64,000 nt of DNA from Prauserella isguenensis (lineage in GTDB: Bacteria > Actinomycetota > Actinomycetes > Mycobacteriales > Pseudonocardiaceae), in NCBI RefSeq assembly GCF_014191605.1, contig NZ_JACHWU010000002.1, forward strand, positions 434,001 through 498,000, given 5' to 3'. The position numbers were made by a program, and so were the translations under genes. Under the pieces are notes generated by a model that did not search any database, was not told the DNA's origin, and saw only the letters and a program-made list of their open reading frames with translations. Below, piece after piece: positions 1-64,000 of the stretch; position 1 is the stretch's first letter; every line of letters starts with the position of its first letter.

Positions 1-171
1 GCTCGCGATCGCCGCGAGCTGCTCCGATTCCTCCGTCGAGACCTCGTCGGACGCGGTGAGCGGAAACCCGTCGGAGGACATGATCAGCGCGTGCGTGACC
101 CCGTGGACCTTGCGGACGAAGTCGTTGATCAACCACGCGAAGCTCTGTTTGCCTGAGGCCTGCGGGTTCAC
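1..171 (-). CDS. Roadblock/LC7 domain protein (conservon B type), partial
   Basis: The first 57 codons of a gene that runs off the left edge. The protein opens with a stretch containing FAWLINDFVRKVHG and ALIMSSDGFPLTAS, which is typical of actinobacterial roadblock/LC7 proteins of conservon operons. In that family these small proteins act beside a sensor kinase and a small GTPase; the GTPase and DUF742 genes would be expected beyond the edge. The GTG start at 171 overlaps the TGA stop of the upstream kinase gene by four bases (GTGA), which implies translational coupling. The family call is confident; the C-terminal end is not visible. Confidence 0.85.
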   Translation of the reverse strand, partial: MNPQASGKQSFAWLINDFVRKVHGVTHALIMSSDGFPLTASDEVSTEESEQLAAIAS

Positions 172-1598
172 TCGGCCTCCTCACCGACGTCGTCGAGCCT
201 GCGGTGCTTGGCCCGTGGAGCGTCCTCGCCGTCCTGACCCGCCTCGGCGTTCTCGGCGTTCTCGGCGGCGAGTTGCTCACCGTCGGAGAAGGCGTCCAGG
301 TCGGCCAGCAGCCGATCGTGGCCGTCCTCCATCGACACCGGATCCTCGAGCACGTCCTCCGGAGCCGACGTCGGCTCCTGCGACCCGCCCGTACCCGCGC
401 CGGAACCCGCACCCGCAGCGCTGGTGTCCTTCAGGCTCTGCGACACGCGGCGGGGCAGCCCGCTCGCGGTCGTACCGCCGGTCGCGTTCGACGACGGGCG
501 CGGCCGCGGCGACGGGGGCTCCTCGGCCGGAGCCGTCGTGTCCACCGGGGCCGGAGCGGCCTCGGCCGGGGCGGCCTCGGCCGGAGGCGGCGGGGTCGCC
601 GCCGCGCCGGTCTGCTGCGGCACGCGCTGCGGCAGCTGGCCCGAGATGGCCCCCGTCGAACGTTCCGACGGTTCGGGAGCAGGCTCGACCAGGCCCGGCC
701 CCTGTGAGTAGAAGACCGTCTCGTTGCCCGACCACATCGCGTCGGGCACCTCGGTCACCAGCGCCAACGGCAGCAGGACGGTCGCGGTGGTACCGCTCGG
801 CAGCCGGTTGGCCAGCGACACGGTGAGCTTGTGCCGGTCGGCCAGTCGCCGCACGACGGTCAGGCCCATGCTGCGGACCGCCTCGTCGTCGATGACCTCG
901 TCGATGTCGGTCTCGGACGGCGACAGCCGCCGGTTGAGATCGTCCATCCGGTCCGGCGGCAGGCCGATGCCCTCGTCCTCGATCCGCAGCAGCACACTGC
1001 CGCTGTCGGTCAGGTGGGCACTGACCCGCACCGGAGCGTTGGGCGGCGACTGGTTCGCCGCGTTGTCCAGCAGCTCCGCCAGCAGTCGGCTGATGTCCTC
1101 CGCCGCGAACCCGGCGACGCCCAGCGACGCGACGCGCCCGATGGTGACGCGGGAGTACTGGTCGATCGACGACATGGCGCCACGCACGACGTCCACGAGC
1201 GACAACGCGTCCGTCGAGGGTCCACCGGCGTCCTTGCCCGCGAGCACCCGGAGGTTCTCCGCGTTCCGCCGTAGCCGCGCCGCGAGGTGGTCGAGGCGGT
1301 ACAGCTGCCCCAGCCGTTCCTCGTCCTCCTCGTCGACCTCCATCTTCTCGAGTTCCTGCAGCAGGGTGTCGACCAGGTTCAGGTCGCGGAGCGCGAGGTT
1401 CGCGCACATGTCGACCAGTGCCTGCTGCTCACCGCCCCGTGTCGGCAGGGGTTGCGCCAGGGCGGCGACCGCCGTCCCGTCGGATCCTTCCCCGTCCTGC
1501 CGCGGAGGATCCAGCAGCTGAGCCGCCGCCACCCGGGAGCGGTCAAGTAACACACGCGAGCGCTCCAGAATTTCCCGCGCTCTCGCCCGCCTCGCCAT
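168..1598 (-). CDS. Conservon-type sensor histidine kinase without membrane segments
   Basis: A 476-residue kinase-like protein. The start is the ATG of MARRARAREI at 1598; the upstream in-frame extension looks non-coding. Residues 60-120 form a helical dimerisation region ending in LDHLAARLRRNAENL, the usual substitute for the H-box in conservon kinases. The N-box (ELLDNAANQ, about 175), G1 box (DEGIGL, about 208) and a G2-like segment (about 243-250) form a GHKL ATPase domain. Residues 281-476 are Pro/Ala/Glu-rich and probably disordered. No transmembrane helix or NIT sensor domain is present, unlike many CvnA proteins. It is coupled to the roadblock gene downstream, so the two probably act as one complex. 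Whether it autophosphorylates is unknown. Confidence 0.85.
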   Translation of the reverse strand: MARRARAREILERSRVLLDRSRVAAAQLLDPPRQDGEGSDGTAVAALAQPLPTRGGEQQALVDMCANLALRDLNLVDTLLQELEKMEVDEEDEERLGQLYRLDHLAARLRRNAENLRVLAGKDAGGPSTDALSLVDVVRGAMSSIDQYSRVTIGRVASLGVAGFAAEDISRLLAELLDNAANQSPPNAPVRVSAHLTDSGSVLLRIEDEGIGLPPDRMDDLNRRLSPSETDIDEVIDDEAVRSMGLTVVRRLADRHKLTVSLANRLPSGTTATVLLPLALVTEVPDAMWSGNETVFYSQGPGLVEPAPEPSERSTGAISGQLPQRVPQQTGAAATPPPPAEAAPAEAAPAPVDTTAPAEEPPSPRPRPSSNATGGTTASGLPRRVSQSLKDTSAAGAGSGAGTGGSQEPTSAPEDVLEDPVSMEDGHDRLLADLDAFSDGEQLAAENAENAEAGQDGEDAPRAKHRRLDDVGEEAE

Positions 1599-2043
1599 TC
1601 GGTGTCCACACTTTCTTGAGTCTCGCGTACGGGCCTCGGAATTCGGCCTATGTCCCCCGACCAACGGTGGCATATGCAAGCAGACGCCCTCCCCGATGTC
1701 CACTAGCAGTCCCTGCGTTGTCGCGCGCCGTGATGCCTTACTCTCACCACCGCAAAGAAGCGTGGCGTACACCCGTTCGCGGGACAGGAATCACCGTCCG
1801 TGTCCCGTGTACTGCCACACAGATCACACCTAGAGTGACCGGATCCTTGCCGGACGGGCGTCCGGACGTGCGATCCTCGCGGGGGCCACCCACCCGACCG
1901 TCGGGTAGGCCTGCGCCGTACCCGGACCACCCGGCGAGCCGGACCTGGACACGACAACCGAGCACCGACGACCGCATCGACAGCACCCTGGGGCCGCCGC
2001 GCGGCCGGCGGCCCCGCCGACACGCGCCGTGGAAGGATCACGA
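1599..2043. other. Intergenic divergent promoter region
   Basis: A 445-bp gap between the divergent kinase gene and the ATP-binding-protein gene. I see no convincing coding region, tRNA or strong hairpin. It should hold promoters for both directions, but no clear -35/-10 pair stands out. Confidence 0.5.
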
Positions 2044-2559
2044 GTGAGCAGCCACACCGCACAGGTCGACGACATCCGGCTCGTGGCCATGCGCAGCGCA
2101 CTGAACTGCGCGAGCATGTTCGTCGAGTTCTCGCTGACCGAGTGGCAGCTGCCCATGCTCCGCGACACCACGTCCGAGGCGGCGCGTGCGCTGGTGCAGA
2201 ACGTGCTCGACCACGCCGACGACAAGAACCCCGGGTTCGTCAACGTGCGGCTCCGACTGAAGGGCGACTGCCTGGTGATCGAGGTCGAGGACGACCAGCT
2301 CGCCCGTGCCCACGACGACGCCCCCGTGATCGAGGGCCGCCGCACCGGCGCCGTTCCGGTGCAGGGACGTGGCAAGCTCGTCTGGTGCGAGGTTCCGCTG
2401 CCCCCGGGCATCTCCGCCACACAGGTGCGGTTGCCGCACCGCGGGGAGCGCCGCAATCTGCCGCCCGAGGCCGCCCCCGCGCCCGCCGAACAACCGCAGT
2501 CCGTCGACCCGGCACTCGCCGACCGGGTGCTCGTCGGCCTCAAAAACCGCGAGTGGTGA
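2044..2559 (+). CDS. GHKL-like ATP-binding regulatory protein
   Basis: A 171-residue protein. The GTG start at 2044 has GGAAGGA at 2030-2036 as ribosome binding site. The body resembles the short actinobacterial GHKL (anti-sigma-factor-like) ATPases: an N-terminal helical part with ARALVQNVLDHAD resembling an N-box, then a beta-strand region with LVIEVEDDQLARA resembling a G1 box. The glycines are poorly kept, so ATP binding may be weak. The C-terminal 40 residues are Pro/Ala-rich. Its stop codon overlaps the bluB start by four bases. The role is regulatory at best guess; the partner is unknown. Confidence 0.6.
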   Translation: MSSHTAQVDDIRLVAMRSALNCASMFVEFSLTEWQLPMLRDTTSEAARALVQNVLDHADDKNPGFVNVRLRLKGDCLVIEVEDDQLARAHDDAPVIEGRRTGAVPVQGRGKLVWCEVPLPPGISATQVRLPHRGERRNLPPEAAPAPAEQPQSVDPALADRVLVGLKNREW

Positions 2560-3311
2560 GCGCGCCGCGGCACCGGAGCGGCCCGCAGGCCGACGGCTCC
2601 GGCGACGACCCCTCCACCCACGACCCCTCCACCCACGACCCCTCCGGCCACGACACACCCGGCCACGACACACCCGGCGAGGTCGCGGACCTGTTCTACG
2701 CCCTCTGCGGACGGCGACGGGACGTGCGCGGGCAGTTCACCGGCGCACCGATCGACGACGCGGTGCTGCGCCGCATTCTCGGCGCCGCGCACGCCGCGCC
2801 CAGCGTCGGCCTGAGCCAGCCCTGGGACTTCATCCTCGTGCGTGACAGCGGCACCCGCGAGGCGTTCCGCGAACACGTCGCCGCCGAGCGGGACACGTTC
2901 GCGCGCGAACTCTCCGGCGAGGAGGCGGCGACGTTCTCGAAGATCAAGATCGAGGGCATCCTCGAATCGACGCTGTCGGTCGTCGTCACCTACGACCCGG
3001 ACCGCGGCTCCCCCGCCGTACTGGGCAGGCACGCGATCGCCGACGCGGGGCTCTACTCGGTCTGCCTGGCCATCCAGAACCTGTGGCTCGCCGCGACAGC
3101 CGAAGGACTCGGCGTCGGCTGGGTCAGCTTCTACCGCGAACCCGTGCTGCGCGAACTGCTGAGCATCCCCGAGCGGGTCCGCCCGGTCGCGTGGCTGTGC
3201 CTGGGTCCGGTGACGCACCTGGAGCAGACGCCGGACCTGGAACGGCACGGGTGGCGCTCGCGCCTTCCCCTCGACGCCGTCGTGCACGCGGAGCGCTATC
3301 CCAGTTCGTGA
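2556..3311 (+). CDS. bluB: 5,6-dimethylbenzimidazole synthase BluB
   Basis: A 251-residue flavin enzyme of the nitroreductase fold. BluB cleaves reduced FMN with oxygen to give 5,6-dimethylbenzimidazole, the lower ligand of cobalamin. Diagnostic stretches are the RRRDVRGQF segment near residue 54, APSVGLSQPWDF, and EGLGVGWVSFY in the last third. The GTG start at 2556 overlaps the upstream stop (GTGA); GTG at 2553 is also possible. The first 45 residues are an unusual low-complexity extension built from five DPSTH/DTPGH-type repeats. The upstream GHKL-like gene is coupled to it, which is not an obvious pathway link. Confidence 0.9.
   Translation: MSAPRHRSGPQADGSGDDPSTHDPSTHDPSGHDTPGHDTPGEVADLFYALCGRRRDVRGQFTGAPIDDAVLRRILGAAHAAPSVGLSQPWDFILVRDSGTREAFREHVAAERDTFARELSGEEAATFSKIKIEGILESTLSVVVTYDPDRGSPAVLGRHAIADAGLYSVCLAIQNLWLAATAEGLGVGWVSFYREPVLRELLSIPERVRPVAWLCLGPVTHLEQTPDLERHGWRSRLPLDAVVHAERYPSS
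2607..2678 (+). repeat. 15-bp in-frame minisatellite in bluB
   Basis: Nearly five copies of a 15-bp unit (GACCCCTCCACCCAC and variants) encode DPSTH, DPSTH, DPSGH, DTPGH and DTPG. The first two units are identical and the later ones diverge. Because the unit length is a multiple of three, copy-number change would keep the reading frame. Confidence 0.9.
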
Positions 3312-3438
3312 CGCGAGGCCCGCGACCACTCCCCGGCGGAACCGCCCAGCCGGACGCTGGACACCCACGGCGACTGCGCGCACCCTGGACCGGCGGGGAC
3401 CTTCCCCGGGAACAGTCCCGCGTACGGAGCATGCGCGC

Positions 3439-4074
3439 ATGGAGTTCATCGACCGTCGCGACGCAGGACGTGAGCTGGCTGCCCGGCTGCACTACCTGGC
3501 CGGGCAGCGGCCGCTCGTGCTCGGCCTGCCGCGCGGCGGGGTCGTCGTCGCCGGGCCGGTGGCCGAGGCGCTCGGCGGCGAGCTCGACATCATCGGTGTC
3601 CGCAAACTCGGCGTGCCCGGCGATCCGGAGCTGGCGCTGGGGGCCATCGCCGAAGGGGGCACGATCGTCGCCAACCCGGACGTGCTGCGGCACCGCCGGC
3701 TCGGCCGGGACGATCTCGACCGGGCCGCGGCCGAGGCGTTCCCCGAACTGGACAGGATCGTCGCGCGGCTGCGCCGCGGCAGGCCGCCCGTACCGCTGGA
3801 GGGACGCTGCGTGATCGTCGTCGACGACGGCATCGCCACCGGCGCGACCACCCGCGCGGCGCTGCACTCGGTGGCCGCCCGCGGTGCGCGACTGCTCACC
3901 CTCGCCGTCCCCGTGGCGCCCGCCGACGTGCTCGAGGAGCTGTCCTCGGCGGCCGACCGCACCGTGTGCCCCAACCCACGGGTCTGGATGCGCGCGGTCG
4001 GCAACTGGTACCGCGACTTCCGGCCGGTCTCCGACGACGAGGTCATGGCGTTGCTGCACCCGCAGCACGCGTGA
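3439..4074 (+). CDS. Phosphoribosyltransferase family protein
   Basis: A 211-residue type I phosphoribosyltransferase-fold protein. The PRPP-binding loop is VIVVDDGIATGATT (about residues 130-143), and an N-terminal LGLPRGGVVVAGPVAEAL segment is typical of the stand-alone actinobacterial members. The substrate cannot be read from sequence; members of this subgroup are annotated only as phosphoribosyltransferase. It stands alone on the plus strand, convergent with the DinB gene. The short gap between them contains the small palindrome CACGCCTCAGGCGTG, which could help termination. Confidence 0.85.
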   Translation: MEFIDRRDAGRELAARLHYLAGQRPLVLGLPRGGVVVAGPVAEALGGELDIIGVRKLGVPGDPELALGAIAEGGTIVANPDVLRHRRLGRDDLDRAAAEAFPELDRIVARLRRGRPPVPLEGRCVIVVDDGIATGATTRAALHSVAARGARLLTLAVPVAPADVLEELSSAADRTVCPNPRVWMRAVGNWYRDFRPVSDDEVMALLHPQHA

Positions 4075-4132
4075 AGCACGGGCCACGCCTCAGGCGTGCT
4101 GCGGAGTCGGTGGCGTGGGCGCGCCGGCGGAG

Positions 4133-4687
4133 TCACCCCATGGTGCGGGCGCCGTCGAGGGCCTCCCTGATGATGTCCGCGTGCCCCGCGTGCTGCGCGG
4201 TCTCGGCGGCCACGTGCTGGAGGACCTGCCGCACCGACCAGCTCTCGCCCGGCGGGAACCATGGCGCCTCGGGTAGCGGGAACCGCGCGTCGAGGTCCGC
4301 GGTGGCGAGGAACTCGGCGGTGCGGCGCGCGGTCTCGGCGTAGTCGTCCAACAGTCCCTGCAGCGTCTCGCCGGGCAGCATGCGGAACTCGTCGCCGCGG
4401 TCCGCGGCGTGGTCGCCGGAGACGGCGCGACCGTCGCCGCCTGCGAACGCGACCCACGCGCGTTCGGTGGCCGCGACGTGCTTGACGAGCCCGGCGAGTG
4501 TCAGCTCGCTGACCGTGGTGCGCCGGCAGGCCTGTTCGTCGTCGAGGTCGCGGGCGGTGAACCGCAGGAACCAACGCTGCCGTTCGAGTAACCAGGCGAG
4601 ATCGGCGCGTTCGCGTTCCGCGGTCGTGTCGTCGCCCGGCGTGGTGGATTCCCGCGTAGCGCTCGTGGAGGTGGATGTCGTCGTCAT
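4133..4687 (-). CDS. DinB-family (DUF664-like) putative metal-dependent transferase
   Basis: A 184-residue four-helix-bundle protein of the DinB superfamily. His residues in the expected places (GLVKHVAATERAW, VLQHVAAETAQHAGHADIIREA) fit the metal-binding triad. In actinobacteria many DinB proteins are thiol S-transferases using mycothiol, or mycothiol-dependent isomerases. Here the substrate is unknown. The start ATG at 4687 follows AAAGGAAC. The N-terminal 25 residues are Thr/Ser-rich and variable. Confidence 0.8.
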   Translation of the reverse strand: MTTTSTSTSATRESTTPGDDTTAERERADLAWLLERQRWFLRFTARDLDDEQACRRTTVSELTLAGLVKHVAATERAWVAFAGGDGRAVSGDHAADRGDEFRMLPGETLQGLLDDYAETARRTAEFLATADLDARFPLPEAPWFPPGESWSVRQVLQHVAAETAQHAGHADIIREALDGARTMG

Positions 4688-4875
4688 GCTGGTTCCTTTC
4701 GTTTCCTGATGACGCCGACATTACGGCGGATAGCGGACAGCTTCGGTCCGCTATCCGCTCCCCGATGTCCACGGCCTGCGGCACCGCAGAACGGGCGACC
4801 CCGTCCGCGGCGGCCATCACCCTTACCCACGTCCATTTCGAACGTCCGCTGTGGACGGTTCCGTCCGGTGCCCGG

Positions 4876-6615
4876 TCACGGGCGTGGAATGTTGCGCAGG
4901 TTGGAACGGGCCAGTTCCACCATCTTGCCGACGCCACCTCCCAGGACGACCTTGCTCGCTGCCAGCGCGAAGCCCTTCATCTGCTGGGCGGTGATATGCG
5001 GCGGCATCGACATGGCGTTGGGATCGGTGACCACGTCGACGAGTGCCGGGCCCGGCCGCGCGAGCGCATCGGCGAGTGCGGTGCGCACCTGCCCCGGTTC
5101 GGTGACCCTGGTGGCCGGGATCCCCGCCCCCTGAGCGATCGCCGCGTAGTCCACGCCGGCGTGGTCGGTCTGGTAGTCCGGCAGCCCGTCGACGAGCATC
5201 TCGAGCTTGACCATGCCGAGCGACGAGTTGTTGAACAGCACGATCTTCACCGGCAGATCGTGCAGCCGCACCGTGAGCAGTTCGCCGAGCAGCATCGCCA
5301 GGCCGCCGTCACCGGACATCGACACGACCTGCCGCTCCGGATACGCCAGCTGCGCTCCGACGGCGTGCGGCAGCGCGTTGGCCATCGTTCCGTGCAGGAA
5401 GGACCCGATCACGCGCCTGCGCCCGTTCGGCGTGATGTAGCGCGCCGCCCACACGTTGCACATGCCGGTGTCGACGGTGAACACGGCGTCCTCGGCGGCC
5501 AGGTCGTCCAGCACGTCGGCGACGTACTCGGGATGGATCGGTGTGCGGTCGCCCACGTCCTTGGTGTACGCGTCGACCACCGTCTCCAGGGACCGGCAGT
5601 GCTCCCGCAGCATGTCGTCCAGGAACCGGCGGTCGGTCTTCTGTTCCACCAGTGGCAGCACCGCCCGCAGGGTCTCTCCCACGTCGCCGTGCACGCCGAC
5701 CTCGAGCGGGGTACGCCTGCCGAGTCTGCTCGCGTCGTGATCGACCTGCACGGTGTGGTCCAGCGGCAGGAAGCCGTCGTAGGGAAAGTCGGTGCCGAGC
5801 AGCACCAGCAGGTCGGCGTCCTGAGTGGCCCGGTAGCACGCCCCGTAGCCGAGCAGTCCGCTCATGCCGACGTCGTAGGGGTTGTCGTACTGCACCCACT
5901 CCTTGCCCCGCAGCGAATGCCCCACCGGCGCGTGCACGCGGCCCGCCAGTTCCATGACCTCGGCGTGGGCGTCGACGACCCCGGCACCGCAGAACAGCGT
6001 GACCGTTCTGGCCCGGTTGAGCGCGTCGGCCAGCGCGCGGACCTGTGTCTCCGGCGGCACGGCCACGGCGCGTTCGGTGATGAACGTGCTCGTCCCGGTC
6101 GCTTCGGTGGCGTCGCGGTGGGCGAGGTCGCCGGGCATCACCAACACCGACACGCCGCCACCGGCGAGCGCGCGCTGCATCGCGATCCGCGGCACGCGCG
6201 GGACCTGCTCGGGGGTGCTGATCGTCTCGCAGTAGCCGCTGCAGTCGACGAAGAGCCGCTCCGGGTGCGTCTCCTGGAAGAAGCCCGTGCCGATCTGTCC
6301 GGCGGGGATGTGCGAGGCCAACGCGAGGACCGGTGCGCCCGTGCGGTGGGCGTCGTAGAGGCCCTGGACGAGGTGGGTGTTGCCGGGTCCGCAACTGCCC
6401 GCGCACACCGCGAGCCTGCCGGTCAACTGTGCCTCCGCGGCCGCGGCGAACGCGCCCGCCTCCTCGTTGCGCACGTGCACCCATTCGATACCGGAGGTGC
6501 GCCGGATCGCGTCGACGATCGGGTTGAGGCTGTCACCGACGACGCCGTAGATGCGTGACACGCCGGCCTGTACCAGCACCTCGATGAACTGATCGGCGAC
6601 CGAGGCTCGGGCCAT
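4876..6615 (-). CDS. poxB: Thiamine-diphosphate-dependent pyruvate dehydrogenase (quinone), PoxB type
   Basis: A 579-residue TPP enzyme with the usual three domains. The PYR domain is at 1-180 (RNEEAGAFAAAAEAQLTG holds the activating Glu), the central FAD-binding-type domain at about 185-330, and the PP domain at 350-540 with the GDGG...NNSS thiamine motif. The C-terminal helix region matches PoxB and pyruvate oxidases, which decarboxylate pyruvate to acetate and pass electrons to quinone at the membrane. The ATG at 6615 with AAGGAG in front is the better start; an in-frame GTG lies 15 bases upstream. The tandem-TetR gene lies upstream in the same direction and could control it. Confidence 0.88.
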   Translation of the reverse strand: MARASVADQFIEVLVQAGVSRIYGVVGDSLNPIVDAIRRTSGIEWVHVRNEEAGAFAAAAEAQLTGRLAVCAGSCGPGNTHLVQGLYDAHRTGAPVLALASHIPAGQIGTGFFQETHPERLFVDCSGYCETISTPEQVPRVPRIAMQRALAGGGVSVLVMPGDLAHRDATEATGTSTFITERAVAVPPETQVRALADALNRARTVTLFCGAGVVDAHAEVMELAGRVHAPVGHSLRGKEWVQYDNPYDVGMSGLLGYGACYRATQDADLLVLLGTDFPYDGFLPLDHTVQVDHDASRLGRRTPLEVGVHGDVGETLRAVLPLVEQKTDRRFLDDMLREHCRSLETVVDAYTKDVGDRTPIHPEYVADVLDDLAAEDAVFTVDTGMCNVWAARYITPNGRRRVIGSFLHGTMANALPHAVGAQLAYPERQVVSMSGDGGLAMLLGELLTVRLHDLPVKIVLFNNSSLGMVKLEMLVDGLPDYQTDHAGVDYAAIAQGAGIPATRVTEPGQVRTALADALARPGPALVDVVTDPNAMSMPPHITAQQMKGFALAASKVVLGGGVGKMVELARSNLRNIPRP

Positions 6616-6755
6616 CTCGTACTCCTTCACGGATCACGGGCGGTGGTTCGGGTGACGCGCTCGATTGTCGATGCGTGAGCGCCACCGCGCGATCCGAGAC
6701 GCCGCGGCCCGTGCACCCGGAGGGTGTGTGATCGCCGGCGCGACCGGGAGCGCGG

Positions 6756-7967
6756 TCAGCCGGTCAGTGCGGCGAACACGAGGTGCTTGATCTGGTCGGC
6801 GTCGGCGATGCGCCTGCGGCGGATGCACAGATCCCCCGCGATGTTCAGCGCCGCATGCACGGCGAGCCGCGCGTGCGTGGCGCGGGTGTCCCCACGGACG
6901 GCCATCACCAGCCGCACCCACTGTTCGACGTGCTCGCGCTGCACCTTCCGCAGGTGCCGCCGGTCGTCGGGCGGCAGGTTGCCGTACTCGGACCGGTACA
7001 CCGCCGCCAGGTCACTGTCCGAATAGTTGTAGCCGACGTAGGCGTCGACGAGCGCCCGCAGTGCCTCGCCCGGTTCGGTCGCCGATTCGATGGCCGTACT
7101 GGTGGCCACGGTCAATCGGTCGGCTGCACGGTAGTAGACGGCGGCGAGTAGCTCGGCCTTGCTCGAGAAGTGCCGGTAGACGCTCGAGCCGCCGATGCCG
7201 GCGGCCGCGCCGAGTTCCTCCATCGTGACCGCGTGAAAGCCGCGTTCGCGGATGGGCCGCAGAGCCGCCACGACGAGCCGTTCCCGGCGGGAGACGAACC
7301 GGCTCACCGCAGGGGGCTCGGGCCGCTGCTCGGCGAGTTCCCCGGTGGGCCGGGGCGGCAGTCCGGTGGCGAGCACGCCGAGTGCGATGCTCCGCAGCAC
7401 GCTTTCCGCCGCCCGCGCCGACACGGTGGTGCGGTGGGTCGAGAGGCTGGCGATCGCACTGAGCCCCGCGGTCGCGAGGGTCGCGCGGTCCACTTCGGGA
7501 AGCCGCGGGCGCCCCTCGCCGACGAGCCCGGCGACGGTCTCGACCAGTTTCTCCAGGGTCGCGGTGAACCGGACGTGGTCGTCGGGGTCGAGGTGCCGCC
7601 GCTCCCACTGGTACAGCTGCGCGCTCGCCCTGCGTTCGATCACCAGCTTCGTCAGTGAACGCACGATCGCGTCGATGCGGTCCCACGGATCGCCGTCGGC
7701 CTGCGGGAGCGCGGTCTCCACGGCACCGCTGGTCGCACTCGCCAGATCCTCGGCGGCGTAGGCGAGGATCGCCTGCTTGTTCTTGAAGTGCCGGTAGATC
7801 GCGGGCCCGGTGATGCCGGCCTCGGTGGCGATGTCACCGAGGCCCACCGCGTGGTATCCCCGCTGGCAGAACAGCTCGGCGGCGATGCGGGCGAGCTGCG
7901 CCCGGCGATCACCGCGGCGTCGCGGCGTGCCCGTCACGGCGGCCGAGCCGGCGTCCGGTTGCTGCAA
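6756..7967 (-). CDS. Regulator with two fused TetR/AcrR domains
   Basis: A 403-residue protein with two complete TetR DNA-binding modules. The first is near residues 20-70 (ARIAAELFCQRGYHAVGLGDI, ITGPAIYRHFKNKQ) and the second near 225-275 (RERGFHAVTMEELGAAAGI, GSSVYRHFSSKAEL). Each is followed by a helical ligand/dimer region of about 130 residues. A normal TetR protein has about 200 residues, so this is a head-to-tail fusion that could bind DNA as a single chain. Similar double-TetR proteins occur in mycolata and Pseudonocardiaceae. The target is unknown; the poxB-type gene downstream is the nearest candidate. Confidence 0.88.
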   Translation of the reverse strand: MQQPDAGSAAVTGTPRRRGDRRAQLARIAAELFCQRGYHAVGLGDIATEAGITGPAIYRHFKNKQAILAYAAEDLASATSGAVETALPQADGDPWDRIDAIVRSLTKLVIERRASAQLYQWERRHLDPDDHVRFTATLEKLVETVAGLVGEGRPRLPEVDRATLATAGLSAIASLSTHRTTVSARAAESVLRSIALGVLATGLPPRPTGELAEQRPEPPAVSRFVSRRERLVVAALRPIRERGFHAVTMEELGAAAGIGGSSVYRHFSSKAELLAAVYYRAADRLTVATSTAIESATEPGEALRALVDAYVGYNYSDSDLAAVYRSEYGNLPPDDRRHLRKVQREHVEQWVRLVMAVRGDTRATHARLAVHAALNIAGDLCIRRRRIADADQIKHLVFAALTG

Positions 7968-8201
7968 CGGCGTTACCTCCGACTCGCTCCCGCGTCGTCC
8001 CGAACAACGGATTCGACCCTATCGCGCGGTCCATGATGACCGCCGAGGTCGAGTTAATCTGCGTTCGCACCGGCGCTGAACTCGCCGAGAACACCCGTTC
8101 GACGACATGGCGCGGGACCGTCGCGAAGCGAACCGGAGCATGACAGCCGTCCTGCGGGCCCCGATCCACCCGCAACGCCCCATCCCGGTTCCCGGTTCCT
8201 G

Positions 8202-8303
8202 CCCGCTCCCCTGTGGAACGTCGGCATGGTGTCGACCGTGTACGGCGGAACCAGCGAGATCCAGCGCGACATCATCGGCAGGTCCTACGGCGCCCGTCCG
8301 GCC
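8202..8303 (+). pseudogene. C-terminal remnant of an acyl-CoA dehydrogenase
   Basis: In one plus-strand frame the segment reads LWNVGMVSTVYGGTSEIQRD followed by IIGR. This is the conserved C-terminal flavin/active-site end of acyl-CoA dehydrogenases, normally preceded by about 350 residues that are absent here. Upstream sequence (7968-8200) shows no homology in this frame, and no stop or proper end follows. It is read as a decayed gene fragment. The surrounding 339-bp gap holds nothing else I recognise. Confidence 0.7.
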
Positions 8304-8306
8304 TGT

Positions 8307-9515
8307 TCACACGTCCCGATCCCGCGGCGCACCGGCGCCGAGCAGCGACAACGGGTGGTCGTAGAGTTGGGTGAGCAGTCCCGTGCACGCCGCCATCGCC
8401 TGCACGTTCCGCCCGAACCGCGTCACGGTGATCAGATCGGTGCCCGGCAGCGTCGTCGCGGAGGCGAACTCCTCCCGCACCGTCTCGAGATACGCGGGAG
8501 CCTCCGTGATCGCCTGCCCGCCGAGGACGACGAGTTCCGGGTTGACCAGGTCCCGGGTCATGGCGATCGCCCGGCCGAGCGCCCGCGCGCGTTCGGTGAG
8601 GATCTCCCGCGCCCGCGGATCGGTGTCCGAGGCGGCGACGAGGTCGCTCAGCTCCGAACCGGTGATGATGCCCGCGGTGCGGGCGCGTTCGACCACGGCC
8701 CGTTCCGCGACCGTCGCCTCGAGACAGCCCGTGCGCCCGCACTTGCACCGGACGTCGCTGCCGACGGGAAGGTGGGCGATACTGCCGGACTGGCCCGGAC
8801 CGCGATGCAGCACACCGTCGACCGCGATCGCCACACCCGCCATCTCCCGCGCGTAGAAGTACAGCGAGCTGGCGGCGCGACGGGACACGCCGAACAGCAG
8901 TTCCGCTGTCGCCATCGCGGGTACGTGCCCGTCCAGGTGCACCGGCAGCCCGGTCACCTGCTCGAGGACCGCGCGCGCGGGCACACCCCGCCAGCCCAAC
9001 GGGCCGTGGTCCAGCAGTCCGCGCTCGGCGTCCACCTGTCCACCGATGGCCAGTCCGGCGCCGATGATGCGCCGCTGCGGCCATTCGGCCAGGAAGGTGC
9101 TCACCTCGTCGCCGACGGCCCGCAGCACGTCGGTCGCCGAGCCCTGCGGGGTCGGGATGCGCTCGCTGCCCAGCAGCGTGCCCGACAGGTTGGTCAGGCC
9201 GTAGGTCGTGGTCACGATGCCGATGTGAACACCGCAGGCGGCGATCACGTCGTCGTCGAGCCGCACCGGCACGGTCGGCCTGCCGATACCGCCACCGGTC
9301 GCCATCTCGGGTGCTTCCCGCAGCAACGCCAGATCGGTCAGCGCGGTCACCTGCCGGCTGACTGTGGGCATGCTCAGCCCCGTCAGCCGCGCGATCTCCG
9401 CGCGTGACAACGGCCCGTCGGTACGCGCCGCGGCCAGCACCGCTGCCGCGTTCGACTCCCTCACCCCGCCCGCGCCGGGGATGTCCCGGACCGACTCCGG
9501 TAGTCGCCTGCCCAC
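8307..9515 (-). CDS. ROK-family transcriptional regulator
   Basis: A 402-residue repressor with an N-terminal winged helix (LSRAEIARLTGLSMPTVSRQVTAL, residues 36-60) and a ROK sugar-binding domain. The ROK zinc motif is visible as CKCGRTGCLE (about 245-255), and a second signature is GHVPAMATAEL. ROK repressors of this layout (NagC/XylR type) sense sugars or sugar phosphates. The GTG start at 9515 follows a GAGGG. It faces the TauE-like permease across a 418-bp AT-rich gap, which suggests control of that gene or of itself. Confidence 0.9.
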   Translation of the reverse strand: MGRRLPESVRDIPGAGGVRESNAAAVLAAARTDGPLSRAEIARLTGLSMPTVSRQVTALTDLALLREAPEMATGGGIGRPTVPVRLDDDVIAACGVHIGIVTTTYGLTNLSGTLLGSERIPTPQGSATDVLRAVGDEVSTFLAEWPQRRIIGAGLAIGGQVDAERGLLDHGPLGWRGVPARAVLEQVTGLPVHLDGHVPAMATAELLFGVSRRAASSLYFYAREMAGVAIAVDGVLHRGPGQSGSIAHLPVGSDVRCKCGRTGCLEATVAERAVVERARTAGIITGSELSDLVAASDTDPRAREILTERARALGRAIAMTRDLVNPELVVLGGQAITEAPAYLETVREEFASATTLPGTDLITVTRFGRNVQAMAACTGLLTQLYDHPLSLLGAGAPRDRDV

Positions 9516-9933
9516 TCGCGTGCCCTCACTTTCGTCTCGCTCGAAACCCTACGTGCCGTCCGCCCATCTCACCGGATTTCCCACACCCCGGAACCACCCG
9601 GGTATTTATTTCGCGATGTTCCGAAATTTCTTTTCACCAAGTTAGAAAAACCGTGTTCCCCACCACATTCCCGCGTGACGGGAAACGGTGGACCGGGCGG
9701 CGAATTCTGTGCCAGCATCGAATCCGACGACGGACGGGACTGTCCGGCACCGGGTACGCGGCGGAGACACCAGTGGCCGACACCACCGGCGAAGGAAGCC
9801 CGGGACCGTCGCACCCGCCAGCTGTTTTCCGAAGGTTCGAAAACCGGGGAAACGGCAACACAGAAGACGTTCGACGCCGACAATTCCGACACCCCTCGGA
9901 ATTGTCGGCCACTTTCGATACACCGAGGGCGGC
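9516..9933. promoter_or_regulatory. AT-rich divergent control region
   Basis: A 418-bp gap between the divergent ROK regulator and the permease. Positions 9600-9660 are far more AT-rich than the surroundings and contain GAAATTTC. An inverted repeat TTCCCG-5-CGGGAA lies at 9668-9684. These are reasonable operator candidates for the ROK protein, but no site consensus could be tested. Confidence 0.5.
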
Positions 9934-10938
9934 ATGCACACACTTCTCCTGTTCGGACTGGCCGGATTCCTCGCCCAGTTGGTCGACGGCTCGCTCGGCA
10001 TGGCGTTCGGCGTCACCGCGACGACCACGCTGCTGGTCGCGGGCACCACACCCGCCGTCGCCTCCGCGGCGGTGCATCTGGCCGAGGTCGGCACCACGCT
10101 CGCGTCCGGTCTGTCGCACTGGAAGATGCGCAACGTCGACTGGCGGGTGGTCGGCACGCTCGCCCTGCCGGGGGCCGTCGGCGCCGTGCTGGGTGCCTAC
10201 GTGCTCACGTCGCTGGCCACGTCGTCGGCCGAGCTGTGGATCACGACGATCCTGTTGCTGCTCGGCCTCTACGTGCTGATCCGGTTCGCGTTCCTGAAGC
10301 TGGGTTCGCTGATCACCGCGAAGCGGCCCGGCGCACGCTTCCTCGCCCCACTCGGCGTCGTCGCCGGTTTCGTCGACGCCAGCGGCGGAGGCGGCTGGGG
10401 TCCCGTCGCGACCACGACCCTGCTCTCGTCCGGCAGGCTCGAACCGCGCAAGGTCGTCGGGTCGGTCGACACGTCCGAGTTCATCGTGGCGATCGCCGCG
10501 AGCGTGGGCTTCCTGTTCGCGCTGTCGCACACCGACGGCATGAACTACACGGTCGTCGCCGGGCTGATGATCGGCGGCATGATCGCCGCACCCTTCGCCG
10601 CCTGGCTCGTGCGCAAACTGCCACCGCGGATCCTCGGCGCGGCGGCCGGCGGCCTCATCGTGTTCACCAACAGCCGCTCACTGCTCGCCTCGCTCGACGC
10701 CTCGACACCGGTGACCGTGGCGGTGCTGGCGGGCATCGGGATGCTGTGGGCTGCGGGCCTCACCGCCGCGATCCGCTCGATCCGCGCAGAACGCCGCATG
10801 AACGTCCGGATCGGCGAGACCGACCCGGACGGCGACGCCGCGTCCGGCGGGCCCGCCGCCGACGTCAGGGCCGACGGCCCGGTGGCGACCGACGCCACGG
10901 GGCCCGGCGGTCAGGCTCGGTCGGCCGACCACGCCTGA
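9934..10938 (+). CDS. TauE/SafE-family membrane permease (sulfite exporter type)
   Basis: A 334-residue polytopic membrane protein. Hydrophobic helices begin at MHTLLLFGLAGFLAQLVDGS and repeat about eight times to residue 290. Two GxxxGxxxA-rich halves with a DASGGGGWGP segment in the middle are typical of TauE/SafE/DUF81. The family exports sulfite, sulfonates or other organic anions; the substrate here is unknown. The start at 9934 places the first helix at the N-terminus; an open frame upstream is Arg-rich and not protein-like. The last 40 residues are a cytoplasmic Asp/Gly/Ala-rich tail. Confidence 0.88.
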   Translation: MHTLLLFGLAGFLAQLVDGSLGMAFGVTATTTLLVAGTTPAVASAAVHLAEVGTTLASGLSHWKMRNVDWRVVGTLALPGAVGAVLGAYVLTSLATSSAELWITTILLLLGLYVLIRFAFLKLGSLITAKRPGARFLAPLGVVAGFVDASGGGGWGPVATTTLLSSGRLEPRKVVGSVDTSEFIVAIAASVGFLFALSHTDGMNYTVVAGLMIGGMIAAPFAAWLVRKLPPRILGAAAGGLIVFTNSRSLLASLDASTPVTVAVLAGIGMLWAAGLTAAIRSIRAERRMNVRIGETDPDGDAASGGPAADVRADGPVATDATGPGGQARSADHA

Positions 10939-10949
10939 CCGGCGACCGT

Positions 10950-10994
10950 CACGCGGGCGTGTCCGGGGAATCGCTCCCCGGCCCCGCCCGCGTG
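10950..10994. terminator. Bidirectional terminator hairpin
   Basis: Nested inverted repeats between two convergent genes: outer CACGCGGGC/GCCCGCGTG and inner CCGGGGA/TCCCCGG. There is no T-tract, as is common in high-GC actinobacteria. Confidence 0.7.
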
Positions 10995-11016
10995 CGCACC
11001 CGACCGTGTCCGGCCG

Positions 11017-16542
<5,526 letters not shown>

Positions 16543-16889
16543 ACCTCACAACCTGCTGTCACGCCCGGGCGGTGGCACCGGGTTCTCGCGTTCGGGTGTT
16601 TCGCATTCGGACGTGCCGCGTCCGCGGCACGCTGCCGGACCGGACGTCCCGGTTCCCGGCACACGTCCGTCCGTGCTCCCCCAGCCTCCCCGGACGGGCT
16701 CCGACTCCGGAATGATCGCAGCCGCCACGTCCCACCGGGGCGGTTTGTAGAAATCCACCAAAAATCGACGCGGTGGGACGCGGCCGGGTCACCGGCCGTT
16801 CACCGGGGCAGCGCTTCGGGGCACCGGGGATTCGTCAGCACGGGACGGGTCGGGGCAGGCACGGACGGGCACGACTCCGGGGACGCGGT
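16543..16889. other. Intergenic region upstream of the carboxylase
   Basis: A 347-bp gap. It is GC-rich except for a short AT-rich island at 16741-16768 (TTTGTAGAAATCCACC then AAAAATCGA), a possible promoter or operator for the carboxylase gene. No coding region is seen. Confidence 0.45.
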
Positions 16890-17603
16890 TCAGGCGAGGA
16901 TGTCGTGCTTCGTGAGGTGGGCCACGAGCAACTCGCCGATGTGCTCGATGTGCGCGGTCATCGCGGTGCGGGCGGCCTGCGGGTCCCGGGCCCGCAACGC
17001 CGTCAGGATCTCGGCGTGGTCGTGGGCCGACGCCGACGGCCAGCCTTCGATCGTGCCGAAGAACCGCAACGGCACGTAGTTGACGGTCAGGTTCAGCAGC
17101 GACGCCATCCGCGCGGATCCGGACGCCTTGTTCACCGTCCGGTGGATCTCGTGGTTCAGACTGTCGACCAGGTCCGTCTCGCCCGTCCTCTCGGCCTCGG
17201 TCAGCTCGTCCTGGAGCGAGCCGAGGCGGTCGATCTCGGCCTCGGTGAGATGTTCGGCCGCGCGGGCCGCCAGCTCGCCCGCGATGTAGGCCTGCACCTG
17301 GAACAGGTCCCGCACGTCACGGCCGGTGAGGGCCACGACGCGATAACCGCGCCGCGGCTCCCACCGCACCGACCCTTCGCTGTGCAGGATCATGAGGGCT
17401 TCGCGGACCGGCGTCTGACTCACGCCGAGCTGCGCCGCGAGGTGTTCGGTGCGGACGAACTCCCCCGGAGGGAACTCGCCGACCATGATGCCCTCGCGCA
17501 CGTACGCGGCGACGCGCTCGCTCAGCTGTTGCTTGTCACCGAAGGGGCCGCGTCGCGCCGCTATCGCCCGGCCGCGGAGCGCGTCGGCTGCGTTCTCGGT
17601 CAC
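16890..17603 (-). CDS. GntR-family regulator, FadR/FCD subfamily
   Basis: A 237-residue regulator. The winged helix spans about 27-92 (LSERVAAYVREGIMVGEFPPGE, LAAQLGVSQTPVREALMIL), followed by an all-helical FCD ligand domain (residues 100-225). FCD members bind carboxylic acids and often regulate acid or acyl-CoA metabolism. It sits between the large carboxylase and the zinc-ribbon/lactonase genes, all on the minus strand, so it may control this acyl-CoA neighbourhood. A candidate operator is the perfect palindrome at 19364-19375; no binding evidence is available. Confidence 0.9.
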   Translation of the reverse strand: MTENAADALRGRAIAARRGPFGDKQQLSERVAAYVREGIMVGEFPPGEFVRTEHLAAQLGVSQTPVREALMILHSEGSVRWEPRRGYRVVALTGRDVRDLFQVQAYIAGELAARAAEHLTEAEIDRLGSLQDELTEAERTGETDLVDSLNHEIHRTVNKASGSARMASLLNLTVNYVPLRFFGTIEGWPSASAHDHAEILTALRARDPQAARTAMTAHIEHIGELLVAHLTKHDILA

Positions 17604-17628
17604 CGTTCGATTCTAGACTCCGCGTCGC

Positions 17629-18150
17629 TCAGCGCCCGCCCGCGCCGGAGGAGCCGCCGGAACTCGAGCCACCGGTGCCACCCGTCGGTGCGGCACCACC
17701 GTCGCCGGAGCCCGAGCCGGAGCCGAAGCCCGAGCCGGTGCGGGATCTCGCCGCCTCGGCAGCCGCCGCGGTCGCATCCCCGGACGCCGCAGCCCGCTGG
17801 GCCAGTTCCCGGTACGTCAGCGGCGCCCGTTCGAAACGACCCTCGTGGGCGGCCACCGCGTCGCGTCGGGTCGACAGCTCCGGGTACTTCTCGGCCAGCC
17901 GCTCCCGGTGCTCCAACGTCCGCCGCCACTGGGCCACGTACTCCCTGTCGCCGCGGCCGGTGGCCTCCCAGGACGTCGGCGCCTGGTCCGGACCCGCGGG
18001 CGGCCGCGCACCGCCCGCGAGGGAGACCGCAGGCGGCATGCGCGATGTGGATGCCCCGCACGCGGGACAATCCGGATCGGGGCTGCGCCAGCTCGGCTGG
18101 AGTTTCTCGAACCGTGCCCCGCAGGAGCAGCGGTAGTCGAACAACGGCAT
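17629..18150 (-). CDS. FmdB-type zinc-ribbon protein
   Basis: A 173-residue protein opening with the FmdB-family zinc ribbon: MPLFDYRCSCGARFEKL followed by CPACGAST gives two CxCG/CxxC knuckles that should bind one zinc. The middle is helical and charged (about residues 65-125), and the last 45 residues are Gly/Ser-rich. FmdB-like proteins are putative regulators of amidase or acid-metabolism operons; function here is not established. It is 25 bp upstream of the GntR gene and could share its transcript. Confidence 0.82.
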   Translation of the reverse strand: MPLFDYRCSCGARFEKLQPSWRSPDPDCPACGASTSRMPPAVSLAGGARPPAGPDQAPTSWEATGRGDREYVAQWRRTLEHRERLAEKYPELSTRRDAVAAHEGRFERAPLTYRELAQRAAASGDATAAAAEAARSRTGSGFGSGSGSGDGGAAPTGGTGGSSSGGSSGAGGR

Positions 18151-18186
18151 CTCGTCACGCCTCCTTCACAGGCTCCTCGGACCGGA

Positions 18187-19008
18187 TCACGTGTAGTAGT
18201 TGCCCGGCCCGGTCCTGAGCTCGGCCATCTGGTCGGCGGCGTGCCCGAACACGATCGTCGCGCCGGTCTTCTCCTCGATCCCGCGGATCTTCTCGACCGA
18301 CTCGAACCAGGCGACGGTGTCGTAGACGATGCCTGCCGCGATCGGCGGCGGTCCGTAACTCTCACGTAGATACAGCGAGTCCGATGTGAACAGCATCGTT
18401 CCGGAGTCGGCGAGATCGACCTGCAGCGACAGCGTGCCCCACGTGTGCCCCGGGGTGCGCACCAGCGTCACACCCGGGAGCAGTTCGGTGTCCTCGTTGA
18501 TCGTGTCGAGCTCGAGGCCGTCGTAGTCGGACTTGATGTGGGCGCCCTTGTTGTAGCCGTCGAAGCCGAAGGCGCCCTGTTTCTCGGCCTCGTCGACGAC
18601 GATCTTCGTGCCGGTGTCCTGCCACATCTTCGCGTTGGCCGCGTGGTCCATGTGCAGGTGCGACAGCAACAGGTAGTCGATGTCTCCGGGTTCGAGGTTC
18701 AACTGCCCGAGCCGGGCGTCGAGCCACATGTCGTCGGTGACCTCGTCGACGGGGAAGAACTGGTCCAGTCCGGTCGGCCCCCAACGCTGTTCCCAGTCCC
18801 GCGGGACGCCCGCGTCCCACAGGAGTTTCGTGCCGTCGGGGTGTTCGATGTAGACCACGTGAGTCGGCACCGGCACCCAGTCCCGCTGTTTGCCCGGATT
18901 GCTGCGCGTCGCCATCCGTTGCGGGTCGATGAGCAGCCACGTCAGGTCGGCGTGCATCGTGCCGGTCGGCAGGATGGTCACCTTGATCTTGTCGGCGTCC
19001 GTCGCCAT
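18187..19008 (-). CDS. Metallo-beta-lactamase-fold lactonase (N-acyl-homoserine lactonase type)
   Basis: A 273-residue hydrolase. The dinuclear-zinc motif is SHLHMDHAAN (HxHxDH, near residue 118), with further ligands at TPGHTWGTLS and the Asp in FTSDSLYL. The layout matches AttM/AhlD-type lactonases that open N-acyl-homoserine lactones, although many members act on other lactones. The ATG at 19008 is preceded by a strong GGAGGAAG; an upstream extension is rejected. It is the first gene of the run leading to FmdB and GntR. The family is confident; quorum quenching is only one possible role. Confidence 0.85.
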   Translation of the reverse strand: MATDADKIKVTILPTGTMHADLTWLLIDPQRMATRSNPGKQRDWVPVPTHVVYIEHPDGTKLLWDAGVPRDWEQRWGPTGLDQFFPVDEVTDDMWLDARLGQLNLEPGDIDYLLLSHLHMDHAANAKMWQDTGTKIVVDEAEKQGAFGFDGYNKGAHIKSDYDGLELDTINEDTELLPGVTLVRTPGHTWGTLSLQVDLADSGTMLFTSDSLYLRESYGPPPIAAGIVYDTVAWFESVEKIRGIEEKTGATIVFGHAADQMAELRTGPGNYYT

Positions 19009-19427
19009 CGCTTCCTCCACTGGTATGCGGCTTTCCCGCACCCGGACGACTCGGGGTCGCACGGGAGCAGACACGTCGTCGGGTCGTGCTCGGGTCAGGG
19101 AGTTCGGAACCCGTACGGCTCACGCCGCGGGTCGCGCGCACCGCGGGACGGCCCGCGGAGACGTCGGGGCCTCGCCACCACCTCACTTCCGTCGTCGCCG
19201 CTCGCACGGATGCGGCGGGTGCCGTACGAGCCGAAGCCCGTCCGTCCTCGGTACCCGGTCGACGGGCCGGAGGGAATCGGGAATCCACCATTTGCCCGCT
19301 CCGCCGTCGACCGGTTCCACCCTTCGAGTGACGTGCAACACAACCGCGGAGTGGTGTCGCGAGATTCTATAGAATGCACGAGCGAGGACGGCGGTGCCGG
19401 AACGACGGGAACAGCGAGGACGTGGAC
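19009..19427. promoter_or_regulatory. Divergent promoter region with a perfect palindrome
   Basis: A 419-bp gap between the lactonase gene and the dehydratase gene. The perfect 12-bp palindrome ATTCTATAGAAT at 19364-19375 is strikingly AT-rich for this genome and sits about 53 bp before the chosen start. It is an operator candidate for the nearby GntR regulator; it could also overlap a -10 element. Confidence 0.55.
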
Positions 19428-20279
19428 GTGGGATTGCAGGAACACCTCGACGGCTGGAACCCCGACCCCGCCCGCGACGAGGGGTTCGTCGCGGGCGAAC
19501 CGGTGACGGCGCTCTCGGCGGTCCTCGACCAGCCGGTCGTGGCACGCACCGGAGACCGGCTCCCCCCGCTCTGGCACTGGTTGCAGCTGCTCGAATGGCC
19601 TCCGAACGAGGCCCTCGGCCCGGACGGCCACCCCCGTCACGGCCGGTTCCTGCCACCCGTCCCCGACCGCAGGCGCATGTTCGCGGGCGGCCACGTCCGG
19701 TTCGACGGCGCGCTGGAGGTCGGCGCGCCGGTGCACCGCACGTCCGAGGTCACCACGTGCACGGTCAAACACGGCGGCAACGGCGAACTGGCGTTCGTGA
19801 CCGTCCGCAGCACGTGGAGCCAGCACGGCCACGACCGGATCGTCGAGGACATCGACTACGTCTACCGCTCCGGCGACGAGAGCCCGCGGACGTTCGCCGT
19901 TCCGACCGAAGCCCCCACCCCGGACGGACATCCGTGGCTGCTGTCCCCGGACACCTCCCCGGTGACGCTGTTCCGGTTCAGCGCGCTGACGGCCAACTCG
20001 CACCGCATCCACTACGACCTGCCCTACGCACGCGACGTCGAGGGCTATCCGGGACTCGTGGTGCACGGACCGCTGCTGGTGCTGCTCATGCTCGAGGCCG
20101 TGCGCCGCGACGCCCCGCGGCCGGTGGCCGAGGTGCGGTTCCGGCTGCGGCGGCCCGTGTTCAGTGGCATGCCGGTCCTCGTCCGCGGCGGCCCGGACGA
20201 CGACGGAGGCGCCGCCCTGGCCGTCGCGAGCGCCGCCGACGACCGCCACGCGACGGCCGACGTGCGATTCCACGACTGA
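19428..20279 (+). CDS. Hot-dog-fold acyl-thioester dehydratase (FAS1-like/mesaconyl-CoA hydratase type)
   Basis: A 283-residue double-hot-dog protein. The N-terminal half contains LPPLWHWLQLLEWPP and RRMFAGGHVRF; the second half has FRFSALTANSHRIHYDLPYA and GYPGLVVHGPLL, which carries the catalytic-type Asn/His of HTD2-like dehydratases. The family hydrates or dehydrates 3-hydroxyacyl thioesters such as mesaconyl-C4-CoA. GTG at 19428 is preferred: GAGGA lies seven bases before it, whereas the upstream ATG at 19374 overlaps the palindrome. An acyl-CoA dehydrogenase gene follows after 52 bp, probably in one operon. Confidence 0.82.
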   Translation: MGLQEHLDGWNPDPARDEGFVAGEPVTALSAVLDQPVVARTGDRLPPLWHWLQLLEWPPNEALGPDGHPRHGRFLPPVPDRRRMFAGGHVRFDGALEVGAPVHRTSEVTTCTVKHGGNGELAFVTVRSTWSQHGHDRIVEDIDYVYRSGDESPRTFAVPTEAPTPDGHPWLLSPDTSPVTLFRFSALTANSHRIHYDLPYARDVEGYPGLVVHGPLLVLLMLEAVRRDAPRPVAEVRFRLRRPVFSGMPVLVRGGPDDDGGAALAVASAADDRHATADVRFHD

Positions 20280-20331
20280 CCGGTGCCCGGACGGGCGCCC
20301 ACACCGAACGGATTCTTCGGACAGGGAGTGA

Positions 20332-21513
20332 ATGGTGACGACGGAAGCCGGCCTGGACGCCGACGAACAGGCCATCGTGGAGACCGTGCGTGAGTTCGTC
20401 GACAGGGACGTGCGTCCCGTGGTGCGCGATCTCGAACACGACAACGTCTATCCCGAGGCGCTCATCGAGCAGATGAAGCGGCTCGGGATCTTCGGCCTGG
20501 CGGTACCGGAGCCCTACGGCGAGGTACGGGTCTCGGCACCGTGCTACGCGCTGGTGACCGAGGAGCTCGCCCGCGGCTGGATGAGCCTCGCCGGCGCGAT
20601 GGGCGGGCACACGGTCGTCGCGAAACTGCTGTCCGACTACGGCACCGAGGAGCAGAAACAGAAGTACCTGCCCCGGATGGCGACCGGCGAACTCCGCGCG
20701 ACGATGGCGCTGACCGAACCCGGCGGCGGCTCGGACCTGCAGGCCATGCGGACCGTCGCCGCACCCGCGGGCGGGGACGGCGACACCTCCGCCGGCTACG
20801 TGCTCAACGGTACGAAGACGTGGATCAGCAACGCCCGCCGAGCCGGGCTGGTCGCCGTGCTGTGCAAGACCGATCCCGACGCCGATCCGCCGCACCGCGG
20901 CATCAGCGTGCTGCTCGTGGAGAAGGGGCCGGGGTTCACCGTCTCCCGCGACCTTCCGAAGCTCGGCTACAAGGGTGTCGAGAGCTGTGAGCTGTCGTTC
21001 GACGACTGCCGCGTGCCCGAGAGCGCCCTGCTCGGCGGTGTCGAAGGACAAGGATTCGCGCAGATGATGCGCGGTCTCGAGATCGGGCGGATCCAGGTGG
21101 CCGCGCGGGCCACGGGCGTCGCGCGCGCGGCGTTCGACGACGCGCTGCGTTACGCCCAGGAGCGCGAGTCGTTCGGCGTCCCGATCTGGAAGCACCAGTC
21201 GGTGGGCAATCACCTCGCCGAGATGGGCACGAAACTCACCGCCGCGCGGCAACTGTTGTTGCACGCCGCCCGCACCTACGACTCCGGGCAGCGCTCCGAC
21301 ATGGAGGCGGGCATGGCCAAGCTGTTCTGTTCCGAGACGGCGATGGAAGTCGCGCTGACCGCGGTGCGCGTGCACGGCGGTTACGGCTACTCCACCGAGT
21401 TCGACGTCGAACGCTACTTCCGTGACGCGCCGTTGATGATCGTCGGCGAGGGCACCAACGAGATCCAGAGGGACGTGGTGGCCCGCCAGCTGATCGCCCG
21501 CGGTGGGCTCTGA
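20332..21513 (+). CDS. Acyl-CoA dehydrogenase
   Basis: A 393-residue flavoenzyme with the standard three-domain acyl-CoA dehydrogenase layout. Landmarks are the FAD/substrate signature ALTEPGGGSDL (about 125), TWISNARRA, and the C-terminal YGYSTEFDVERYFRDA. The end is VGEGTNEIQRD, where the Glu is in the usual catalytic-base position. It oxidises an acyl-CoA to the 2-enoyl-CoA; the substrate is not predictable. It follows the dehydratase gene, fitting a short beta-oxidation-like or branched-acid operon. A hairpin at 21591-21637 ends the transcript. Confidence 0.93.
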   Translation: MVTTEAGLDADEQAIVETVREFVDRDVRPVVRDLEHDNVYPEALIEQMKRLGIFGLAVPEPYGEVRVSAPCYALVTEELARGWMSLAGAMGGHTVVAKLLSDYGTEEQKQKYLPRMATGELRATMALTEPGGGSDLQAMRTVAAPAGGDGDTSAGYVLNGTKTWISNARRAGLVAVLCKTDPDADPPHRGISVLLVEKGPGFTVSRDLPKLGYKGVESCELSFDDCRVPESALLGGVEGQGFAQMMRGLEIGRIQVAARATGVARAAFDDALRYAQERESFGVPIWKHQSVGNHLAEMGTKLTAARQLLLHAARTYDSGQRSDMEAGMAKLFCSETAMEVALTAVRVHGGYGYSTEFDVERYFRDAPLMIVGEGTNEIQRDVVARQLIARGGL

Positions 21514-21590
21514 CCGGCCGTCTCCCACCCCGCCGAGGACCCCCGCCGCGCGGTTGTCCCCGACGGCGCGGATTCCCCGGCAGCCGACCG

Positions 21591-21637
21591 CCGGTGGGGC
21601 CACGAGCGGACGGTCGCCGACCGCGCGGCCCCACCGG
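21591..21637. terminator. Bidirectional terminator hairpin
   Basis: Perfect 11-bp arms CCGGTGGGGCC and GGCCCCACCGG with a 25-base loop, lying between convergent genes. Confidence 0.7.
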
Positions 21638-21645
21638 GTCGGCCG

Positions 21646-22407
21646 TCAGCGCGGGGCCATGCGGATCGCGCCGTCGAGGCGGATCGTCTCGCCGTTGAGC
21701 ATCGGGTTCTCCACGATGTGCCGCGCCAGCGAGCCGTACTCGACCGGGTCGCCCAGCCGCGACGGGTGCGGCACCTGCTCCCCGAGGGATTTGACGGCGT
21801 CCTCGGGCAGGCCCGCGAACAACGGGGTCTGGAACAGGCCCGGTGCGATTGTGACCACACGGATCTTCAGGCTCGCCAGGTCGCGGGCGATCGGCAGCGT
21901 CATGCCGACGATGCCACCCTTCGACGCCGAGTAGGCGGCCTGCCCGATCTGGCCGTCGTAGGCAGCCACCGACGCGGTGTTGACGATGACGCCCCGCTCC
22001 TCGCCGACCTCCTCGGTCTGCGACATCCGCTCCGCGGCGAGCCGGATGACGTTGAACGTGCCGATGAGGTTGATGCCCACGACCTTGGTGAAGTCGGCGA
22101 GCGGGAAGGCGCCCTTCTTCGACACGGTCTTGACCGCGTTGCCGATCCCCGCGCAGTTGACCGTGATACGCAGCGGACCGAGCTTCGCCGCGGCGTCGAC
22201 AGCGGCCGTGACGTCGTCCTCACTGGTCACGTCCCCGGCGACGAACACGGCGTTCTCGCCCAACTGCTGGGCCACCGCGTCACCGTCCGACGACGGCAGG
22301 TCGAGGATCACGATCTTCGCGCCCTGCCCGTGCAGCTCCCGCACCGTGGCGAGACCGAGCCCCGACGCTCCCCCGGTCACCAGTGCGACCGACCCTGCGA
22401 TGTCCAT
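21646..22407 (-). CDS. Short-chain dehydrogenase, 3-hydroxyacyl-CoA dehydrogenase type
   Basis: A 253-residue classical SDR. The Rossmann motif is [13 protein letters not shown] at residues 10-22, with an NCAGIG segment and catalytic Ser-Tyr-Lys at [21 protein letters not shown]. The sequence is closest in style to the HSD17B10/type II 3-hydroxyacyl-CoA dehydrogenases, which make 3-ketoacyl-CoA with NAD. The ATG at 22407 follows GGAGGAGAA. It precedes no obvious partner on its strand, but the neighbouring acyl-CoA genes fit a shared pathway. Confidence 0.9.
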
Positions 22408-22479
22408 GTGTTCTTCTCCTCCGATGTACGGCGTTGTACTGCGTTGCACGACGGTGTAGCGGAACGGCCCCGGGCGAAT

Positions 22480-23780
<1,301 letters not shown>

Positions 23781-24875
23781 GTGCCTGGCCCTCTCAGCGG
23801 TCTGAAAGTCGTCGAACTGCCCGCCATCGGCCCGGTGCCGCACGCCGGCATGATCCTGGCCGACCTCGGCGCCGATGTCGTCCGGGTGGAACGGCCGTCC
23901 GGCGCGCTCGACATCCACGGCGGCAAGTCGGACCACCTGATGCGCGGGAAGCGCTCCGTGACCGCCGACCTGAAGTCCGCCGCCGGCACACGGTTCGTGC
24001 TCGACCTCGCGGGCAAGGCGGACGTGCTGCTCGAAGGGTTCCGGCCCGGCGTGGCCGAGCGACTCGGCGTCGGACCCGACGAGTGCGGCGGCGTCAATCC
24101 GCGACTCGTGTACGGCCGCATGACCGGCTGGGGCCAGGACGGGCCGATGGCCACGCAGGCGGGCCACGACATCAACTACATCAGCCTGACCGGATCGCTC
24201 CACGCGATCGGCCGGGCCGAGGAGCCGCCCGCGCCGCCGCTCAACCTCGTCGGCGACTACGGCGGCGGATCGATGTTCCTGCTCGCAGGTGTGCTCTCGG
24301 CGCTGTGGGAGCGAGAGCGTTCCGGCAGCGGCCAGGTCGTCGACGCGGCGATGGTCGACGGTGCGAGCGTGCTCGCCCAGATGCTCTGGTCCCTGCGCGG
24401 CATCGGCGCGTGGTCCTCGGAGCGTGCGGGCAACCTGCTCGACTCGGGCGCGCCGTTCTACGACACCTACGTCTGCTCGGACGGCCGGTACGTCGCGGTG
24501 GGCGCGCTCGAGGCGCAGTTCTACGCACAGCTGATCGACGGCCTCGGCCTGGCCGACGAGGAGCTGCCCGATCAGAACGACCGGTCGGGCTGGCCCACGT
24601 TGCGGGCACGGTTCACGCAGGTCTTCGCGAGCCGCACCCGGGACGAGTGGGCCGCCGTGTTCGACGGCACCGACGCGTGCGTCACCCCCGTACTGACGTG
24701 GGACGAAGTCGCCGACCATCCCCACGTCGCGGCGCGGGGAACGTTCGTCGAGATCGACGGCGTCGTCCAGCCCGCACCCGCGCCGCGGTTCTCGCGCACC
24801 GAGCCGGCGGTGCCCGCATCCCCGCACGCGCCGGGGTCCGACAACGACGCCGTCACCGCCGACTGGGGGCTGTGA
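23781..24875 (+). CDS. CaiB/BaiF-family CoA transferase, alpha-methylacyl-CoA racemase type
   Basis: A 364-residue class III CoA-transferase-fold protein. It opens with [20 protein letters not shown] and [13 protein letters not shown], and has the motifs [14 protein letters not shown] (His/Asp) and [11 protein letters not shown] (Asp) that match the catalytic dyad region of alpha-methylacyl-CoA racemase. The enzyme inverts the 2-methyl centre of branched acyl-CoAs so they can enter beta-oxidation. GTG at 23781 is chosen because it gives the family N-terminus; GTG at 23769 is also in frame. The context is acyl-CoA dehydrogenase, SDR and hydratase genes. Confidence 0.88.
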
Positions 24876-24955
24876 CCCGTCGCGGCCGCGTGCCCACGGA
24901 CGAGGGCGCGGACCGGCGGCAACCTGGGCCGGCGCGTGTTGGCAGGATGACCCAC

Positions 24956-25159
24956 ATGGCCGAAATCGAGATCCCGCGCCGCGTCGTGCACGGCATGATC
25001 GCGCTGTCCGTGCTGGCCGTGGCGGCGGTCGCGTTCATGCTGACCGAGACCGAGACGAACCTCGGCATGTGGGTGTTCGCCGTCGTGATGGTGCTGGCGG
25101 CCGTCGGCTTCTGGGCCGCGTACTTCTACCAGCGCGCGAAGACCCGCCGGCGCGAGTGA
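24956..25159 (+). CDS. Small two-helix membrane protein
   Basis: A 67-residue protein with two hydrophobic segments (about residues 12-30 and 37-56) and a basic C-terminus (AKTRRRE), so both ends are probably cytoplasmic. The start ATG at 24956 has AGGA eight bases upstream; an ATG at 24947 is also in frame. I do not recognise a named family; similar short DUF-type membrane proteins are common in actinobacteria. A strong hairpin directly follows the stop codon. Confidence 0.7.
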   Translation: MAEIEIPRRVVHGMIALSVLAVAAVAFMLTETETNLGMWVFAVVMVLAAVGFWAAYFYQRAKTRRRE

Positions 25160-25160
25160 T

Positions 25161-25206
25161 CCGGTTCGGCCGGGGCGAGGGGGTCCCGTCGCCCCGGCCG
25201 AACCGG
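25161..25206. terminator. Strong bidirectional terminator hairpin
   Basis: Perfect 18-bp arms, 25161-25178 (CCGGTTCGGCCGGGGCGA) and 25189-25206, with a 10-base loop, between convergent genes. Confidence 0.85.
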
Positions 25207-25214
25207 CGTCTCAC

Positions 25215-27239
25215 TCAGCCGACGCGGTCGAGGATCCCGGCCATCCGCTCCCGCACCACCGGCGCCAACGTTTTCATGTACGCCTTCGTGATGTGGTTGT
25301 TGTCCAGGTAGACCAGGACGTTCCCGATCATCGGCGGGCATTCGGTCGGCGTGCAGAAGTAGTCGCTGAAGTCGACGAAGCTCACGTTCTGCGGCAGGTT
25401 CTCGACCGCTGTCCAGGACGGCTGCGGGTCGTAGACCTTGTCGCGCTCGACCGAGCACGACGGGTGGTCCACACCGCGCTTCTCGGCACACTCGGCCAGG
25501 GACCGGTTGAAGCGCGGGTTGTCACGGGCGGCGATGACCGGGATGCCCGCCTCCTCGAGCGTCCGCCACTGCTCGACGTAGCCGGCCGGGGTGACCTCGT
25601 CCCGTAGCGGGTGCGCGTCCCGGCTGGCCATCGTGAACACGGCATCCGGCTCGAGCTCCAGGATCTCCTGCATGACCGTCTCGTTCCAGGCAGTGCATTC
25701 GGGATTGTTGGGTGCCTCGGTGGTGAGCGGGCACCCGCCGCGGCCCATGGAGATGATCTCCCACCCGGCCTTCTTCGCCGCAGGCCGCAGCGCCGCGTTG
25801 AACTGCTGCGAATGCGAGTCGCCCGCCACGACGACGCGCCGCGTCGGATTCGGGTGAAGGCTCTCGTTGCAGATGACGACGATCTCGTTCTTGTCCGAGT
25901 GGCGGCACTGCTCCGCGGTGAAGTTGTCGTACTGCTTGGGCAGCGCAGCGAACGGCGGGATCGGATCGGCGTCGCCGTCCGCATGCGGGCCGCCGGGCGA
26001 CAGGACCTGCGCACCGGGGTGGGCCGGGTCGTCCTCCTTCTGCACGAAGGTGGCCCGCTCCACCGCCGCCAGCTGCCACGTGCCCGCCACGGCGAGCACG
26101 ACGGCGAGCATCGCCGCGCCGACCCGGTAGGACCCCCACACGGTCCGCGTGTCCACCTTGGCCCGCAGGACCGGCTTCTCGACCAGGTGGTAGGTGAGCA
26201 TGGCCAGTGCCAGGGACACGGCGATGACGACGGCGCCGCCGCGCAGGCCGACCTCCGGCCGGTCCCGCAACAGCACGTAGAACAGCAGCACCGGCCAGTG
26301 CCACAGGTACAGCGAGAAGCTGACGTTGCCCAGGTAGTTCAACGGCCGTGAGGACAGCATGCGGTCGGCGCCGAGCACCGTGCCCGTCTGGCCCGCCACG
26401 AGCACCAGCGCGGCCGCCACGACCGGCCACAGCGCGACGTAGCCGGGAAACATGGTGCCGACCTGCAGCACCAGGCCGCACAACACGAGCCCGGCGACAC
26501 CGAGCCAGCCGAGCAGGATCCGGATCGCGCGCGGCAGGGCGAGCCGGTCGATCGCCAGCGCGACCAGCCCGCCCAGTGCGAACTCCCAGACCCGCGTCGC
26601 CGACATGAAGTACGCGAACTGCTGGTCGGCGGCCGTCAGGTACACCGAGTAGGCCAGCGACCCGGCCGTCAGCACGGTCAGCAGGCCGAACAGCCACCGG
26701 TGCAGGTTTCCGCCGAAGCGCTTCACGACGAACGCGAACGCGGCGATCAGCAGCGGCCACACGAGGTAGAACTGCCCCTGGATGGACAGCGACCAGAAGT
26801 GCTGCACGACGCTGGCCTGGTCGTGCTGGGCGAAGTAGTCGGCGGACTGGGCCGCCAGCTGCCAGTTCTCGAAGAACAGCGCCGAGGCCACGATCTCGCC
26901 CGCGGTCTGTTCCCAGCGTGTCTCCGGCAGCAGGAAGTACGCCGCGACGACGGTGCCGACGAGCACGGTCGCCATCGACGGCACGAGCCGCTTGACGAAC
27001 CGTCCCCAGGTGGCGCGGAACCGGACCCGGTCACGCAGGCTCGCCCGGAAGAGCTGCCCGGTGATCAGGAAGCCGGTGACGAAGAAGAACACGTCCACGC
27101 CGCCGGACACGCGGTCCAGCCACACGTGGTAGATGACCACGAGCGCACACGCGAGCGCGCGAAGGCCTTGCAGCTCGGGCCGGTACCGGGTCTTGGCCGG
27201 CACCGGGGTGACCGGTGGCGCGGGCGGCGACTGCGTCAC
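25215..27239 (-). CDS. Membrane acyltransferase (OafA/Acyltransferase_3) with C-terminal SGNH domain
   Basis: A 674-residue two-part protein. Residues 15-370 form the acyltransferase-3 membrane domain with about ten helices and the motif RALACALVVIYH; the His is the family's catalytic His. After one more helix, an extracytoplasmic SGNH-type esterase domain (about 430-674) shows VVVAGDSHSQQF and a C-terminal DNNHITKAYM (DxxH). OafA/OatA-like proteins of this layout O-acetylate cell-surface glycans or peptidoglycan: the membrane part moves the acetyl group and the SGNH part transfers it. GTG at 27239 with GAGG upstream is the start. Confidence 0.9.
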   Translation of the reverse strand: MTQSPPAPPVTPVPAKTRYRPELQGLRALACALVVIYHVWLDRVSGGVDVFFFVTGFLITGQLFRASLRDRVRFRATWGRFVKRLVPSMATVLVGTVVAAYFLLPETRWEQTAGEIVASALFFENWQLAAQSADYFAQHDQASVVQHFWSLSIQGQFYLVWPLLIAAFAFVVKRFGGNLHRWLFGLLTVLTAGSLAYSVYLTAADQQFAYFMSATRVWEFALGGLVALAIDRLALPRAIRILLGWLGVAGLVLCGLVLQVGTMFPGYVALWPVVAAALVLVAGQTGTVLGADRMLSSRPLNYLGNVSFSLYLWHWPVLLFYVLLRDRPEVGLRGGAVVIAVSLALAMLTYHLVEKPVLRAKVDTRTVWGSYRVGAAMLAVVLAVAGTWQLAAVERATFVQKEDDPAHPGAQVLSPGGPHADGDADPIPPFAALPKQYDNFTAEQCRHSDKNEIVVICNESLHPNPTRRVVVAGDSHSQQFNAALRPAAKKAGWEIISMGRGGCPLTTEAPNNPECTAWNETVMQEILELEPDAVFTMASRDAHPLRDEVTPAGYVEQWRTLEEAGIPVIAARDNPRFNRSLAECAEKRGVDHPSCSVERDKVYDPQPSWTAVENLPQNVSFVDFSDYFCTPTECPPMIGNVLVYLDNNHITKAYMKTLAPVVRERMAGILDRVG

Positions 27240-27498
27240 GGCGTACCTCACTCTCGTCTGTACCGGCGCTCCATGATGCCAACCACCGTTCGGGTGGTTT
27301 CCACCACTTCCGTGCACTGTGACGCAAAAGGCGCCGAGGAGGTTGGCCCGGCCCGGCGATCGATCGAGCTCGGTGGCCGTTCTCGCTGGTCAGGGCAGTG
27401 CGGGAGACAGTACGAGGGTGTGGGGCCTTCCGGAACGGCTGACGACTCCGTAGCTGAGACCCGAGTACGGGCCTCGGCCACGGAACGGAGTCAGCCGC

Positions 27499-28677
27499 TC
27501 ACGCGGGCGGGTCCGGCGTGGGCAGGATGCGACCGGTGACGTCGCCGAATCCGATCCGGCCACCGCCCGCACCGGGCGCGGTGGCACTGATCGTCACCTC
27601 GTCGCCGTCCTCGAGGAACGTGCTCTTCCTCCCCGCCACGTCGACCGGTTCCTGTCCGCCCCAGGTGATCTCGATGAACGCTCCCCGCTCGTGTTTTCCG
27701 GGCCCGGAGATCGTGCCGGACGCGTACAGGTCGCCCGTACTCGCGACGGCGCCGTTCACGGTCAGGTGGGCGAGCATCTGGGCGGGCGACCAGTACATCT
27801 CCCGGTACACCGGACGGGAGACGACCTGCCCGTTCCAGCTGACGGCCACGTCGATGTCGAGCCCCCAGTCCTGCTCCTCGGCCAGGTAGGGCAACACCTC
27901 CGGCTCCTGCACCGGCCCCGGCACACGGGCGGCCTCGAGCGCCTGCAGCGGCACCACCCACGCGGAGATCGACGTGGCGAAACTCTTGCCGAGGTGCGGG
28001 CCGAGCGGCTGGTACTCCCACGCCTGGATGTCGCGTGCCGACCAGTCGTTGACCAGCACCGCACCGAACACGTGCTCGGCGAACTCCGCGGTGCTCACCC
28101 GCGATCCCAGCGACGAGCCGGTGCCGACGACGAAGCCGAGCTCCGCCTCGATGTCGAGGCGCTGCGACGGGCCGAACACCGGGCCGTCGTCGTTCTTGCG
28201 CTGCCCGGACGGGCGGACGACCTCGGTGCCGGTGACCACGACCGTGCTGGAACGGCCGTGGTAGCCGACCGGCAGGTGCTTCCAGTTCGGCAGCAGCGGC
28301 TCCGAGTCCGGACGCAGGATGCGGCCGAGGTTCGAGGCATGGTTCTCCGAGGCGTAGAAGTCGACGTAGTCGGCGACGTCGAACGGCCGGTGCATCGTGA
28401 CCGCCTGCACGGGGTGCACGGCCTCGTCGGGGACCTCCCCCGCCGCCAGGTCGGCGACTTCCCGCCGCACCTCGTCCCACCGGGCGCGGCCCTGCGCCAT
28501 GAAGTCGTTCAGCGACGGGCGTGCGAACACCGCGTCACCGAGCGTCGCGGCGAGGTCGACGACCGAGTCGGCGACGCGCACGCCGACCCGCGGGTCGGTA
28601 CCCGGCGTGGAGAACACGCCGTAGGGCAGGTTGTCGAGCCCGAACAGCGAGCCCTCGGGGATGGCGATGGTGGTCAT
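27499..28677 (-). CDS. fahA: Fumarylacetoacetase
   Basis: A 392-residue enzyme that cuts fumarylacetoacetate to fumarate and acetoacetate, the last step of tyrosine/homogentisate breakdown. The N-terminal SH3-like domain is at 1-115. The catalytic FAH domain carries DYVDFYASENHASNLGR (metal Asp, catalytic His), IEAELGFVVG (metal Glu), VLVNDWSARDIQ (Asp) and YASGTISGPGKHERG. The length matches the family. It is the last gene of the run MarR-hmgA-unknown-fahA, four bases after the preceding gene, so it is clearly in one operon. Confidence 0.95.
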   Translation of the reverse strand: MTTIAIPEGSLFGLDNLPYGVFSTPGTDPRVGVRVADSVVDLAATLGDAVFARPSLNDFMAQGRARWDEVRREVADLAAGEVPDEAVHPVQAVTMHRPFDVADYVDFYASENHASNLGRILRPDSEPLLPNWKHLPVGYHGRSSTVVVTGTEVVRPSGQRKNDDGPVFGPSQRLDIEAELGFVVGTGSSLGSRVSTAEFAEHVFGAVLVNDWSARDIQAWEYQPLGPHLGKSFATSISAWVVPLQALEAARVPGPVQEPEVLPYLAEEQDWGLDIDVAVSWNGQVVSRPVYREMYWSPAQMLAHLTVNGAVASTGDLYASGTISGPGKHERGAFIEITWGGQEPVDVAGRKSTFLEDGDEVTISATAPGAGGGRIGFGDVTGRILPTPDPPA

Positions 28678-28681
28678 GCGT

Positions 28682-29539
28682 TCACTCCTTGCCCGCCACG
28701 GAGTCGGCGGGGATCAGGTCGAGTTCCACGAGCTCGGCGAGCGGCTCGATGATGCTGCAGGTGCCGAACGAGACGAACGAACGCCGCACGGTGGTGGCCC
28801 GCTCGGCGCCCAGTTCGCGGACCGCCGCCGCGATCGCCGCACCGTCCCGCCGGGCCAGCAGTCCCGCGACCACGCTCTCGTCCGAGCCCTGCAGCGCAGC
28901 GTCGGTGGCCAGCAGCAGGTTGAGGAAGCCGTGCTGCTCGAAGCCCGTGTCCGGATCGGTGTTGCGGATCGCGTGGTGCAGACCGGCGGTGGCCTTGAAC
29001 GCGATGTCGGCGCGCGCGACGGCCACGACCGCCGTCGCGAGCTCGGCCTCGTCGGGATGCAGGTCCGCACGGACCCCGCCGGTACGGAACTTCGCGCGCA
29101 CGCCGCGTTCGGCGAGCCCGGCGAGCACCGCAAACCTGCGTTCGTCGCGTGGTACCTCGACGTGAACGGTCACGCCCGGCAACTCGAGCGCGTCCAGTTC
29201 GGCGAAGAACTCGGCCACCTCGCCCGGCACCGCGATCTCGGCGGCGAGCACCCGCACCGGCAGGTCCGCCGCGCCGCCGATCGCGCCGGCCAGCTGGGCC
29301 GGACCCTCCGGCGCGGTCACCGCGAGCGCCAGGTCGTCGTCGTGCCGCAGCAGCGGTGCAAGTTCCCCGACTGCGGGCGCGGCCAGGACGAGCGGGCCGA
29401 CGAGGTCTCGATACGGAGCCGAGACGTGCTCGCGATGCCGGGACACCGCGTCGGGCAGCGGGGCGAGTCCCGGTGGGAACACCGCCGCGTCGTCGCAGAG
29501 TCCGTGGGCGAACGCGGGCAGACCGGGCGCCGCGCTCAC
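28682..29539 (-). CDS. Unknown protein between hmgA and fahA
   Basis: A 285-residue protein with no motif of maleylacetoacetate isomerase (zeta-GST), the enzyme normally needed at this position in the pathway. The alternating hydrophobic pattern suggests an alpha/beta (TIM-barrel-like) fold. Conserved-looking stretches are VRAKFRTGGVRADLHP, DIAFKATAGLHHAIRN, FEQHGFLNLLLAT and SFVSFGTCSIIEPL. The His pair and Lys look like active-site material. It overlaps the hmgA stop by four bases (ATGA), and fahA starts four bases after its stop, so it is translationally locked into the homogentisate operon. Function is unknown; a thiol-independent isomerase is my inference only. Confidence 0.75.
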   Translation of the reverse strand: MSAAPGLPAFAHGLCDDAAVFPPGLAPLPDAVSRHREHVSAPYRDLVGPLVLAAPAVGELAPLLRHDDDLALAVTAPEGPAQLAGAIGGAADLPVRVLAAEIAVPGEVAEFFAELDALELPGVTVHVEVPRDERRFAVLAGLAERGVRAKFRTGGVRADLHPDEAELATAVVAVARADIAFKATAGLHHAIRNTDPDTGFEQHGFLNLLLATDAALQGSDESVVAGLLARRDGAAIAAAVRELGAERATTVRRSFVSFGTCSIIEPLAELVELDLIPADSVAGKE

Positions 29540-30735
29540 TGTCCGGGCCCGCGCCCGGACCAGGTCCAGGCGTAGTTCGTGTCCTCGGACGCGAGGGCGC
29601 CTTCACCGAGCTCGAGCGGCCGGAACGTGTCGACCATGACGGCCAGTTCGTCGAAGAACTCCGCGCCGAGGCTCTTCTCCACCGCTCCGGGCTGCGGCCC
29701 GTGCGAATGACCGCCGGGGTGCCAGGAGATCGAACCCTGTCCGATACCCGATCCCTTCCGAGCTTCGTAGTCGCCGCCGCAGTAGAACATGATCTCATCG
29801 GAGTCCACATTGGAGTGGTAGTACGGCACGGGCACCGACAGCGGGTGGTAGTCCACCTTGCGGGGAACGAAGTTGCAGATGACGAAGTTGGTTCCCTCGA
29901 AGGCCTGGTGCACGGGCGGCGGCTGGTGCACGCGCCCGGTGATGGGTTCGAAGTCGTGCACGCTGAACGTGAACGGGTACAGGCAGCCGTCCCAGCCGAC
30001 GACATCGAACGGGTGCTCCGGATAGACGAGGACGCTGCCGCCGATGCCGCCACCGACGCGGTGTTTGACGTGCACCTCCACGTCGGTTCCCTCCCGCAGC
30101 AGTGGTTCGGCGGGCCCGTGCAGGTCCCGCTCGCAGTAGGGCGAGTTCTCCAGGAACTGGCCGTAGCGCGACAGGTACCGCTTCGGGGGTGCGATGTGAC
30201 TGTTCGCCTCGATGGCGTAGGCCCGCAGCGGAGAGTCGCCGTGTGGCAGCCACCGGTGGGTGGTGGACATCGGCAGGAACACGTAGTCGCCGGACGCGGC
30301 CTCGAGGCTGCCGAACACCGTCTCCACCGTCGCCTGCCCGGATTCGACGTAGACGATCTCGTCGCCGGTCGCGTTGCGGTACAGCGGCGAGTCCTTCGTG
30401 GACACCACGTAGGACAGTCGCACATCGCCGTTGCCGAGGACCAGCCTGCGCCCGGTGACCACGTCCGTCTCGGCCCAGGTCTCCTTGGGGAACAGATCAT
30501 GAAGCTTCAGGTGCCGCGGCTTGAGCGGATGGTTCGGCGTGGTGGACAGGTCCCCCGGATCCCAGACCCGCGAGTCGACGATCGCCGACGGAATGCCGCG
30601 GTGATAGAGCAGCGACGAGTCGGAGGTGAATCCCTCCTCGCCCATGAGCTCCTCGTAGTACAGCCCGCCGTCCGGGGTGCGGTGCTGGGTGTGACGTTTC
30701 GGTGGCACGCTGCCGACCCGACGGTAGTACGCCAT
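29536..30735 (-). CDS. hmgA: Homogentisate 1,2-dioxygenase
   Basis: A 399-residue cupin-type non-haem iron dioxygenase that opens the ring of homogentisate to maleylacetoacetate. Landmarks are the N-terminal beta domain, HPFDVVGWDGCLYPFTFSVHDFEP, and the iron-ligand region near the C-terminus (PPVHQAFEGTNFVICNFVPR, YYHSNVDSDEIMFY, HPGGHSHGPQPG), with His and Glu ligands in the expected order. ATG at 30735 follows AAGGAGG. It is the first enzyme gene of the homogentisate operon, directly downstream of the MarR gene, with an inverted repeat in front. Confidence 0.93.
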   Translation of the reverse strand: MAYYRRVGSVPPKRHTQHRTPDGGLYYEELMGEEGFTSDSSLLYHRGIPSAIVDSRVWDPGDLSTTPNHPLKPRHLKLHDLFPKETWAETDVVTGRRLVLGNGDVRLSYVVSTKDSPLYRNATGDEIVYVESGQATVETVFGSLEAASGDYVFLPMSTTHRWLPHGDSPLRAYAIEANSHIAPPKRYLSRYGQFLENSPYCERDLHGPAEPLLREGTDVEVHVKHRVGGGIGGSVLVYPEHPFDVVGWDGCLYPFTFSVHDFEPITGRVHQPPPVHQAFEGTNFVICNFVPRKVDYHPLSVPVPYYHSNVDSDEIMFYCGGDYEARKGSGIGQGSISWHPGGHSHGPQPGAVEKSLGAEFFDELAVMVDTFRPLELGEGALASEDTNYAWTWSGRGPGQ

Positions 30736-30799
30736 GACTGCCTCCTTGCTGTCATCTCGGCTGCACACCACGGGGGCGCGCCCGTTCCACGCTAGTTAA

Positions 30800-30825
30800 C
30801 GCATGTACTAGTTTCAACACATGCG
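30800..30825. promoter_or_regulatory. Inverted repeat in front of hmgA (candidate MarR operator)
   Basis: Perfect 7-bp arms CGCATGT (30800-30806) and ACATGCG (30819-30825) with a 12-base AT-rich centre containing ACTAGTTTCAAC. It lies 65-90 bp upstream of the hmgA start and 80 bp after the MarR gene. The spacing and position fit a dimer operator. Confidence 0.6.
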
Positions 30826-30903
30826 CAGGTACGACACCGGCTGAATGGAGTCAGTGGCACCGGCGGCGGCGCCTTCACCGGAGCCGGCGCCGGTGCGTGC
30901 GGC

Positions 30904-31437
30904 TCAGTTCCGGCCGCGGACGTCGAACTGGTCGCGGTTGGTGACGAGCTTGTCGAGCAGCATGATCAGGATGCGCTGCTCCTCGGGGGACAGCACACCT
31001 GCCCACTCGTCCTCGCGTTCGTTGTGCGCACGGAAGACCTCGACCATCTCCTGATGGCCCGTGTCGGTGAGCGACAGCAGCACCGACCGGCCGTCGCGCG
31101 CTCCGGGTTCCCTGCTGAGCAGCCCGTCCGACACCAGCGTCTTGGCCAGATTGGACACCGCCGCGCGGCTCATGCCCGTCAACTCGGCCGCCTTCTTCGC
31201 CTCGAGCGGTCCGGCCAGCCACGTCACGAACAACAGGCGGAACCCGGACCACGACAGGCCACGCGGCCGGTGCACCGACGCCTCGAGGTCGTAGGTGACG
31301 ATGTTGGAGGCGCGGTTGAGGGTCAGCAGCAACTCGGTGGCGAGCTGGTGCCGGAAGCCGTACTCCCGGGAGAGCCTGCGGTTGGCGAGCTCGACGAACG
31401 ACCAGAAGTCCAGCTCGCCGGAATCACTCGCCGTCAT
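30904..31437 (-). CDS. MarR-family regulator of the homogentisate genes
   Basis: A 177-residue winged-helix protein. The DNA-binding region is GPLEAKKAAELTGMSRAAVSNLAKTLVSDGLLSRE (about residues 80-115), followed by the wing (ARDGRSVLLSLTDTG). MarR proteins are dimers released from DNA by small phenolic or aromatic ligands; homogentisate or its products would be logical here. ATG at 31437 is chosen; GTG at 31452 is possible. Inverted repeats lie upstream of its own gene (31463-31479) and upstream of hmgA (30800-30825), which suggests autoregulation and control of the operon. Confidence 0.85.
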   Translation of the reverse strand: MTASDSGELDFWSFVELANRRLSREYGFRHQLATELLLTLNRASNIVTYDLEASVHRPRGLSWSGFRLLFVTWLAGPLEAKKAAELTGMSRAAVSNLAKTLVSDGLLSREPGARDGRSVLLSLTDTGHQEMVEVFRAHNEREDEWAGVLSPEEQRILIMLLDKLVTNRDQFDVRGRN

Positions 31438-31462
31438 GGGACCAACTCTCACACTCGACCGA

Positions 31463-31479
31463 TTTAGTAAATCTCTAAA
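31463..31479. promoter_or_regulatory. AT-rich inverted repeat in front of the MarR gene
   Basis: TTTAG (31463-31467) and CTAAA (31475-31479) around a 7-base centre, inside an AT-rich island 26 bp before the MarR start. This is a typical place and size for a MarR autoregulatory operator. Confidence 0.6.
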
Positions 31480-31642
31480 CTACTACCGGCTCGACGTCCC
31501 GTCCACCCCGCCTGCACTCGGCACCGCGTGCCCTGCACTCGGCACCGCGTGCTCTGCGTTCGGCGACGGACGATCCCGCACACGGCGACGCGCGGCGTCG
31601 TGTGCGGGACTCGCCGCACGAGACCCGCCGCCGGGCCGTGCC

Positions 31643-32530
31643 TCACACCAACGGTTTGCCGGTGCGGAGCCGTCGCCGCACGTCCCACAGGCAGGCGTTG
31701 TAGGGGAACGCGCGCAGCGGGAGCGGCGACGCACGGATCACCCGGCCGAGCACCCGGTTCATGGCGTCGAACCGCCGCTGCTGCCTCGCCGTCCAGGTCA
31801 GTCGCATCTGTTCCCGGAACACCTGCGGCAGGAATCCGGTGGTGACGAACAGGTTGAACCGGCGCAGCAGCAGGTGGAGCGGCTTCGGGAGGAAGGACGC
31901 GGTGGCGATGCCGTGGAGGTACTCGCGCACCGTGTCGTCGATGTGGATCTTCGCCAGGTTCCGCTGCCAGTACTCCTCGAACGCCGCCCGACTCTCGGGC
32001 CACATGTCCTCACGCACCTGCAGCGTCGTGCCGAGTGGGGCGGCCGAGCGATAGATCTCGTCGAGTTCGTCGGCGGACAACTCCCCCAGGTACGCGAGGT
32101 AGATGTCCTCGAATCCCTTGTACAGGCACGCCGCGACCCACAGCTGCAGCTCGGGGTCGAACGCGTTGTACTCGACCGGACTCGACTCGTCGGAGCGCAC
32201 CTGCATGTGCTGCTTGTTCACGGCCCGGCGGTAAGCCTTGCGCTCCTCGTCGGTGCCGAGCATGGCGACCGCCAGGTACGTCAGTGTCGTGCGTCCGCGT
32301 TTGAACGGTCGTTCGTAGACATTGCCGTCGTCGACGGTGCTCTCCACCACGCCGTGACCGACGCCTGGGCGCCCCAGCTGCATGATGATGTTCGCCGCCG
32401 CCGCGAGCAGCCCCGCTCCGACGACCACGTCCCGGCGCATGGTGGCCGCGGCCGCCGTGCCGTCGGCTACTGCCGGCTCCCCCGTCTCGGACGTGGACCG
32501 TGCGGGCCGGGCCTGCTGTTCGGTACTCAT
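31643..32530 (-). CDS. MpaB/latex-clearing-protein-like oxygenase (DUF2236)
   Basis: A 295-residue protein of the DUF2236 group, which includes MpaB and the rubber oxygenase Lcp. Features are QLGRPGVGHGVVEST near residue 52, VNKQHMQVR (a His likely to be a haem ligand in Lcp), PELQLWVAACLYKGFED and the C-terminal FNLFVTTGFLPQVFREQM. Some members are b-type haem oxygenases; most have unknown substrates. A divergent TetR gene starts 174 bp away and is the probable regulator. Confidence 0.8.
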   Translation of the reverse strand: MSTEQQARPARSTSETGEPAVADGTAAAATMRRDVVVGAGLLAAAANIIMQLGRPGVGHGVVESTVDDGNVYERPFKRGRTTLTYLAVAMLGTDEERKAYRRAVNKQHMQVRSDESSPVEYNAFDPELQLWVAACLYKGFEDIYLAYLGELSADELDEIYRSAAPLGTTLQVREDMWPESRAAFEEYWQRNLAKIHIDDTVREYLHGIATASFLPKPLHLLLRRFNLFVTTGFLPQVFREQMRLTWTARQQRRFDAMNRVLGRVIRASPLPLRAFPYNACLWDVRRRLRTGKPLV

Positions 32531-32648
32531 CGGGCCTCCTTGCTGGACGGGATCCGAGAGGATCTCCGCTGCCCCGTGTCGAACGGCCTTCCCCCGTCGA
32601 TCCGCCTTCGCGGGCGGCCGTGGCGCCGCCGACCGGCATATCTGCGAA

Positions 32649-32678
32649 CGACCGTTGTCAGTTATGAGACCGCGGTCG
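32649..32678. promoter_or_regulatory. Palindromic elements between MpaB-like and TetR genes
   Basis: The perfect palindrome GACCGCGGTC at 32668-32677, and CGACCG/CGGTCG arms at 32649-32654 and 32673-32678. It is about 26 bp from the TetR start, a likely TetR operator for both divergent genes. Confidence 0.55.
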
Positions 32679-32703
32679 CGACGGGAATGTCAAGATGGGA
32701 GCC

Positions 32704-33324
32704 ATGAGCAGCGCACCGCTCCGCACCTACGGCGGCGTCAGCGGCACCGACCGGCAGGCCGAGCGCCGTGCCCAACTGCTCGAGGCGGGCCTCGACCTGC
32801 TCGGGTCCGGCGACGGCCCGCGTGCACTCACGGTCCGCGGCGCGTGCCGCCACGCGGGCCTGGCAGCCCGATATTTCTACGAGAACTTCGCCGACCGCGA
32901 CGCCCTCGCGGTGGCCGTCTACGACCGCGTCGTCGAGGGCATCGCCGCCGCGACGCTGGACGCCGTGGAGCAGGCGGCGGCCGACGCGGAGGCGAAGGTC
33001 CGGGCGGGGCTGTCCAGGTTGGTGCGCGCCGCCGCCGAGGATCCGCGCCGCGGGAGGTTGCTGTTCTCCCCGTCGATGGCCGACACCGCGCTCGCGGAAC
33101 GCCGGGTGGCTTCGACGCGCATGTTCGTCGAACTGCTCGGCGTGCAAGCCCGCGAGTTCTACGGTGTCGACGGCGGCACGCGACTCGACATTCTGGCGGA
33201 GATGCTGGTGGGAGGCCTGGCGCAGACGCTCACGTCGTGGCTCGACGGCAGCTTGGAGGCCACCGAGGACGAGATCGTGGACCACTGCGCGGAGCTGTTC
33301 CTCGCCGCGTCCGCCACGTCCTGA
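32704..33324 (+). CDS. TetR-family regulator
   Basis: A 206-residue regulator. The helix-turn-helix lies at about residues 22-62 (QLLEAGLDLLGSGDGPRALTVRGACRHAGLAARYFYENFADRDAL, read in parts), followed by a helical ligand-binding domain. The ATG at 32704 has GGGAG in front; an ATG nine bases upstream is less well placed. It is divergent from the MpaB-like gene and likely represses it and itself through the palindrome between them. The ligand is unknown. Confidence 0.88.
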   Translation: MSSAPLRTYGGVSGTDRQAERRAQLLEAGLDLLGSGDGPRALTVRGACRHAGLAARYFYENFADRDALAVAVYDRVVEGIAAATLDAVEQAAADAEAKVRAGLSRLVRAAAEDPRRGRLLFSPSMADTALAERRVASTRMFVELLGVQAREFYGVDGGTRLDILAEMLVGGLAQTLTSWLDGSLEATEDEIVDHCAELFLAASATS

Positions 33325-33378
33325 ATTCCACCACGCGGCCACCGGGTCCGGACTCTCCCCGGCCAACGGTGGCAACGG

Positions 33379-33882
33379 TCAGTCGCGGCGCCGGCGCCAC
33401 CAACGACGCCGACGGGCCCCGGCCCGCGGCTCCTCCGAAGGCGGACCCTCCCCCGGTGTCCCCGGTGACGCGTCGACGTCGGCACGCTGCGCCCTGCCGC
33501 GGGCTCGGCGCCACTCGTCGAGCACGTCGTCGACGGCGACCGGTTTCAGGCGGATCCGCGGCCCTTCGCCGGAGCGGATCCACGCGGCGATGCGCAGGTT
33601 CAGTTCACGGACGAGGTCGCGCACCTCCTCCTCGCTGCGCAGCGCGGCGGCCGCCGACGGCAGGTTCTCGATCTCCTTGCGCAGCCGCAACGGTTCCGGG
33701 AGCGCGGCGTCGATCGACAGGCCCTCCCGTTCGATGTAGGTGCTCAGCCAGTCGCGATCCAGCCCCGTCAGCGGTTTGCCCGCGCCCGGCAGCGCGTCGA
33801 ACTCACCGCGTTCCTGGGCTTCCCGGATCTGCTTCTCGACCCACGATTCGAAGTCGACGCCCGGCGGTTTGCGTTCGGTCAT
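33379..33882 (-). CDS. DUF1992 domain protein (DnaJC28-like)
   Basis: A 167-residue protein. Residues 8-75 match the DUF1992 domain found alone in bacteria and in DNAJC28: FESWVEKQIREAQERGEFDALPGAGKPL and WLSTYIEREGLSIDAALP. The C-terminal 45 residues are low-complexity and strongly basic (RRRRWWRRRRD), suggesting nucleic-acid or membrane contact. The biological role is unknown. ATG at 33882 follows TGAGGTGGG. Confidence 0.85.
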   Translation of the reverse strand: MTERKPPGVDFESWVEKQIREAQERGEFDALPGAGKPLTGLDRDWLSTYIEREGLSIDAALPEPLRLRKEIENLPSAAAALRSEEEVRDLVRELNLRIAAWIRSGEGPRIRLKPVAVDDVLDEWRRARGRAQRADVDASPGTPGEGPPSEEPRAGARRRRWWRRRRD

Positions 33883-33933
33883 GACCCACCTCACCCGCGA
33901 TGATCGCGCCGGGCGGAGGGAGCCCGCAACCGA

Positions 33934-34899
33934 CTACCCGGCGCCGTGCCCCGGGGATTCCCGGGACGCGCCGTCTCCGCCGACGGCACACTGCAGGAAC
34001 AGCCGCGCCGCCGTGCTCAGCAGCGAACCGCGGTTCCACGCGACGACGACGTCGACCGAGTCGGGACGCGGTTCCAGGTCGGCACGCACGACGACGTCCG
34101 CCTCGTCGTGGTTCCGGTCGTGGGTCCGCTCGCGACGCGACGGCTGCACGAGCAGGGTCCACCCCAGACCGCGGGCCGCGAACGCCCGTGCGGTGTCGAC
34201 GTTCTGCGTCCGATACGCCACGTGCGGGGCGAATCCGGCCCGCCGGCAGACCTCGACGGCGTGCTCGGCACTCGGCGACACGTCGACCAGCACCATCGGT
34301 TCGGCCGCGAGATCCGCGGGCCGGAGCGGCCCGGCCACCCGGGCCAGTGGGTGGTCCGGCGCCAGTAGTACCGCGGTCTCGCGGGACTCCAGCGCGGCGG
34401 CCCGCCAGTCCGGGGACAGGCCGAGGTCGTAGCCGATCGCCAGGTCGAGCTCGCCGTCGTCGAGGCTGCTGCGCAGGCTGTTCCGCGTCGCCTCGTGCAG
34501 TTCGACCCGCACGTCGGGGTAACGCCGGGTGAAGCCGCGGAGCAGCTCCGGCAGGACGGTCGACCCGAGCGACGGGTCGCAGCCCAGTGCCAGCGGGCCG
34601 GCCACGACGCCGTCCTCGCCCGACGGATCGGCCTGCAGTTCACCCGCCTGTCGCAACAGTGTGCGCGCCCGGCTGAGCACGGCCTCGCCGGTTGGCGTCA
34701 GCTGCACGCCGCGGGCGCGTTTGCGCACGGTGAGCCGGACGTTCAGCGCCTTCTCGAGGTCGGTGACGGCCGCTGCGAGCGCGGACTGCGACAGGTGCAG
34801 GCGCTCAGCCGCGCCGCTGATCGTTCCCGTGTCCGCCACCGCCACGAACGCGCCCAGCTGGCGGATCGTGTACGTGGGCAGCTTGTCCGCACGCGACAT
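33934..34899 (-). CDS. LysR-family regulator
   Basis: A 321-residue regulator. The N-terminal winged helix spans about residues 8-66 (YTIRQLGAFVAVADTGTISGAAERLHLSQSALAAAVTDLEKAL), followed by the two-lobed LysR effector domain starting near 95 (GPLALGCDPSLGSTVLPELL). ATG at 34899 is chosen over an upstream in-frame extension that looks non-coding. It is divergent from the small pspC-domain gene, 109 bp away. The target is unknown. Confidence 0.9.
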   Translation of the reverse strand: MSRADKLPTYTIRQLGAFVAVADTGTISGAAERLHLSQSALAAAVTDLEKALNVRLTVRKRARGVQLTPTGEAVLSRARTLLRQAGELQADPSGEDGVVAGPLALGCDPSLGSTVLPELLRGFTRRYPDVRVELHEATRNSLRSSLDDGELDLAIGYDLGLSPDWRAAALESRETAVLLAPDHPLARVAGPLRPADLAAEPMVLVDVSPSAEHAVEVCRRAGFAPHVAYRTQNVDTARAFAARGLGWTLLVQPSRRERTHDRNHDEADVVVRADLEPRPDSVDVVVAWNRGSLLSTAARLFLQCAVGGDGASRESPGHGAG

Positions 34900-35008
34900 G
34901 CACCGACCGTAGCGCCGGGCGGGAGGGTTCGTCGGCCGACGCGATCTCGGGGCCCGTATCGGGGACGTCCCCGATGCCGCACGCGCGCCGCAGGAGCATG
35001 GTGGAGGT

Positions 35009-35209
35009 ATGACGACATCGACCACCACGAAACTCACCCGTTCGCGCCACGACCGTATGCTCGGCGGAGTGTGCGCGGGCCTGGCCCACCGGTTCGGCTG
35101 GAAGCCACGGACGATGCGCCTCGCGTTCGTCGCGTCGTGCCTGCTGCCCGGACCGCAGTTCGTGCTCTACCTCGCGCTCTGGATCGTCATCCCGGCGGAC
35201 GACCGCTGA
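35009..35209 (+). CDS. PspC-domain small membrane protein
   Basis: A 66-residue protein that is essentially one PspC domain: KLTRSRHDRMLGGVCAGLAHRFGWKPRTMRLAF followed by a single hydrophobic segment LLPGPQFVLYLALWIVIP. PspC domains take part in envelope-stress sensing in Gram-negatives; stand-alone actinobacterial copies have unknown roles. The start follows GGAGG. It lies between two LysR genes. Confidence 0.9.
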   Translation: MTTSTTTKLTRSRHDRMLGGVCAGLAHRFGWKPRTMRLAFVASCLLPGPQFVLYLALWIVIPADDR

Positions 35210-35219
35210 GCCGGTCCGC

Positions 35220-36143
35220 TCACGGCAGTGTGGCGCTGGCCCCGAGACCCTTCTCGGCCGCGGCGGCGCGCACCGCCTCGATGACCAACCGGAGCGAGGG
35301 CCTGGGCGTGCCTTTGGCCCGGTAGGCGATCGACACCCGCCGCATGACGGGTTCGGTCAGCGCGACGATGTCCACGCCGGGCGGCAGAAGTGACAGCCCG
35401 AGGTCGGACACGAGCGTGACGCCCAGTCCCGAACCGACCATCGCCAGCGCGGTGGCCTGCTCCTCCACCTCGTGGGCGATCTTCGGTTCGAATCCCCGCT
35501 GTTGACACGCGATCCGGACGGCACGGCCGAAATGCGACCGCGGCCCGGCCAGCACCCACGGGTGTTCCGCCAGATCGGTGAGCGACACCGCCGGCTCGGG
35601 TACGACCCCTGTCGGCGCCGCCGCGTGCAGCCTCTCCACGGCGACGACCTCGCGCGCCAACGCCGGATCCCACGGCATCGGGTAGTCCGAGTAGTCGATC
35701 ACGAACGAGAAGTCGAGCGTGCCGTCCCGCACCGCGCCGGCCGTCTCCTCGGGCGCCAGTTCACGCGTGCGCACCTCGATACCGGGGTGGTCGGAGGCCA
35801 GCGCGGTGAGCGCGGCCGGCAACAGGCCCGACGCCACCGACGCCCACACGCCCGCCGTCAACCGCGCCGACAGGCCGTCCTGGGCGTTCTCGAGGGCGTG
35901 CGTCGCCCTGCCCACCGAGTCGAGGATCTCCTCGGCGTGTTCGGCCAGCAGTGTGCCGAGTTCGGTCAGCTGTACCCGCCGTCCCAGTCGTTCGAACAGC
36001 TGCACGCCCACGTCGCGTTCCAGTTGGGCCAGTTGCTGCGAGACGGCCGACGCCGAGTAGTGCAGCGCACCGGCGGCCGCGGTCACGGTCCCCCTCCGGT
36101 GCAGTTCGCGCAGCATGCGCAGGCGGTGCAACGACAGTTCCAT
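35220..36143 (-). CDS. LysR-family regulator (divergent to amino-acid dehydrogenase)
   Basis: A 307-residue regulator. The helix-turn-helix is at residues 5-62 (LHRLRMLRELHRRGTVTAAAGALHYSASAVSQQLAQLE), then the effector domain (LTAGVWASVASGLLPAALTAL, and so on). ATG at 36143 is chosen. It is separated by a 326-bp control region from the divergent Glu/Leu/Phe/Val dehydrogenase gene, the usual layout for a LysR activator and its target, so amino-acid control of that gene is likely. Confidence 0.9.
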   Translation of the reverse strand: MELSLHRLRMLRELHRRGTVTAAAGALHYSASAVSQQLAQLERDVGVQLFERLGRRVQLTELGTLLAEHAEEILDSVGRATHALENAQDGLSARLTAGVWASVASGLLPAALTALASDHPGIEVRTRELAPEETAGAVRDGTLDFSFVIDYSDYPMPWDPALAREVVAVERLHAAAPTGVVPEPAVSLTDLAEHPWVLAGPRSHFGRAVRIACQQRGFEPKIAHEVEEQATALAMVGSGLGVTLVSDLGLSLLPPGVDIVALTEPVMRRVSIAYRAKGTPRPSLRLVIEAVRAAAAEKGLGASATLP

Positions 36144-36469
36144 GGCCGTCAGCGTAGACACCCGCGCCTGTGCAGGAAGCATGAACGTTTCCGTGCGTGA
36201 TCTTTAACTGGACGCAGAGCTACCCCCGGCCCCAGGCTGGACACAGCGGGCAGGAAGCGGCGATGCGGCACCTCCGCAACCGAGCACCGATCCCTCACCG
36301 ACGACACGGCGGACCGCCGGGTGGCGGTCGACGCTGCCCTTTTCCCGGCGGCTCAGCGCTCGGTGGCGGAGTTCGGCTCGGTGGCGGCCGGCCCGGTGGG
36401 AACGGTCCGGCGGGGACGGCCCGACGGCAGGCGACAACAGGCGACACGATTGGTGGAGGTGGGTTTCAG
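36144..36469. promoter_or_regulatory. Divergent LysR/dehydrogenase control region
   Basis: A 326-bp gap. The AT-richer part at 36183-36212 (GAACGTTTCC...GATCTTTAAC) sits 40-70 bp from the LysR start and is the likely site of LysR binding and promoters. No exact LysR box could be assigned. Confidence 0.45.
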
Positions 36470-37714
36470 GTGACCACGATGGAAAACCGTCCGGCGGCCG
36501 GCGGCACCGCGGCCGGCACTCGGGCCGCGGGCGCGACCGACATCCGCACCAGCGAGCCCCTGCTGCGGCTGACCTGGACCGACCCGGTCACGGGTGCACA
36601 GGGTTTCCTCGTGGTGCACACGCTCGCCTCCGGCCTTGCGACCGGCGGCACACGGATGCGCGCGGGCTGCACGATGAAGGAGGTCGAGGACCTCGCCCGT
36701 GGCATGGCGGCCAAGACCGCGACGTTCGACCTGCCCGTGGGCGGGGCCAAGGGCGGCATCGACTTCGACCCGAAGGACGCCCGGGCGGCCGAGGTCCTGG
36801 GGCGGTTCTGCCAGGCGATGCGCCCGTGGCTGGACGCCCACTGGGTGACGGCCGAGGATCTCGGCGTGCCCCAGCACCTCATCGACGAGGTCTTCGACCG
36901 GCTGGGGTTGGAGCAGAGCTACCACGCGGCGATCCGCCGGGCCCCGCACCCGGAGCGCACGCTGCGGCGCGTGCAGGCCGGGCTGAACGCGCCGGTCCCC
37001 GGCGGGCTGTTGCTCGGTGACGTGATCGGCGGCTACGGCGTGGCGCAGGCCTGCCTCGGCGCGGCGGGCGCCTGGGGCTGGGAGCACGAGACGACCACCG
37101 TCGCGATCCAGGGCATCGGCACGATGGGCGGCGGCGCCGCGTTCTACCTGCACGAGGCGGGAATGCCGATCGTGGCCGTGGCAGACGCCGCGGGCACGCT
37201 GTACCGGCCGGAGGGCCTCGACGTGCCCGCGCTGCTCGAACTGCGGGACGCCTACGGGGAGATCGATCGGAGCCGGCTGCCGGAGGACGTGCAGCAGCTG
37301 CCGCGCGACGCCGTGATCGCGACCGACGCCGACATTCTCGTGCCCGCGGCGATCTCGTACGCGGTCACGCCGGACAACGTGCCGGACGTCGCGGCCAGGA
37401 TGGTCGTCGAGGCCGCCAACTCGGCGACCACGCCGGAGGCCGAGGCGATGCTGGCGGCTCGCGAGATCCCGGTCATCCCGGACTTCGTCGCCAACGCGGG
37501 CGCCGCCGCGTGGGCGTGGTGGCTGCTGCTGGGCTACGTCGACGCCGACCCGGCGACGTCGTTCCACCGGCTGCGCACCGAGATGCAGTCGAAGGTCGCG
37601 ATGCTGCTGGGCTCGTGGGACGTGGACGGAACGCCGCTGCGGGAGACCGCATGGCAGCTCGCGTCGGCCAACCGGGAGGTGCTCGCCGAATCGCCGGACG
37701 TGTCGATCCCGTAG
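36470..37714 (+). CDS. Glu/Leu/Phe/Val dehydrogenase family enzyme
   Basis: A 414-residue amino-acid dehydrogenase. The dimerisation/catalytic domain (about 20-190) carries LPVGGAKGGIDFDP with the catalytic Lys; the second domain is a Rossmann fold with VAIQGIGTMGGGAAF. Such enzymes reversibly deaminate branched-chain or aromatic amino acids with NAD, giving 2-keto acids. The length is longer than typical valine dehydrogenase (about 360), mainly through an insertion around residues 145-180. The GTG at 36470 follows GGAGGTGGG with good spacing; ATG at 36479 is possible. Probably regulated by the divergent LysR protein. Confidence 0.87.
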   Translation: MTTMENRPAAGGTAAGTRAAGATDIRTSEPLLRLTWTDPVTGAQGFLVVHTLASGLATGGTRMRAGCTMKEVEDLARGMAAKTATFDLPVGGAKGGIDFDPKDARAAEVLGRFCQAMRPWLDAHWVTAEDLGVPQHLIDEVFDRLGLEQSYHAAIRRAPHPERTLRRVQAGLNAPVPGGLLLGDVIGGYGVAQACLGAAGAWGWEHETTTVAIQGIGTMGGGAAFYLHEAGMPIVAVADAAGTLYRPEGLDVPALLELRDAYGEIDRSRLPEDVQQLPRDAVIATDADILVPAAISYAVTPDNVPDVAARMVVEAANSATTPEAEAMLAAREIPVIPDFVANAGAAAWAWWLLLGYVDADPATSFHRLRTEMQSKVAMLLGSWDVDGTPLRETAWQLASANREVLAESPDVSIP

Positions 37715-37767
37715 TCGGTCGTCCCACGGCCCGTTCCACAGTCGCCTGTCCGGTCGTGGTCGGCCGG

Positions 37768-37814
37768 GAAGCGGGCTCCGCACACGCGTCACGACGCGAT
37801 GCGGAGCCCGCTTC
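37768..37814. terminator. Strong bidirectional terminator hairpin
   Basis: Perfect 15-bp arms GAAGCGGGCTCCGCA and TGCGGAGCCCGCTTC with a 17-base loop, between convergent genes. Confidence 0.85.
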
Positions 37815-37868
37815 GCCGCGGTCGGGCCCGGGAACGGCGGGTGTCCGGGCCGGTCCCGCGGGTGCGGG

Positions 37869-38726
37869 TCAGCCCTTGAAGTAGACCAGCTGGTGCGTGG
37901 TGGCGAGCAGGTCGCCGTCGGCGCCCCACAGGCAGGCGGACTGGTCGAAGTAGCCGTGTCCGAAGCGGTTCGAACGGGCGCGTGCCAACACGGGCCGCGA
38001 ACCCTGCGCGGCGAGGGCGTCGTCGTCGGCGTGGAAGTAGATCGTGAGCGACACCGTGCCCGCGGGCATCGCCTGGCCGCGGCGCAGGAACACGCGCGGA
38101 TAGAACACGTCGCACAACGACGTCAGCGCCGGGAAGTCGAGCGGGCGTGTCGGGTTGTCGCGGACCCACAGTGTCGTCGTCGAATCGGGCGACTCCCCGG
38201 GTCCCGATTCGGCGGCCCCTTCGAGCTCGGGCACCGCGCCCTCGACGAAGCGCATCTCGTAGTTCTTGGCCCACTCCACGTAGTCCGGCATGGGGGTGAC
38301 GGGCGCGGCCTCCGGCGCGGGCACGTCCGGCATGGCCGTCTCGGTGTCGGCCCACGTGTCACGCCGGACCGCGTACACGGCGGTGGCGGTGGTGACGACG
38401 CGACCGTCCTGGGTCAGGTCGAGTGACCAGTGCTGGGTGGATCGGTTGGTGCGCGCGGGCCGGGCGGAGACGGTGAACTCGCCGTCGGCGACGGGGCCTG
38501 CGTAGTTGACGGTCAGCGACACCGGCACGCCGAGTCGTTCGGGGTGGCGCTGCACCGCCTCGAGCAGTGTCGCCGCCGTGATGCCGCCGTACGGGCCCAC
38601 CATGTTGGCGTAGGCGGGGTGCGTCCGTCCCGTGTACGTCTCGTCCCCCGTATCCGCCGGCTTCAGTGCGATCGCGGCGTCGAACGGGTGGTCGTCCACC
38701 TGCTCCGGATTCTCGGCCTCGCCCAT
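37869..38726 (-). CDS. Acyl-CoA thioesterase, double hot-dog (TesB-like)
   Basis: A 285-residue thioesterase. Two hot-dog units are seen: THPAYANMVGPYGGITAATLLEAVQ and VSLTVNYAGPVADGEF in the first, and DVFYPRVFLRRG, VSLTIYFHAD and SNRFGHGYFDQSACLW in the second. TesB-like enzymes release CoA from acyl-CoAs. The length matches the family. ATG at 38726 follows GAGGAGGC. It is convergent with the dehydrogenase gene and separated from it by a strong terminator. Confidence 0.87.
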   Translation of the reverse strand: MGEAENPEQVDDHPFDAAIALKPADTGDETYTGRTHPAYANMVGPYGGITAATLLEAVQRHPERLGVPVSLTVNYAGPVADGEFTVSARPARTNRSTQHWSLDLTQDGRVVTTATAVYAVRRDTWADTETAMPDVPAPEAAPVTPMPDYVEWAKNYEMRFVEGAVPELEGAAESGPGESPDSTTTLWVRDNPTRPLDFPALTSLCDVFYPRVFLRRGQAMPAGTVSLTIYFHADDDALAAQGSRPVLARARSNRFGHGYFDQSACLWGADGDLLATTHQLVYFKG

Positions 38727-38840
38727 TCGTGCCTCCTCGATCACCGGACTGGGAACGTCGACATGCATAGCACGGCGTAGCGACGCCTTCGTTCCGTGGG
38801 AGTGGCCGCGAGCGACGGTCCTCACAGTCCCCGGGCGGGC

Positions 38841-38908
38841 GTGGTGGTCGGTGTCTCCGCGTGGTGGTCGGTGTCTCCGCGTGGCGGTCGGTGTCTCCGT
38901 GTGGTCGT
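38841..38908 (+). repeat. 20-bp tandem repeat upstream of a YdcF gene
   Basis: Three copies of a 20-bp unit beginning GTGGTGGTCGGTGTCTCC at 38841, 38861 and 38881, with a truncated fourth. Copies one and two are identical and copy three has two changes. It lies 60-130 bp upstream of the YdcF start. Confidence 0.9.
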
Positions 38909-38967
38909 GAGGGCACGGTGCGTGGGAGTACGAGCGCGGCGCGCCGGTCCGCGCCTACGGTCGGGGT

Positions 38968-39555
38968 ATGCGTGCGACGACGGTGGCCGCCGCCGCGGTG
39001 CTCGCCGTTCTGGGCTGGGGCGAGATCGAGCATTGGCGGTCGTCACGGCGGTGGCTCGGCACGGTCCGCGGCGGCGGCGGTGCCGGGCCGGATGCGGTCG
39101 TCGTGCTCGGGTACCGCAACCCTGGCGTGCGGGCGAACGTCGTCAACCGCTGGCGGGTACGCGCGGGCCTGCGGTCGCGCACGCCGGGGGCACGGCTGAT
39201 CCTGACGGGCGGTGCGGTCGCCGGACCGGTGCCGGAGGCGACCGTGATGGCCACGTACGCACGGCAGGTGTGCGGCTACGCCGGGCCGCTGGCTACCGAG
39301 ACGACCAGCCGCACCACGTGGGAGAACGTCGTGAACGTCGCCCCGTTGCTGGAGGACGCCGGCCGGATCGCGGTCGTGTCGCACGCGCTGCACGCGGAGA
39401 AGGCGAGACTCTGTTTGTGGCGCACGCGTCCCGATCTGGCGGCCCGGTTGGCACGCGGGCGGGAGTACCGCTTCGGCGAGTGGATGTTCGCCAAGCCTGC
39501 CCTTGCCGTTCTCGGACGGCGCAGACTGCGAGCACTGTCGACCGGAACGGGGTGA
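38968..39555 (+). CDS. YdcF/DUF218-family protein
   Basis: A 195-residue protein of the YdcF (DUF218) family. An N-terminal hydrophobic stretch (residues 4-18) may be a membrane anchor. Family motifs are DAVVVLGYRNPGVRANVVNRWR, LTGGAVAGPVPEA, ETTSRTTWENV and VVSHALHAEKARL. YdcF proteins are linked to envelope metabolism and bind S-adenosylmethionine in one case, but most have no known reaction. A second YdcF-type gene lies at 55.5 kb. Confidence 0.87.
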   Translation: MRATTVAAAAVLAVLGWGEIEHWRSSRRWLGTVRGGGGAGPDAVVVLGYRNPGVRANVVNRWRVRAGLRSRTPGARLILTGGAVAGPVPEATVMATYARQVCGYAGPLATETTSRTTWENVVNVAPLLEDAGRIAVVSHALHAEKARLCLWRTRPDLAARLARGREYRFGEWMFAKPALAVLGRRRLRALSTGTG

Positions 39556-39783
39556 CACGCTGTGGTGGCGGCACGGTCGGACGGCACCCGTGCGCGGCCG
39601 TCCGCCCCGTCCGTCCTGTGTGCTGTGTCCCGTCAGGACCGTTCCACGGGTCGTCACCCACGGCATCTGCGCAAGCCCTGGCGGGGTCCCGGCGAAGGCC
39701 GGCGGGCGCCGATGCACCGTGTAGGCCCGACGAGAACCGATGAGGGCCTATGGCTCCGTATGGCTCCGGGTGTCACGCCACGT

Positions 39784-39835
39784 GTCACGTCTCGGGCCGC
39801 GGCCCGAGACTGCGGGGCCGCGGCCGAGACGTGAC
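39784..39835. terminator. Nested palindromes between convergent genes
   Basis: A perfect 22-bp palindrome at 39789-39810 lies inside a larger inverted repeat with arms GTCACGTCTCGG (39784-39795) and CCGAGACGTGAC (39824-39835). It ends three bases before the stop codon of the next minus-strand gene and probably terminates both transcripts. Confidence 0.7.
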
Positions 39836-39837
39836 GG

Positions 39838-40302
39838 TCATTCGGCGTGGTTCTCGATCGAGGGGCTCATCTGCGGGTCGCGCCCTCGCTGTCCGGGCAC
39901 CGGTGCGACGACCGGACCGGCCTGCCGGCCGGAGCGCCGCTCCCCCGCGGCTCGGCCCGGGGAGTCGAGGTGCTCTTCGACGAGGACGGTTTCGTGCATG
40001 TTCGCCAGCACGCTCATCGTCACCGCGTGGGCCGCGGCCAGCAGCAGGAGGAACACGCCCAGGTTGCCGACGGTCGCGCGGAGTACGCCGCCGCCGAAGC
40101 CGAGGTCGAGCACCGCCAACAGCGCGAGCACGCCGAGCATGAGCAGGTGGAACAGCACGCTGGCGAGGCGCGCCTGCGACCCCGCCCTCGTGTCGTCCAC
40201 ATCGGACAGGTACCGCTTCCCACTGCGGTGCAGGATCTGACCGTCCACCGCGATCATCAGCCCACCCAGTACGAGGAAGGCCACAAAGGCGTCGTCAGGC
40301 AT
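39838..40302 (-). CDS. Hypothetical three-helix membrane protein
   Basis: A 154-residue protein with three hydrophobic segments (about residues 6-24, 45-69, 78-102) and a polar, Arg/Gly/Pro-rich C-terminal tail of 50 residues. I do not recognise a family. It is transcribed away from the tRNA gene and is the last chromosomal gene before the integration site. Confidence 0.65.
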   Translation of the reverse strand: MPDDAFVAFLVLGGLMIAVDGQILHRSGKRYLSDVDDTRAGSQARLASVLFHLLMLGVLALLAVLDLGFGGGVLRATVGNLGVFLLLLAAAHAVTMSVLANMHETVLVEEHLDSPGRAAGERRSGRQAGPVVAPVPGQRGRDPQMSPSIENHAE

Positions 40303-40642
40303 GTCGGTCTCCCTTCAGCCTGAGAGAAATGCCCTCACCGGGTAACCGGAAGCACTCCGTACGGAAACGAAGCGGCCGCCGGGTGTGGTCGAGCGCACCG
40401 CCGAGGCCGCGCGCGGCCGACCGCGCACCACCTGTTCGGCGTCATCGTCGCCGCTGGCCTCGTGCGACGGGGCGACCACGGGCGACGGCTACGAACACGG
40501 AGGACGTCCGCGCTGGTCACGGCGGCGCCAGTACCACGAATCGGCGGTGCGACCGGCGACGTCCCGATCTTGGCGACCCGCTGTGAGGCCGCCGTCGCGG
40601 ACGCGGTACAGTACCGTCATCGCTTCGACGCGAGGCGATGGC
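40303..40642. other. Intergenic region before tRNA-Pro
   Basis: A 340-bp gap. A likely tRNA promoter element is the GGTACAGTACC sequence near 40605, containing a TACAGT -10-like hexamer about 30 bp before the tRNA. Nothing else stands out. Confidence 0.45.
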
Positions 40643-40721
<79 letters not shown>

Positions 40722-40723
<2 letters not shown>

Positions 40724-40757
40724 GGGGCCGTTTACGCAGGTAGACGGCCCCTTTTTC
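40722..40757 (+). terminator. Intrinsic terminator after tRNA-Pro
   Basis: Arms AAGGGGCCGT (40722-40731) and ACGGCCCCTT (40744-40753) with a 12-base loop, then a run of T. It starts in the last two bases of the att core. Confidence 0.85.
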
Positions 40758-40778
40758 ATTGCTCTGAACGCAGCCGAC

Positions 40779-40818
40779 CCCGGGGCATGTCACATTCATG
40801 ACACACGCCCCGGGGTCG
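40779..40818. promoter_or_regulatory. Hairpin containing CACATTCATG (possible integrase arm site, left)
   Basis: Arms ACCCCGGGGC and GCCCCGGGGT surround GTCA-CATTCA-TGAC. The core CACATTCATG (40791-40800) recurs at 51137-51146 near attR and at 53451-53460. It lies between attL and the integrase stop and could also terminate the integrase transcript. Confidence 0.55.
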
Positions 40819-40822
40819 CCCC

Positions 40823-42031
40823 TCATGCCGCATCCAGCTCGTCCAACAGCTTCGTCCGGCGCAGGTCGAGCACGTCGGCGACCTCGTCCAGGCGGTCCGG
40901 GAACAGGTGCCCGTAGACGTTGAGAGTCATCGCGGCGTCGGTGTGTCCAAGCATCTGCTGCACCACCTTCACGTCGGCCCCGGCCGAGATGGCGAAGGAC
41001 GCCGCAGTGTGCCGCAGCTTGTGCGGGGTCAGGCCGTCGACGTCGAGCTTGGCGCCCGTCACTGCACGGTTGAACTCGCGAACTCGCCAGTTGTTGCTCC
41101 GAAGTGACTCACGCCGTGCCGTCGTGAACACCAGGTCGTCCGCTCCCCTGCCGCTGACCAGTGGCCGCAGCACCGGAACGAGCGAGGCCGGGAACGACAC
41201 CGTGCGCCGCTTCCCTGTCTTGGGCAAGCCCTCATGCTGAACGCCGTTCAGCTCGTAGAACGTCGAGACCACCCGGATACGGCGCTTGTCCAGGTCCACC
41301 TTGCCGACGCGGAGCGCAGCCGCCTCGCCCCACCGGATGCCCGTGTACGCAAGAAGCAGGATCAACGCCTTATTGACCGCCGCACAGGCGGTCGGCCGGT
41401 CGTATTTCGTCCTCAGCTCCCCCGCGGCCTGCGCCAGGCGTTCCACCTGCTCATAGGTCAGGTAGACGTGTTCCGCCTCCGGGCGCACCGGCAGCTTCAC
41501 GCCCCGTGCCGGGTTGACGGTGATCCGGGACGGGGTGCACCACTCGAGCACCATCGCGAGGACCCGGTACGCGTGGCGAACCTGTGACGGCCCGAGGCTG
41601 CTTCCGCCGTCGTTCGTCGACCGGAGCAGCTGCGCAACCCAGAGGTCGATGTCCTCGCGGGTGATCTTGTTCAGGGGAAGATCACCCCACCGCACGTTCA
41701 CGTGATTGTCGAGAAGCCCCCGGTACTTCCACCAAGTCGACTTCTTGAGGTCGTGCCGGGTTTCGAGCCATTTCTCCGCAGTATCCGCGAACGTGACCTT
41801 CGCCAGGGACGGATCCACATAGGAACCCGACGCTAACGAGTCCTCCAGACGTGCCCGGCGGTCGTCCGCCTTCACCTTGGTCGGTGCCGCCTCCGAGCGC
41901 AGCTTTCCGGCCGGGTCGTAGTAGCGCACCAGCCAACGCGCCGGCGGCTGGCGGCCGTTCTCCTTCGCCCGGCGTACGGCCGCCTTGTACTCGCTCGTCT
42001 TCTGCCGGTCGTACACCCACGCGCGTGCCAT
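40823..42031 (-). CDS. int: Tyrosine-recombinase integrase of the AICE
   Basis: A 402-residue site-specific recombinase that should integrate and excise the element at tRNA-Pro. It has an N-terminal AP2-like/SAM-like arm- and core-binding part (to about 190) and a C-terminal catalytic domain with Arg233 (AYTGIRWGEA), His337-x-x-Arg340 (PHKLRHTAA), LGH at about 362 and nucleophile Tyr373 (NVYGH). The ATG at 42031 overlaps the excisionase stop (ATGA). The gene ends next to attL, the usual AICE place. A broken relative lies just beyond attR. Confidence 0.95.
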   Translation of the reverse strand: MARAWVYDRQKTSEYKAAVRRAKENGRQPPARWLVRYYDPAGKLRSEAAPTKVKADDRRARLEDSLASGSYVDPSLAKVTFADTAEKWLETRHDLKKSTWWKYRGLLDNHVNVRWGDLPLNKITREDIDLWVAQLLRSTNDGGSSLGPSQVRHAYRVLAMVLEWCTPSRITVNPARGVKLPVRPEAEHVYLTYEQVERLAQAAGELRTKYDRPTACAAVNKALILLLAYTGIRWGEAAALRVGKVDLDKRRIRVVSTFYELNGVQHEGLPKTGKRRTVSFPASLVPVLRPLVSGRGADDLVFTTARRESLRSNNWRVREFNRAVTGAKLDVDGLTPHKLRHTAASFAISAGADVKVVQQMLGHTDAAMTLNVYGHLFPDRLDEVADVLDLRRTKLLDELDAA

Positions 42032-42207
42032 CAGATTGCCTCCTGGTTGTCGAACCAGGCGTCGACGTCGTCGGCGCGGTAGCGGACGTATTTGCCGACG
42101 CGGCGCCCTGTGGGGCCGTAGCCCTTGCTGCGCCATTGGTAGAGGGTGTTTTTGGGGATGCCGAGGTAGTCGGCGACGTCATTGATGCTGAGCAGCTTGT
42201 TGTTCAC
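42031..42207 (-). CDS. xis: Excisionase (MerR-type helix-turn-helix)
   Basis: A 58-residue DNA-binding protein: LLSINDVADYLGIPKNTLYQW followed by a GPTGRRVGKYVRYRADDVDAWF wing, the classical AICE/phage excisionase module. Such proteins bend DNA at att sites and steer the integrase towards excision. GTG at 42207 is the start. It overlaps the RepSA gene by 29 bases and the integrase start by four, so replication, excision and integration genes form one coupled unit. Confidence 0.93.
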   Translation of the reverse strand: MNNKLLSINDVADYLGIPKNTLYQWRSKGYGPTGRRVGKYVRYRADDVDAWFDNQEAI

Positions 42208-43540
42208 GGTGGTACTCCTCGCTGTACTTGGTTTTGCGGTCTTGGCGGATGCGTTCGGCGATGCCGGCGGCGAGTTCGCGTTCGGCGTCGTCGCGGTAGC
42301 CGGTGCCGTCGAAGCGCCAGTCGTTGACCACGGCGACGGTGTCGGCCCGCTCGGTGAGGCCGAGGCGTTCGAGGGTTTGGGCGTGGCGGTAGGCGCGCCG
42401 ATCGCCACGGATGACGCGGAAGGTGGTCGAGTAGCGCTGTGACTTGGTGAGGAAGTGGCCGCGGAAGCCGAGCATGTGTGCCCAGCGCCGCAGGTTCAGG
42501 TCCTCGTAGTCGGCCAGCCCGCCGAGGTCCCAGCAGGTTTGCACCATCCGCCGGTGATGCTCGGAGATCCGCAGATGGTCGATGTCGCGTTGCGAGCGGA
42601 TGGGCCGGTCGGCGGCCTCGCTCTTACCGGTGCCCTTGGTGGCGTACTTGGCGATATATCCGGCGATGCCCTCATCGGTGACACGGCCACGGTCGGTATC
42701 GCCGGAGCCGGATTCGATGTGGCGCACGTCGACCTGATCGCCCCACTCGAGCACCAGCGGCGCCCCATCCGGCCGGGCGATGCTCACCGACACCGCCGCG
42801 ACCGCGGCCAGCAGGGCGTCTTCCAGCAGGTCCGGGGTGGCCCAGGCCGGCGGAGGGTCGATCGCGCCCTCGGGGCCGTCGATGCGGACGACGGCGTGAA
42901 AGTGGATCAGGCCGCGCCGCTGGTACTCGGCGACCTTGCCGTAGGACAGGCGGGCGTGATCGCGCAGGTCACGGACCCGAATCCCGGCCCGTTTCGCGAT
43001 CTCGCGGCGCAGGCGCATGGTGAAGCGCTGCCACAGCACCCCCGCGTTGGCCTGCCAGAGCACCGCGCCGACGTAGTCGTACTCGTCGGGGTCGATCGCG
43101 GTTCCGGCCCGCGGGTCGGCGTCGGGGTGGACCTCGCCGCAGCCGCACGGGATGCGCTTGCCGGAGGCTGTGGTGCGGGCTTGATGCACCCGGCCGAACG
43201 ACGGAGCGGTCAAGGTGGCGAACACGCGGGCGCGGTCGGCGACGGTCTCGGGCACGCCCTTGGTGCCGCCGCAGAGTCCGGCGCGGACGAGGTGGAAGGC
43301 GTCGGCGGCGTAGCGGTCCGAGCAGGACGGGCACACCGAGGAACGCCGATTGCCGCACGGGGCGAAGATGTGCCCGCTGTGGTCGTGCAGCACGTACCCG
43401 GTGCGGGTGTCCTGGAGTTGGTGTGCTCCGTAGAGGCGGACCGGTTGGGCGCAGCCGTTGACCGCGCGCACCTTGGCCCGCCATTTCTCATAACCGGTCG
43501 AGCGCAGGCGGTGCGCCAGCCGGTCGTCCAGTGTCTCCAT
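42179..43540 (-). CDS. repSA: RepSA-type replication initiator
   Basis: A 453-residue rolling-circle replication protein as in pSAM2. An N-terminal cysteine region (FAPCGNRRSSVCPSCSDRYAADAFHLV) resembles a zinc knuckle. The catalytic part has RRGLIHFHAVVRID (a HUH-like motif, His-x-His). The C-terminal half includes GYIAKYATKGTGKSE, which carries a Tyr typical of nicking enzymes. It should nick the double-strand origin of the excised circle. ATG at 43540 with AAGGGGGC upstream is preferred to GTG at 43570. Confidence 0.92.
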   Translation of the reverse strand: METLDDRLAHRLRSTGYEKWRAKVRAVNGCAQPVRLYGAHQLQDTRTGYVLHDHSGHIFAPCGNRRSSVCPSCSDRYAADAFHLVRAGLCGGTKGVPETVADRARVFATLTAPSFGRVHQARTTASGKRIPCGCGEVHPDADPRAGTAIDPDEYDYVGAVLWQANAGVLWQRFTMRLRREIAKRAGIRVRDLRDHARLSYGKVAEYQRRGLIHFHAVVRIDGPEGAIDPPPAWATPDLLEDALLAAVAAVSVSIARPDGAPLVLEWGDQVDVRHIESGSGDTDRGRVTDEGIAGYIAKYATKGTGKSEAADRPIRSQRDIDHLRISEHHRRMVQTCWDLGGLADYEDLNLRRWAHMLGFRGHFLTKSQRYSTTFRVIRGDRRAYRHAQTLERLGLTERADTVAVVNDWRFDGTGYRDDAERELAAGIAERIRQDRKTKYSEEYHREQQAAQHQ

Positions 43541-43638
43541 CGAGCAGAGGCCCCCTTTTCCGTTGTGCACACGAAAAAGGCGGGGTCACAGCCACCGTGT
43601 GGCCATGCCCCGCCCCCGTGTGCGGTGTTGCGTGTCGG

Positions 43639-44367
43639 TCAGCTCAGGACCGGGTGTCCGTTGCGGGCGGTGAGTTGGTCGGCGATACGCGCGGCCATCT
43701 CGCCCGGCACCCGCATGTGCGTCTGGATCTCCTCGGTGGTGAGCTCGCGGCCCTCAGCGCGGGCGGTGTCGACCAGCCCGTCCAGGCGGCTCGCCAGTTC
43801 CGGCGGCAGCTTCACCCGCGGCACCGACGACGGCCGGCCCGGCTGCGGAGCAGGTGCGGGATCAGCGGCACCTGTCGGTTCCGAGTCGGCCGAGGCTGGC
43901 GCCGGGTCCGGAGGCACGGGTGCCGCGGGCGCCGGTTCGAGTTCCGGACTTGTCTCCGGTTCCGAGGCGGGTGCGGCCCGCATGAGCAGTTTCACCACCA
44001 CGAGGAACCCGAGGGCGGGCATGGCGGCCACGATCCACCCGGCCACGCTCGGTTCGGCCAGGGCGACCTGTGCGGCCATCTGGATGCCGAAGGCGGCCAC
44101 CAGCACCACCATCGGGAAGGTGACCTTGCGGGTCTGTCCACGGGCGTGATCGCGCTGGATCTCGAACCCGGCGACCACGGCCATGCCCTCGATCACCACC
44201 GCCGTCGCCCAGGCCAACCATCCGGTTTGCCCGTGGTGGACGGCCCACTCGTGGGTATGGGTGAACCCGGCCGCCGCACCGATGCCGCCGAGGACGCTGG
44301 CCACGGTGATGCGGACGAGGTTCACCAGCCGCCGATGTTCCGCGGCTCCGGGACCTGGCGGGCTCAT
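43639..44367 (-). CDS. DUF2637 membrane protein (SpdB-like spread protein)
   Basis: A 242-residue protein. Four hydrophobic segments lie in residues 10-125, followed by a Pro/Ala/Glu-rich linker and a C-terminal helical region (LPPELASRLDGLVDTARAEGREL, THMRVPGEMAARIADQL) resembling a small winged helix. DUF2637/SpdB proteins assist intramycelial plasmid spread with TraB. The ATG start overlaps the upstream stop (ATGA). It is co-directional with the transfer genes. Confidence 0.87.
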   Translation of the reverse strand: MSPPGPGAAEHRRLVNLVRITVASVLGGIGAAAGFTHTHEWAVHHGQTGWLAWATAVVIEGMAVVAGFEIQRDHARGQTRKVTFPMVVLVAAFGIQMAAQVALAEPSVAGWIVAAMPALGFLVVVKLLMRAAPASEPETSPELEPAPAAPVPPDPAPASADSEPTGAADPAPAPQPGRPSSVPRVKLPPELASRLDGLVDTARAEGRELTTEEIQTHMRVPGEMAARIADQLTARNGHPVLS

Positions 44368-44621
44368 GTGTTCCGCCAGTTCGGATCGGTGGCCTGGTCC
44401 TCCCACATCTGGACCGCGCGGCGTTTGTGTTCGGCCTCGGCTTCGAGCACGGCCGCCGTACGGCGGTTCCACTCAGCCATGTCGATGCATGCCCTGCGGT
44501 GCGTGAAATCGTCGCTGCGTCCGTAGTAGTAGGCGTGCAGTATGTCCGGGTACTCGTTGATCACGCCGTCGAGCTGGTCTCCGTGCTCGAACGGCCACGC
44601 GGGGTGCAGTCCTACTATCAT
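44364..44621 (-). CDS. Small AICE protein of unknown function
   Basis: An 85-residue acidic/polar protein with no recognised domain. It is rich in Trp, Tyr and His (PAWPFEHGDQLD, HAYYYGRSDDF), and the C-terminal helix is charged (AAVLEAEAEHKRRAVQMWE). ATGA overlaps on both sides place it in the transfer operon. Proteins like it are found only within such elements. Confidence 0.75.
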   Translation of the reverse strand: MIVGLHPAWPFEHGDQLDGVINEYPDILHAYYYGRSDDFTHRRACIDMAEWNRRTAAVLEAEAEHKRRAVQMWEDQATDPNWRNT

Positions 44622-45049
44622 CGGCCATCACCCACCGGGCCGAGGGCGGACCATTTCTGCAGCATCCGCCGCCCGCTGATGGTCAGCCGCAGTGGCAGTA
44701 CCGGGCGGTTCCCGCGGCCCGTGCGGCCGGTGAAGGTGTCCCGGGCGGGGCAGCGCTGGACGTACTTCTGCGTGATCAGGTGGTGCACCAGATCCCCATC
44801 GAGGGCGGTCTTCATGTGCCCTTCCGGGTCGATGACCACGACCGTGTCGGTGTCGTCGAGCAGTCCGAACTGGCCGAGTTGCACTTCCGCCAGCACGTCC
44901 TTGGCCACCGATGCGGCAGCGGAGGGCGTCTTACGCGTCCGGCCCCGCGTGGGCGGGCACTGGCGCGAGGACTGTGTCACCGGCGCCAGGCCACCACCGG
45001 TGGAGTTGCCGAACAGGTCGAGTTGGTCGCGTGCCGATTTGTGTGTCAT
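44618..45049 (-). CDS. AICE protein of unknown function
   Basis: A 143-residue protein. The N-terminal 55 residues are polar; the middle holds VLAEVQLGQFGLLDDTDTVVVIDPEGH, and the C-terminal part (LVHHLITQKYVQRCPA, LRLTISGRRMLQKWSAL) looks like a degenerate winged helix. A DNA-related role is conceivable but not shown. It is coupled to both neighbours by ATGA overlaps. ATG at 45049 is chosen because it overlaps the upstream stop. Confidence 0.72.
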   Translation of the reverse strand: MTHKSARDQLDLFGNSTGGGLAPVTQSSRQCPPTRGRTRKTPSAAASVAKDVLAEVQLGQFGLLDDTDTVVVIDPEGHMKTALDGDLVHHLITQKYVQRCPARDTFTGRTGRGNRPVLPLRLTISGRRMLQKWSALGPVGDGR

Positions 45050-45267
45050 CGGACCTTGTCCTTTCCGATCTTGCCGAACTCGCGCTCGCGCAGCTCTGCC
45101 ACGCCGAGCCACAGGCCGAGTCCGACGCAGCCGAAGACCACGGCCGCGCTCCAGAACAGTGGTGAAAATCCCTGCGCGGTGTGAATCATCCAGAGCAGCA
45201 GCAGGGCGGGGACGGCGTACTTGCCCACCAGCCACGCCCGCCACACGAAAAATCCCCAACGCCACAT
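45046..45267 (-). CDS. Small AICE membrane protein
   Basis: A 73-residue protein with two hydrophobic segments (about residues 14-29 and 34-52) and a charged C-terminus (ELREREFGKIGKDKVR). Its position directly downstream of the translocase gene fits the short Spd/membrane proteins that accompany TraB in AICEs. ATG at 45267 follows a GGAGGAACG-like site. Confidence 0.78.
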   Translation of the reverse strand: MWRWGFFVWRAWLVGKYAVPALLLLWMIHTAQGFSPLFWSAAVVFGCVGLGLWLGVAELREREFGKIGKDKVR

Positions 45268-45301
45268 GGCGCGTTCCTCCGTTCGTTGTTGGTGAGCTGT
45301 G

Positions 45302-46669
45302 TCAGGCGACAGCGGTGAGGTGCTGGCCGGTGCCCCATCCGGCGCGGACGAACGAGACCAGTTCGTCGATCTCGTGATCGGCCACATAGGCGGCCCGCAC
45401 CCGCATGGGCACCCGTGTGCGTTGGCGGATGACGTAGCCGATGCCCGCGGTCTCTGGGGCGTTCGGGATCTCGTCGGCCAGCGCCCCGCGCAGGCGGGCG
45501 TTCTCGCCGAGGACCATGTCCACCTGCGCGGCCGCGGTGACCCGCAGGCAGATGCGGATGGTGAACAGCTCGCGGACCGGGACGGTGTCCTTGGTCGGTT
45601 CCTGCACCAGCGCGGTCACGCTGTGCCCGGTCGCCCGGCCCTGCGAAGTGACGATCGCGAGCTTCTTGCGCAGATTCCGCGCAACGGTGCCGTCGCCGTA
45701 GGCGAGCAGCGAGCCGATCTCGTCGATGATCAGCACGTTCAACGGCGTGACCCGCGACAGCTCCAGCTTGCGGGTCCCCTGTTCGGAGAACTCGCGCTGC
45801 ACCCGCTGCAGGTCGTCCACGAACTCGTCCACCAGCTCGGAGCACTCGCCTTCGTCGGTGGCGTAACGGTGCGCGATCCCTTCGAGCTTGGCGAACTCCA
45901 TCTGCTTCGGATCGCAGATCCACAGCCGCACCAGCCCGTCCCGGATCAACGGAGCCAGGGCGCGCAGCTCCGACATGGGGATCGAGTTCTTACCCGCGCC
46001 GGTGGCACCGGCGATGAAGGTGTGCTGGCCCAGCACCGGGAGGCGCCAGTCCGCGCCGAACTCGGTCTCGCCCACGTACACGTTCTTCAGGTCGACCGCG
46101 TCGGGCTCGTCGGGCATGTCCGGGGCGTCGATGGTCTCGGTGAACGGCTCGTCCCGTTCGATCACCAACCCGAGCACACCGGGCTTGACCTTTTCCACCG
46201 CCACCCGCCGGGCTCGGAGCGCTTCGGTGAGTTCGTCGAGGTTGGCCTCGAACTTGCGGGCCGACATCCCCTGCGGGATGCGCACCCACACCGTGTCCAC
46301 CGTGGGCGAGTAGGAGCGGGTCTTGATGATCCGCGGGAACTGCTCCTCGCCCGACTTGCGATGCACCACATACAGATCACAAGCCCGCAGGGCGTTGTGC
46401 CAGCGCGGCCCGAGATAGGCCGACCAGCGGCGCCGCCAGGCCCGCATCCGCGGTGCAGCCCAGTGGTCGAACGTGGCCGGATGCGCCCGATACCAGCCAC
46501 ACAGCCCCGCCGCGGTGCCGCCAGCGATCATGCCGGTGGTGGTCCATCCCAGTTGCGTGCCCGCGGCCACCGTGCTCGCCGGGGCGAGGACCGAGCCGGG
46601 GTGCCGGGCGGTCCAGAGCGCGGCCTTCATCTCGCGGCCGGTGCGACGCTTCGAATCCGGGGTCTTCAT
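45302..46669 (-). CDS. traB: FtsK/SpoIIIE-type DNA translocase TraB
   Basis: A 455-residue ATPase that should pump double-stranded element DNA between cells. The N-terminus has one or two hydrophobic stretches (residues 18-58). The RecA-like motor has a P-loop-like GATGAGKNS (about 224-232) and Walker B LNVLIIDEIGSLLA (about 304). The usual Ser/Thr after the P-loop Lys is Asn. The C-terminal region has TRVPMRVRAAYV then an acidic helix, where TraB proteins recognise the clt repeats. It is shorter than chromosomal FtsK, as usual for AICEs. An inverted repeat CCTTCCG/CGGAAGG lies at 46685-46700 just upstream. Confidence 0.92.
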   Translation of the reverse strand: MKTPDSKRRTGREMKAALWTARHPGSVLAPASTVAAGTQLGWTTTGMIAGGTAAGLCGWYRAHPATFDHWAAPRMRAWRRRWSAYLGPRWHNALRACDLYVVHRKSGEEQFPRIIKTRSYSPTVDTVWVRIPQGMSARKFEANLDELTEALRARRVAVEKVKPGVLGLVIERDEPFTETIDAPDMPDEPDAVDLKNVYVGETEFGADWRLPVLGQHTFIAGATGAGKNSIPMSELRALAPLIRDGLVRLWICDPKQMEFAKLEGIAHRYATDEGECSELVDEFVDDLQRVQREFSEQGTRKLELSRVTPLNVLIIDEIGSLLAYGDGTVARNLRKKLAIVTSQGRATGHSVTALVQEPTKDTVPVRELFTIRICLRVTAAAQVDMVLGENARLRGALADEIPNAPETAGIGYVIRQRTRVPMRVRAAYVADHEIDELVSFVRAGWGTGQHLTAVA

Positions 46670-46801
46670 GGTGTTGTTCCGTCCCTTCCGAGCGGAAGGA
46701 CCGGCCCCACCCCGGGTGCCGCCATGTTCGGCCGGACCCAGAGGGAGCCGGTCCAGCCAAACTGTCGATGTCGTTGTGTCTTGTCGTGGTCGTTGCCGGG
46801 A

Positions 46802-46984
46802 TTACTTGTCGATCGCTGACCGGGCGTCGATCAGCTCCGTGGTCAGCTCAGCCATCGCGCGGGCGGCCTTGTTGTGGTGATTGCGGAACCCGTGCTCGTT
46901 GATCGGCATCCCCCGAGTGGCCCGCCGCAACTGCCGCAGGGCGGTGTCCACGTCGTCGATGACCCGGTCCAGTTGATGAGACAT
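46802..46984 (-). CDS. Small helical AICE protein
   Basis: A 60-residue protein predicted to be mostly helical (LDRVIDDVDTALRQLRRATRG, ARAMAELTTELIDARSAID). No family is recognised. It lies seven bases after the next small gene and is likely co-transcribed with it. Confidence 0.68.
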   Translation of the reverse strand: MSHQLDRVIDDVDTALRQLRRATRGMPINEHGFRNHHNKAARAMAELTTELIDARSAIDK

Positions 46985-46991
46985 GTGCTGC

Positions 46992-47255
46992 TCACACCTT
47001 CCACGGCCGAGACATCAACTCGGCCTCGAACTTCTTGGCCGTCATCCGCATCTGGTCCAACTCGCCGAACGCCTTGGCCCGCAGCCCCTTCAACTCGCCC
47101 TGCGTCGGCACGGTGAACCCGGACTCGGTCGTGCCCTTGCCCACCCGGGCGATCAACTTGTCCAGCTCGTCGAACTGCTCGGCCACCAAGTCCATCGCCG
47201 ACACGAACTGCGCATACCGCTGCACAGCCAGCTTGTTCACACCAGGAATCTCCAC
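46992..47255 (-). CDS. Small helical AICE protein
   Basis: An 87-residue protein with a long helix (YAQFVSAMDLVAEQFDELDKLIARV) and a second helical part (GELDQMRMTAKKFEAELM), probably a small coiled coil. GTG at 47255 lies one base after the preceding stop, with AAGGGGA before it. Function unknown; found in the transfer-operon leader region. Confidence 0.72.
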   Translation of the reverse strand: MEIPGVNKLAVQRYAQFVSAMDLVAEQFDELDKLIARVGKGTTESGFTVPTQGELKGLRAKAFGELDQMRMTAKKFEAELMSRPWKV

Positions 47256-47256
47256 C

Positions 47257-47424
47257 TCAGGTCCCCTTCCGGATCACGTCCTGGGCGTGCCGCAGGCCCT
47301 CGCAGAACCCGGCCTGCCACGCCCAGTCACTCGCCGGTTCGGCCAACGCGCTCTGCCGGTCGCGCTCCAACCGTGACGCCCACCGGCGCACCATCCGCGC
47401 CATCTGAATCGGCCTCGAACTCAT
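47257..47424 (-). CDS. 55-residue AICE protein
   Basis: A short gene (ATG at 47424, TGA at 47257). The protein begins MSSRPIQMARMVRRWASRLE and ends with WAWQAGFCEGLRHAQDVIRK. The Trp-rich amphipathic helices and the one-base spacing to the next gene support real coding. No family assigned. Confidence 0.6.
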   Translation of the reverse strand: MSSRPIQMARMVRRWASRLERDRQSALAEPASDWAWQAGFCEGLRHAQDVIRKGT

Positions 47425-47471
47425 CACCCATACCGCCCTTTCTTCTCTTTCTTGCCGGACTTTTCACCAGG

Positions 47472-47561
47472 TCACATCGGCCACTGCGCGCCGCACACCG
47501 TGCACGTCGCCACACCCGCCGGAGACAGCCAGAAATGTGCACTGCACACGTGCTTACCCAT
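47472..47561 (-). CDS. 29-residue mini zinc-finger protein
   Basis: A very short gene (ATG at 47561, TGA at 47472) with a near-perfect ribosome binding site GGAGGTGA before it. The protein has CSAH near residue 6 and CTVC near residue 21 (C-x2-H-x11-C-x2-C), enough to bind one zinc ion. It ends in AQWPM. It is the first gene of the long minus-strand transfer run and may be a DNA- or protein-binding adaptor. Function unknown. Confidence 0.68.
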   Translation of the reverse strand: MGKHVCSAHFWLSPAGVATCTVCGAQWPM

Positions 47562-47885
47562 GTGCTTTCACCTCCCCGGCCCGTTCGGGTCGAAGGTGCA
47601 CACACCGTTTCCACCCGCCATGTCCCATCACACCCTTCACATTGTTTCCGCGTGGTAGAACCCCAAGACCCCCGGAGAAAAACGCCGGGAGTCAAGGCGC
47701 GCCACCACGAATCAGGCGCGTTTTTTGGCATGGATCGGCCCACTCTGGAATTCTCAAGGAACAATTAAGCGCGCTGGCCCGACTCGAAAACGGGCCGCCA
47801 GCCGCAATTCTGGGCAGCGCTCCAAGGTGGTGATTCGCGAGCCGGGGGAACTCGCGGCCGGACACCTACCGGCCGGTGTGCCGGA
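47562..47885. other. Regulatory gap in the AICE
   Basis: A 324-bp gap upstream of the small-protein run. It holds an AT-rich island at 47745-47765, a TTGACT box reading on the minus strand at 47690-47695, and several hairpins, including a 10-bp stem at about 47858-47884 just after the SCO3933-like gene. It is the likely promoter region of the transfer run. Confidence 0.5.
47698..47726 (+). terminator. Hairpin with T-tract on the plus strand
   Basis: CGCGCC (47698-47703) pairs with GGCGCG (47715-47720), followed by six T. It points on the plus strand although both flanking genes are on the minus strand, so it may block antisense transcription. Confidence 0.5.
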
Positions 47886-48269
47886 CTACGCGGCGGACGA
47901 CAGGCCACCCTGCCCGGCAGGCTTCATCCCAGCCGCCTTGAACGACAGACCCGAGTTCACATTCCCCTGCTGGTCCTTCATCGCCCACGGCGAGCCGGTC
48001 GCGTCGATCAGCTCCACATACATGCCCTCGTCGAACTCGTCCCCCGGGTCCGTCGCCAGCGTGACCTTGATTTCCTCACCCTTACCCACGCGGCCCCCGT
48101 CCGGCCGAGGCTTGCGCTTCGCGAACAGCGACACCACGAACTGCTGCGAGCCGTCCTCGTAGTTCGTCACCGGAACGACGTTGCCGTTCTCGTCCTCGCG
48201 CGTCTTCATGACCGGCGCCTCCGACACCATCAGCTTGAACCCGCCCAGGTCCACCGGGATGTTCCTCAT
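47886..48269 (-). CDS. SCO3933-family regulatory protein of the AICE
   Basis: A 127-residue protein. The opening MRNIPVDLGGFKLMVSEAPV and the beta-rich middle (QQFVVSLFAKRKP, VTLATDPGDEFDEGMYVELID) match the SCO3933-like proteins found in AICEs and actinomycete plasmids. The family is believed to be regulatory or DNA-associated; its mechanism is unknown. ATG at 48269 follows GGAGGAC. It is divergent from the XRE regulator, and the three palindromes between them suggest shared control. Confidence 0.85.
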   Translation of the reverse strand: MRNIPVDLGGFKLMVSEAPVMKTREDENGNVVPVTNYEDGSQQFVVSLFAKRKPRPDGGRVGKGEEIKVTLATDPGDEFDEGMYVELIDATGSPWAMKDQQGNVNSGLSFKAAGMKPAGQGGLSSAA

Positions 48270-48282
48270 GTCGTCCTCCAAG

Positions 48283-48294
48283 TGCAAATTTGCA
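48283..48294. promoter_or_regulatory. Operator palindrome copy 1
   Basis: TGCAAATTTGCA, perfect 12-bp palindrome, 13 bp upstream of the SCO3933-like start. Confidence 0.85.
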
Positions 48295-48346
48295 TGTTCT
48301 ACAGACAACGTTAGGCAAGGTAGGCAGCCGATGGCAAGTCTGTTCG

Positions 48347-48358
48347 TGCAAATTTGCA
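48347..48358. promoter_or_regulatory. Operator palindrome copy 2
   Basis: TGCAAATTTGCA again; here the symmetry extends to 14 bp (GTGCAAATTTGCAC, 48346-48359). Confidence 0.85.
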
Positions 48359-48389
48359 CTCATCACCCGTTCGGCCCAATGACGGCCAG

Positions 48390-48401
48390 TGCAAATTTGC
48401 A
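48390..48401. promoter_or_regulatory. Operator palindrome copy 3
   Basis: TGCAAATTTGCA, located where the -35 element of the XRE promoter would be (TACCCT at 48413-48418 is a good -10). Confidence 0.85.
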
Positions 48402-48425
48402 GGTCACGGGTTTACCCTGGTTCGC

Positions 48426-49253
48426 ATGACTGCCGTACGCGAGGAGCGCATCGCGCGGGAACTCCGCAGGCTGCGCGGGAAGTACACGAGCGCCGACGTC
48501 CAACGAGCGCTCGGCATCACCCCGTCGAAGCTCTCCCGCATCGAGAGCTGCAAGGTTCGGCCCAGTTCTCAGGACGTGAGGCGGCTTGCCACCTTCTACG
48601 GGGCCGACGCCGACGCCGTCGAACGTCTCGCCGAAGCCGCCGAGGACCTCAAGCGCCCCGTCTGGTGGACGGAGTTCATCGGCCCAGACTGGAGCGAAGC
48701 GCTCGCGTATCACTTGGACCTCGAAAGCGAGGCCACGCGGATCGACTCTTGGACCATCGATCTTGTGCCTGGCTTGCTGCAGACCCGGGACTACTCCGCT
48801 GCCCTCATGACCTCGCGCGTGGACGTGCCATCTGAACAGCTGGAGCGTCGACTAGCGCTGCGGGAGCGTCGCCAAGAACGCGTGCGGAACGGGACCCTGG
48901 AGCTGTGGGCGATCCTCAGTGAGGCTGTCCTCTGCGGGCAGATCGGCGGCCCCGACGTCCTCCGAGGTCAGCTTGAGTACCTAGCCGAGCCACCGGCAAA
49001 TGTCACGGTACAGATTCTGCCGTTCACAGCGGGTGCACATAGCGGCTTGGGGACCAGCTTTCACCTGCTCGCATTCGCTGACTGGCCCACCGTTGGATAT
49101 CAAGACACCATCCAGCAGGGCCTTTACTATGACGACCCGGACGTCGTGAACGGCCTCACAAGGACGATTGACGACGTCCGCGCCACGGCATTGAGCCCGA
49201 GTGCATCACGCGAGATGCTCGCTCGGCGAGCGACAGAACTGAAAGGTGAGTGA
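48426..49253 (+). CDS. XRE-family regulator with DUF5753 domain
   Basis: A 275-residue regulator. A helix-turn-helix lies at residues 20-60 (YTSADVQRALGITPSKLSRIESCKVRPSSQ), then the DUF5753 sensor domain (about 95-270; LVPGLLQTRDYSAALM, LERRLALRERRQERV, VQILPFTAGAHSGLG). The pattern is typical of the WhiJ-like proteins that pair with DUF397 partners in actinobacteria. The mRNA is probably leaderless: a -10-like TACCCT ends only eight bases before the ATG and no ribosome binding site is seen. It is the likely repressor acting at TGCAAATTTGCA. Confidence 0.88.
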   Translation: MTAVREERIARELRRLRGKYTSADVQRALGITPSKLSRIESCKVRPSSQDVRRLATFYGADADAVERLAEAAEDLKRPVWWTEFIGPDWSEALAYHLDLESEATRIDSWTIDLVPGLLQTRDYSAALMTSRVDVPSEQLERRLALRERRQERVRNGTLELWAILSEAVLCGQIGGPDVLRGQLEYLAEPPANVTVQILPFTAGAHSGLGTSFHLLAFADWPTVGYQDTIQQGLYYDDPDVVNGLTRTIDDVRATALSPSASREMLARRATELKGE

Positions 49254-49255
49254 CC

Positions 49256-49453
49256 ATGCTCGATCACCAATGGAAGAAGAGTTCGTACTCCGACGGCGGC
49301 GGCAACTGCCTCGAAGCACGGCTCACCGAGACCGACGGCGTCGAAGTCCGCAACAGCAAGGCCCCGGAGCTGGGCTCGGTCAAGTTCACAGCAAGTGAGT
49401 GGGATGCCTTCATTGCCGGAGCCAAGGATGGCCAGTTCGAGATCCCGAGGTAG
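49256..49453 (+). CDS. DUF397 protein paired with the XRE regulator
   Basis: A 65-residue protein showing the full DUF397 signature: WKKSSYSDGGGNCLEARLTE, VRNSKAPELGSVKFTASEWDAF and a C-terminal helix. DUF397 proteins are encoded next to XRE/DUF5753 regulators and are thought to modulate them. ATG at 49256 with AGGTGAG five bases upstream is chosen; GTG at 49250 overlaps the regulator stop. A strong terminator follows. Confidence 0.9.
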   Translation: MLDHQWKKSSYSDGGGNCLEARLTETDGVEVRNSKAPELGSVKFTASEWDAFIAGAKDGQFEIPR

Positions 49454-49473
49454 ACCCGACCCGCTTCGTTCAA

Positions 49474-49507
49474 AGAGCCCCGAGCCGCGAGGATCGGGGC
49501 TCTTTTT
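49474..49507 (+). terminator. Intrinsic terminator after DUF397 gene
   Basis: Perfect 10-bp arms AGAGCCCCGA and TCGGGGCTCT with a 10-base loop, then TTTT. Confidence 0.9.
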
Positions 49508-49609
49508 CGTCCCGTTCGCGCCCCTTCATCGGCACCGCATCAGACGCACTCTGCACAGGCCCGGACCACTCCCCCCGAGGGAGCGCCACAGCCCACCGTA
49601 GAGGCTGTG

Positions 49610-49790
49610 TTCAGACTTTCTCTTCTTGTTCAAGGCGGCGCCTGACGGCGCCGCGCGGCCTCGCCGCCCCTGCTCCGACCGAGCCTGCGCGCGGGGCATG
49701 CGGCCTGGCGGCCGGTCCCCGCGCGCATCGGCCGGAGCCGAGGCAGGCCGCACACACCATCAGCGCACGTTGAAGAAGAAAGAACATGTC
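49610..49790. repeat. GC-rich imperfect palindrome
   Basis: The centre has perfect 11-bp arms TGCGCGCGGGG (49686-49696) and CCCCGCGCGCA (49717-49727). Weaker pairing continues outwards (GGCCT/AGGCC, GCTCCG/CGGAGC) to pyrimidine-rich and purine-rich ends (CTTTCTCTTCTTGTTCAA at 49616 against TTGAAGAAGAAAGAAC at 49769). No gene is seen. Confidence 0.6.
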
Positions 49791-49856
49791 CTCGCCGGAC
49801 GGGCAGGCTCCGGGATGACCGGGGAAACGTAGCCGCGGTGCGGTTGGCAGGGTGGG

Positions 49857-50010
49857 CGCTTGGTGGTCATCCCGTCGCCTGACCAGATGGCTATCACGCC
49901 GCGCAGCGGCCGCAAGCTTGGCAAGCTCAGCCGGCGGATGGCGAGCGAAGGTTGCGGCCCCAACACGGCGTGATCGAGACGCCATCAGGCGACGGGATGA
50001 CCACCAAGCG
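49857..50010. repeat. 154-bp nested long palindrome
   Basis: Perfect 26-bp arms at 49857-49882 and 49985-50010 are followed inwards by a 10x10 mismatch, a 9-bp stem (ATCACGCCG at 49893-49901 with 49966-49974), a 6x6 mismatch and an 8-bp stem (GGCCGCAA at 49908-49915 with 49952-49959). A small hairpin sits in the loop. The symmetry of stems and bulges looks like a selected structure, such as an origin, a clt-like site, a structured RNA or a small non-autonomous transposon. Confidence 0.85.
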
Positions 50011-50045
50011 TTCTCATACCGACGGGTATCGGCCAGTATGTAGTG

Positions 50046-50915
50046 ATGCCCAAGACCAAACTCCCCGACCACCTATCCCCAGCTCAGGTAATCGATCTCC
50101 AAGACGAACTGTTGTCAAACGCCGACCGTCTCATGAATTCTTCCCTGCTACTCCTCAACAAAGGAGACTTCGGACTGGCAAGATCTGTCGCAATACTAGG
50201 AATGGAGGAATCCGGTAAAGCGATCGCCATCCACCAACGAAGAGTTTCAATTGCATTTAGCCCCGAGGGTGACCCATTCGTAAACAAACGCCTCCAAGAC
50301 ATCTGGTCTAGCCACCCTGAAAAACTTCGTCTTGTTCATGACTTCCTAGCCGAAGAGCCGTACTGGTACGGGGTTACACCTCCAGACCATGAGCTGAACG
50401 AAGAGTACCTGGGCGAGATCGACCAATGGTCCACGAAGTGCAACATGCTAAAACAACGCGGCTTCTACGTAGACTTCAACGAACAGCAGGGACTCCTCAG
50501 TCCACGTGACGTCGACCAGGAAATGCTTCGCGATGTAATATCGCATGTCCATCAGATCGGCTGGCAACTCCGTTTAGGTGAGGACATAGAAGCAAGGAAA
50601 CAAGAGCGGAAGTCCCGCGATGTACCGCCGGCCTCCGAATCCCAGATAAAGCACGTGGAGAAATTTCTCAAAACCAACGGCCGAGAGTCCCAGGTCGAGA
50701 AAATAATCGGACAACTGAGGTCCGGACGGCCGGGTATAAAGCTGAATAACGATGCTTACCGTCCCCATGTTCGAACGCCAGAAACACACCCCTTAAAGCA
50801 CCTTGGGAAGCCTGGCTACGAGGCTTACACGCGAGAGCTTTTGATGCTTGCGGAGGACGCAGGAATGGACGAAGAAGATCTGGTCGACCTCGTTAGGCCA
50901 CAACACGAGGGGTAA
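50046..50915 (+). CDS. AbiV-like HEPN abortive-infection protein
   Basis: A 289-residue protein. Residues 18-75 match the AbiV pattern: LLSNADRLMNSSLLLLNKGDFGLARS then VAILGMEESGKAIAIHQRR, the small-residue/Glu-Glu-x-Gly-Lys helix typical of the family. The rest is charged and helical. AbiV blocks phage protein synthesis in Lactococcus; HEPN proteins are often RNases. The base composition is clearly lower in GC than all neighbours, with codons ending in A/T, a sign of recent transfer. It lies alone at the right end of the AICE, next to large palindromes. Phage defence is inferred from the family; GTG at 50043 is an alternative start. Confidence 0.72.
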   Translation: MPKTKLPDHLSPAQVIDLQDELLSNADRLMNSSLLLLNKGDFGLARSVAILGMEESGKAIAIHQRRVSIAFSPEGDPFVNKRLQDIWSSHPEKLRLVHDFLAEEPYWYGVTPPDHELNEEYLGEIDQWSTKCNMLKQRGFYVDFNEQQGLLSPRDVDQEMLRDVISHVHQIGWQLRLGEDIEARKQERKSRDVPPASESQIKHVEKFLKTNGRESQVEKIIGQLRSGRPGIKLNNDAYRPHVRTPETHPLKHLGKPGYEAYTRELLMLAEDAGMDEEDLVDLVRPQHEG

Positions 50916-51255
50916 TCGGGATAAGCGTGGCGCCAACTAGTGCACTTCCTTCCAAGCTTTACCCTCCACGAACAGCAGCAAATGGCAATATAGAGCCACC
51001 CGCGATGCGCGTTCACTTTCGTAATCGACGCAGGTCACACCCCGTTTTTTGACAGAATCACCACAGACGTCGGCAACCGTTTTCGAATAGGACGGGTATC
51101 AGGTCGACCCTCCGGCCTCCCGGTGCGGTCGCATGCCACATTCATGTCACATGCGGTCAGCAGACGGCCGCAATCGACGACATACGACCGCAGCGAAACC
51201 CCTGGTCAGTTGACGCATACTCGCAGCAGGCGCAGGCCAGCTCAGCCACGAACAA
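50916..51255. other. Right-end non-coding region of the AICE
   Basis: A 340-bp gap of mixed composition. It contains the decamer GACGGGTATC at 51091-51100, which also occurs just before the AbiV-like gene (50021-50030), and the CACATTCATG motif at 51137-51146. No gene is seen. Confidence 0.5.
51130..51152. promoter_or_regulatory. CACATTCATG motif near attR (possible integrase arm site, right)
   Basis: CACATTCATG at 51137-51146 flanked by CGCATG/CATGCG arms. The same core lies just inside attL. In the excised circle the two would flank attP, as arm-type sites do. Confidence 0.55.
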
Positions 51256-51299
51256 GGTCAAGGGGTCGCAGGTTCAAATCCTGTCAGCCCGACCGGCAA
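51256..51299 (+). other. attR: right 44-bp att repeat
   Basis: Exact copy of 40680-40723, a 3' tRNA-Pro fragment that cannot fold into a tRNA. It may also have served as the left end of the older element beyond it. Confidence 0.95.
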
Positions 51300-51331
51300 A
51301 GGGCCGTTCACCAGCGTGAACGGCCCTTTTT
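51298..51331 (+). terminator. Intrinsic terminator after attR
   Basis: Perfect 13-bp arms AAAGGGCCGTTCA and TGAACGGCCCTTT with a six-base loop and T-tract. It mirrors the terminator after attL but with a different stem sequence, as expected for another left element end. Confidence 0.88.
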
Positions 51332-51415
51332 CGTGCCTCCGGACATCCGTCAGCCCCGGAGCGGACAACATTTGCACAACACGCTCCAGGGCTGACCCCC
51401 TGCGCCGCATCCTCC

Positions 51416-51720
51416 TCAGCCAACGCCTGCATCGCCTTCCCGCGATGGATGTCGAGCCACCTCGTCGAGGCGGTCCGGGAAGAGGTGCCCGTAGACGTTC
51501 AGCGTCATGGACGCACCAGCATGGCCGAGCATCTGCTGAACGACCTTCACGTCCGCCCCGCATTGATCGCCAGCGAGGCCGCAGTGTGACGGAGCTTGTG
51601 CGGCGTCACGCCATCGACTTTCAGCACGCCACGTGCCGGATTCGCCGGAATACGCGACGGGGTGCACCACTCCAGCACGATCGCGAGCACACGGGCAGAA
51701 CGGCGCAGGCCCGAGCCCGG
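51416..51720 (-). pseudogene. Degenerate AICE integrase
   Basis: Two frames carry pieces closely matching the intact integrase. One reads RVLAIVLEWCTPSRI, NPARGV, VDGVTPHKLRHTAASLAINAG; the other continues ADVKVVQQMLGHAGASMTLN and VYGHLFPDRLDEVA. The middle of the catalytic domain (including the active Arg) is deleted, and a frameshift lies between the two pieces near 51555. The N-terminal part is missing. It is the relic of an earlier element in the same tRNA gene. Confidence 0.9.
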
Positions 51721-52105
51721 AAGAATCGACCGGACGCTCGGCCTGTGCCGTTCTGCTGCCAGCCGAAGGACAACCGGCACGCTTTCGACGCATCCGCCCG
51801 ACCGTCTTCCAGCAGCACCTGCGCCGCCGCCGGTAGCGTGTCGTGTCTCAGGTGATGGTTGACGTCTTGCTCTCACCTGATGCTTGACGTAGAGGGCTAG
51901 AAGATGAGACGAGCAGCAAACCGAACACACAGGTGTAGTCGCTGGCCAGCTCGCCTCCTCTCAGGATCGTTAAGCGGGTACAGTTCGCCTGCGATCTGTA
52001 CCCGGCCGATGAGTTTCGCATGCTCGGCGGGCCTACATGGGTACGGACGCGATCTTTTGCGGGTCGGTGCCGATGCGATTGCTTCGGATGAGAGGCCGCT
52101 CCGTT
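51721..52105. other. Gap with inverted repeats before the hydrolase gene
   Basis: A 385-bp region in the relic element. It has TCAGGTGA/TCACCTGA arms at 51848-51855 and 51873-51880, each followed by a TTGACGT sequence, which resembles an insertion-sequence end or regulatory site. A second inverted repeat lies at 51975-52004. No gene is recognised. Confidence 0.5.
51975..52004. promoter_or_regulatory. Inverted repeat upstream of the hydrolase gene
   Basis: Perfect 9-bp arms CGGGTACAG and CTGTACCCG with a 12-base centre, about 100 bp before the hydrolase start; a candidate operator. Confidence 0.6.
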
Positions 52106-52999
52106 ATGACTGTTTCCTACGAAAAGCCTCGTTTAGTGCCAGTCGGGGATGTCGAGCTATGTGTGCAGGAATGTGGCGACCCCGCAGATCCACTGGTCCT
52201 GCTGCTGTCCGGAGCGGCAACTCCGATGGACTGGTGGGACGCGGAGCTCTGCCAGGCGATCGCGGCACACGGGCGCCGGGTGGTGCGTTACGACCACCGA
52301 GACACGGGCCAGTCAACGACGGGTGAACCGGGCTCCCCGTCATACGACGGCGGAGTACTCGACCGCGACGGCGCGCACTTGATCGAGGCCCTAGGTCAGG
52401 GCCCGATGCATCTGGTCGGGGTCTCTATGGGTGGGGCCATCGCTCAGAGCATCGCGTTACACAGGCCCGATCTCGTTCGCAGCTTGACCCTCATCGCGAC
52501 CACCGCCGTTGGGGGTGTCGATTACGACACACTCCCCGGCCCGACGGCGGCGCTTGCCGAGAGCTTCGAGAACCCGCCGCCGGATCCCGACTGGTCCGAT
52601 CGGGCGCAGGTCGTGGAGTGGATGGTCGACGGGCAGCGCGGCTTCGCCGGGGCCATTCCGATCGACGAGCAACGCACCCGCACCATCGCGACTGAGATCT
52701 TCGACCGCAGCATCGACGTTGCCGCAGCAGGCAACCACTGGCTCGTCGTGGGCGGTGACGACGAGGACCTCGATATCCGCCGGATCACCACGCCGACGCT
52801 CGTGGTGCACGGCAGTCACGACCCGCTCTTCCCCCTTCCGCATGGCGAGGCGCTGGCCGCAGCGATACCCGACGCTCGGCTCCTCGTGGTCGACGGGATG
52901 GGGCACCAGTTCCCGCCGCCGTCGACGTGGAAGCAGTTTGTCTCGACCCTGCTCGAGCACACCGAAGGCGCCCAGGCTAGGTCCGACAGCCTCACATAG
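52106..52999 (+). CDS. Alpha/beta-fold hydrolase
   Basis: A 297-residue hydrolase. The catalytic triad is visible: Ser in GVSMGGAIA (about 104), Asp in VVHGSHDPLFPL (about 237) and His in VDGMGHQFPP (about 265). DHRDTGQST precedes the first motif, as in RdmC/aclacinomycin-esterase-like enzymes, but the substrate is unknown. ATG at 52106 is chosen. It is the only intact gene in the relic of the older element, probably its cargo or a flanking gene carried along. Confidence 0.87.
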   Translation: MTVSYEKPRLVPVGDVELCVQECGDPADPLVLLLSGAATPMDWWDAELCQAIAAHGRRVVRYDHRDTGQSTTGEPGSPSYDGGVLDRDGAHLIEALGQGPMHLVGVSMGGAIAQSIALHRPDLVRSLTLIATTAVGGVDYDTLPGPTAALAESFENPPPDPDWSDRAQVVEWMVDGQRGFAGAIPIDEQRTRTIATEIFDRSIDVAAAGNHWLVVGGDDEDLDIRRITTPTLVVHGSHDPLFPLPHGEALAAAIPDARLLVVDGMGHQFPPPSTWKQFVSTLLEHTEGAQARSDSLT

Positions 53000-53225
53000 G
53001 TGCATGGCTCGAACTGCCGGCAGCTGCCAGCTTCCATCTGCACACCGTCGCCGGTAGAACGCCGCCAATACGCTGCCAGTGCTCCACCAGCTCATCCTTC
53101 GGCCGAGCGTCAAGGACACCCCGCAGCGGCGCTTCGGCCTTGTCGAGATGCGAGGCGATCTCGCCGTGGGTATCCGTAGGAAGCTTGCTCCGAAGCTGAT
53201 CTGGCCAACGCGGGACATCAAGTTG
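52992..53225 (-). pseudogene. Fragment of an unidentified protein gene
   Basis: One minus-strand frame reads like protein (DVPRWPDQLRSKLPTDTHGE, VLDARPKDELVEHWQRIGG) without a start codon or ribosome site. Upstream the frame becomes Arg/Ser-rich and non-protein-like. I read it as a truncated gene; family unknown. Confidence 0.45.
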
Positions 53226-53443
53226 ATGACCAGCAAGGACGAGGCCTCGGCTGCACCTGAACCTACGACTTAGGCCGGCTCGACTGGGAAGAGTCGGGGC
53301 GCAGCGCGGGCTTGTCGACCTCGCTGATGATCTACGGCGGGCTTCCTGACGTGGGTTTTCCCGGACCGCGCCATCGGTGACACAGCGCCATGTCGAGGTC
53401 AGCTGCAGATCACGCAGGTTGCTCGTCCGAGAACACGGGCCAT

Positions 53444-53472
53444 CGCACGCCACATTCATGACACATGCTGCG
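53444..53472. repeat. Third copy of the CACATTCATG motif
   Basis: CACATTCATG at 53451-53460 flanked by TCGCA/TGCGA-like arms. The following 45 bp (GCAACCGACGACCTACGAC) resemble the sequence after the copy at 51137 (GCAATCGACGACATACGAC). This marks the right end of the older element. Confidence 0.65.
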
Positions 53473-53605
53473 ACGGGCGATGTCCGCAACCGACGACCTA
53501 CGACGACCGCGAACCGCCCGTAGCGGCCCGACACGTCCGAGTAACGAACGGTTTTCCGGGGAAGACGGTGGTGGAGCGTTCGGATCGGTCAGACGGGAGG
53601 GGACG

Positions 53606-53917
53606 ATGACACACTCACGATCGTCGACGGATGACGACTCCGGCGACGCCACCACCGTCAGCCGCACCCGCTCCGGCGGGCTCTGGGTCGGCCTGATCGT
53701 CGCCGCGATCGTCCTGGTGCTGCTGCTGGTCTTCATCCTCCAGAACCTGCAACGCGTGCAGATCAACCTCCTCGGATTCAACGGCCACATGCCGTTGGCC
53801 GTCGCGATCCTGCTGGGAGTCGCAGCGGGCGCGGTACTCATCGCCGTCCCCGGAACGGTGCGGATCATGCAGCTGCGCCGCAACGTGCGCCGAGGCCCCG
53901 GCACGCCCACGACCTGA
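53606..53917 (+). CDS. LapA-domain membrane protein
   Basis: A 103-residue protein with two hydrophobic helices (about residues 26-48 and 60-85) separated by LQRVQINLLGFNGHMPL, the LapA/DUF1049 pattern. LapA proteins are inner-membrane accessory proteins; in actinobacteria their partner is unknown. ATG at 53606 follows GGGAGGGG. It is the first clearly chromosomal gene right of the element remains. Confidence 0.85.
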   Translation: MTHSRSSTDDDSGDATTVSRTRSGGLWVGLIVAAIVLVLLLVFILQNLQRVQINLLGFNGHMPLAVAILLGVAAGAVLIAVPGTVRIMQLRRNVRRGPGTPTT

Positions 53918-53994
53918 CGACGGCGAGCGTCCCGTAGGGAACGCTGCCGTGCGCGCACAGGCCTCGCTGCGGCGCCGGACCGCGCTCCACACGC

Positions 53995-55332
53995 TCATAC
54001 GCCGAGCACGGCGTGGGCGATGAGGAAGTAGATCAGCAGCCCCGTGGCATCGACCAGCGTCGTGACGAGCGGCGCGGAGATCACCGCGGGGTCGATCCCG
54101 AGCCGCTTGGCCACCAACGGCATCGTGGCACCGACCGTGGCGGCCCAGCCGCAGATCACCACCAGCGACAGGGCGACCGTCGTGGCCACCGGCACGTCGA
54201 CCAGCACACTGCCGATCACCAACCCGACCGCGCCGAGCGCCGCGCCGAGCAGCAGGCCCACCCTGCTCTCCCGCCACGCCACCCGCAACAGGTCCCGTGA
54301 CCGGACCTCGCCGACGGCGAGTGCGCGCACGGTCGCCGTCGCCGCCTGCGAGCCCGCGTTCCCGCCCGCACCCGTCAGCAGTGGGATGAACAGCGCCAGC
54401 GCGGTGACCGCGGTGAGGGAGTCCTCGAAGAACTGCAACACGTTGACGGTGAACGTCGCCGCCACGATGAGCAGCAACAGCCACACCACCCGCGACCGGG
54501 CCAGCTGCACGACACTCGCCGACATGTAGTGACCGCTCCACGGCGCCGCGGCGGCCTGCCTGGCGATGTCCTCGGTGTCGGCCGCCTCGATGACCTCGAA
54601 CGCGTCGTCGATCGTGAGCAGTCCCAGAACCCGGTTCTCACTGTCGACCACGGGCAGCGCCAGAACGTTCGCCTCCTGCATGAGGCGGGCGGCGTCCTCG
54701 GCCTGGCCGGTGGCCTCGACCACCGGATAGTCCTCTTTGAGCAGTTCGGTCACCGGCCGGCCCGGGTCGCTCAACACCACGTCGCGCAACGACACCACAC
54801 CCACGAAGCGCCGCTGGTCGTCGGTCACCGGCAGGGTGTAGACGGTCTCGGCGTCGGCACCACGTTCGCGGACCACCTCGAGCGCTTCCCCCGCCGTCCG
54901 CCGCTGCCGCAACGCCACGGTCTCCGGGCTCATGTACCGCCCGACCGAACCGTCCGGGTAGCCGAGCAGGGCGGCCGTCATCGACCGTTTCCGCGGGCTG
55001 AGCCCGGCGAGTACCTGCCTGGCGAACTTGGCCGGCGCCTCACCGAGCAGTCGCGCGCGGTCGTCGGGGTCCATCTCCTCGACGACGTCCTGGAACGCCT
55101 CGCCACGCAGTTCGGCGAGCACCTTGTGCTGGTCCGGCGGGTCGAGCTCCTCGAACACCGTCAACGCACGGTCCTTGTCGAGCAGCCGGAACAGCAGGGC
55201 CGCGCGGACCCCGTCGGCGCGGGCGAGTTCGTCGGCGACCTCGTGCGGCGGGTGGTCGGCGACCCACCGTTCCAGCCCCGGCAAGTCGTGTGCTTCGAAC
55301 AGGTCGTCCAGCGTGTCCGTGTCCGCGGTCAT
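53995..55332 (-). CDS. mgtE: Magnesium transporter MgtE
   Basis: A 445-residue Mg2+ channel/transporter. An N-terminal MgtE_N domain (about 1-125) is followed by two CBS domains (about 130-250; MSPETVALRQRRTAGEAL, VVEATGQAEDAARLMQEANVLALPVVD) that sense cytosolic Mg2+, and a five-helix pore domain (about 285-445) containing PLLTGAGGNAGSQAAT, the conserved pore segment. ATG at 55332 follows GGAGGAG. Length and domain order match the family. Confidence 0.95.
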   Translation of the reverse strand: MTADTDTLDDLFEAHDLPGLERWVADHPPHEVADELARADGVRAALLFRLLDKDRALTVFEELDPPDQHKVLAELRGEAFQDVVEEMDPDDRARLLGEAPAKFARQVLAGLSPRKRSMTAALLGYPDGSVGRYMSPETVALRQRRTAGEALEVVRERGADAETVYTLPVTDDQRRFVGVVSLRDVVLSDPGRPVTELLKEDYPVVEATGQAEDAARLMQEANVLALPVVDSENRVLGLLTIDDAFEVIEAADTEDIARQAAAAPWSGHYMSASVVQLARSRVVWLLLLIVAATFTVNVLQFFEDSLTAVTALALFIPLLTGAGGNAGSQAATATVRALAVGEVRSRDLLRVAWRESRVGLLLGAALGAVGLVIGSVLVDVPVATTVALSLVVICGWAATVGATMPLVAKRLGIDPAVISAPLVTTLVDATGLLIYFLIAHAVLGV

Positions 55333-55498
55333 CCCGCTGCTCCTCCGCTGCCTGCAGCCCGAGGCCTCTCGGCGCCTGTCGGGTCCCATCATTCGCGATC
55401 TCGTCGCACATGCACGCTCGCGACCGGTGCAAGGTGTGGTGAGCCACAGCCGATCGGGTCACCACGGCCGCTCCGACCCCATCGGCGAGGATGAACCC

Positions 55499-56452
55499 GT
55501 GACCGACCCGCACCGCCGCGACGCGCTCGCCGCCGATTCCGGCGCCGGGTGGCCGGCCGCGGTGCGTGCCGACGTCGGCACGCTCTGGCACTTCCACCGC
55601 ATCGACGATCCGTTGCAGCCCGTCGACGTCGCGGTGGGACTCGGCAGTCACGACGCGGACGTCGCCGTCCACACCGCTGCGCTGTACCACCGTGGCCTGT
55701 TCCCGCTCATCGTGTTCACCGGCGCCACCACGCCCACCACCGCCGGACGGTTCCCGCGCGGCGAAGCCGTCCACTTCCGCGAGATCGCCCTACGCCACGG
55801 GGTTCCCACCGACGCGGTGCGCATCGAAACCGAAGCCACCAGCACCGTCGGGAACATCGACAACACCCGCGTCCTGCTCGCGGCCGAGGGCCGCACGCCC
55901 CGCAGCGTCCTGCTCGTCTCACGCCCGTACCAACAACGCCGCGCACAGGCCGTCGCGGCCGCCCGCTGGCCGGACGTCCACGTCCGCTGCACCGGTGCCG
56001 AGCAGGACCTCGACACCTACCTCGCGTCGGTCGGCGACCCCGACCGCGTGGCGGCCATGCTCGTCGGCGACACCCAGCGACTCGCCCTGCAAGGCCGCTC
56101 CGGCGAAATCGCACCCCAGGACATCCCCGGCGACGTCCGCCGCGCCTACGAACGCCTCGTCGCCGCCGGCTACACCGGCCGCCTCATCACACCCGCGACC
56201 ACGACGGCCCGTCCCGGTGCGACGCGGGGCAGGAGCCCGGAGACCGGCCGTGACCCACCCGCTCCCCTCGCCCGCTGCGAACCGCGTGCCGATGCCGGCC
56301 ACCGCGTGCGTCCCGCACCCGCACCGGCTTACGGATCCGATTCGTCCGGATCACGAGCGCGAAACGACACAGCAAGCACACTCTCCGTGAGAAGGCGCAC
56401 CCTAACCGGTGAGTCCTACCTCACCTCGCATGTTCATCAAAACGGTATGTGA
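55499..56452 (+). CDS. YdcF/DUF218-family protein with a long C-terminal tail
   Basis: A 317-residue product. Residues 12-215 match YdcF/DUF218 (DVAVGLGSHDADVAVHTAAL, VFTGATTPTT, ETEATSTVGNIDNTRVLL, LLVSRPYQQRRA). Typical members end near 210-220. The remaining 95 residues are Arg/Pro/Ser-rich without hydrophobic pattern and look like sequence read through after loss of the original stop. GTG at 55499 follows GCGAGG. The stop overlaps a possible GTG of the next gene. Function of the family is unknown. Confidence 0.75.
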   Translation: MTDPHRRDALAADSGAGWPAAVRADVGTLWHFHRIDDPLQPVDVAVGLGSHDADVAVHTAALYHRGLFPLIVFTGATTPTTAGRFPRGEAVHFREIALRHGVPTDAVRIETEATSTVGNIDNTRVLLAAEGRTPRSVLLVSRPYQQRRAQAVAAARWPDVHVRCTGAEQDLDTYLASVGDPDRVAAMLVGDTQRLALQGRSGEIAPQDIPGDVRRAYERLVAAGYTGRLITPATTTARPGATRGRSPETGRDPPAPLARCEPRADAGHRVRPAPAPAYGSDSSGSRARNDTASTLSVRRRTLTGESYLTSHVHQNGM

Positions 56453-56466
56453 GAGCCTCAGCACCC

Positions 56467-57726
56467 ATGCGGACAGCGGAGGTGGCCCTCTGGGTCGCGG
56501 TGGGCCTGGCAGCAGTGGCGATCGTTGCCGTGTCGTTCGCCGGCTGGCAGCTCGTCGTGGCCCGCCGGCAGGCGCAGCAGATCCGACGACTGGCCGTCAA
56601 GGTCCGCGACCTGTCCAGCGAGACGCAGAGTCATGCCGGGCAGGCGGCCGAGGCCGACGAGAGCGCTCGCGATCAGGCGCGCTGGGCGTGGGAACAGGTC
56701 AAACTCGCCAGCACGCAGCTCGAACAAGCCCAACAGGAGAACCAGGCCAGCGCACAGGCGGAACAGTGGGAGTGGGCCTACGCCCTGACCATGGCGGCCC
56801 GCGAACTCGTCGACACCAGTACCGAACTCGTCCGCATCGGCCTCGACACCCAGGTCGCGCCGCACTACCGCCAGTCCGCGAACCGGCACTACCGCCAGTC
56901 CTGCCAGCGCTGGCAGGACACGATGATCAAGGCGCTGTCCCGGACGTCGCCGAGCCTGGAGGTACAGCACCAGCTCATCGCGTTCGGCTACGTGCACCAA
57001 CGCCTCCACGGCCACATCGACGTGCTGCTGCGCGCCACCGAAACCGGCACCGTGTCCGACAAGGACCCCGTGGCCCAGAGCGTCCACGCACTGCGCCACG
57101 AGCTCGCCACCGTGCACCGGCAGTTCCAGCGCACGGTCAGCGCCAGCCTCGCCACGGTCGGCGAGACCGAGATCCACGAGGGCGGCGTTCCCGACACAGA
57201 GACCCGCAGCATCCAGACACACAGCATCCAGGCCGCTCCCGCCGCCGACCCCGCACGCGACGCGACTCCGCAGAACGCCACACCACACAACGCCGCGCCC
57301 CAAACGGGGTCTTCGCAGGCCGGTGCCCGGCAGAACGGAAGCCACCGGACCACGGCGTCACCGCACGCGACGTCACAGCCACCGGCACAGGGGACGGCCG
57401 CCCCGCGGAACGGCTCCGCCCGGTCCGTGTCCGACCAGACGGCGGCCCACCGGACCGCGGGCGGCCGACCGGTGCCGGGCCAACCGGTGACAGGCGGGGC
57501 CGCGTCCGACGGACCCGGAGGCAACGGGACCCCGGGCAGCGGGACCGCGGGCAGCGGGACAAAGGGTGCCGGGGCCGCGGGCAACGGCACAACGGGTGCC
57601 GGCACGGCGACCCGCCAGATCACCGCGGGCGAGCCGCAACGAACCCCGGAGGCGGTCCCCGACGCGGGACCGGCGCCCCAGGGTCCGCCCGCGAAGGCAC
57701 GGACACCGCAGGCACGGACCGCCTAA
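56467..57726 (+). CDS. Membrane-anchored coiled-coil protein of unknown function
   Basis: A 419-residue protein. Residues 3-28 form a single transmembrane helix (VALWVAVGLAAVAIVAVSFAG). Residues 30-105 are Gln/Ala-rich and look like a coiled coil. A helical domain spans about 105-220 (WAYALTMAARELVDTSTELVRI, CQRWQDTMIKALSRT). The last 190 residues are Pro/Thr/Gly/Ser-rich and disordered. It could be a cytoplasmic-facing scaffold, but no family is recognised. ATG at 56467 is chosen; GTG at 56449 would overlap the upstream stop. Confidence 0.72.
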   Translation: MRTAEVALWVAVGLAAVAIVAVSFAGWQLVVARRQAQQIRRLAVKVRDLSSETQSHAGQAAEADESARDQARWAWEQVKLASTQLEQAQQENQASAQAEQWEWAYALTMAARELVDTSTELVRIGLDTQVAPHYRQSANRHYRQSCQRWQDTMIKALSRTSPSLEVQHQLIAFGYVHQRLHGHIDVLLRATETGTVSDKDPVAQSVHALRHELATVHRQFQRTVSASLATVGETEIHEGGVPDTETRSIQTHSIQAAPAADPARDATPQNATPHNAAPQTGSSQAGARQNGSHRTTASPHATSQPPAQGTAAPRNGSARSVSDQTAAHRTAGGRPVPGQPVTGGAASDGPGGNGTPGSGTAGSGTKGAGAAGNGTTGAGTATRQITAGEPQRTPEAVPDAGPAPQGPPAKARTPQARTA

Positions 57727-57732
57727 CACCGC

Positions 57733-58959
57733 TCAGTCGTCGCCGGGCGAGAGCCGCCGCATCCGGTCCCGCAAGTGCCGTTGTTCCGCGAGACCGACCG
57801 CACCGGCGACCGCCCGGCGGTAGGCGGCCACCGCCTCCTCGCAACGTCCCGACCGTTCCAGCAGGTGCGCCCGCACCGCCTCGAGCCGCGGCAACCCGGG
57901 CCTGCGCTCCTCGAGCTCGTCGAGTGCCGCCAGCCCGACCGTGTCGCCGTGGACCATGGCCTGCGCCACGACACGGTTCAGCGTGATCGTCGGATTCGCA
58001 TGCCCGGTCACCTCCTCCAGCAGCAGGTACAGCACGAGGATCTCCTCCCAGTCCGTCCGCTCGGTGTCGGGCGCCTCGGCGTGCAGCGCCGCGATACACG
58101 CCTGCAGCAGGTACGGGCCTGGCTCGACCCCGGGCACGACACCCTCCACCAACGCCGTGCCCTCGGCGATCAACGCGCGATCCCACAGTGAGCGGTCCTG
58201 CTCGTCGAGAGGTCGCAGCATCCCGCCCGGACCGATCCGCGCGGGTTGGCGTGCCTCGGTCAGCAGCATCAACGCCAGCAGCCCGGCCGCCTCGGCCGAA
58301 TCCGGGACGCTCTCGCGCAACGATCGTGCGAGGCGGATGGCCTCGGCAGCCAGGTCGGCGTCGCGTGGCGGCGCGCCGTCGGTGGTGTGGTGCGCTTCGG
58401 TGAACATCACGTACAGCACGTGCAGGACCGACGTGAGGCGCTCCCCCGCGTGCTCGGGCCGCGGCAGTGCCCTGCCCGTCGCGGCCAGCGCGCGTTTGGC
58501 GCGCGTGATCCGCTGCGCGATCGTCCGCTCGGGCAGCTGGTACACCCCCGCGATCTGCGCAGTGGTCAGTCCCGCCACGGCACGCAGCGTCAACGCGACC
58601 CGGCCCGCCCGCGGCAGATCCGGATGGCAGCACAACTGCAACACCAGCAGCGAATCGTCCTGCTCGGCCGCCTCCGGATGCACCGGTGGATGCAACCGTG
58701 CCGCCCGCTCCTCACGGTCCCTGCGGCGGGCGTCGCTGCGGACCCGGTCGACGAACCGCCTGCGCGCGGTCGCCGTCAACCAGCCCAGCGGGTCGTCCGG
58801 CGGGCCGGAGGGCCACTGACGGTGCGCGTCGAGCAGTGCCTCCTGCACCGCGTCCTCGCACAGGTCGAACCGCGCACTGCCATAGCCTCGCACCAGGCGG
58901 GCGAGGACCCGCGGCGCCGCCTCGCGCCACAGATCCCCCGCCCGGTCCTCGTCGGTCAC
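57733..58959 (-). CDS. ECF sigma factor with DUF6596 extension (ECF42 type)
   Basis: A 408-residue sigma factor. Region 2 lies at 5-75 (LVRGYGSARFDLCEDAVQEALLDA), region 4 at about 110-160 (LTTAQIAGVYQLPERTIAQRITRAKRAL), and a long helical DUF6596 C-terminus continues to 408. This is the ECF42 layout, in which the extension replaces an anti-sigma factor and the partner is a DGPF/YCII protein. The GTG start overlaps the stop of the DGPF gene by four bases (GTGA). Confidence 0.9.
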   Translation of the reverse strand: MTDEDRAGDLWREAAPRVLARLVRGYGSARFDLCEDAVQEALLDAHRQWPSGPPDDPLGWLTATARRRFVDRVRSDARRRDREERAARLHPPVHPEAAEQDDSLLVLQLCCHPDLPRAGRVALTLRAVAGLTTAQIAGVYQLPERTIAQRITRAKRALAATGRALPRPEHAGERLTSVLHVLYVMFTEAHHTTDGAPPRDADLAAEAIRLARSLRESVPDSAEAAGLLALMLLTEARQPARIGPGGMLRPLDEQDRSLWDRALIAEGTALVEGVVPGVEPGPYLLQACIAALHAEAPDTERTDWEEILVLYLLLEEVTGHANPTITLNRVVAQAMVHGDTVGLAALDELEERRPGLPRLEAVRAHLLERSGRCEEAVAAYRRAVAGAVGLAEQRHLRDRMRRLSPGDD

Positions 58960-59324
58960 CCGTCTCCCAGATCCGCGAACAGCACCGGACGCACCTCCAG
59001 CGCCAGCCCCGGAATGTTCGCGTCGGGGATCCGCTTCGCCAGCTCCAGTGCACGCGCCTCGTTCTCGACGTCGACCAGGTAGAACCCGCCCAGGTACTCC
59101 TTGCTCTCGGCGAAGGGCCCGTCGGTCACCTCCGGGCCGTCCGAACCGCTGCGGACGACGCTGCTGCGGCTCGGATCGGCGAGCGCCTGCGTCGCCACGA
59201 ACTCGCCGCTCTCCTTGATCTCGGACATGAACGCGCCGTGCCCCTCCCCGATCCGCTGTTGCTGCTCCTCGGTGAGGTTCTCCAGCACCGCCGGGTCGAC
59301 CTGCATCAGGATCACGTACTTCAC
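58956..59324 (-). CDS. YCII-related (DGPF) protein partnered with the ECF sigma factor
   Basis: A 122-residue protein of the YCII fold with the motif VTDGPFAESKEYLGGFYLVDV that names the DGPF group. These proteins are encoded with ECF42 sigma factors and have no proven reaction. GTG at 59324 follows GGAGGAAA. The overlap with the sigma gene suggests equal synthesis of the two proteins. Confidence 0.9.
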   Translation of the reverse strand: MKYVILMQVDPAVLENLTEEQQQRIGEGHGAFMSEIKESGEFVATQALADPSRSSVVRSGSDGPEVTDGPFAESKEYLGGFYLVDVENEARALELAKRIPDANIPGLALEVRPVLFADLGDG

Positions 59325-59540
59325 TGTTTCCTCCTCGGTCCGTGTGCCGCCACCGCGGCGGCACACCAGGGGGGTCGTCACCGGATCGGCAGACGCGACA
59401 CCGTGCGGCGAGCGAATTCTCGGAGGATTCTCGTCGAGAACGCGCGTCGGGGTGTCGCGAACCGCCGTCCGGTGACGACCACCCGTGGGCGCGCCGAAGC
59501 CGCGCGCTCACCCACGACGACCGACACCCCAGGAGACGAC

Positions 59541-60200
59541 ATGGCACGACGAGTCCGAGCACAGCGAGTTCGGGTCCACTGCATCACCGTGACCGCCGAC
59601 GGCATCGGCGCGGGCGACGACCCGAGTTTCGACCGGCCTTTCGGCGACGTCGACCCCGGCGACCTGTTCGCCTGGGCGGGCGCGACGGCCAGCTGGGTCA
59701 ATCGCACCGAACCCGGCGGCCACCGCGGGCTCGACGACTGGATCACCCGCGACTTCACCCGCGGCATCGGGGCCGAGATCATGGGCCGCGGCAAGTTCGG
59801 CCCGCAGACCGGCCCGTGGCCGGATCACGAGTGGCAGGGCTGGTGGGGCGACGAACCGCCGTTCCACACGCCGGTGTTCGTGCTCACCCACCATCCACGC
59901 CCGGCGCTGACGCTCGGCGACACGACGTTCCACTTCGTCGACGCCTCGCCGGAGCAGGCCGTGGAACAGGCGAAGGCGGCCGCAGGGGGCGGCGACGTGC
60001 GCATCGGCGGCGGCGTCACCACACTGCGCTCCTTCCTCGACGCCGACCTGATCGACGACATGCACATCGCCGTCACACCGGACGAACTCGGCACGGGCAA
60101 ACGGCTCTGGGAATCTCCCGACGAGCTGACCGACCGGTTCCACCTGGAACGCGTGCCGAGCGGCAGCGGCGTCGTACACCACTTCTTCTGGCGACGCTGA
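59541..60200 (+). CDS. RibD C-terminal/dihydrofolate-reductase-family protein
   Basis: A 219-residue reductase-fold protein. TPVFVLTHHPRPALTLGDTTFHFV and VRIGGGVTTLRSFLDADLIDDMHIAV match the RibD_C domain; GIGAEIMGRGKF is the first nucleotide-binding part. Family members use NADPH, but many stand-alone actinobacterial copies have no known substrate. ATG at 59541 follows AGGAG. It is divergent from the DGPF-sigma pair, 216 bp away. Confidence 0.85.
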   Translation: MARRVRAQRVRVHCITVTADGIGAGDDPSFDRPFGDVDPGDLFAWAGATASWVNRTEPGGHRGLDDWITRDFTRGIGAEIMGRGKFGPQTGPWPDHEWQGWWGDEPPFHTPVFVLTHHPRPALTLGDTTFHFVDASPEQAVEQAKAAAGGGDVRIGGGVTTLRSFLDADLIDDMHIAVTPDELGTGKRLWESPDELTDRFHLERVPSGSGVVHHFFWRR

Positions 60201-60308
60201 ACCGTCCGCCGCCCGCGCGTCCGCGAACGGGGGCCGCAGTCGCCGGGGCCCGGAGGCCCGCCGCGGGGTTGCCGGGGTGCGCCGTGGGCGATCGGTGATG
60301 ATGGGCCC

Positions 60309-60713
60309 ATGACCGGGACCCACCGCTGGGACGTGCTGCTCGCCGTGGCCGCGGGCGGCGCGCTCGGCAGCCTCGCACGCTACGGCCTCGGCACGGCCCT
60401 GCCGTCCCCCGCGGGTGTCGCGACGCTGCTCGGCAACGTCGTGGGCTGCCTCGCCCTCGGCGCGCTCATGGCCGTCCTGGCACGGCAGGCGCCGCAGCCC
60501 CGGCTCCTGCGCCCGTTCCTGGGTGTCGGCGTGCTCGGCGGGTTCACGACGTTCTCGACATACGTGCTCGACGGGCTCTCGGCCGCCTACGACGGACATC
60601 TCGTCGCCGCGTTCGCATACGCCGCGGGGTCGGTACTGGCCTCGCTGCTGGCGGTCGTCGCGGGTGTCGCCGGTGCCCGCAGGATGCTCGACCGGCCGGG
60701 GCGCACCGCATGA
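60309..60713 (+). CDS. crcB1: Fluoride channel subunit CrcB1
   Basis: A 134-residue four-helix membrane protein of the Fluc family. Signature stretches are GGALGSLARYGLG, TLLGNVVGCLALG (the GN pore motif) and GVLGGFTTFSTY, whose Phe residues line the fluoride path. It exports fluoride as a dimer; with the next gene it should form a heterodimer. Its stop overlaps the crcB2 start (ATGA). Confidence 0.94.
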   Translation: MTGTHRWDVLLAVAAGGALGSLARYGLGTALPSPAGVATLLGNVVGCLALGALMAVLARQAPQPRLLRPFLGVGVLGGFTTFSTYVLDGLSAAYDGHLVAAFAYAAGSVLASLLAVVAGVAGARRMLDRPGRTA

Positions 60714-61087
60714 CGCCCGCGATGGTGATGCTCGGCGGAGCGGGCGGCGCGGTCCTGCGCTACCTCATCGACCTGCGGGTGCAGCGCGGCCGCACCACCG
60801 CGTTCCCATGGGGCACGCTCTCGGTCAACGTGCTCGGCTCGGCGTTGCTCGGGCTGCTCACCTCCTGGGTGCTGGCCGCGGGCACCACAGGTGGCGCGGT
60901 GTTCGCGCTGGCGGGCGTCGGGTTGTGCGGCTCGCTGACGACGTTCTCGACGTTCGGCTACGACACCGTGCAACTGATCACCCAGCGGCGGCACCGGCAC
61001 GCGGCCGCCAACGTCGTGGTGACCGTCCTCGCCGGATTCGCCGCCGCACTCACAGGCCTGCTCGCCGGCGGCGCCCTGTGGAGCTGA
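60710..61087 (+). CDS. crcB2: Fluoride channel subunit CrcB2
   Basis: A 125-residue Fluc subunit: GGAGGAVLRYLIDL, TLSVNVLGSALLGLL (pore Asn) and GLCGSLTTFSTFGYD. Paired, adjacent crcB genes are common in Gram-positives and assemble as antiparallel heterodimers. Translational coupling to crcB1 supports this. Confidence 0.94.
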   Translation: MTPAMVMLGGAGGAVLRYLIDLRVQRGRTTAFPWGTLSVNVLGSALLGLLTSWVLAAGTTGGAVFALAGVGLCGSLTTFSTFGYDTVQLITQRRHRHAAANVVVTVLAGFAAALTGLLAGGALWS

Positions 61088-61115
61088 CCGCAGGCGAACG
61101 ACGCCGGCACCGCGG

Positions 61116-62069
61116 TCACGCGGGCGCGAGCGCGCGCACCAGCGCCGCAGGATCGCCGCCCGTGGTCAGCGGCATCAGCACCGGCGTCGTCACCCCGGCC
61201 TCGACGTAGGCGCGCACACCGTCGCGGCAGGCCTCGGGCCCACCGTGGACGACCAGCTCGTCGACCACGTCGTCCGGCACCAGTTCGACGGCGCGTTTCC
61301 GATCACCCGCCGCCCACGCCTCCTGCATCGGAGTGAGCCGTTCGCCGCGTCCGAGCCAGTCGTGGAACGCGCGGTAGACCGGCACCGTCAGGTAGGCGCA
61401 GATGTGCCTGCGCGCCAACGCGCGCGCCTCGTCGGCGTCCTCGGTGGGGCACACGAAGATGCGCGCCACCAGTTCGGGGCCGGCACCGAGTTCGGCACGC
61501 ACCGCCGGCACGTCGGAGGCCGCGAGCCAGTTGGTGATCGCCCCGTCGGATTCGCGGCCCGCCATCCGCAGCATGCCCGGCCGCAGCGCCGCGACCATCA
61601 CCGGCGGCGGCGTCTCGGGCGGCCGGCCGAGGCGGAACCCGCGGACCGTGAACGTCGGATACTCCGCGGTGACCTTCTCTCCCGCCAACGCCGCCCGCAG
61701 GAACCGCACCGTGTCGCGGGTACGCGCGTACGGCTCGGCGAACTCGGCCGCGTTCCAGTTCTCCACGATCACCTGCGACGACGTGCCCACGCCGAGCACG
61801 AACCGGCCCGGCGCGCAGTCGGCGGCACTCGCCGCGCTCATCGCCAGCAGACCGGGTCCACGGGTGTAGACCGGTGCGATCGCGGTGCCGAACCGCAACT
61901 CGGGAGCCCACTGCGAGGCCAGAACCAACGGGGTGAACGCGTCCGCGCCGCTGGCTTCCGCCGACCACAGGTCCGTGTAGCCGAGGTCCGGCAGCTGCGC
62001 GACGATCTCGCGGTGTTCCGGCAGCGACAGCCCGTCGAGCGGAACCGTCAGCCCCCACCGGCCGGTCAT
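61116..62069 (-). CDS. LLM-class F420-dependent-type flavin oxidoreductase
   Basis: A 317-residue TIM-barrel enzyme of the luciferase-like/F420 group. The family signature appears in LGYTDLWSAEASGADAFTPLVLA, LRFGTAIAPVYTRGPGLLAMSA, RFVLGVGTSSQVIVENWN and PPPVMVAALRPGMLRMAGRESDG. In actinobacteria most close relatives use coenzyme F420. The substrate is unknown. The ATG at 62069 overlaps the peptidase stop (ATGA), so the two are co-translated. Confidence 0.88.
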   Translation of the reverse strand: MTGRWGLTVPLDGLSLPEHREIVAQLPDLGYTDLWSAEASGADAFTPLVLASQWAPELRFGTAIAPVYTRGPGLLAMSAASAADCAPGRFVLGVGTSSQVIVENWNAAEFAEPYARTRDTVRFLRAALAGEKVTAEYPTFTVRGFRLGRPPETPPPVMVAALRPGMLRMAGRESDGAITNWLAASDVPAVRAELGAGPELVARIFVCPTEDADEARALARRHICAYLTVPVYRAFHDWLGRGERLTPMQEAWAAGDRKRAVELVPDDVVDELVVHGGPEACRDGVRAYVEAGVTTPVLMPLTTGGDPAALVRALAPA

Positions 62070-64000
62070 GCGCCCACCTCCACGCCGAGTTGCTCCTTGA
62101 GCCACCGCACCTGCGTGAGCATCAGGTTCTCCGCGACCTCCTCGGCCTGCGGTGTCATGTGCGTCGCCCCGGCCAGAGGCAGGAACGTGTGACCGCGGCC
62201 CGCGGCGAGCAGCTCCGACGACAGGCGCAGCGCGTGGGCGACGAACACGTTGTCGTCGGCGAGCCCGTGCACGATCAACAGCGAGCGCTCCAGTTTCGGC
62301 GCGTCGGTGATCAGCGAGTTGCGCTCGTACACCTCGGGCCGCTCGTCGGGGTGGCCGAGGTAGCGCTCGGTGTAGTGGGTGTCGTACAGGCTCCAGTCGG
62401 TCACCGGGGCGCCCGCGACACCCGCGGTGAACACGTCCGGCCTGCGCAGGACCGCCGCGGCCGCCAGGTAGCCCCCGAAGGACCATCCGCGGATGGCGAC
62501 CCGGTCGAGGTCCAGGTCGGCGAACCGCTCCGCCGCGGCCTGCAGCGCGTCGACCTGATCGGCCAGCGCGACGTCACCGAGGTCGCCCGCCATCGCCCGT
62601 TCCCACGCGGGCCCACGGCCGGGAGAACCGCGGCCGTCGACGACGAGCACCGCGAATCCCTGGTCGGCCAGCCACTGCGGGGTGAGCATCGCATTCCGGC
62701 TGCGCAGCACGCGCTGTGCGTGCGGCCCGCCGTAGGGGTCGAGCAGGACGGGCAGCGTCCCCTCGCCCGGTGTGTGTCCGGTCGGCAGCACCAGCGCGGC
62801 GCGCAGCGCTCGCTGCCCCAGTTCGAGCCAGTACACGTTCGGCTCGACACCCGGATCGGCCGCGACGGAGGCGATGCCTGCCACGCGCTCGCCGCCGCGC
62901 AGCACGGACACGCGAATGCCCGCGTAGTCCGGGCTCCACGACGCCAGTACCGCCGCCTCGGCCGTGCCGGCTCCGTTGTGGACACCCACACCCTCCGACA
63001 ACCGCCGCACCGCACCGCCTTCGGTGCGATAGACGTGGATCTGCGTCGGGTCGTCGTCGGAGGCGCTGAACAGCACCTCGTCACCCACGTCGATGACGGA
63101 GCGCACCTGCAGGTCGGTGCCGGTGACCGCGCTGCCGCCGACGAACAGCCGGTACGCCCCGTCGGCGACGCCGACGTGGACGAGCCGCCCGTCGGGGGTC
63201 CACGCGGGGACGCCGGTGACGATCTCGACCCAGTCGGGGTCCTGTTCGGTGTGCAGCACCCTCGTCGTGCCGTCGGCGACGTCGAGTGCCCGCACCTCGA
63301 GGGTCTTCTGGTCGCGCGACTGCACGGTCAGCAGCGGCGGACCGCCCGTCGACCAGTGCACCGCGACGAGGTACTCCCACTCGCCCGCCGGAACGTCCAC
63401 CCGCTCCCCGTCGAGCGTGACCACCGCGAGCGACACGGCGACGTTCGTGGTGCCCGCCGCGGGATAGGCGACCGTGTTCACCGGCGACGCCGGGTTGGCG
63501 GGATCGGCGATGTGCCAGCGCGGCACGTCCGCACGGTCGGTGCGGGCCGCGAGCAGGCTGCGCCCGTCCGGCGACCACCAGTAGCCGCGCACGCGGCGCA
63601 TCTCCTCGGCGGCGATGAACTCGGCCAGTCCCCAGCCGACGTCCTCGCCCTCGGTGGGCTCCGGCCCGGCCACGACCCGATCGTCGCCGGTGGCCAGCTC
63701 CACGACGTGCAGCCGCCGGTCCGCCACGTAGGCCACGTGCGTGCCCTGCGGGTTCGGCCGCGGATCGATCACCGCGGCGTCCACCAGCATCCGCACCGCG
63801 CCGGTCGCCAGGTCGGCGGTGTAGAGCCTGCCGGACAGCGAGAATGCGGCGACCGTGCCGGCGGCGTCGGTCGCGTAGCCGACCACTCCCCCGGACGTCT
63901 CCCGGGTGCGTTCGCGCCGGGCACGTTCCTCGGCGGGCAGGTCCTCCTCACCGGGCAACAGCTCGGCCGCGTCGACGACTACCGACTCCGCACCGGTCGC
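62066..64000 (-). CDS. S9 prolyl-oligopeptidase/dipeptidyl-peptidase IV-like protein, partial
   Basis: 644 codons of a gene whose 5' end lies beyond the right edge; about 50-70 residues are missing. The N-terminal beta-propeller-like part (DPPIV_N) carries EDVGWGLAEFIAAEEMRRVRGYWWSPDG. The alpha/beta hydrolase domain has the nucleophile in RGWSFGGYLAAAAV, the Asp in HGLADDNVFVAHA and the His in GATHMTP. It should remove dipeptides from proline-containing peptides; location (cytoplasm or surface) cannot be told without the N-terminus. Confidence 0.92.
   Translation of the reverse strand, partial: ATGAESVVVDAAELLPGEEDLPAEERARRERTRETSGGVVGYATDAAGTVAAFSLSGRLYTADLATGAVRMLVDAAVIDPRPNPQGTHVAYVADRRLHVVELATGDDRVVAGPEPTEGEDVGWGLAEFIAAEEMRRVRGYWWSPDGRSLLAARTDRADVPRWHIADPANPASPVNTVAYPAAGTTNVAVSLAVVTLDGERVDVPAGEWEYLVAVHWSTGGPPLLTVQSRDQKTLEVRALDVADGTTRVLHTEQDPDWVEIVTGVPAWTPDGRLVHVGVADGAYRLFVGGSAVTGTDLQVRSVIDVGDEVLFSASDDDPTQIHVYRTEGGAVRRLSEGVGVHNGAGTAEAAVLASWSPDYAGIRVSVLRGGERVAGIASVAADPGVEPNVYWLELGQRALRAALVLPTGHTPGEGTLPVLLDPYGGPHAQRVLRSRNAMLTPQWLADQGFAVLVVDGRGSPGRGPAWERAMAGDLGDVALADQVDALQAAAERFADLDLDRVAIRGWSFGGYLAAAAVLRRPDVFTAGVAGAPVTDWSLYDTHYTERYLGHPDERPEVYERNSLITDAPKLERSLLIVHGLADDNVFVAHALRLSSELLAAGRGHTFLPLAGATHMTPQAEEVAENLMLTQVRWLKEQLGVEVGA

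Follow-up and report, generated by a model that had tools for sequence, protein, structure and literature searches.

What is the role of a long palindrome that sits near the right end of a mobile element, in a stretch with no gene of its own? The locus in question belongs to a window of 64,000 nucleotides (the whole stretch of DNA analysed) from Prauserella isguenensis. Here a 154-bp palindrome at 49857-50010 lies near the right end of an AICE that is integrated at a tRNA-Pro gene and encodes an integrase, RepSA and an FtsK-type Tra. An earlier note, made from the letters of the window, had proposed several roles for it: a replication origin, a transfer (clt) site, a structured RNA, a substrate for the neighbouring HEPN protein or a MITE. 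Among these candidates the replication origin is the best supported by the present analysis, and the palindrome is probably the structural half of a rolling-circle origin.

The palindrome and its host AICE

The AICE uses a plus-strand tRNA-Pro(ggg) gene (40643-40718) as its integration target, and a perfect 39-bp copy of the 3' end of this gene at 51256-51294, on the same strand, forms the distal att site. The minus strand encodes the tyrosine integrase (40823-42136; Pfam Phage_integrase, 1.3e-28), the rolling-circle initiator RepSA (42179-43570; Pfam RepSA, 1.8e-151) and the FtsK/SpoIIIE-type transfer protein (45302-46669; Pfam FtsK_SpoIIIE, 2.7e-12). RepSA carries an HFH motif at residue 223 and the residues Y305-IAK-Y309, a two-tyrosine arrangement. 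The plus strand encodes an HTH_31/DUF5753 regulator (48354-49253) and its DUF397 partner (49253-49453), followed by a hairpin with a T run that resembles an intrinsic terminator (49472-49505), and finally a HEPN_AbiV cargo gene (50043-50915; Pfam 1.5e-27) in the slot between the putative origin and att. This cargo gene has no match in PADLOC at E 0.01. The gene-free gap that had been reported around the palindrome is present, but it runs from the DUF397 stop (49453) to the AbiV start (50043 or 50046) and measures about 590 bp, slightly more than the 538 bp claimed.

Three further features are recorded here. A palindrome, TGCAAATTTGCA, occurs in three direct copies at 48282-48401, in the interval that separates a minus-strand gene from the HTH_31/DUF5753 regulator, and is operator-like. 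A second conserved non-coding stretch, GGCATGGATCGGCCCACTCTGGAATTCTCAA..., at about 47727-47765 is common to 6-11 AICE loci and may be a promoter or another cis site. Immediately past the distal att, at 51455-51729, there are integrase-like fragments, suggesting the remains of a second tandem island at the same tRNA.

The arms of the 154-bp palindrome (49857-49922 and 49945-50010) are 66 nt each, 79% paired and separated by a 22-nt spacer. Read by eye, they agree with the first description: perfect 26-bp outer arms, internal loops of 10x10 and 6x6, and stems of 9 bp and 8 bp. The fold is extreme both as DNA (z -10.8) and as RNA (-106.9 kcal/mol, z -10.7), with 0 of 200 shuffles equalling it in either case. 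The palindrome has no match at E 0.01 in plasmid or phage records, and its arm pattern was found 0 times in viral contigs. Its chromosomal relatives are many: at E 0.001 there are matches, some of them short, in 57 of 297 Pseudonocardiaceae genomes, in a search that scored two candidates per genome only.

These relatives allow the suggestion of a maintained fold to be judged by covariation, and compensatory change is strong. Of the three outcomes that the earlier note named as refuting its reading (no compensatory changes, no transcript, no other copies), the first and the last are contradicted. The set used, A2, holds 30 palindromes of the 37 tried; the other seven (L045, L245, L259, L268, L276, L277 and L279) were dropped when the arm pattern was not found. 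In A2 95.9% of cells pair and 21 of 34 pairs are changed on both sides. Cells changed on both sides number 119, compared with 34.8 in shuffles, and covariation is 0.339 as against 0.115 in shuffles (0/500 as good) and at most 0.084 in slid controls, with the qualification that the tested structure came from the A2 alignment itself, which favours that structure. The palindrome is therefore a non-coding, long and imperfect hairpin whose structure is kept over its sequence, as is looked for in a single-strand origin (sso). Which strand folds is less clear from the mismatches. They are wobble-compatible on the minus strand at 13 positions and on the plus strand at 4 (p 0.049, a weak strand test), with 15 against 7 in an overlapping set, and in copies that carry another repeat the plus-strand wobble cells are the commoner (41 vs 9). 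Fold energies give a mixed answer on the strand of folding.

A 405-bp element and the link of its core to RepSA

The palindrome forms the right half of a larger element, real and conserved, of about 405 bp (49606-50010, plus strand; boundaries from BLAST across related loci). Conservation extends left to 49606 and ends sharply at 50010, an extent absent from the earlier note, and the flanks outside both ends differ among copies. The left half carries a core motif, TTTCTCTTCTTGTTCAAGGCGGC (49617-49639, plus strand), the putative double-strand origin (dso). It is overlapped by a short G+C hairpin, GGCGGCGCC-TGAC-GGCGCCGC (49634-49654), which adjoins the inferred nick, and then comes a long second hairpin at 49655-49753 (ends approximate, from the fold of the window copy and the alignment) with a sequence that varies among copies. 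A conserved linker, ATGTCCTCGCCGGACGGGCAGGCTCCGGGATGACCGGGGA (49786-49826, plus strand), leads to the palindrome, the putative single-strand (lagging-strand) origin; strand does not apply to the two hairpins or the palindrome. RNAalifold on the 27 full-length copies in the alignment gives 74 pairs, 19 of them changed on both sides.

The element is made of two separable parts, namely module A (49606-49786), which includes the core and both hairpins, and module B (linker and palindrome). Some AICEs have module A followed by different sequence, and many dispersed copies have module B without module A. When 40 regions were fetched around copies and joined with the window, module B was present at the required length in 39 of the 41 (all but L232 and L239). 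RepSA was found in 20 of these 39, FtsK-type Tra accompanied it in 18, and in all 20 RepSA lies left of the element on the opposite strand. Pairs of loci often have the left flank in common and not the right. Between the close AICEs L001 and L010 identity is 95% across 580 bp of the left flank and 79% across the palindrome query, and thus the exchange of cargo seems to break within the element or at its end. In L226, L229 and L230 module B directly adjoins an integrase gene or its remnant, with no good core, and neither RepSA nor Tra was found in these regions.

The core follows the pattern TTTCYNTWC-N4-TCAAG-N-CGSC, where the four bases ahead of TCAAG vary. On the RepSA-sense strand the invariant TCAAG becomes CTTGA, which matches the nick pentamer of phiX174/pC194-type origins over these five bases only. 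A RepSA-baited search of 60 Pseudonocardiaceae genomes (49 positive, 117 rows) supplied 40 RepSA loci. They were drawn from the 55 rows with the best scores, of which a further 7 were already in the set and 8 were left out. To the 40 were added 12 of the loci found in other families and 8 Pseudonocardiaceae loci that tblastn with the window's RepSA had missed, which were taken as a second RepSA subfamily. The element model matches 24/24 loci with a RepSA of at least 49% identity to that of the window, always on the plus strand and right of RepSA; 10 of these matches reach the model end and the rest are partial, several covering only the core of about 50 nt. The palindrome model alone matches 9 of the same 24. 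Among 16 loci with RepSA at most 43% identical the element model matches two, L245 (weakly) and L256. The latter is the one exception to the fixed orientation, as its element lies at the opposite side of RepSA and on the other strand.

The core reaches further than the element as a whole. Allowing up to 6 edits, TTTCTTTACTTGTTCAAGGCGGCCCC is present on the plus strand at the right of 8/16 distant Pseudonocardiaceae loci and 4/12 other-family loci; the remaining 8 of each lack it at this threshold, as do all 8 loci of the second subfamily (0/8). On the minus strand there is one weak match across all loci. The core is also the most widely common non-coding stretch found, occurring in up to 20 of 24 other loci.

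An exact pattern, TTTCYNTWCNNNNTCAAGNCGSC, was composed after the 6-edit search and run genome-wide. It gave 36 matches in 23 of the first 60 genomes, which overlap the loci from which it was composed, and 28 of the 36 lie within 20 kb of RepSA (median 8.2 kb), always on the same side of it and on the strand opposite to it (28/28). A second set consisted of 60 further Pseudonocardiaceae genomes with no locus used for the pattern and no palindrome match listed earlier. It gave 26 matches in 17 genomes, of which 17 lie within 20 kb of RepSA (median 7.8 kb), again without exception on that side and on the opposite strand (17/17). The reversed control gave 0 matches in both sets. In a phylum sample of 149 genomes there were three matches in two genomes, both RepSA-positive; the pattern was absent from 10/12 RepSA-positive genomes of this sample and found in 0/137 RepSA-negative ones. 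The core is hence linked to the initiator gene in a fixed orientation, as is looked for in a dso.

Strong hairpins beside the core are a broader feature of these islands. In 36 AICEs the best hairpin score is 16.7 right of the core, compared with 8.8 on its left (Wilcoxon p 9e-7) and 9.9 in random windows (p 4e-8). The right side exceeds the left in 31/36, and it exceeds its own 95th percentile in 25/36, no such hairpin being found right of the core in the other 11. Seven of the 25 represent mainly the module-A hairpin adjoining the core and 18 lie farther out, half of these (L244, L246, L249, L254, L257, L261, L265, L278 and L287) without a palindrome match. By eye, L261, L264 and L271 have another hairpin in common, GCCTGTGGGCAG...CTGCCCACAGGC, right of the core and past module A. 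Extra nick pentamers in the hairpin region were considered and dropped: CCTTGA/TCAAGG occurs right of the core in 17/36 windows against 28% of control windows, which is too weak.

The origin reading and its rivals

By its association with RepSA, the core is well supported as a putative rolling-circle dso. In phiX174 the cut falls at CTTG^A. Taking the invariant CTTGA together with the HFH and YIAKY motifs of RepSA, we infer a nick at CTTG^A, between 49631 and 49630 on the minus strand, which is the RepSA-sense strand. In pC194 the DSO is TATTAT^CAAGATAAGAAAGA and the nick falls in the complement, i.e., CTTG^AT, with the same CAAG/CTTG context (PMC5037232). As described in PMC3218068, RepSA of the pSAM2 group is related to phiX174 initiators and binds and nicks a dso, AICE transfer requires replication, and pSAM2 has a pC194-like nick site, a statement attributed there to te Poele et al.

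The palindrome would then take the part of the sso, which is its best reading and a probable one. Leading-strand synthesis would displace the nicked strand. Located on it immediately 5' of the nick, the palindrome and the module-A hairpin would come off last and fold while single-stranded. The folded palindrome could serve as the lagging-strand origin where the host primes the complement, and the cargo between origin and att would be exchanged. We infer the strand, the Rep binding and the priming in this scheme. An sso is usually near the dso (PMC5037232), the ssoA of about 160 nt is a large structure with a fixed orientation (PMC5703833), and such origins are judged on structure as well as sequence (PMC4595007; PMC5703833). 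What an origin role leaves unexplained are the module-B palindromes without core, which are dispersed or lie beside integrase genes or their remnants.

These dispersed relatives are best seen in Amycolatopsis, where linker and palindrome occur in tens of copies, many of them 3' of genes (by eye). They often have another long inverted repeat ahead of them, and mosaic segments. The 176 distinct copies divide into 39 that match module A, 79 that match the other repeat and 58 that match neither. Counting only copies with coordinates, a core lies within 1 kb upstream in 29/36 copies with module A, 0/79 with the other repeat and 2/56 with neither; since the core is itself a piece of module A, this difference is in part built in. 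Gap sizes were computed by hand for two sites. At L069, where the gap in G116 spans about 620-690 bp, five of ten relatives have 4-111 bp in its place and the remaining five 259-911 bp. At L075 the gap of about 770-790 bp is matched by 86-121 bp in three of ten relatives; the element is present in one, and the others are intermediate or ambiguous. Such short spacers at orthologous sites indicate that dispersed copies come and go. In G116 (L062-L080) variable numbers of repeats of about 45 bp precede the dispersed copies, which resemble mosaics of alternative segments, as though gene conversion had shaped them. A role in chromosome polarity was discarded, the G116 copies lying on both strands (by eye).

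The MITE proposal fits these dispersed Amycolatopsis relatives, which are multicopy and can show short spacers at orthologous sites, and does not fit the window copy. That copy is single in its own genome, and the left and right ends of the element have no terminal repeat in common (by eye), so that neither the terminal inverted repeats nor the multicopy state of a MITE is found, and in AICEs the element keeps a fixed place and orientation. Copies without module A also lack the core (0/79 and 2/56, a comparison partly built in, as stated above). We regard an origin of the window copy by MITE insertion as very improbable. A role of the palindrome as substrate of the HEPN/AbiV protein is likewise unlikely, because the element recurs next to different cargo.

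A structured RNA or 3'-end element transcribed from the plus strand (terminator, stability element or regulatory RNA) would account for the strong fold with its covariation and for the many copies placed 3' of genes, often between convergent genes (simple gene caller, by eye). Yet the genes upstream differ among copies, the fixed orientation of the core relative to RepSA would be unexpected in a 3'-UTR element, and GU cells on the plus strand number only 5 against 22 AC cells, a deficit not seen in copies with the other repeat. No Rfam covariance model except tRNA reaches its gathering score (six sub-threshold matches have E 0.56-3.8). The terminator role in particular is weakened by the separate terminator-like hairpin ahead of the element. 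We consider the RNA reading unlikely. Only a little less doubtful is the proposal that the element is the clt, the cis-acting locus bound by FtsK-type Tra for double-stranded transfer. A clt is defined as a cluster of short direct repeats. No exact 8-mer cluster lies within the element; across 40719-51256 no 8-mer has four copies in 300 bp (exact repeats only), and the only three-copy 8-mer clusters are those at 48282-48401, outside it. In its favour, the element follows both the Tra and the Rep clade. TraB binds clt, and chromosomes contain clt-like sites (PMC3218068), a situation with which dispersed copies would agree. Against this, L213, L237, L260 and L266 carry RepSA and the element with no Tra by tblastn, and the conserved fold would suit single-strand use more than binding by FtsK. 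We retain the rolling-circle origin, with the core as putative dso and the palindrome as putative sso, as the probable reading.

Mini-islands and comparison with known systems

The element and its core also occur on small islands. Nineteen of the element-baited regions lack RepSA and Tra by tblastn with the proteins of the window, and in six the element lies between a tRNA gene and its 3'-end copy: L201 (2.0 kb), L202 (4.4 kb), L204 (1.9 kb), L211 (4.6 kb), L233 (3.5 kb) and L238 (2.7 kb). The att copies are perfect over 37-39 bp in five of the six, and L204 has a 27-bp copy at 96%; in a further region, L222, a 33-bp repeat at 94% is doubtful. An intact core is present in L201, L202, L211 and L233, and in L204 and L238 it differs by one base. 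Gene calls in L201, a tRNA-Pro island, give a DUF6414 gene only, apart from a short frame across the element. A region with RepSA, Tra and element (L220 and L221) is likewise present in the genomes that harbour L201 and L204. L202, L211 and L238 retain shortened integrase genes, and thus these may be deletion remnants.

The core as bait gave a similar picture. All 17 matches away from RepSA (8/36 and 9/26 in the two genome sets) were examined, and seven have a tRNA gene on one side and the copy of its 3' end on the other: the site of L233, and L300 (8.0 kb), L301 (6.6 kb), L306 (8.9 kb), L307 (2.4 kb), L308 (4.3 kb) and L314 (1.8 kb). None of these seven has a tblastn match to the integrase, RepSA or Tra of the window, though other types of these proteins may be present. 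The att copy is 31 bp at 97% in L308 and 45 bp, perfect, in L314. Several of the other ten matches are near contig ends. The cargo of L306, the largest core-only island, comprises two genes, of 788 aa and 256 aa.

It is possible, though we hold it only tentatively, that such islands are origin-only satellites (about 1.8-8.9 kb, att-bounded, retaining the core and a slot for cargo) that full AICEs excise, replicate and move in trans, and that a core-free palindrome turned MITE-like in Amycolatopsis. Our confidence in this scenario rose slightly because of the second set of 60 genomes with its nine core matches away from RepSA. In the literature searched we found no description of the element or of such mini-islands, and we do not claim its absence from print. 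If the mini-islands move in trans, they would be the AICE counterpart of phage satellites. The palindrome common to dispersed repeats would be a case of part of a mobile-element origin spreading as a repeat, or the reverse.

For RepSA AICEs in general, the core provides a searchable and testable candidate origin, through which AICEs and candidate islands derived from them can be located with no need of a gene as bait. It also makes the specificity of RepSA testable, two RepSA subfamilies being predicted to use different dso binding regions (PMC3218068), and the element marks the plug-in site of accessory genes such as AbiV.

How does this system compare with those already known? It shares RepSA, FtsK-type Tra, a tyrosine integrase and an att site at a tRNA 3' end with the RepSA AICEs of pSAM2 type, whereas the 405-bp form with the palindrome occurs in part of the family only. 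Prokaryotic MITEs resemble the dispersed relatives, which are small, multicopy, intergenic and present or absent at orthologous sites, but which have no terminal inverted repeats by inspection and no recognised autonomous partner. In the DSO-gene-SSO cassettes of qacC, cargo is likewise exchanged at a boundary made by an origin element, but between dso and sso; in the window the cargo lies between the origin palindrome and att (PMC5037232). The ssoA and ssoU of Firmicute rolling-circle plasmids and the sso1 of ICEBs1 are also non-coding, with a large fold and a fixed orientation, and often near the dso (PMC5703833; PMC5037232; PMC4595007). The element of the window differs from them in being GC-rich and actinobacterial, and the likeness is one of structure and placement, with a putative function in common.
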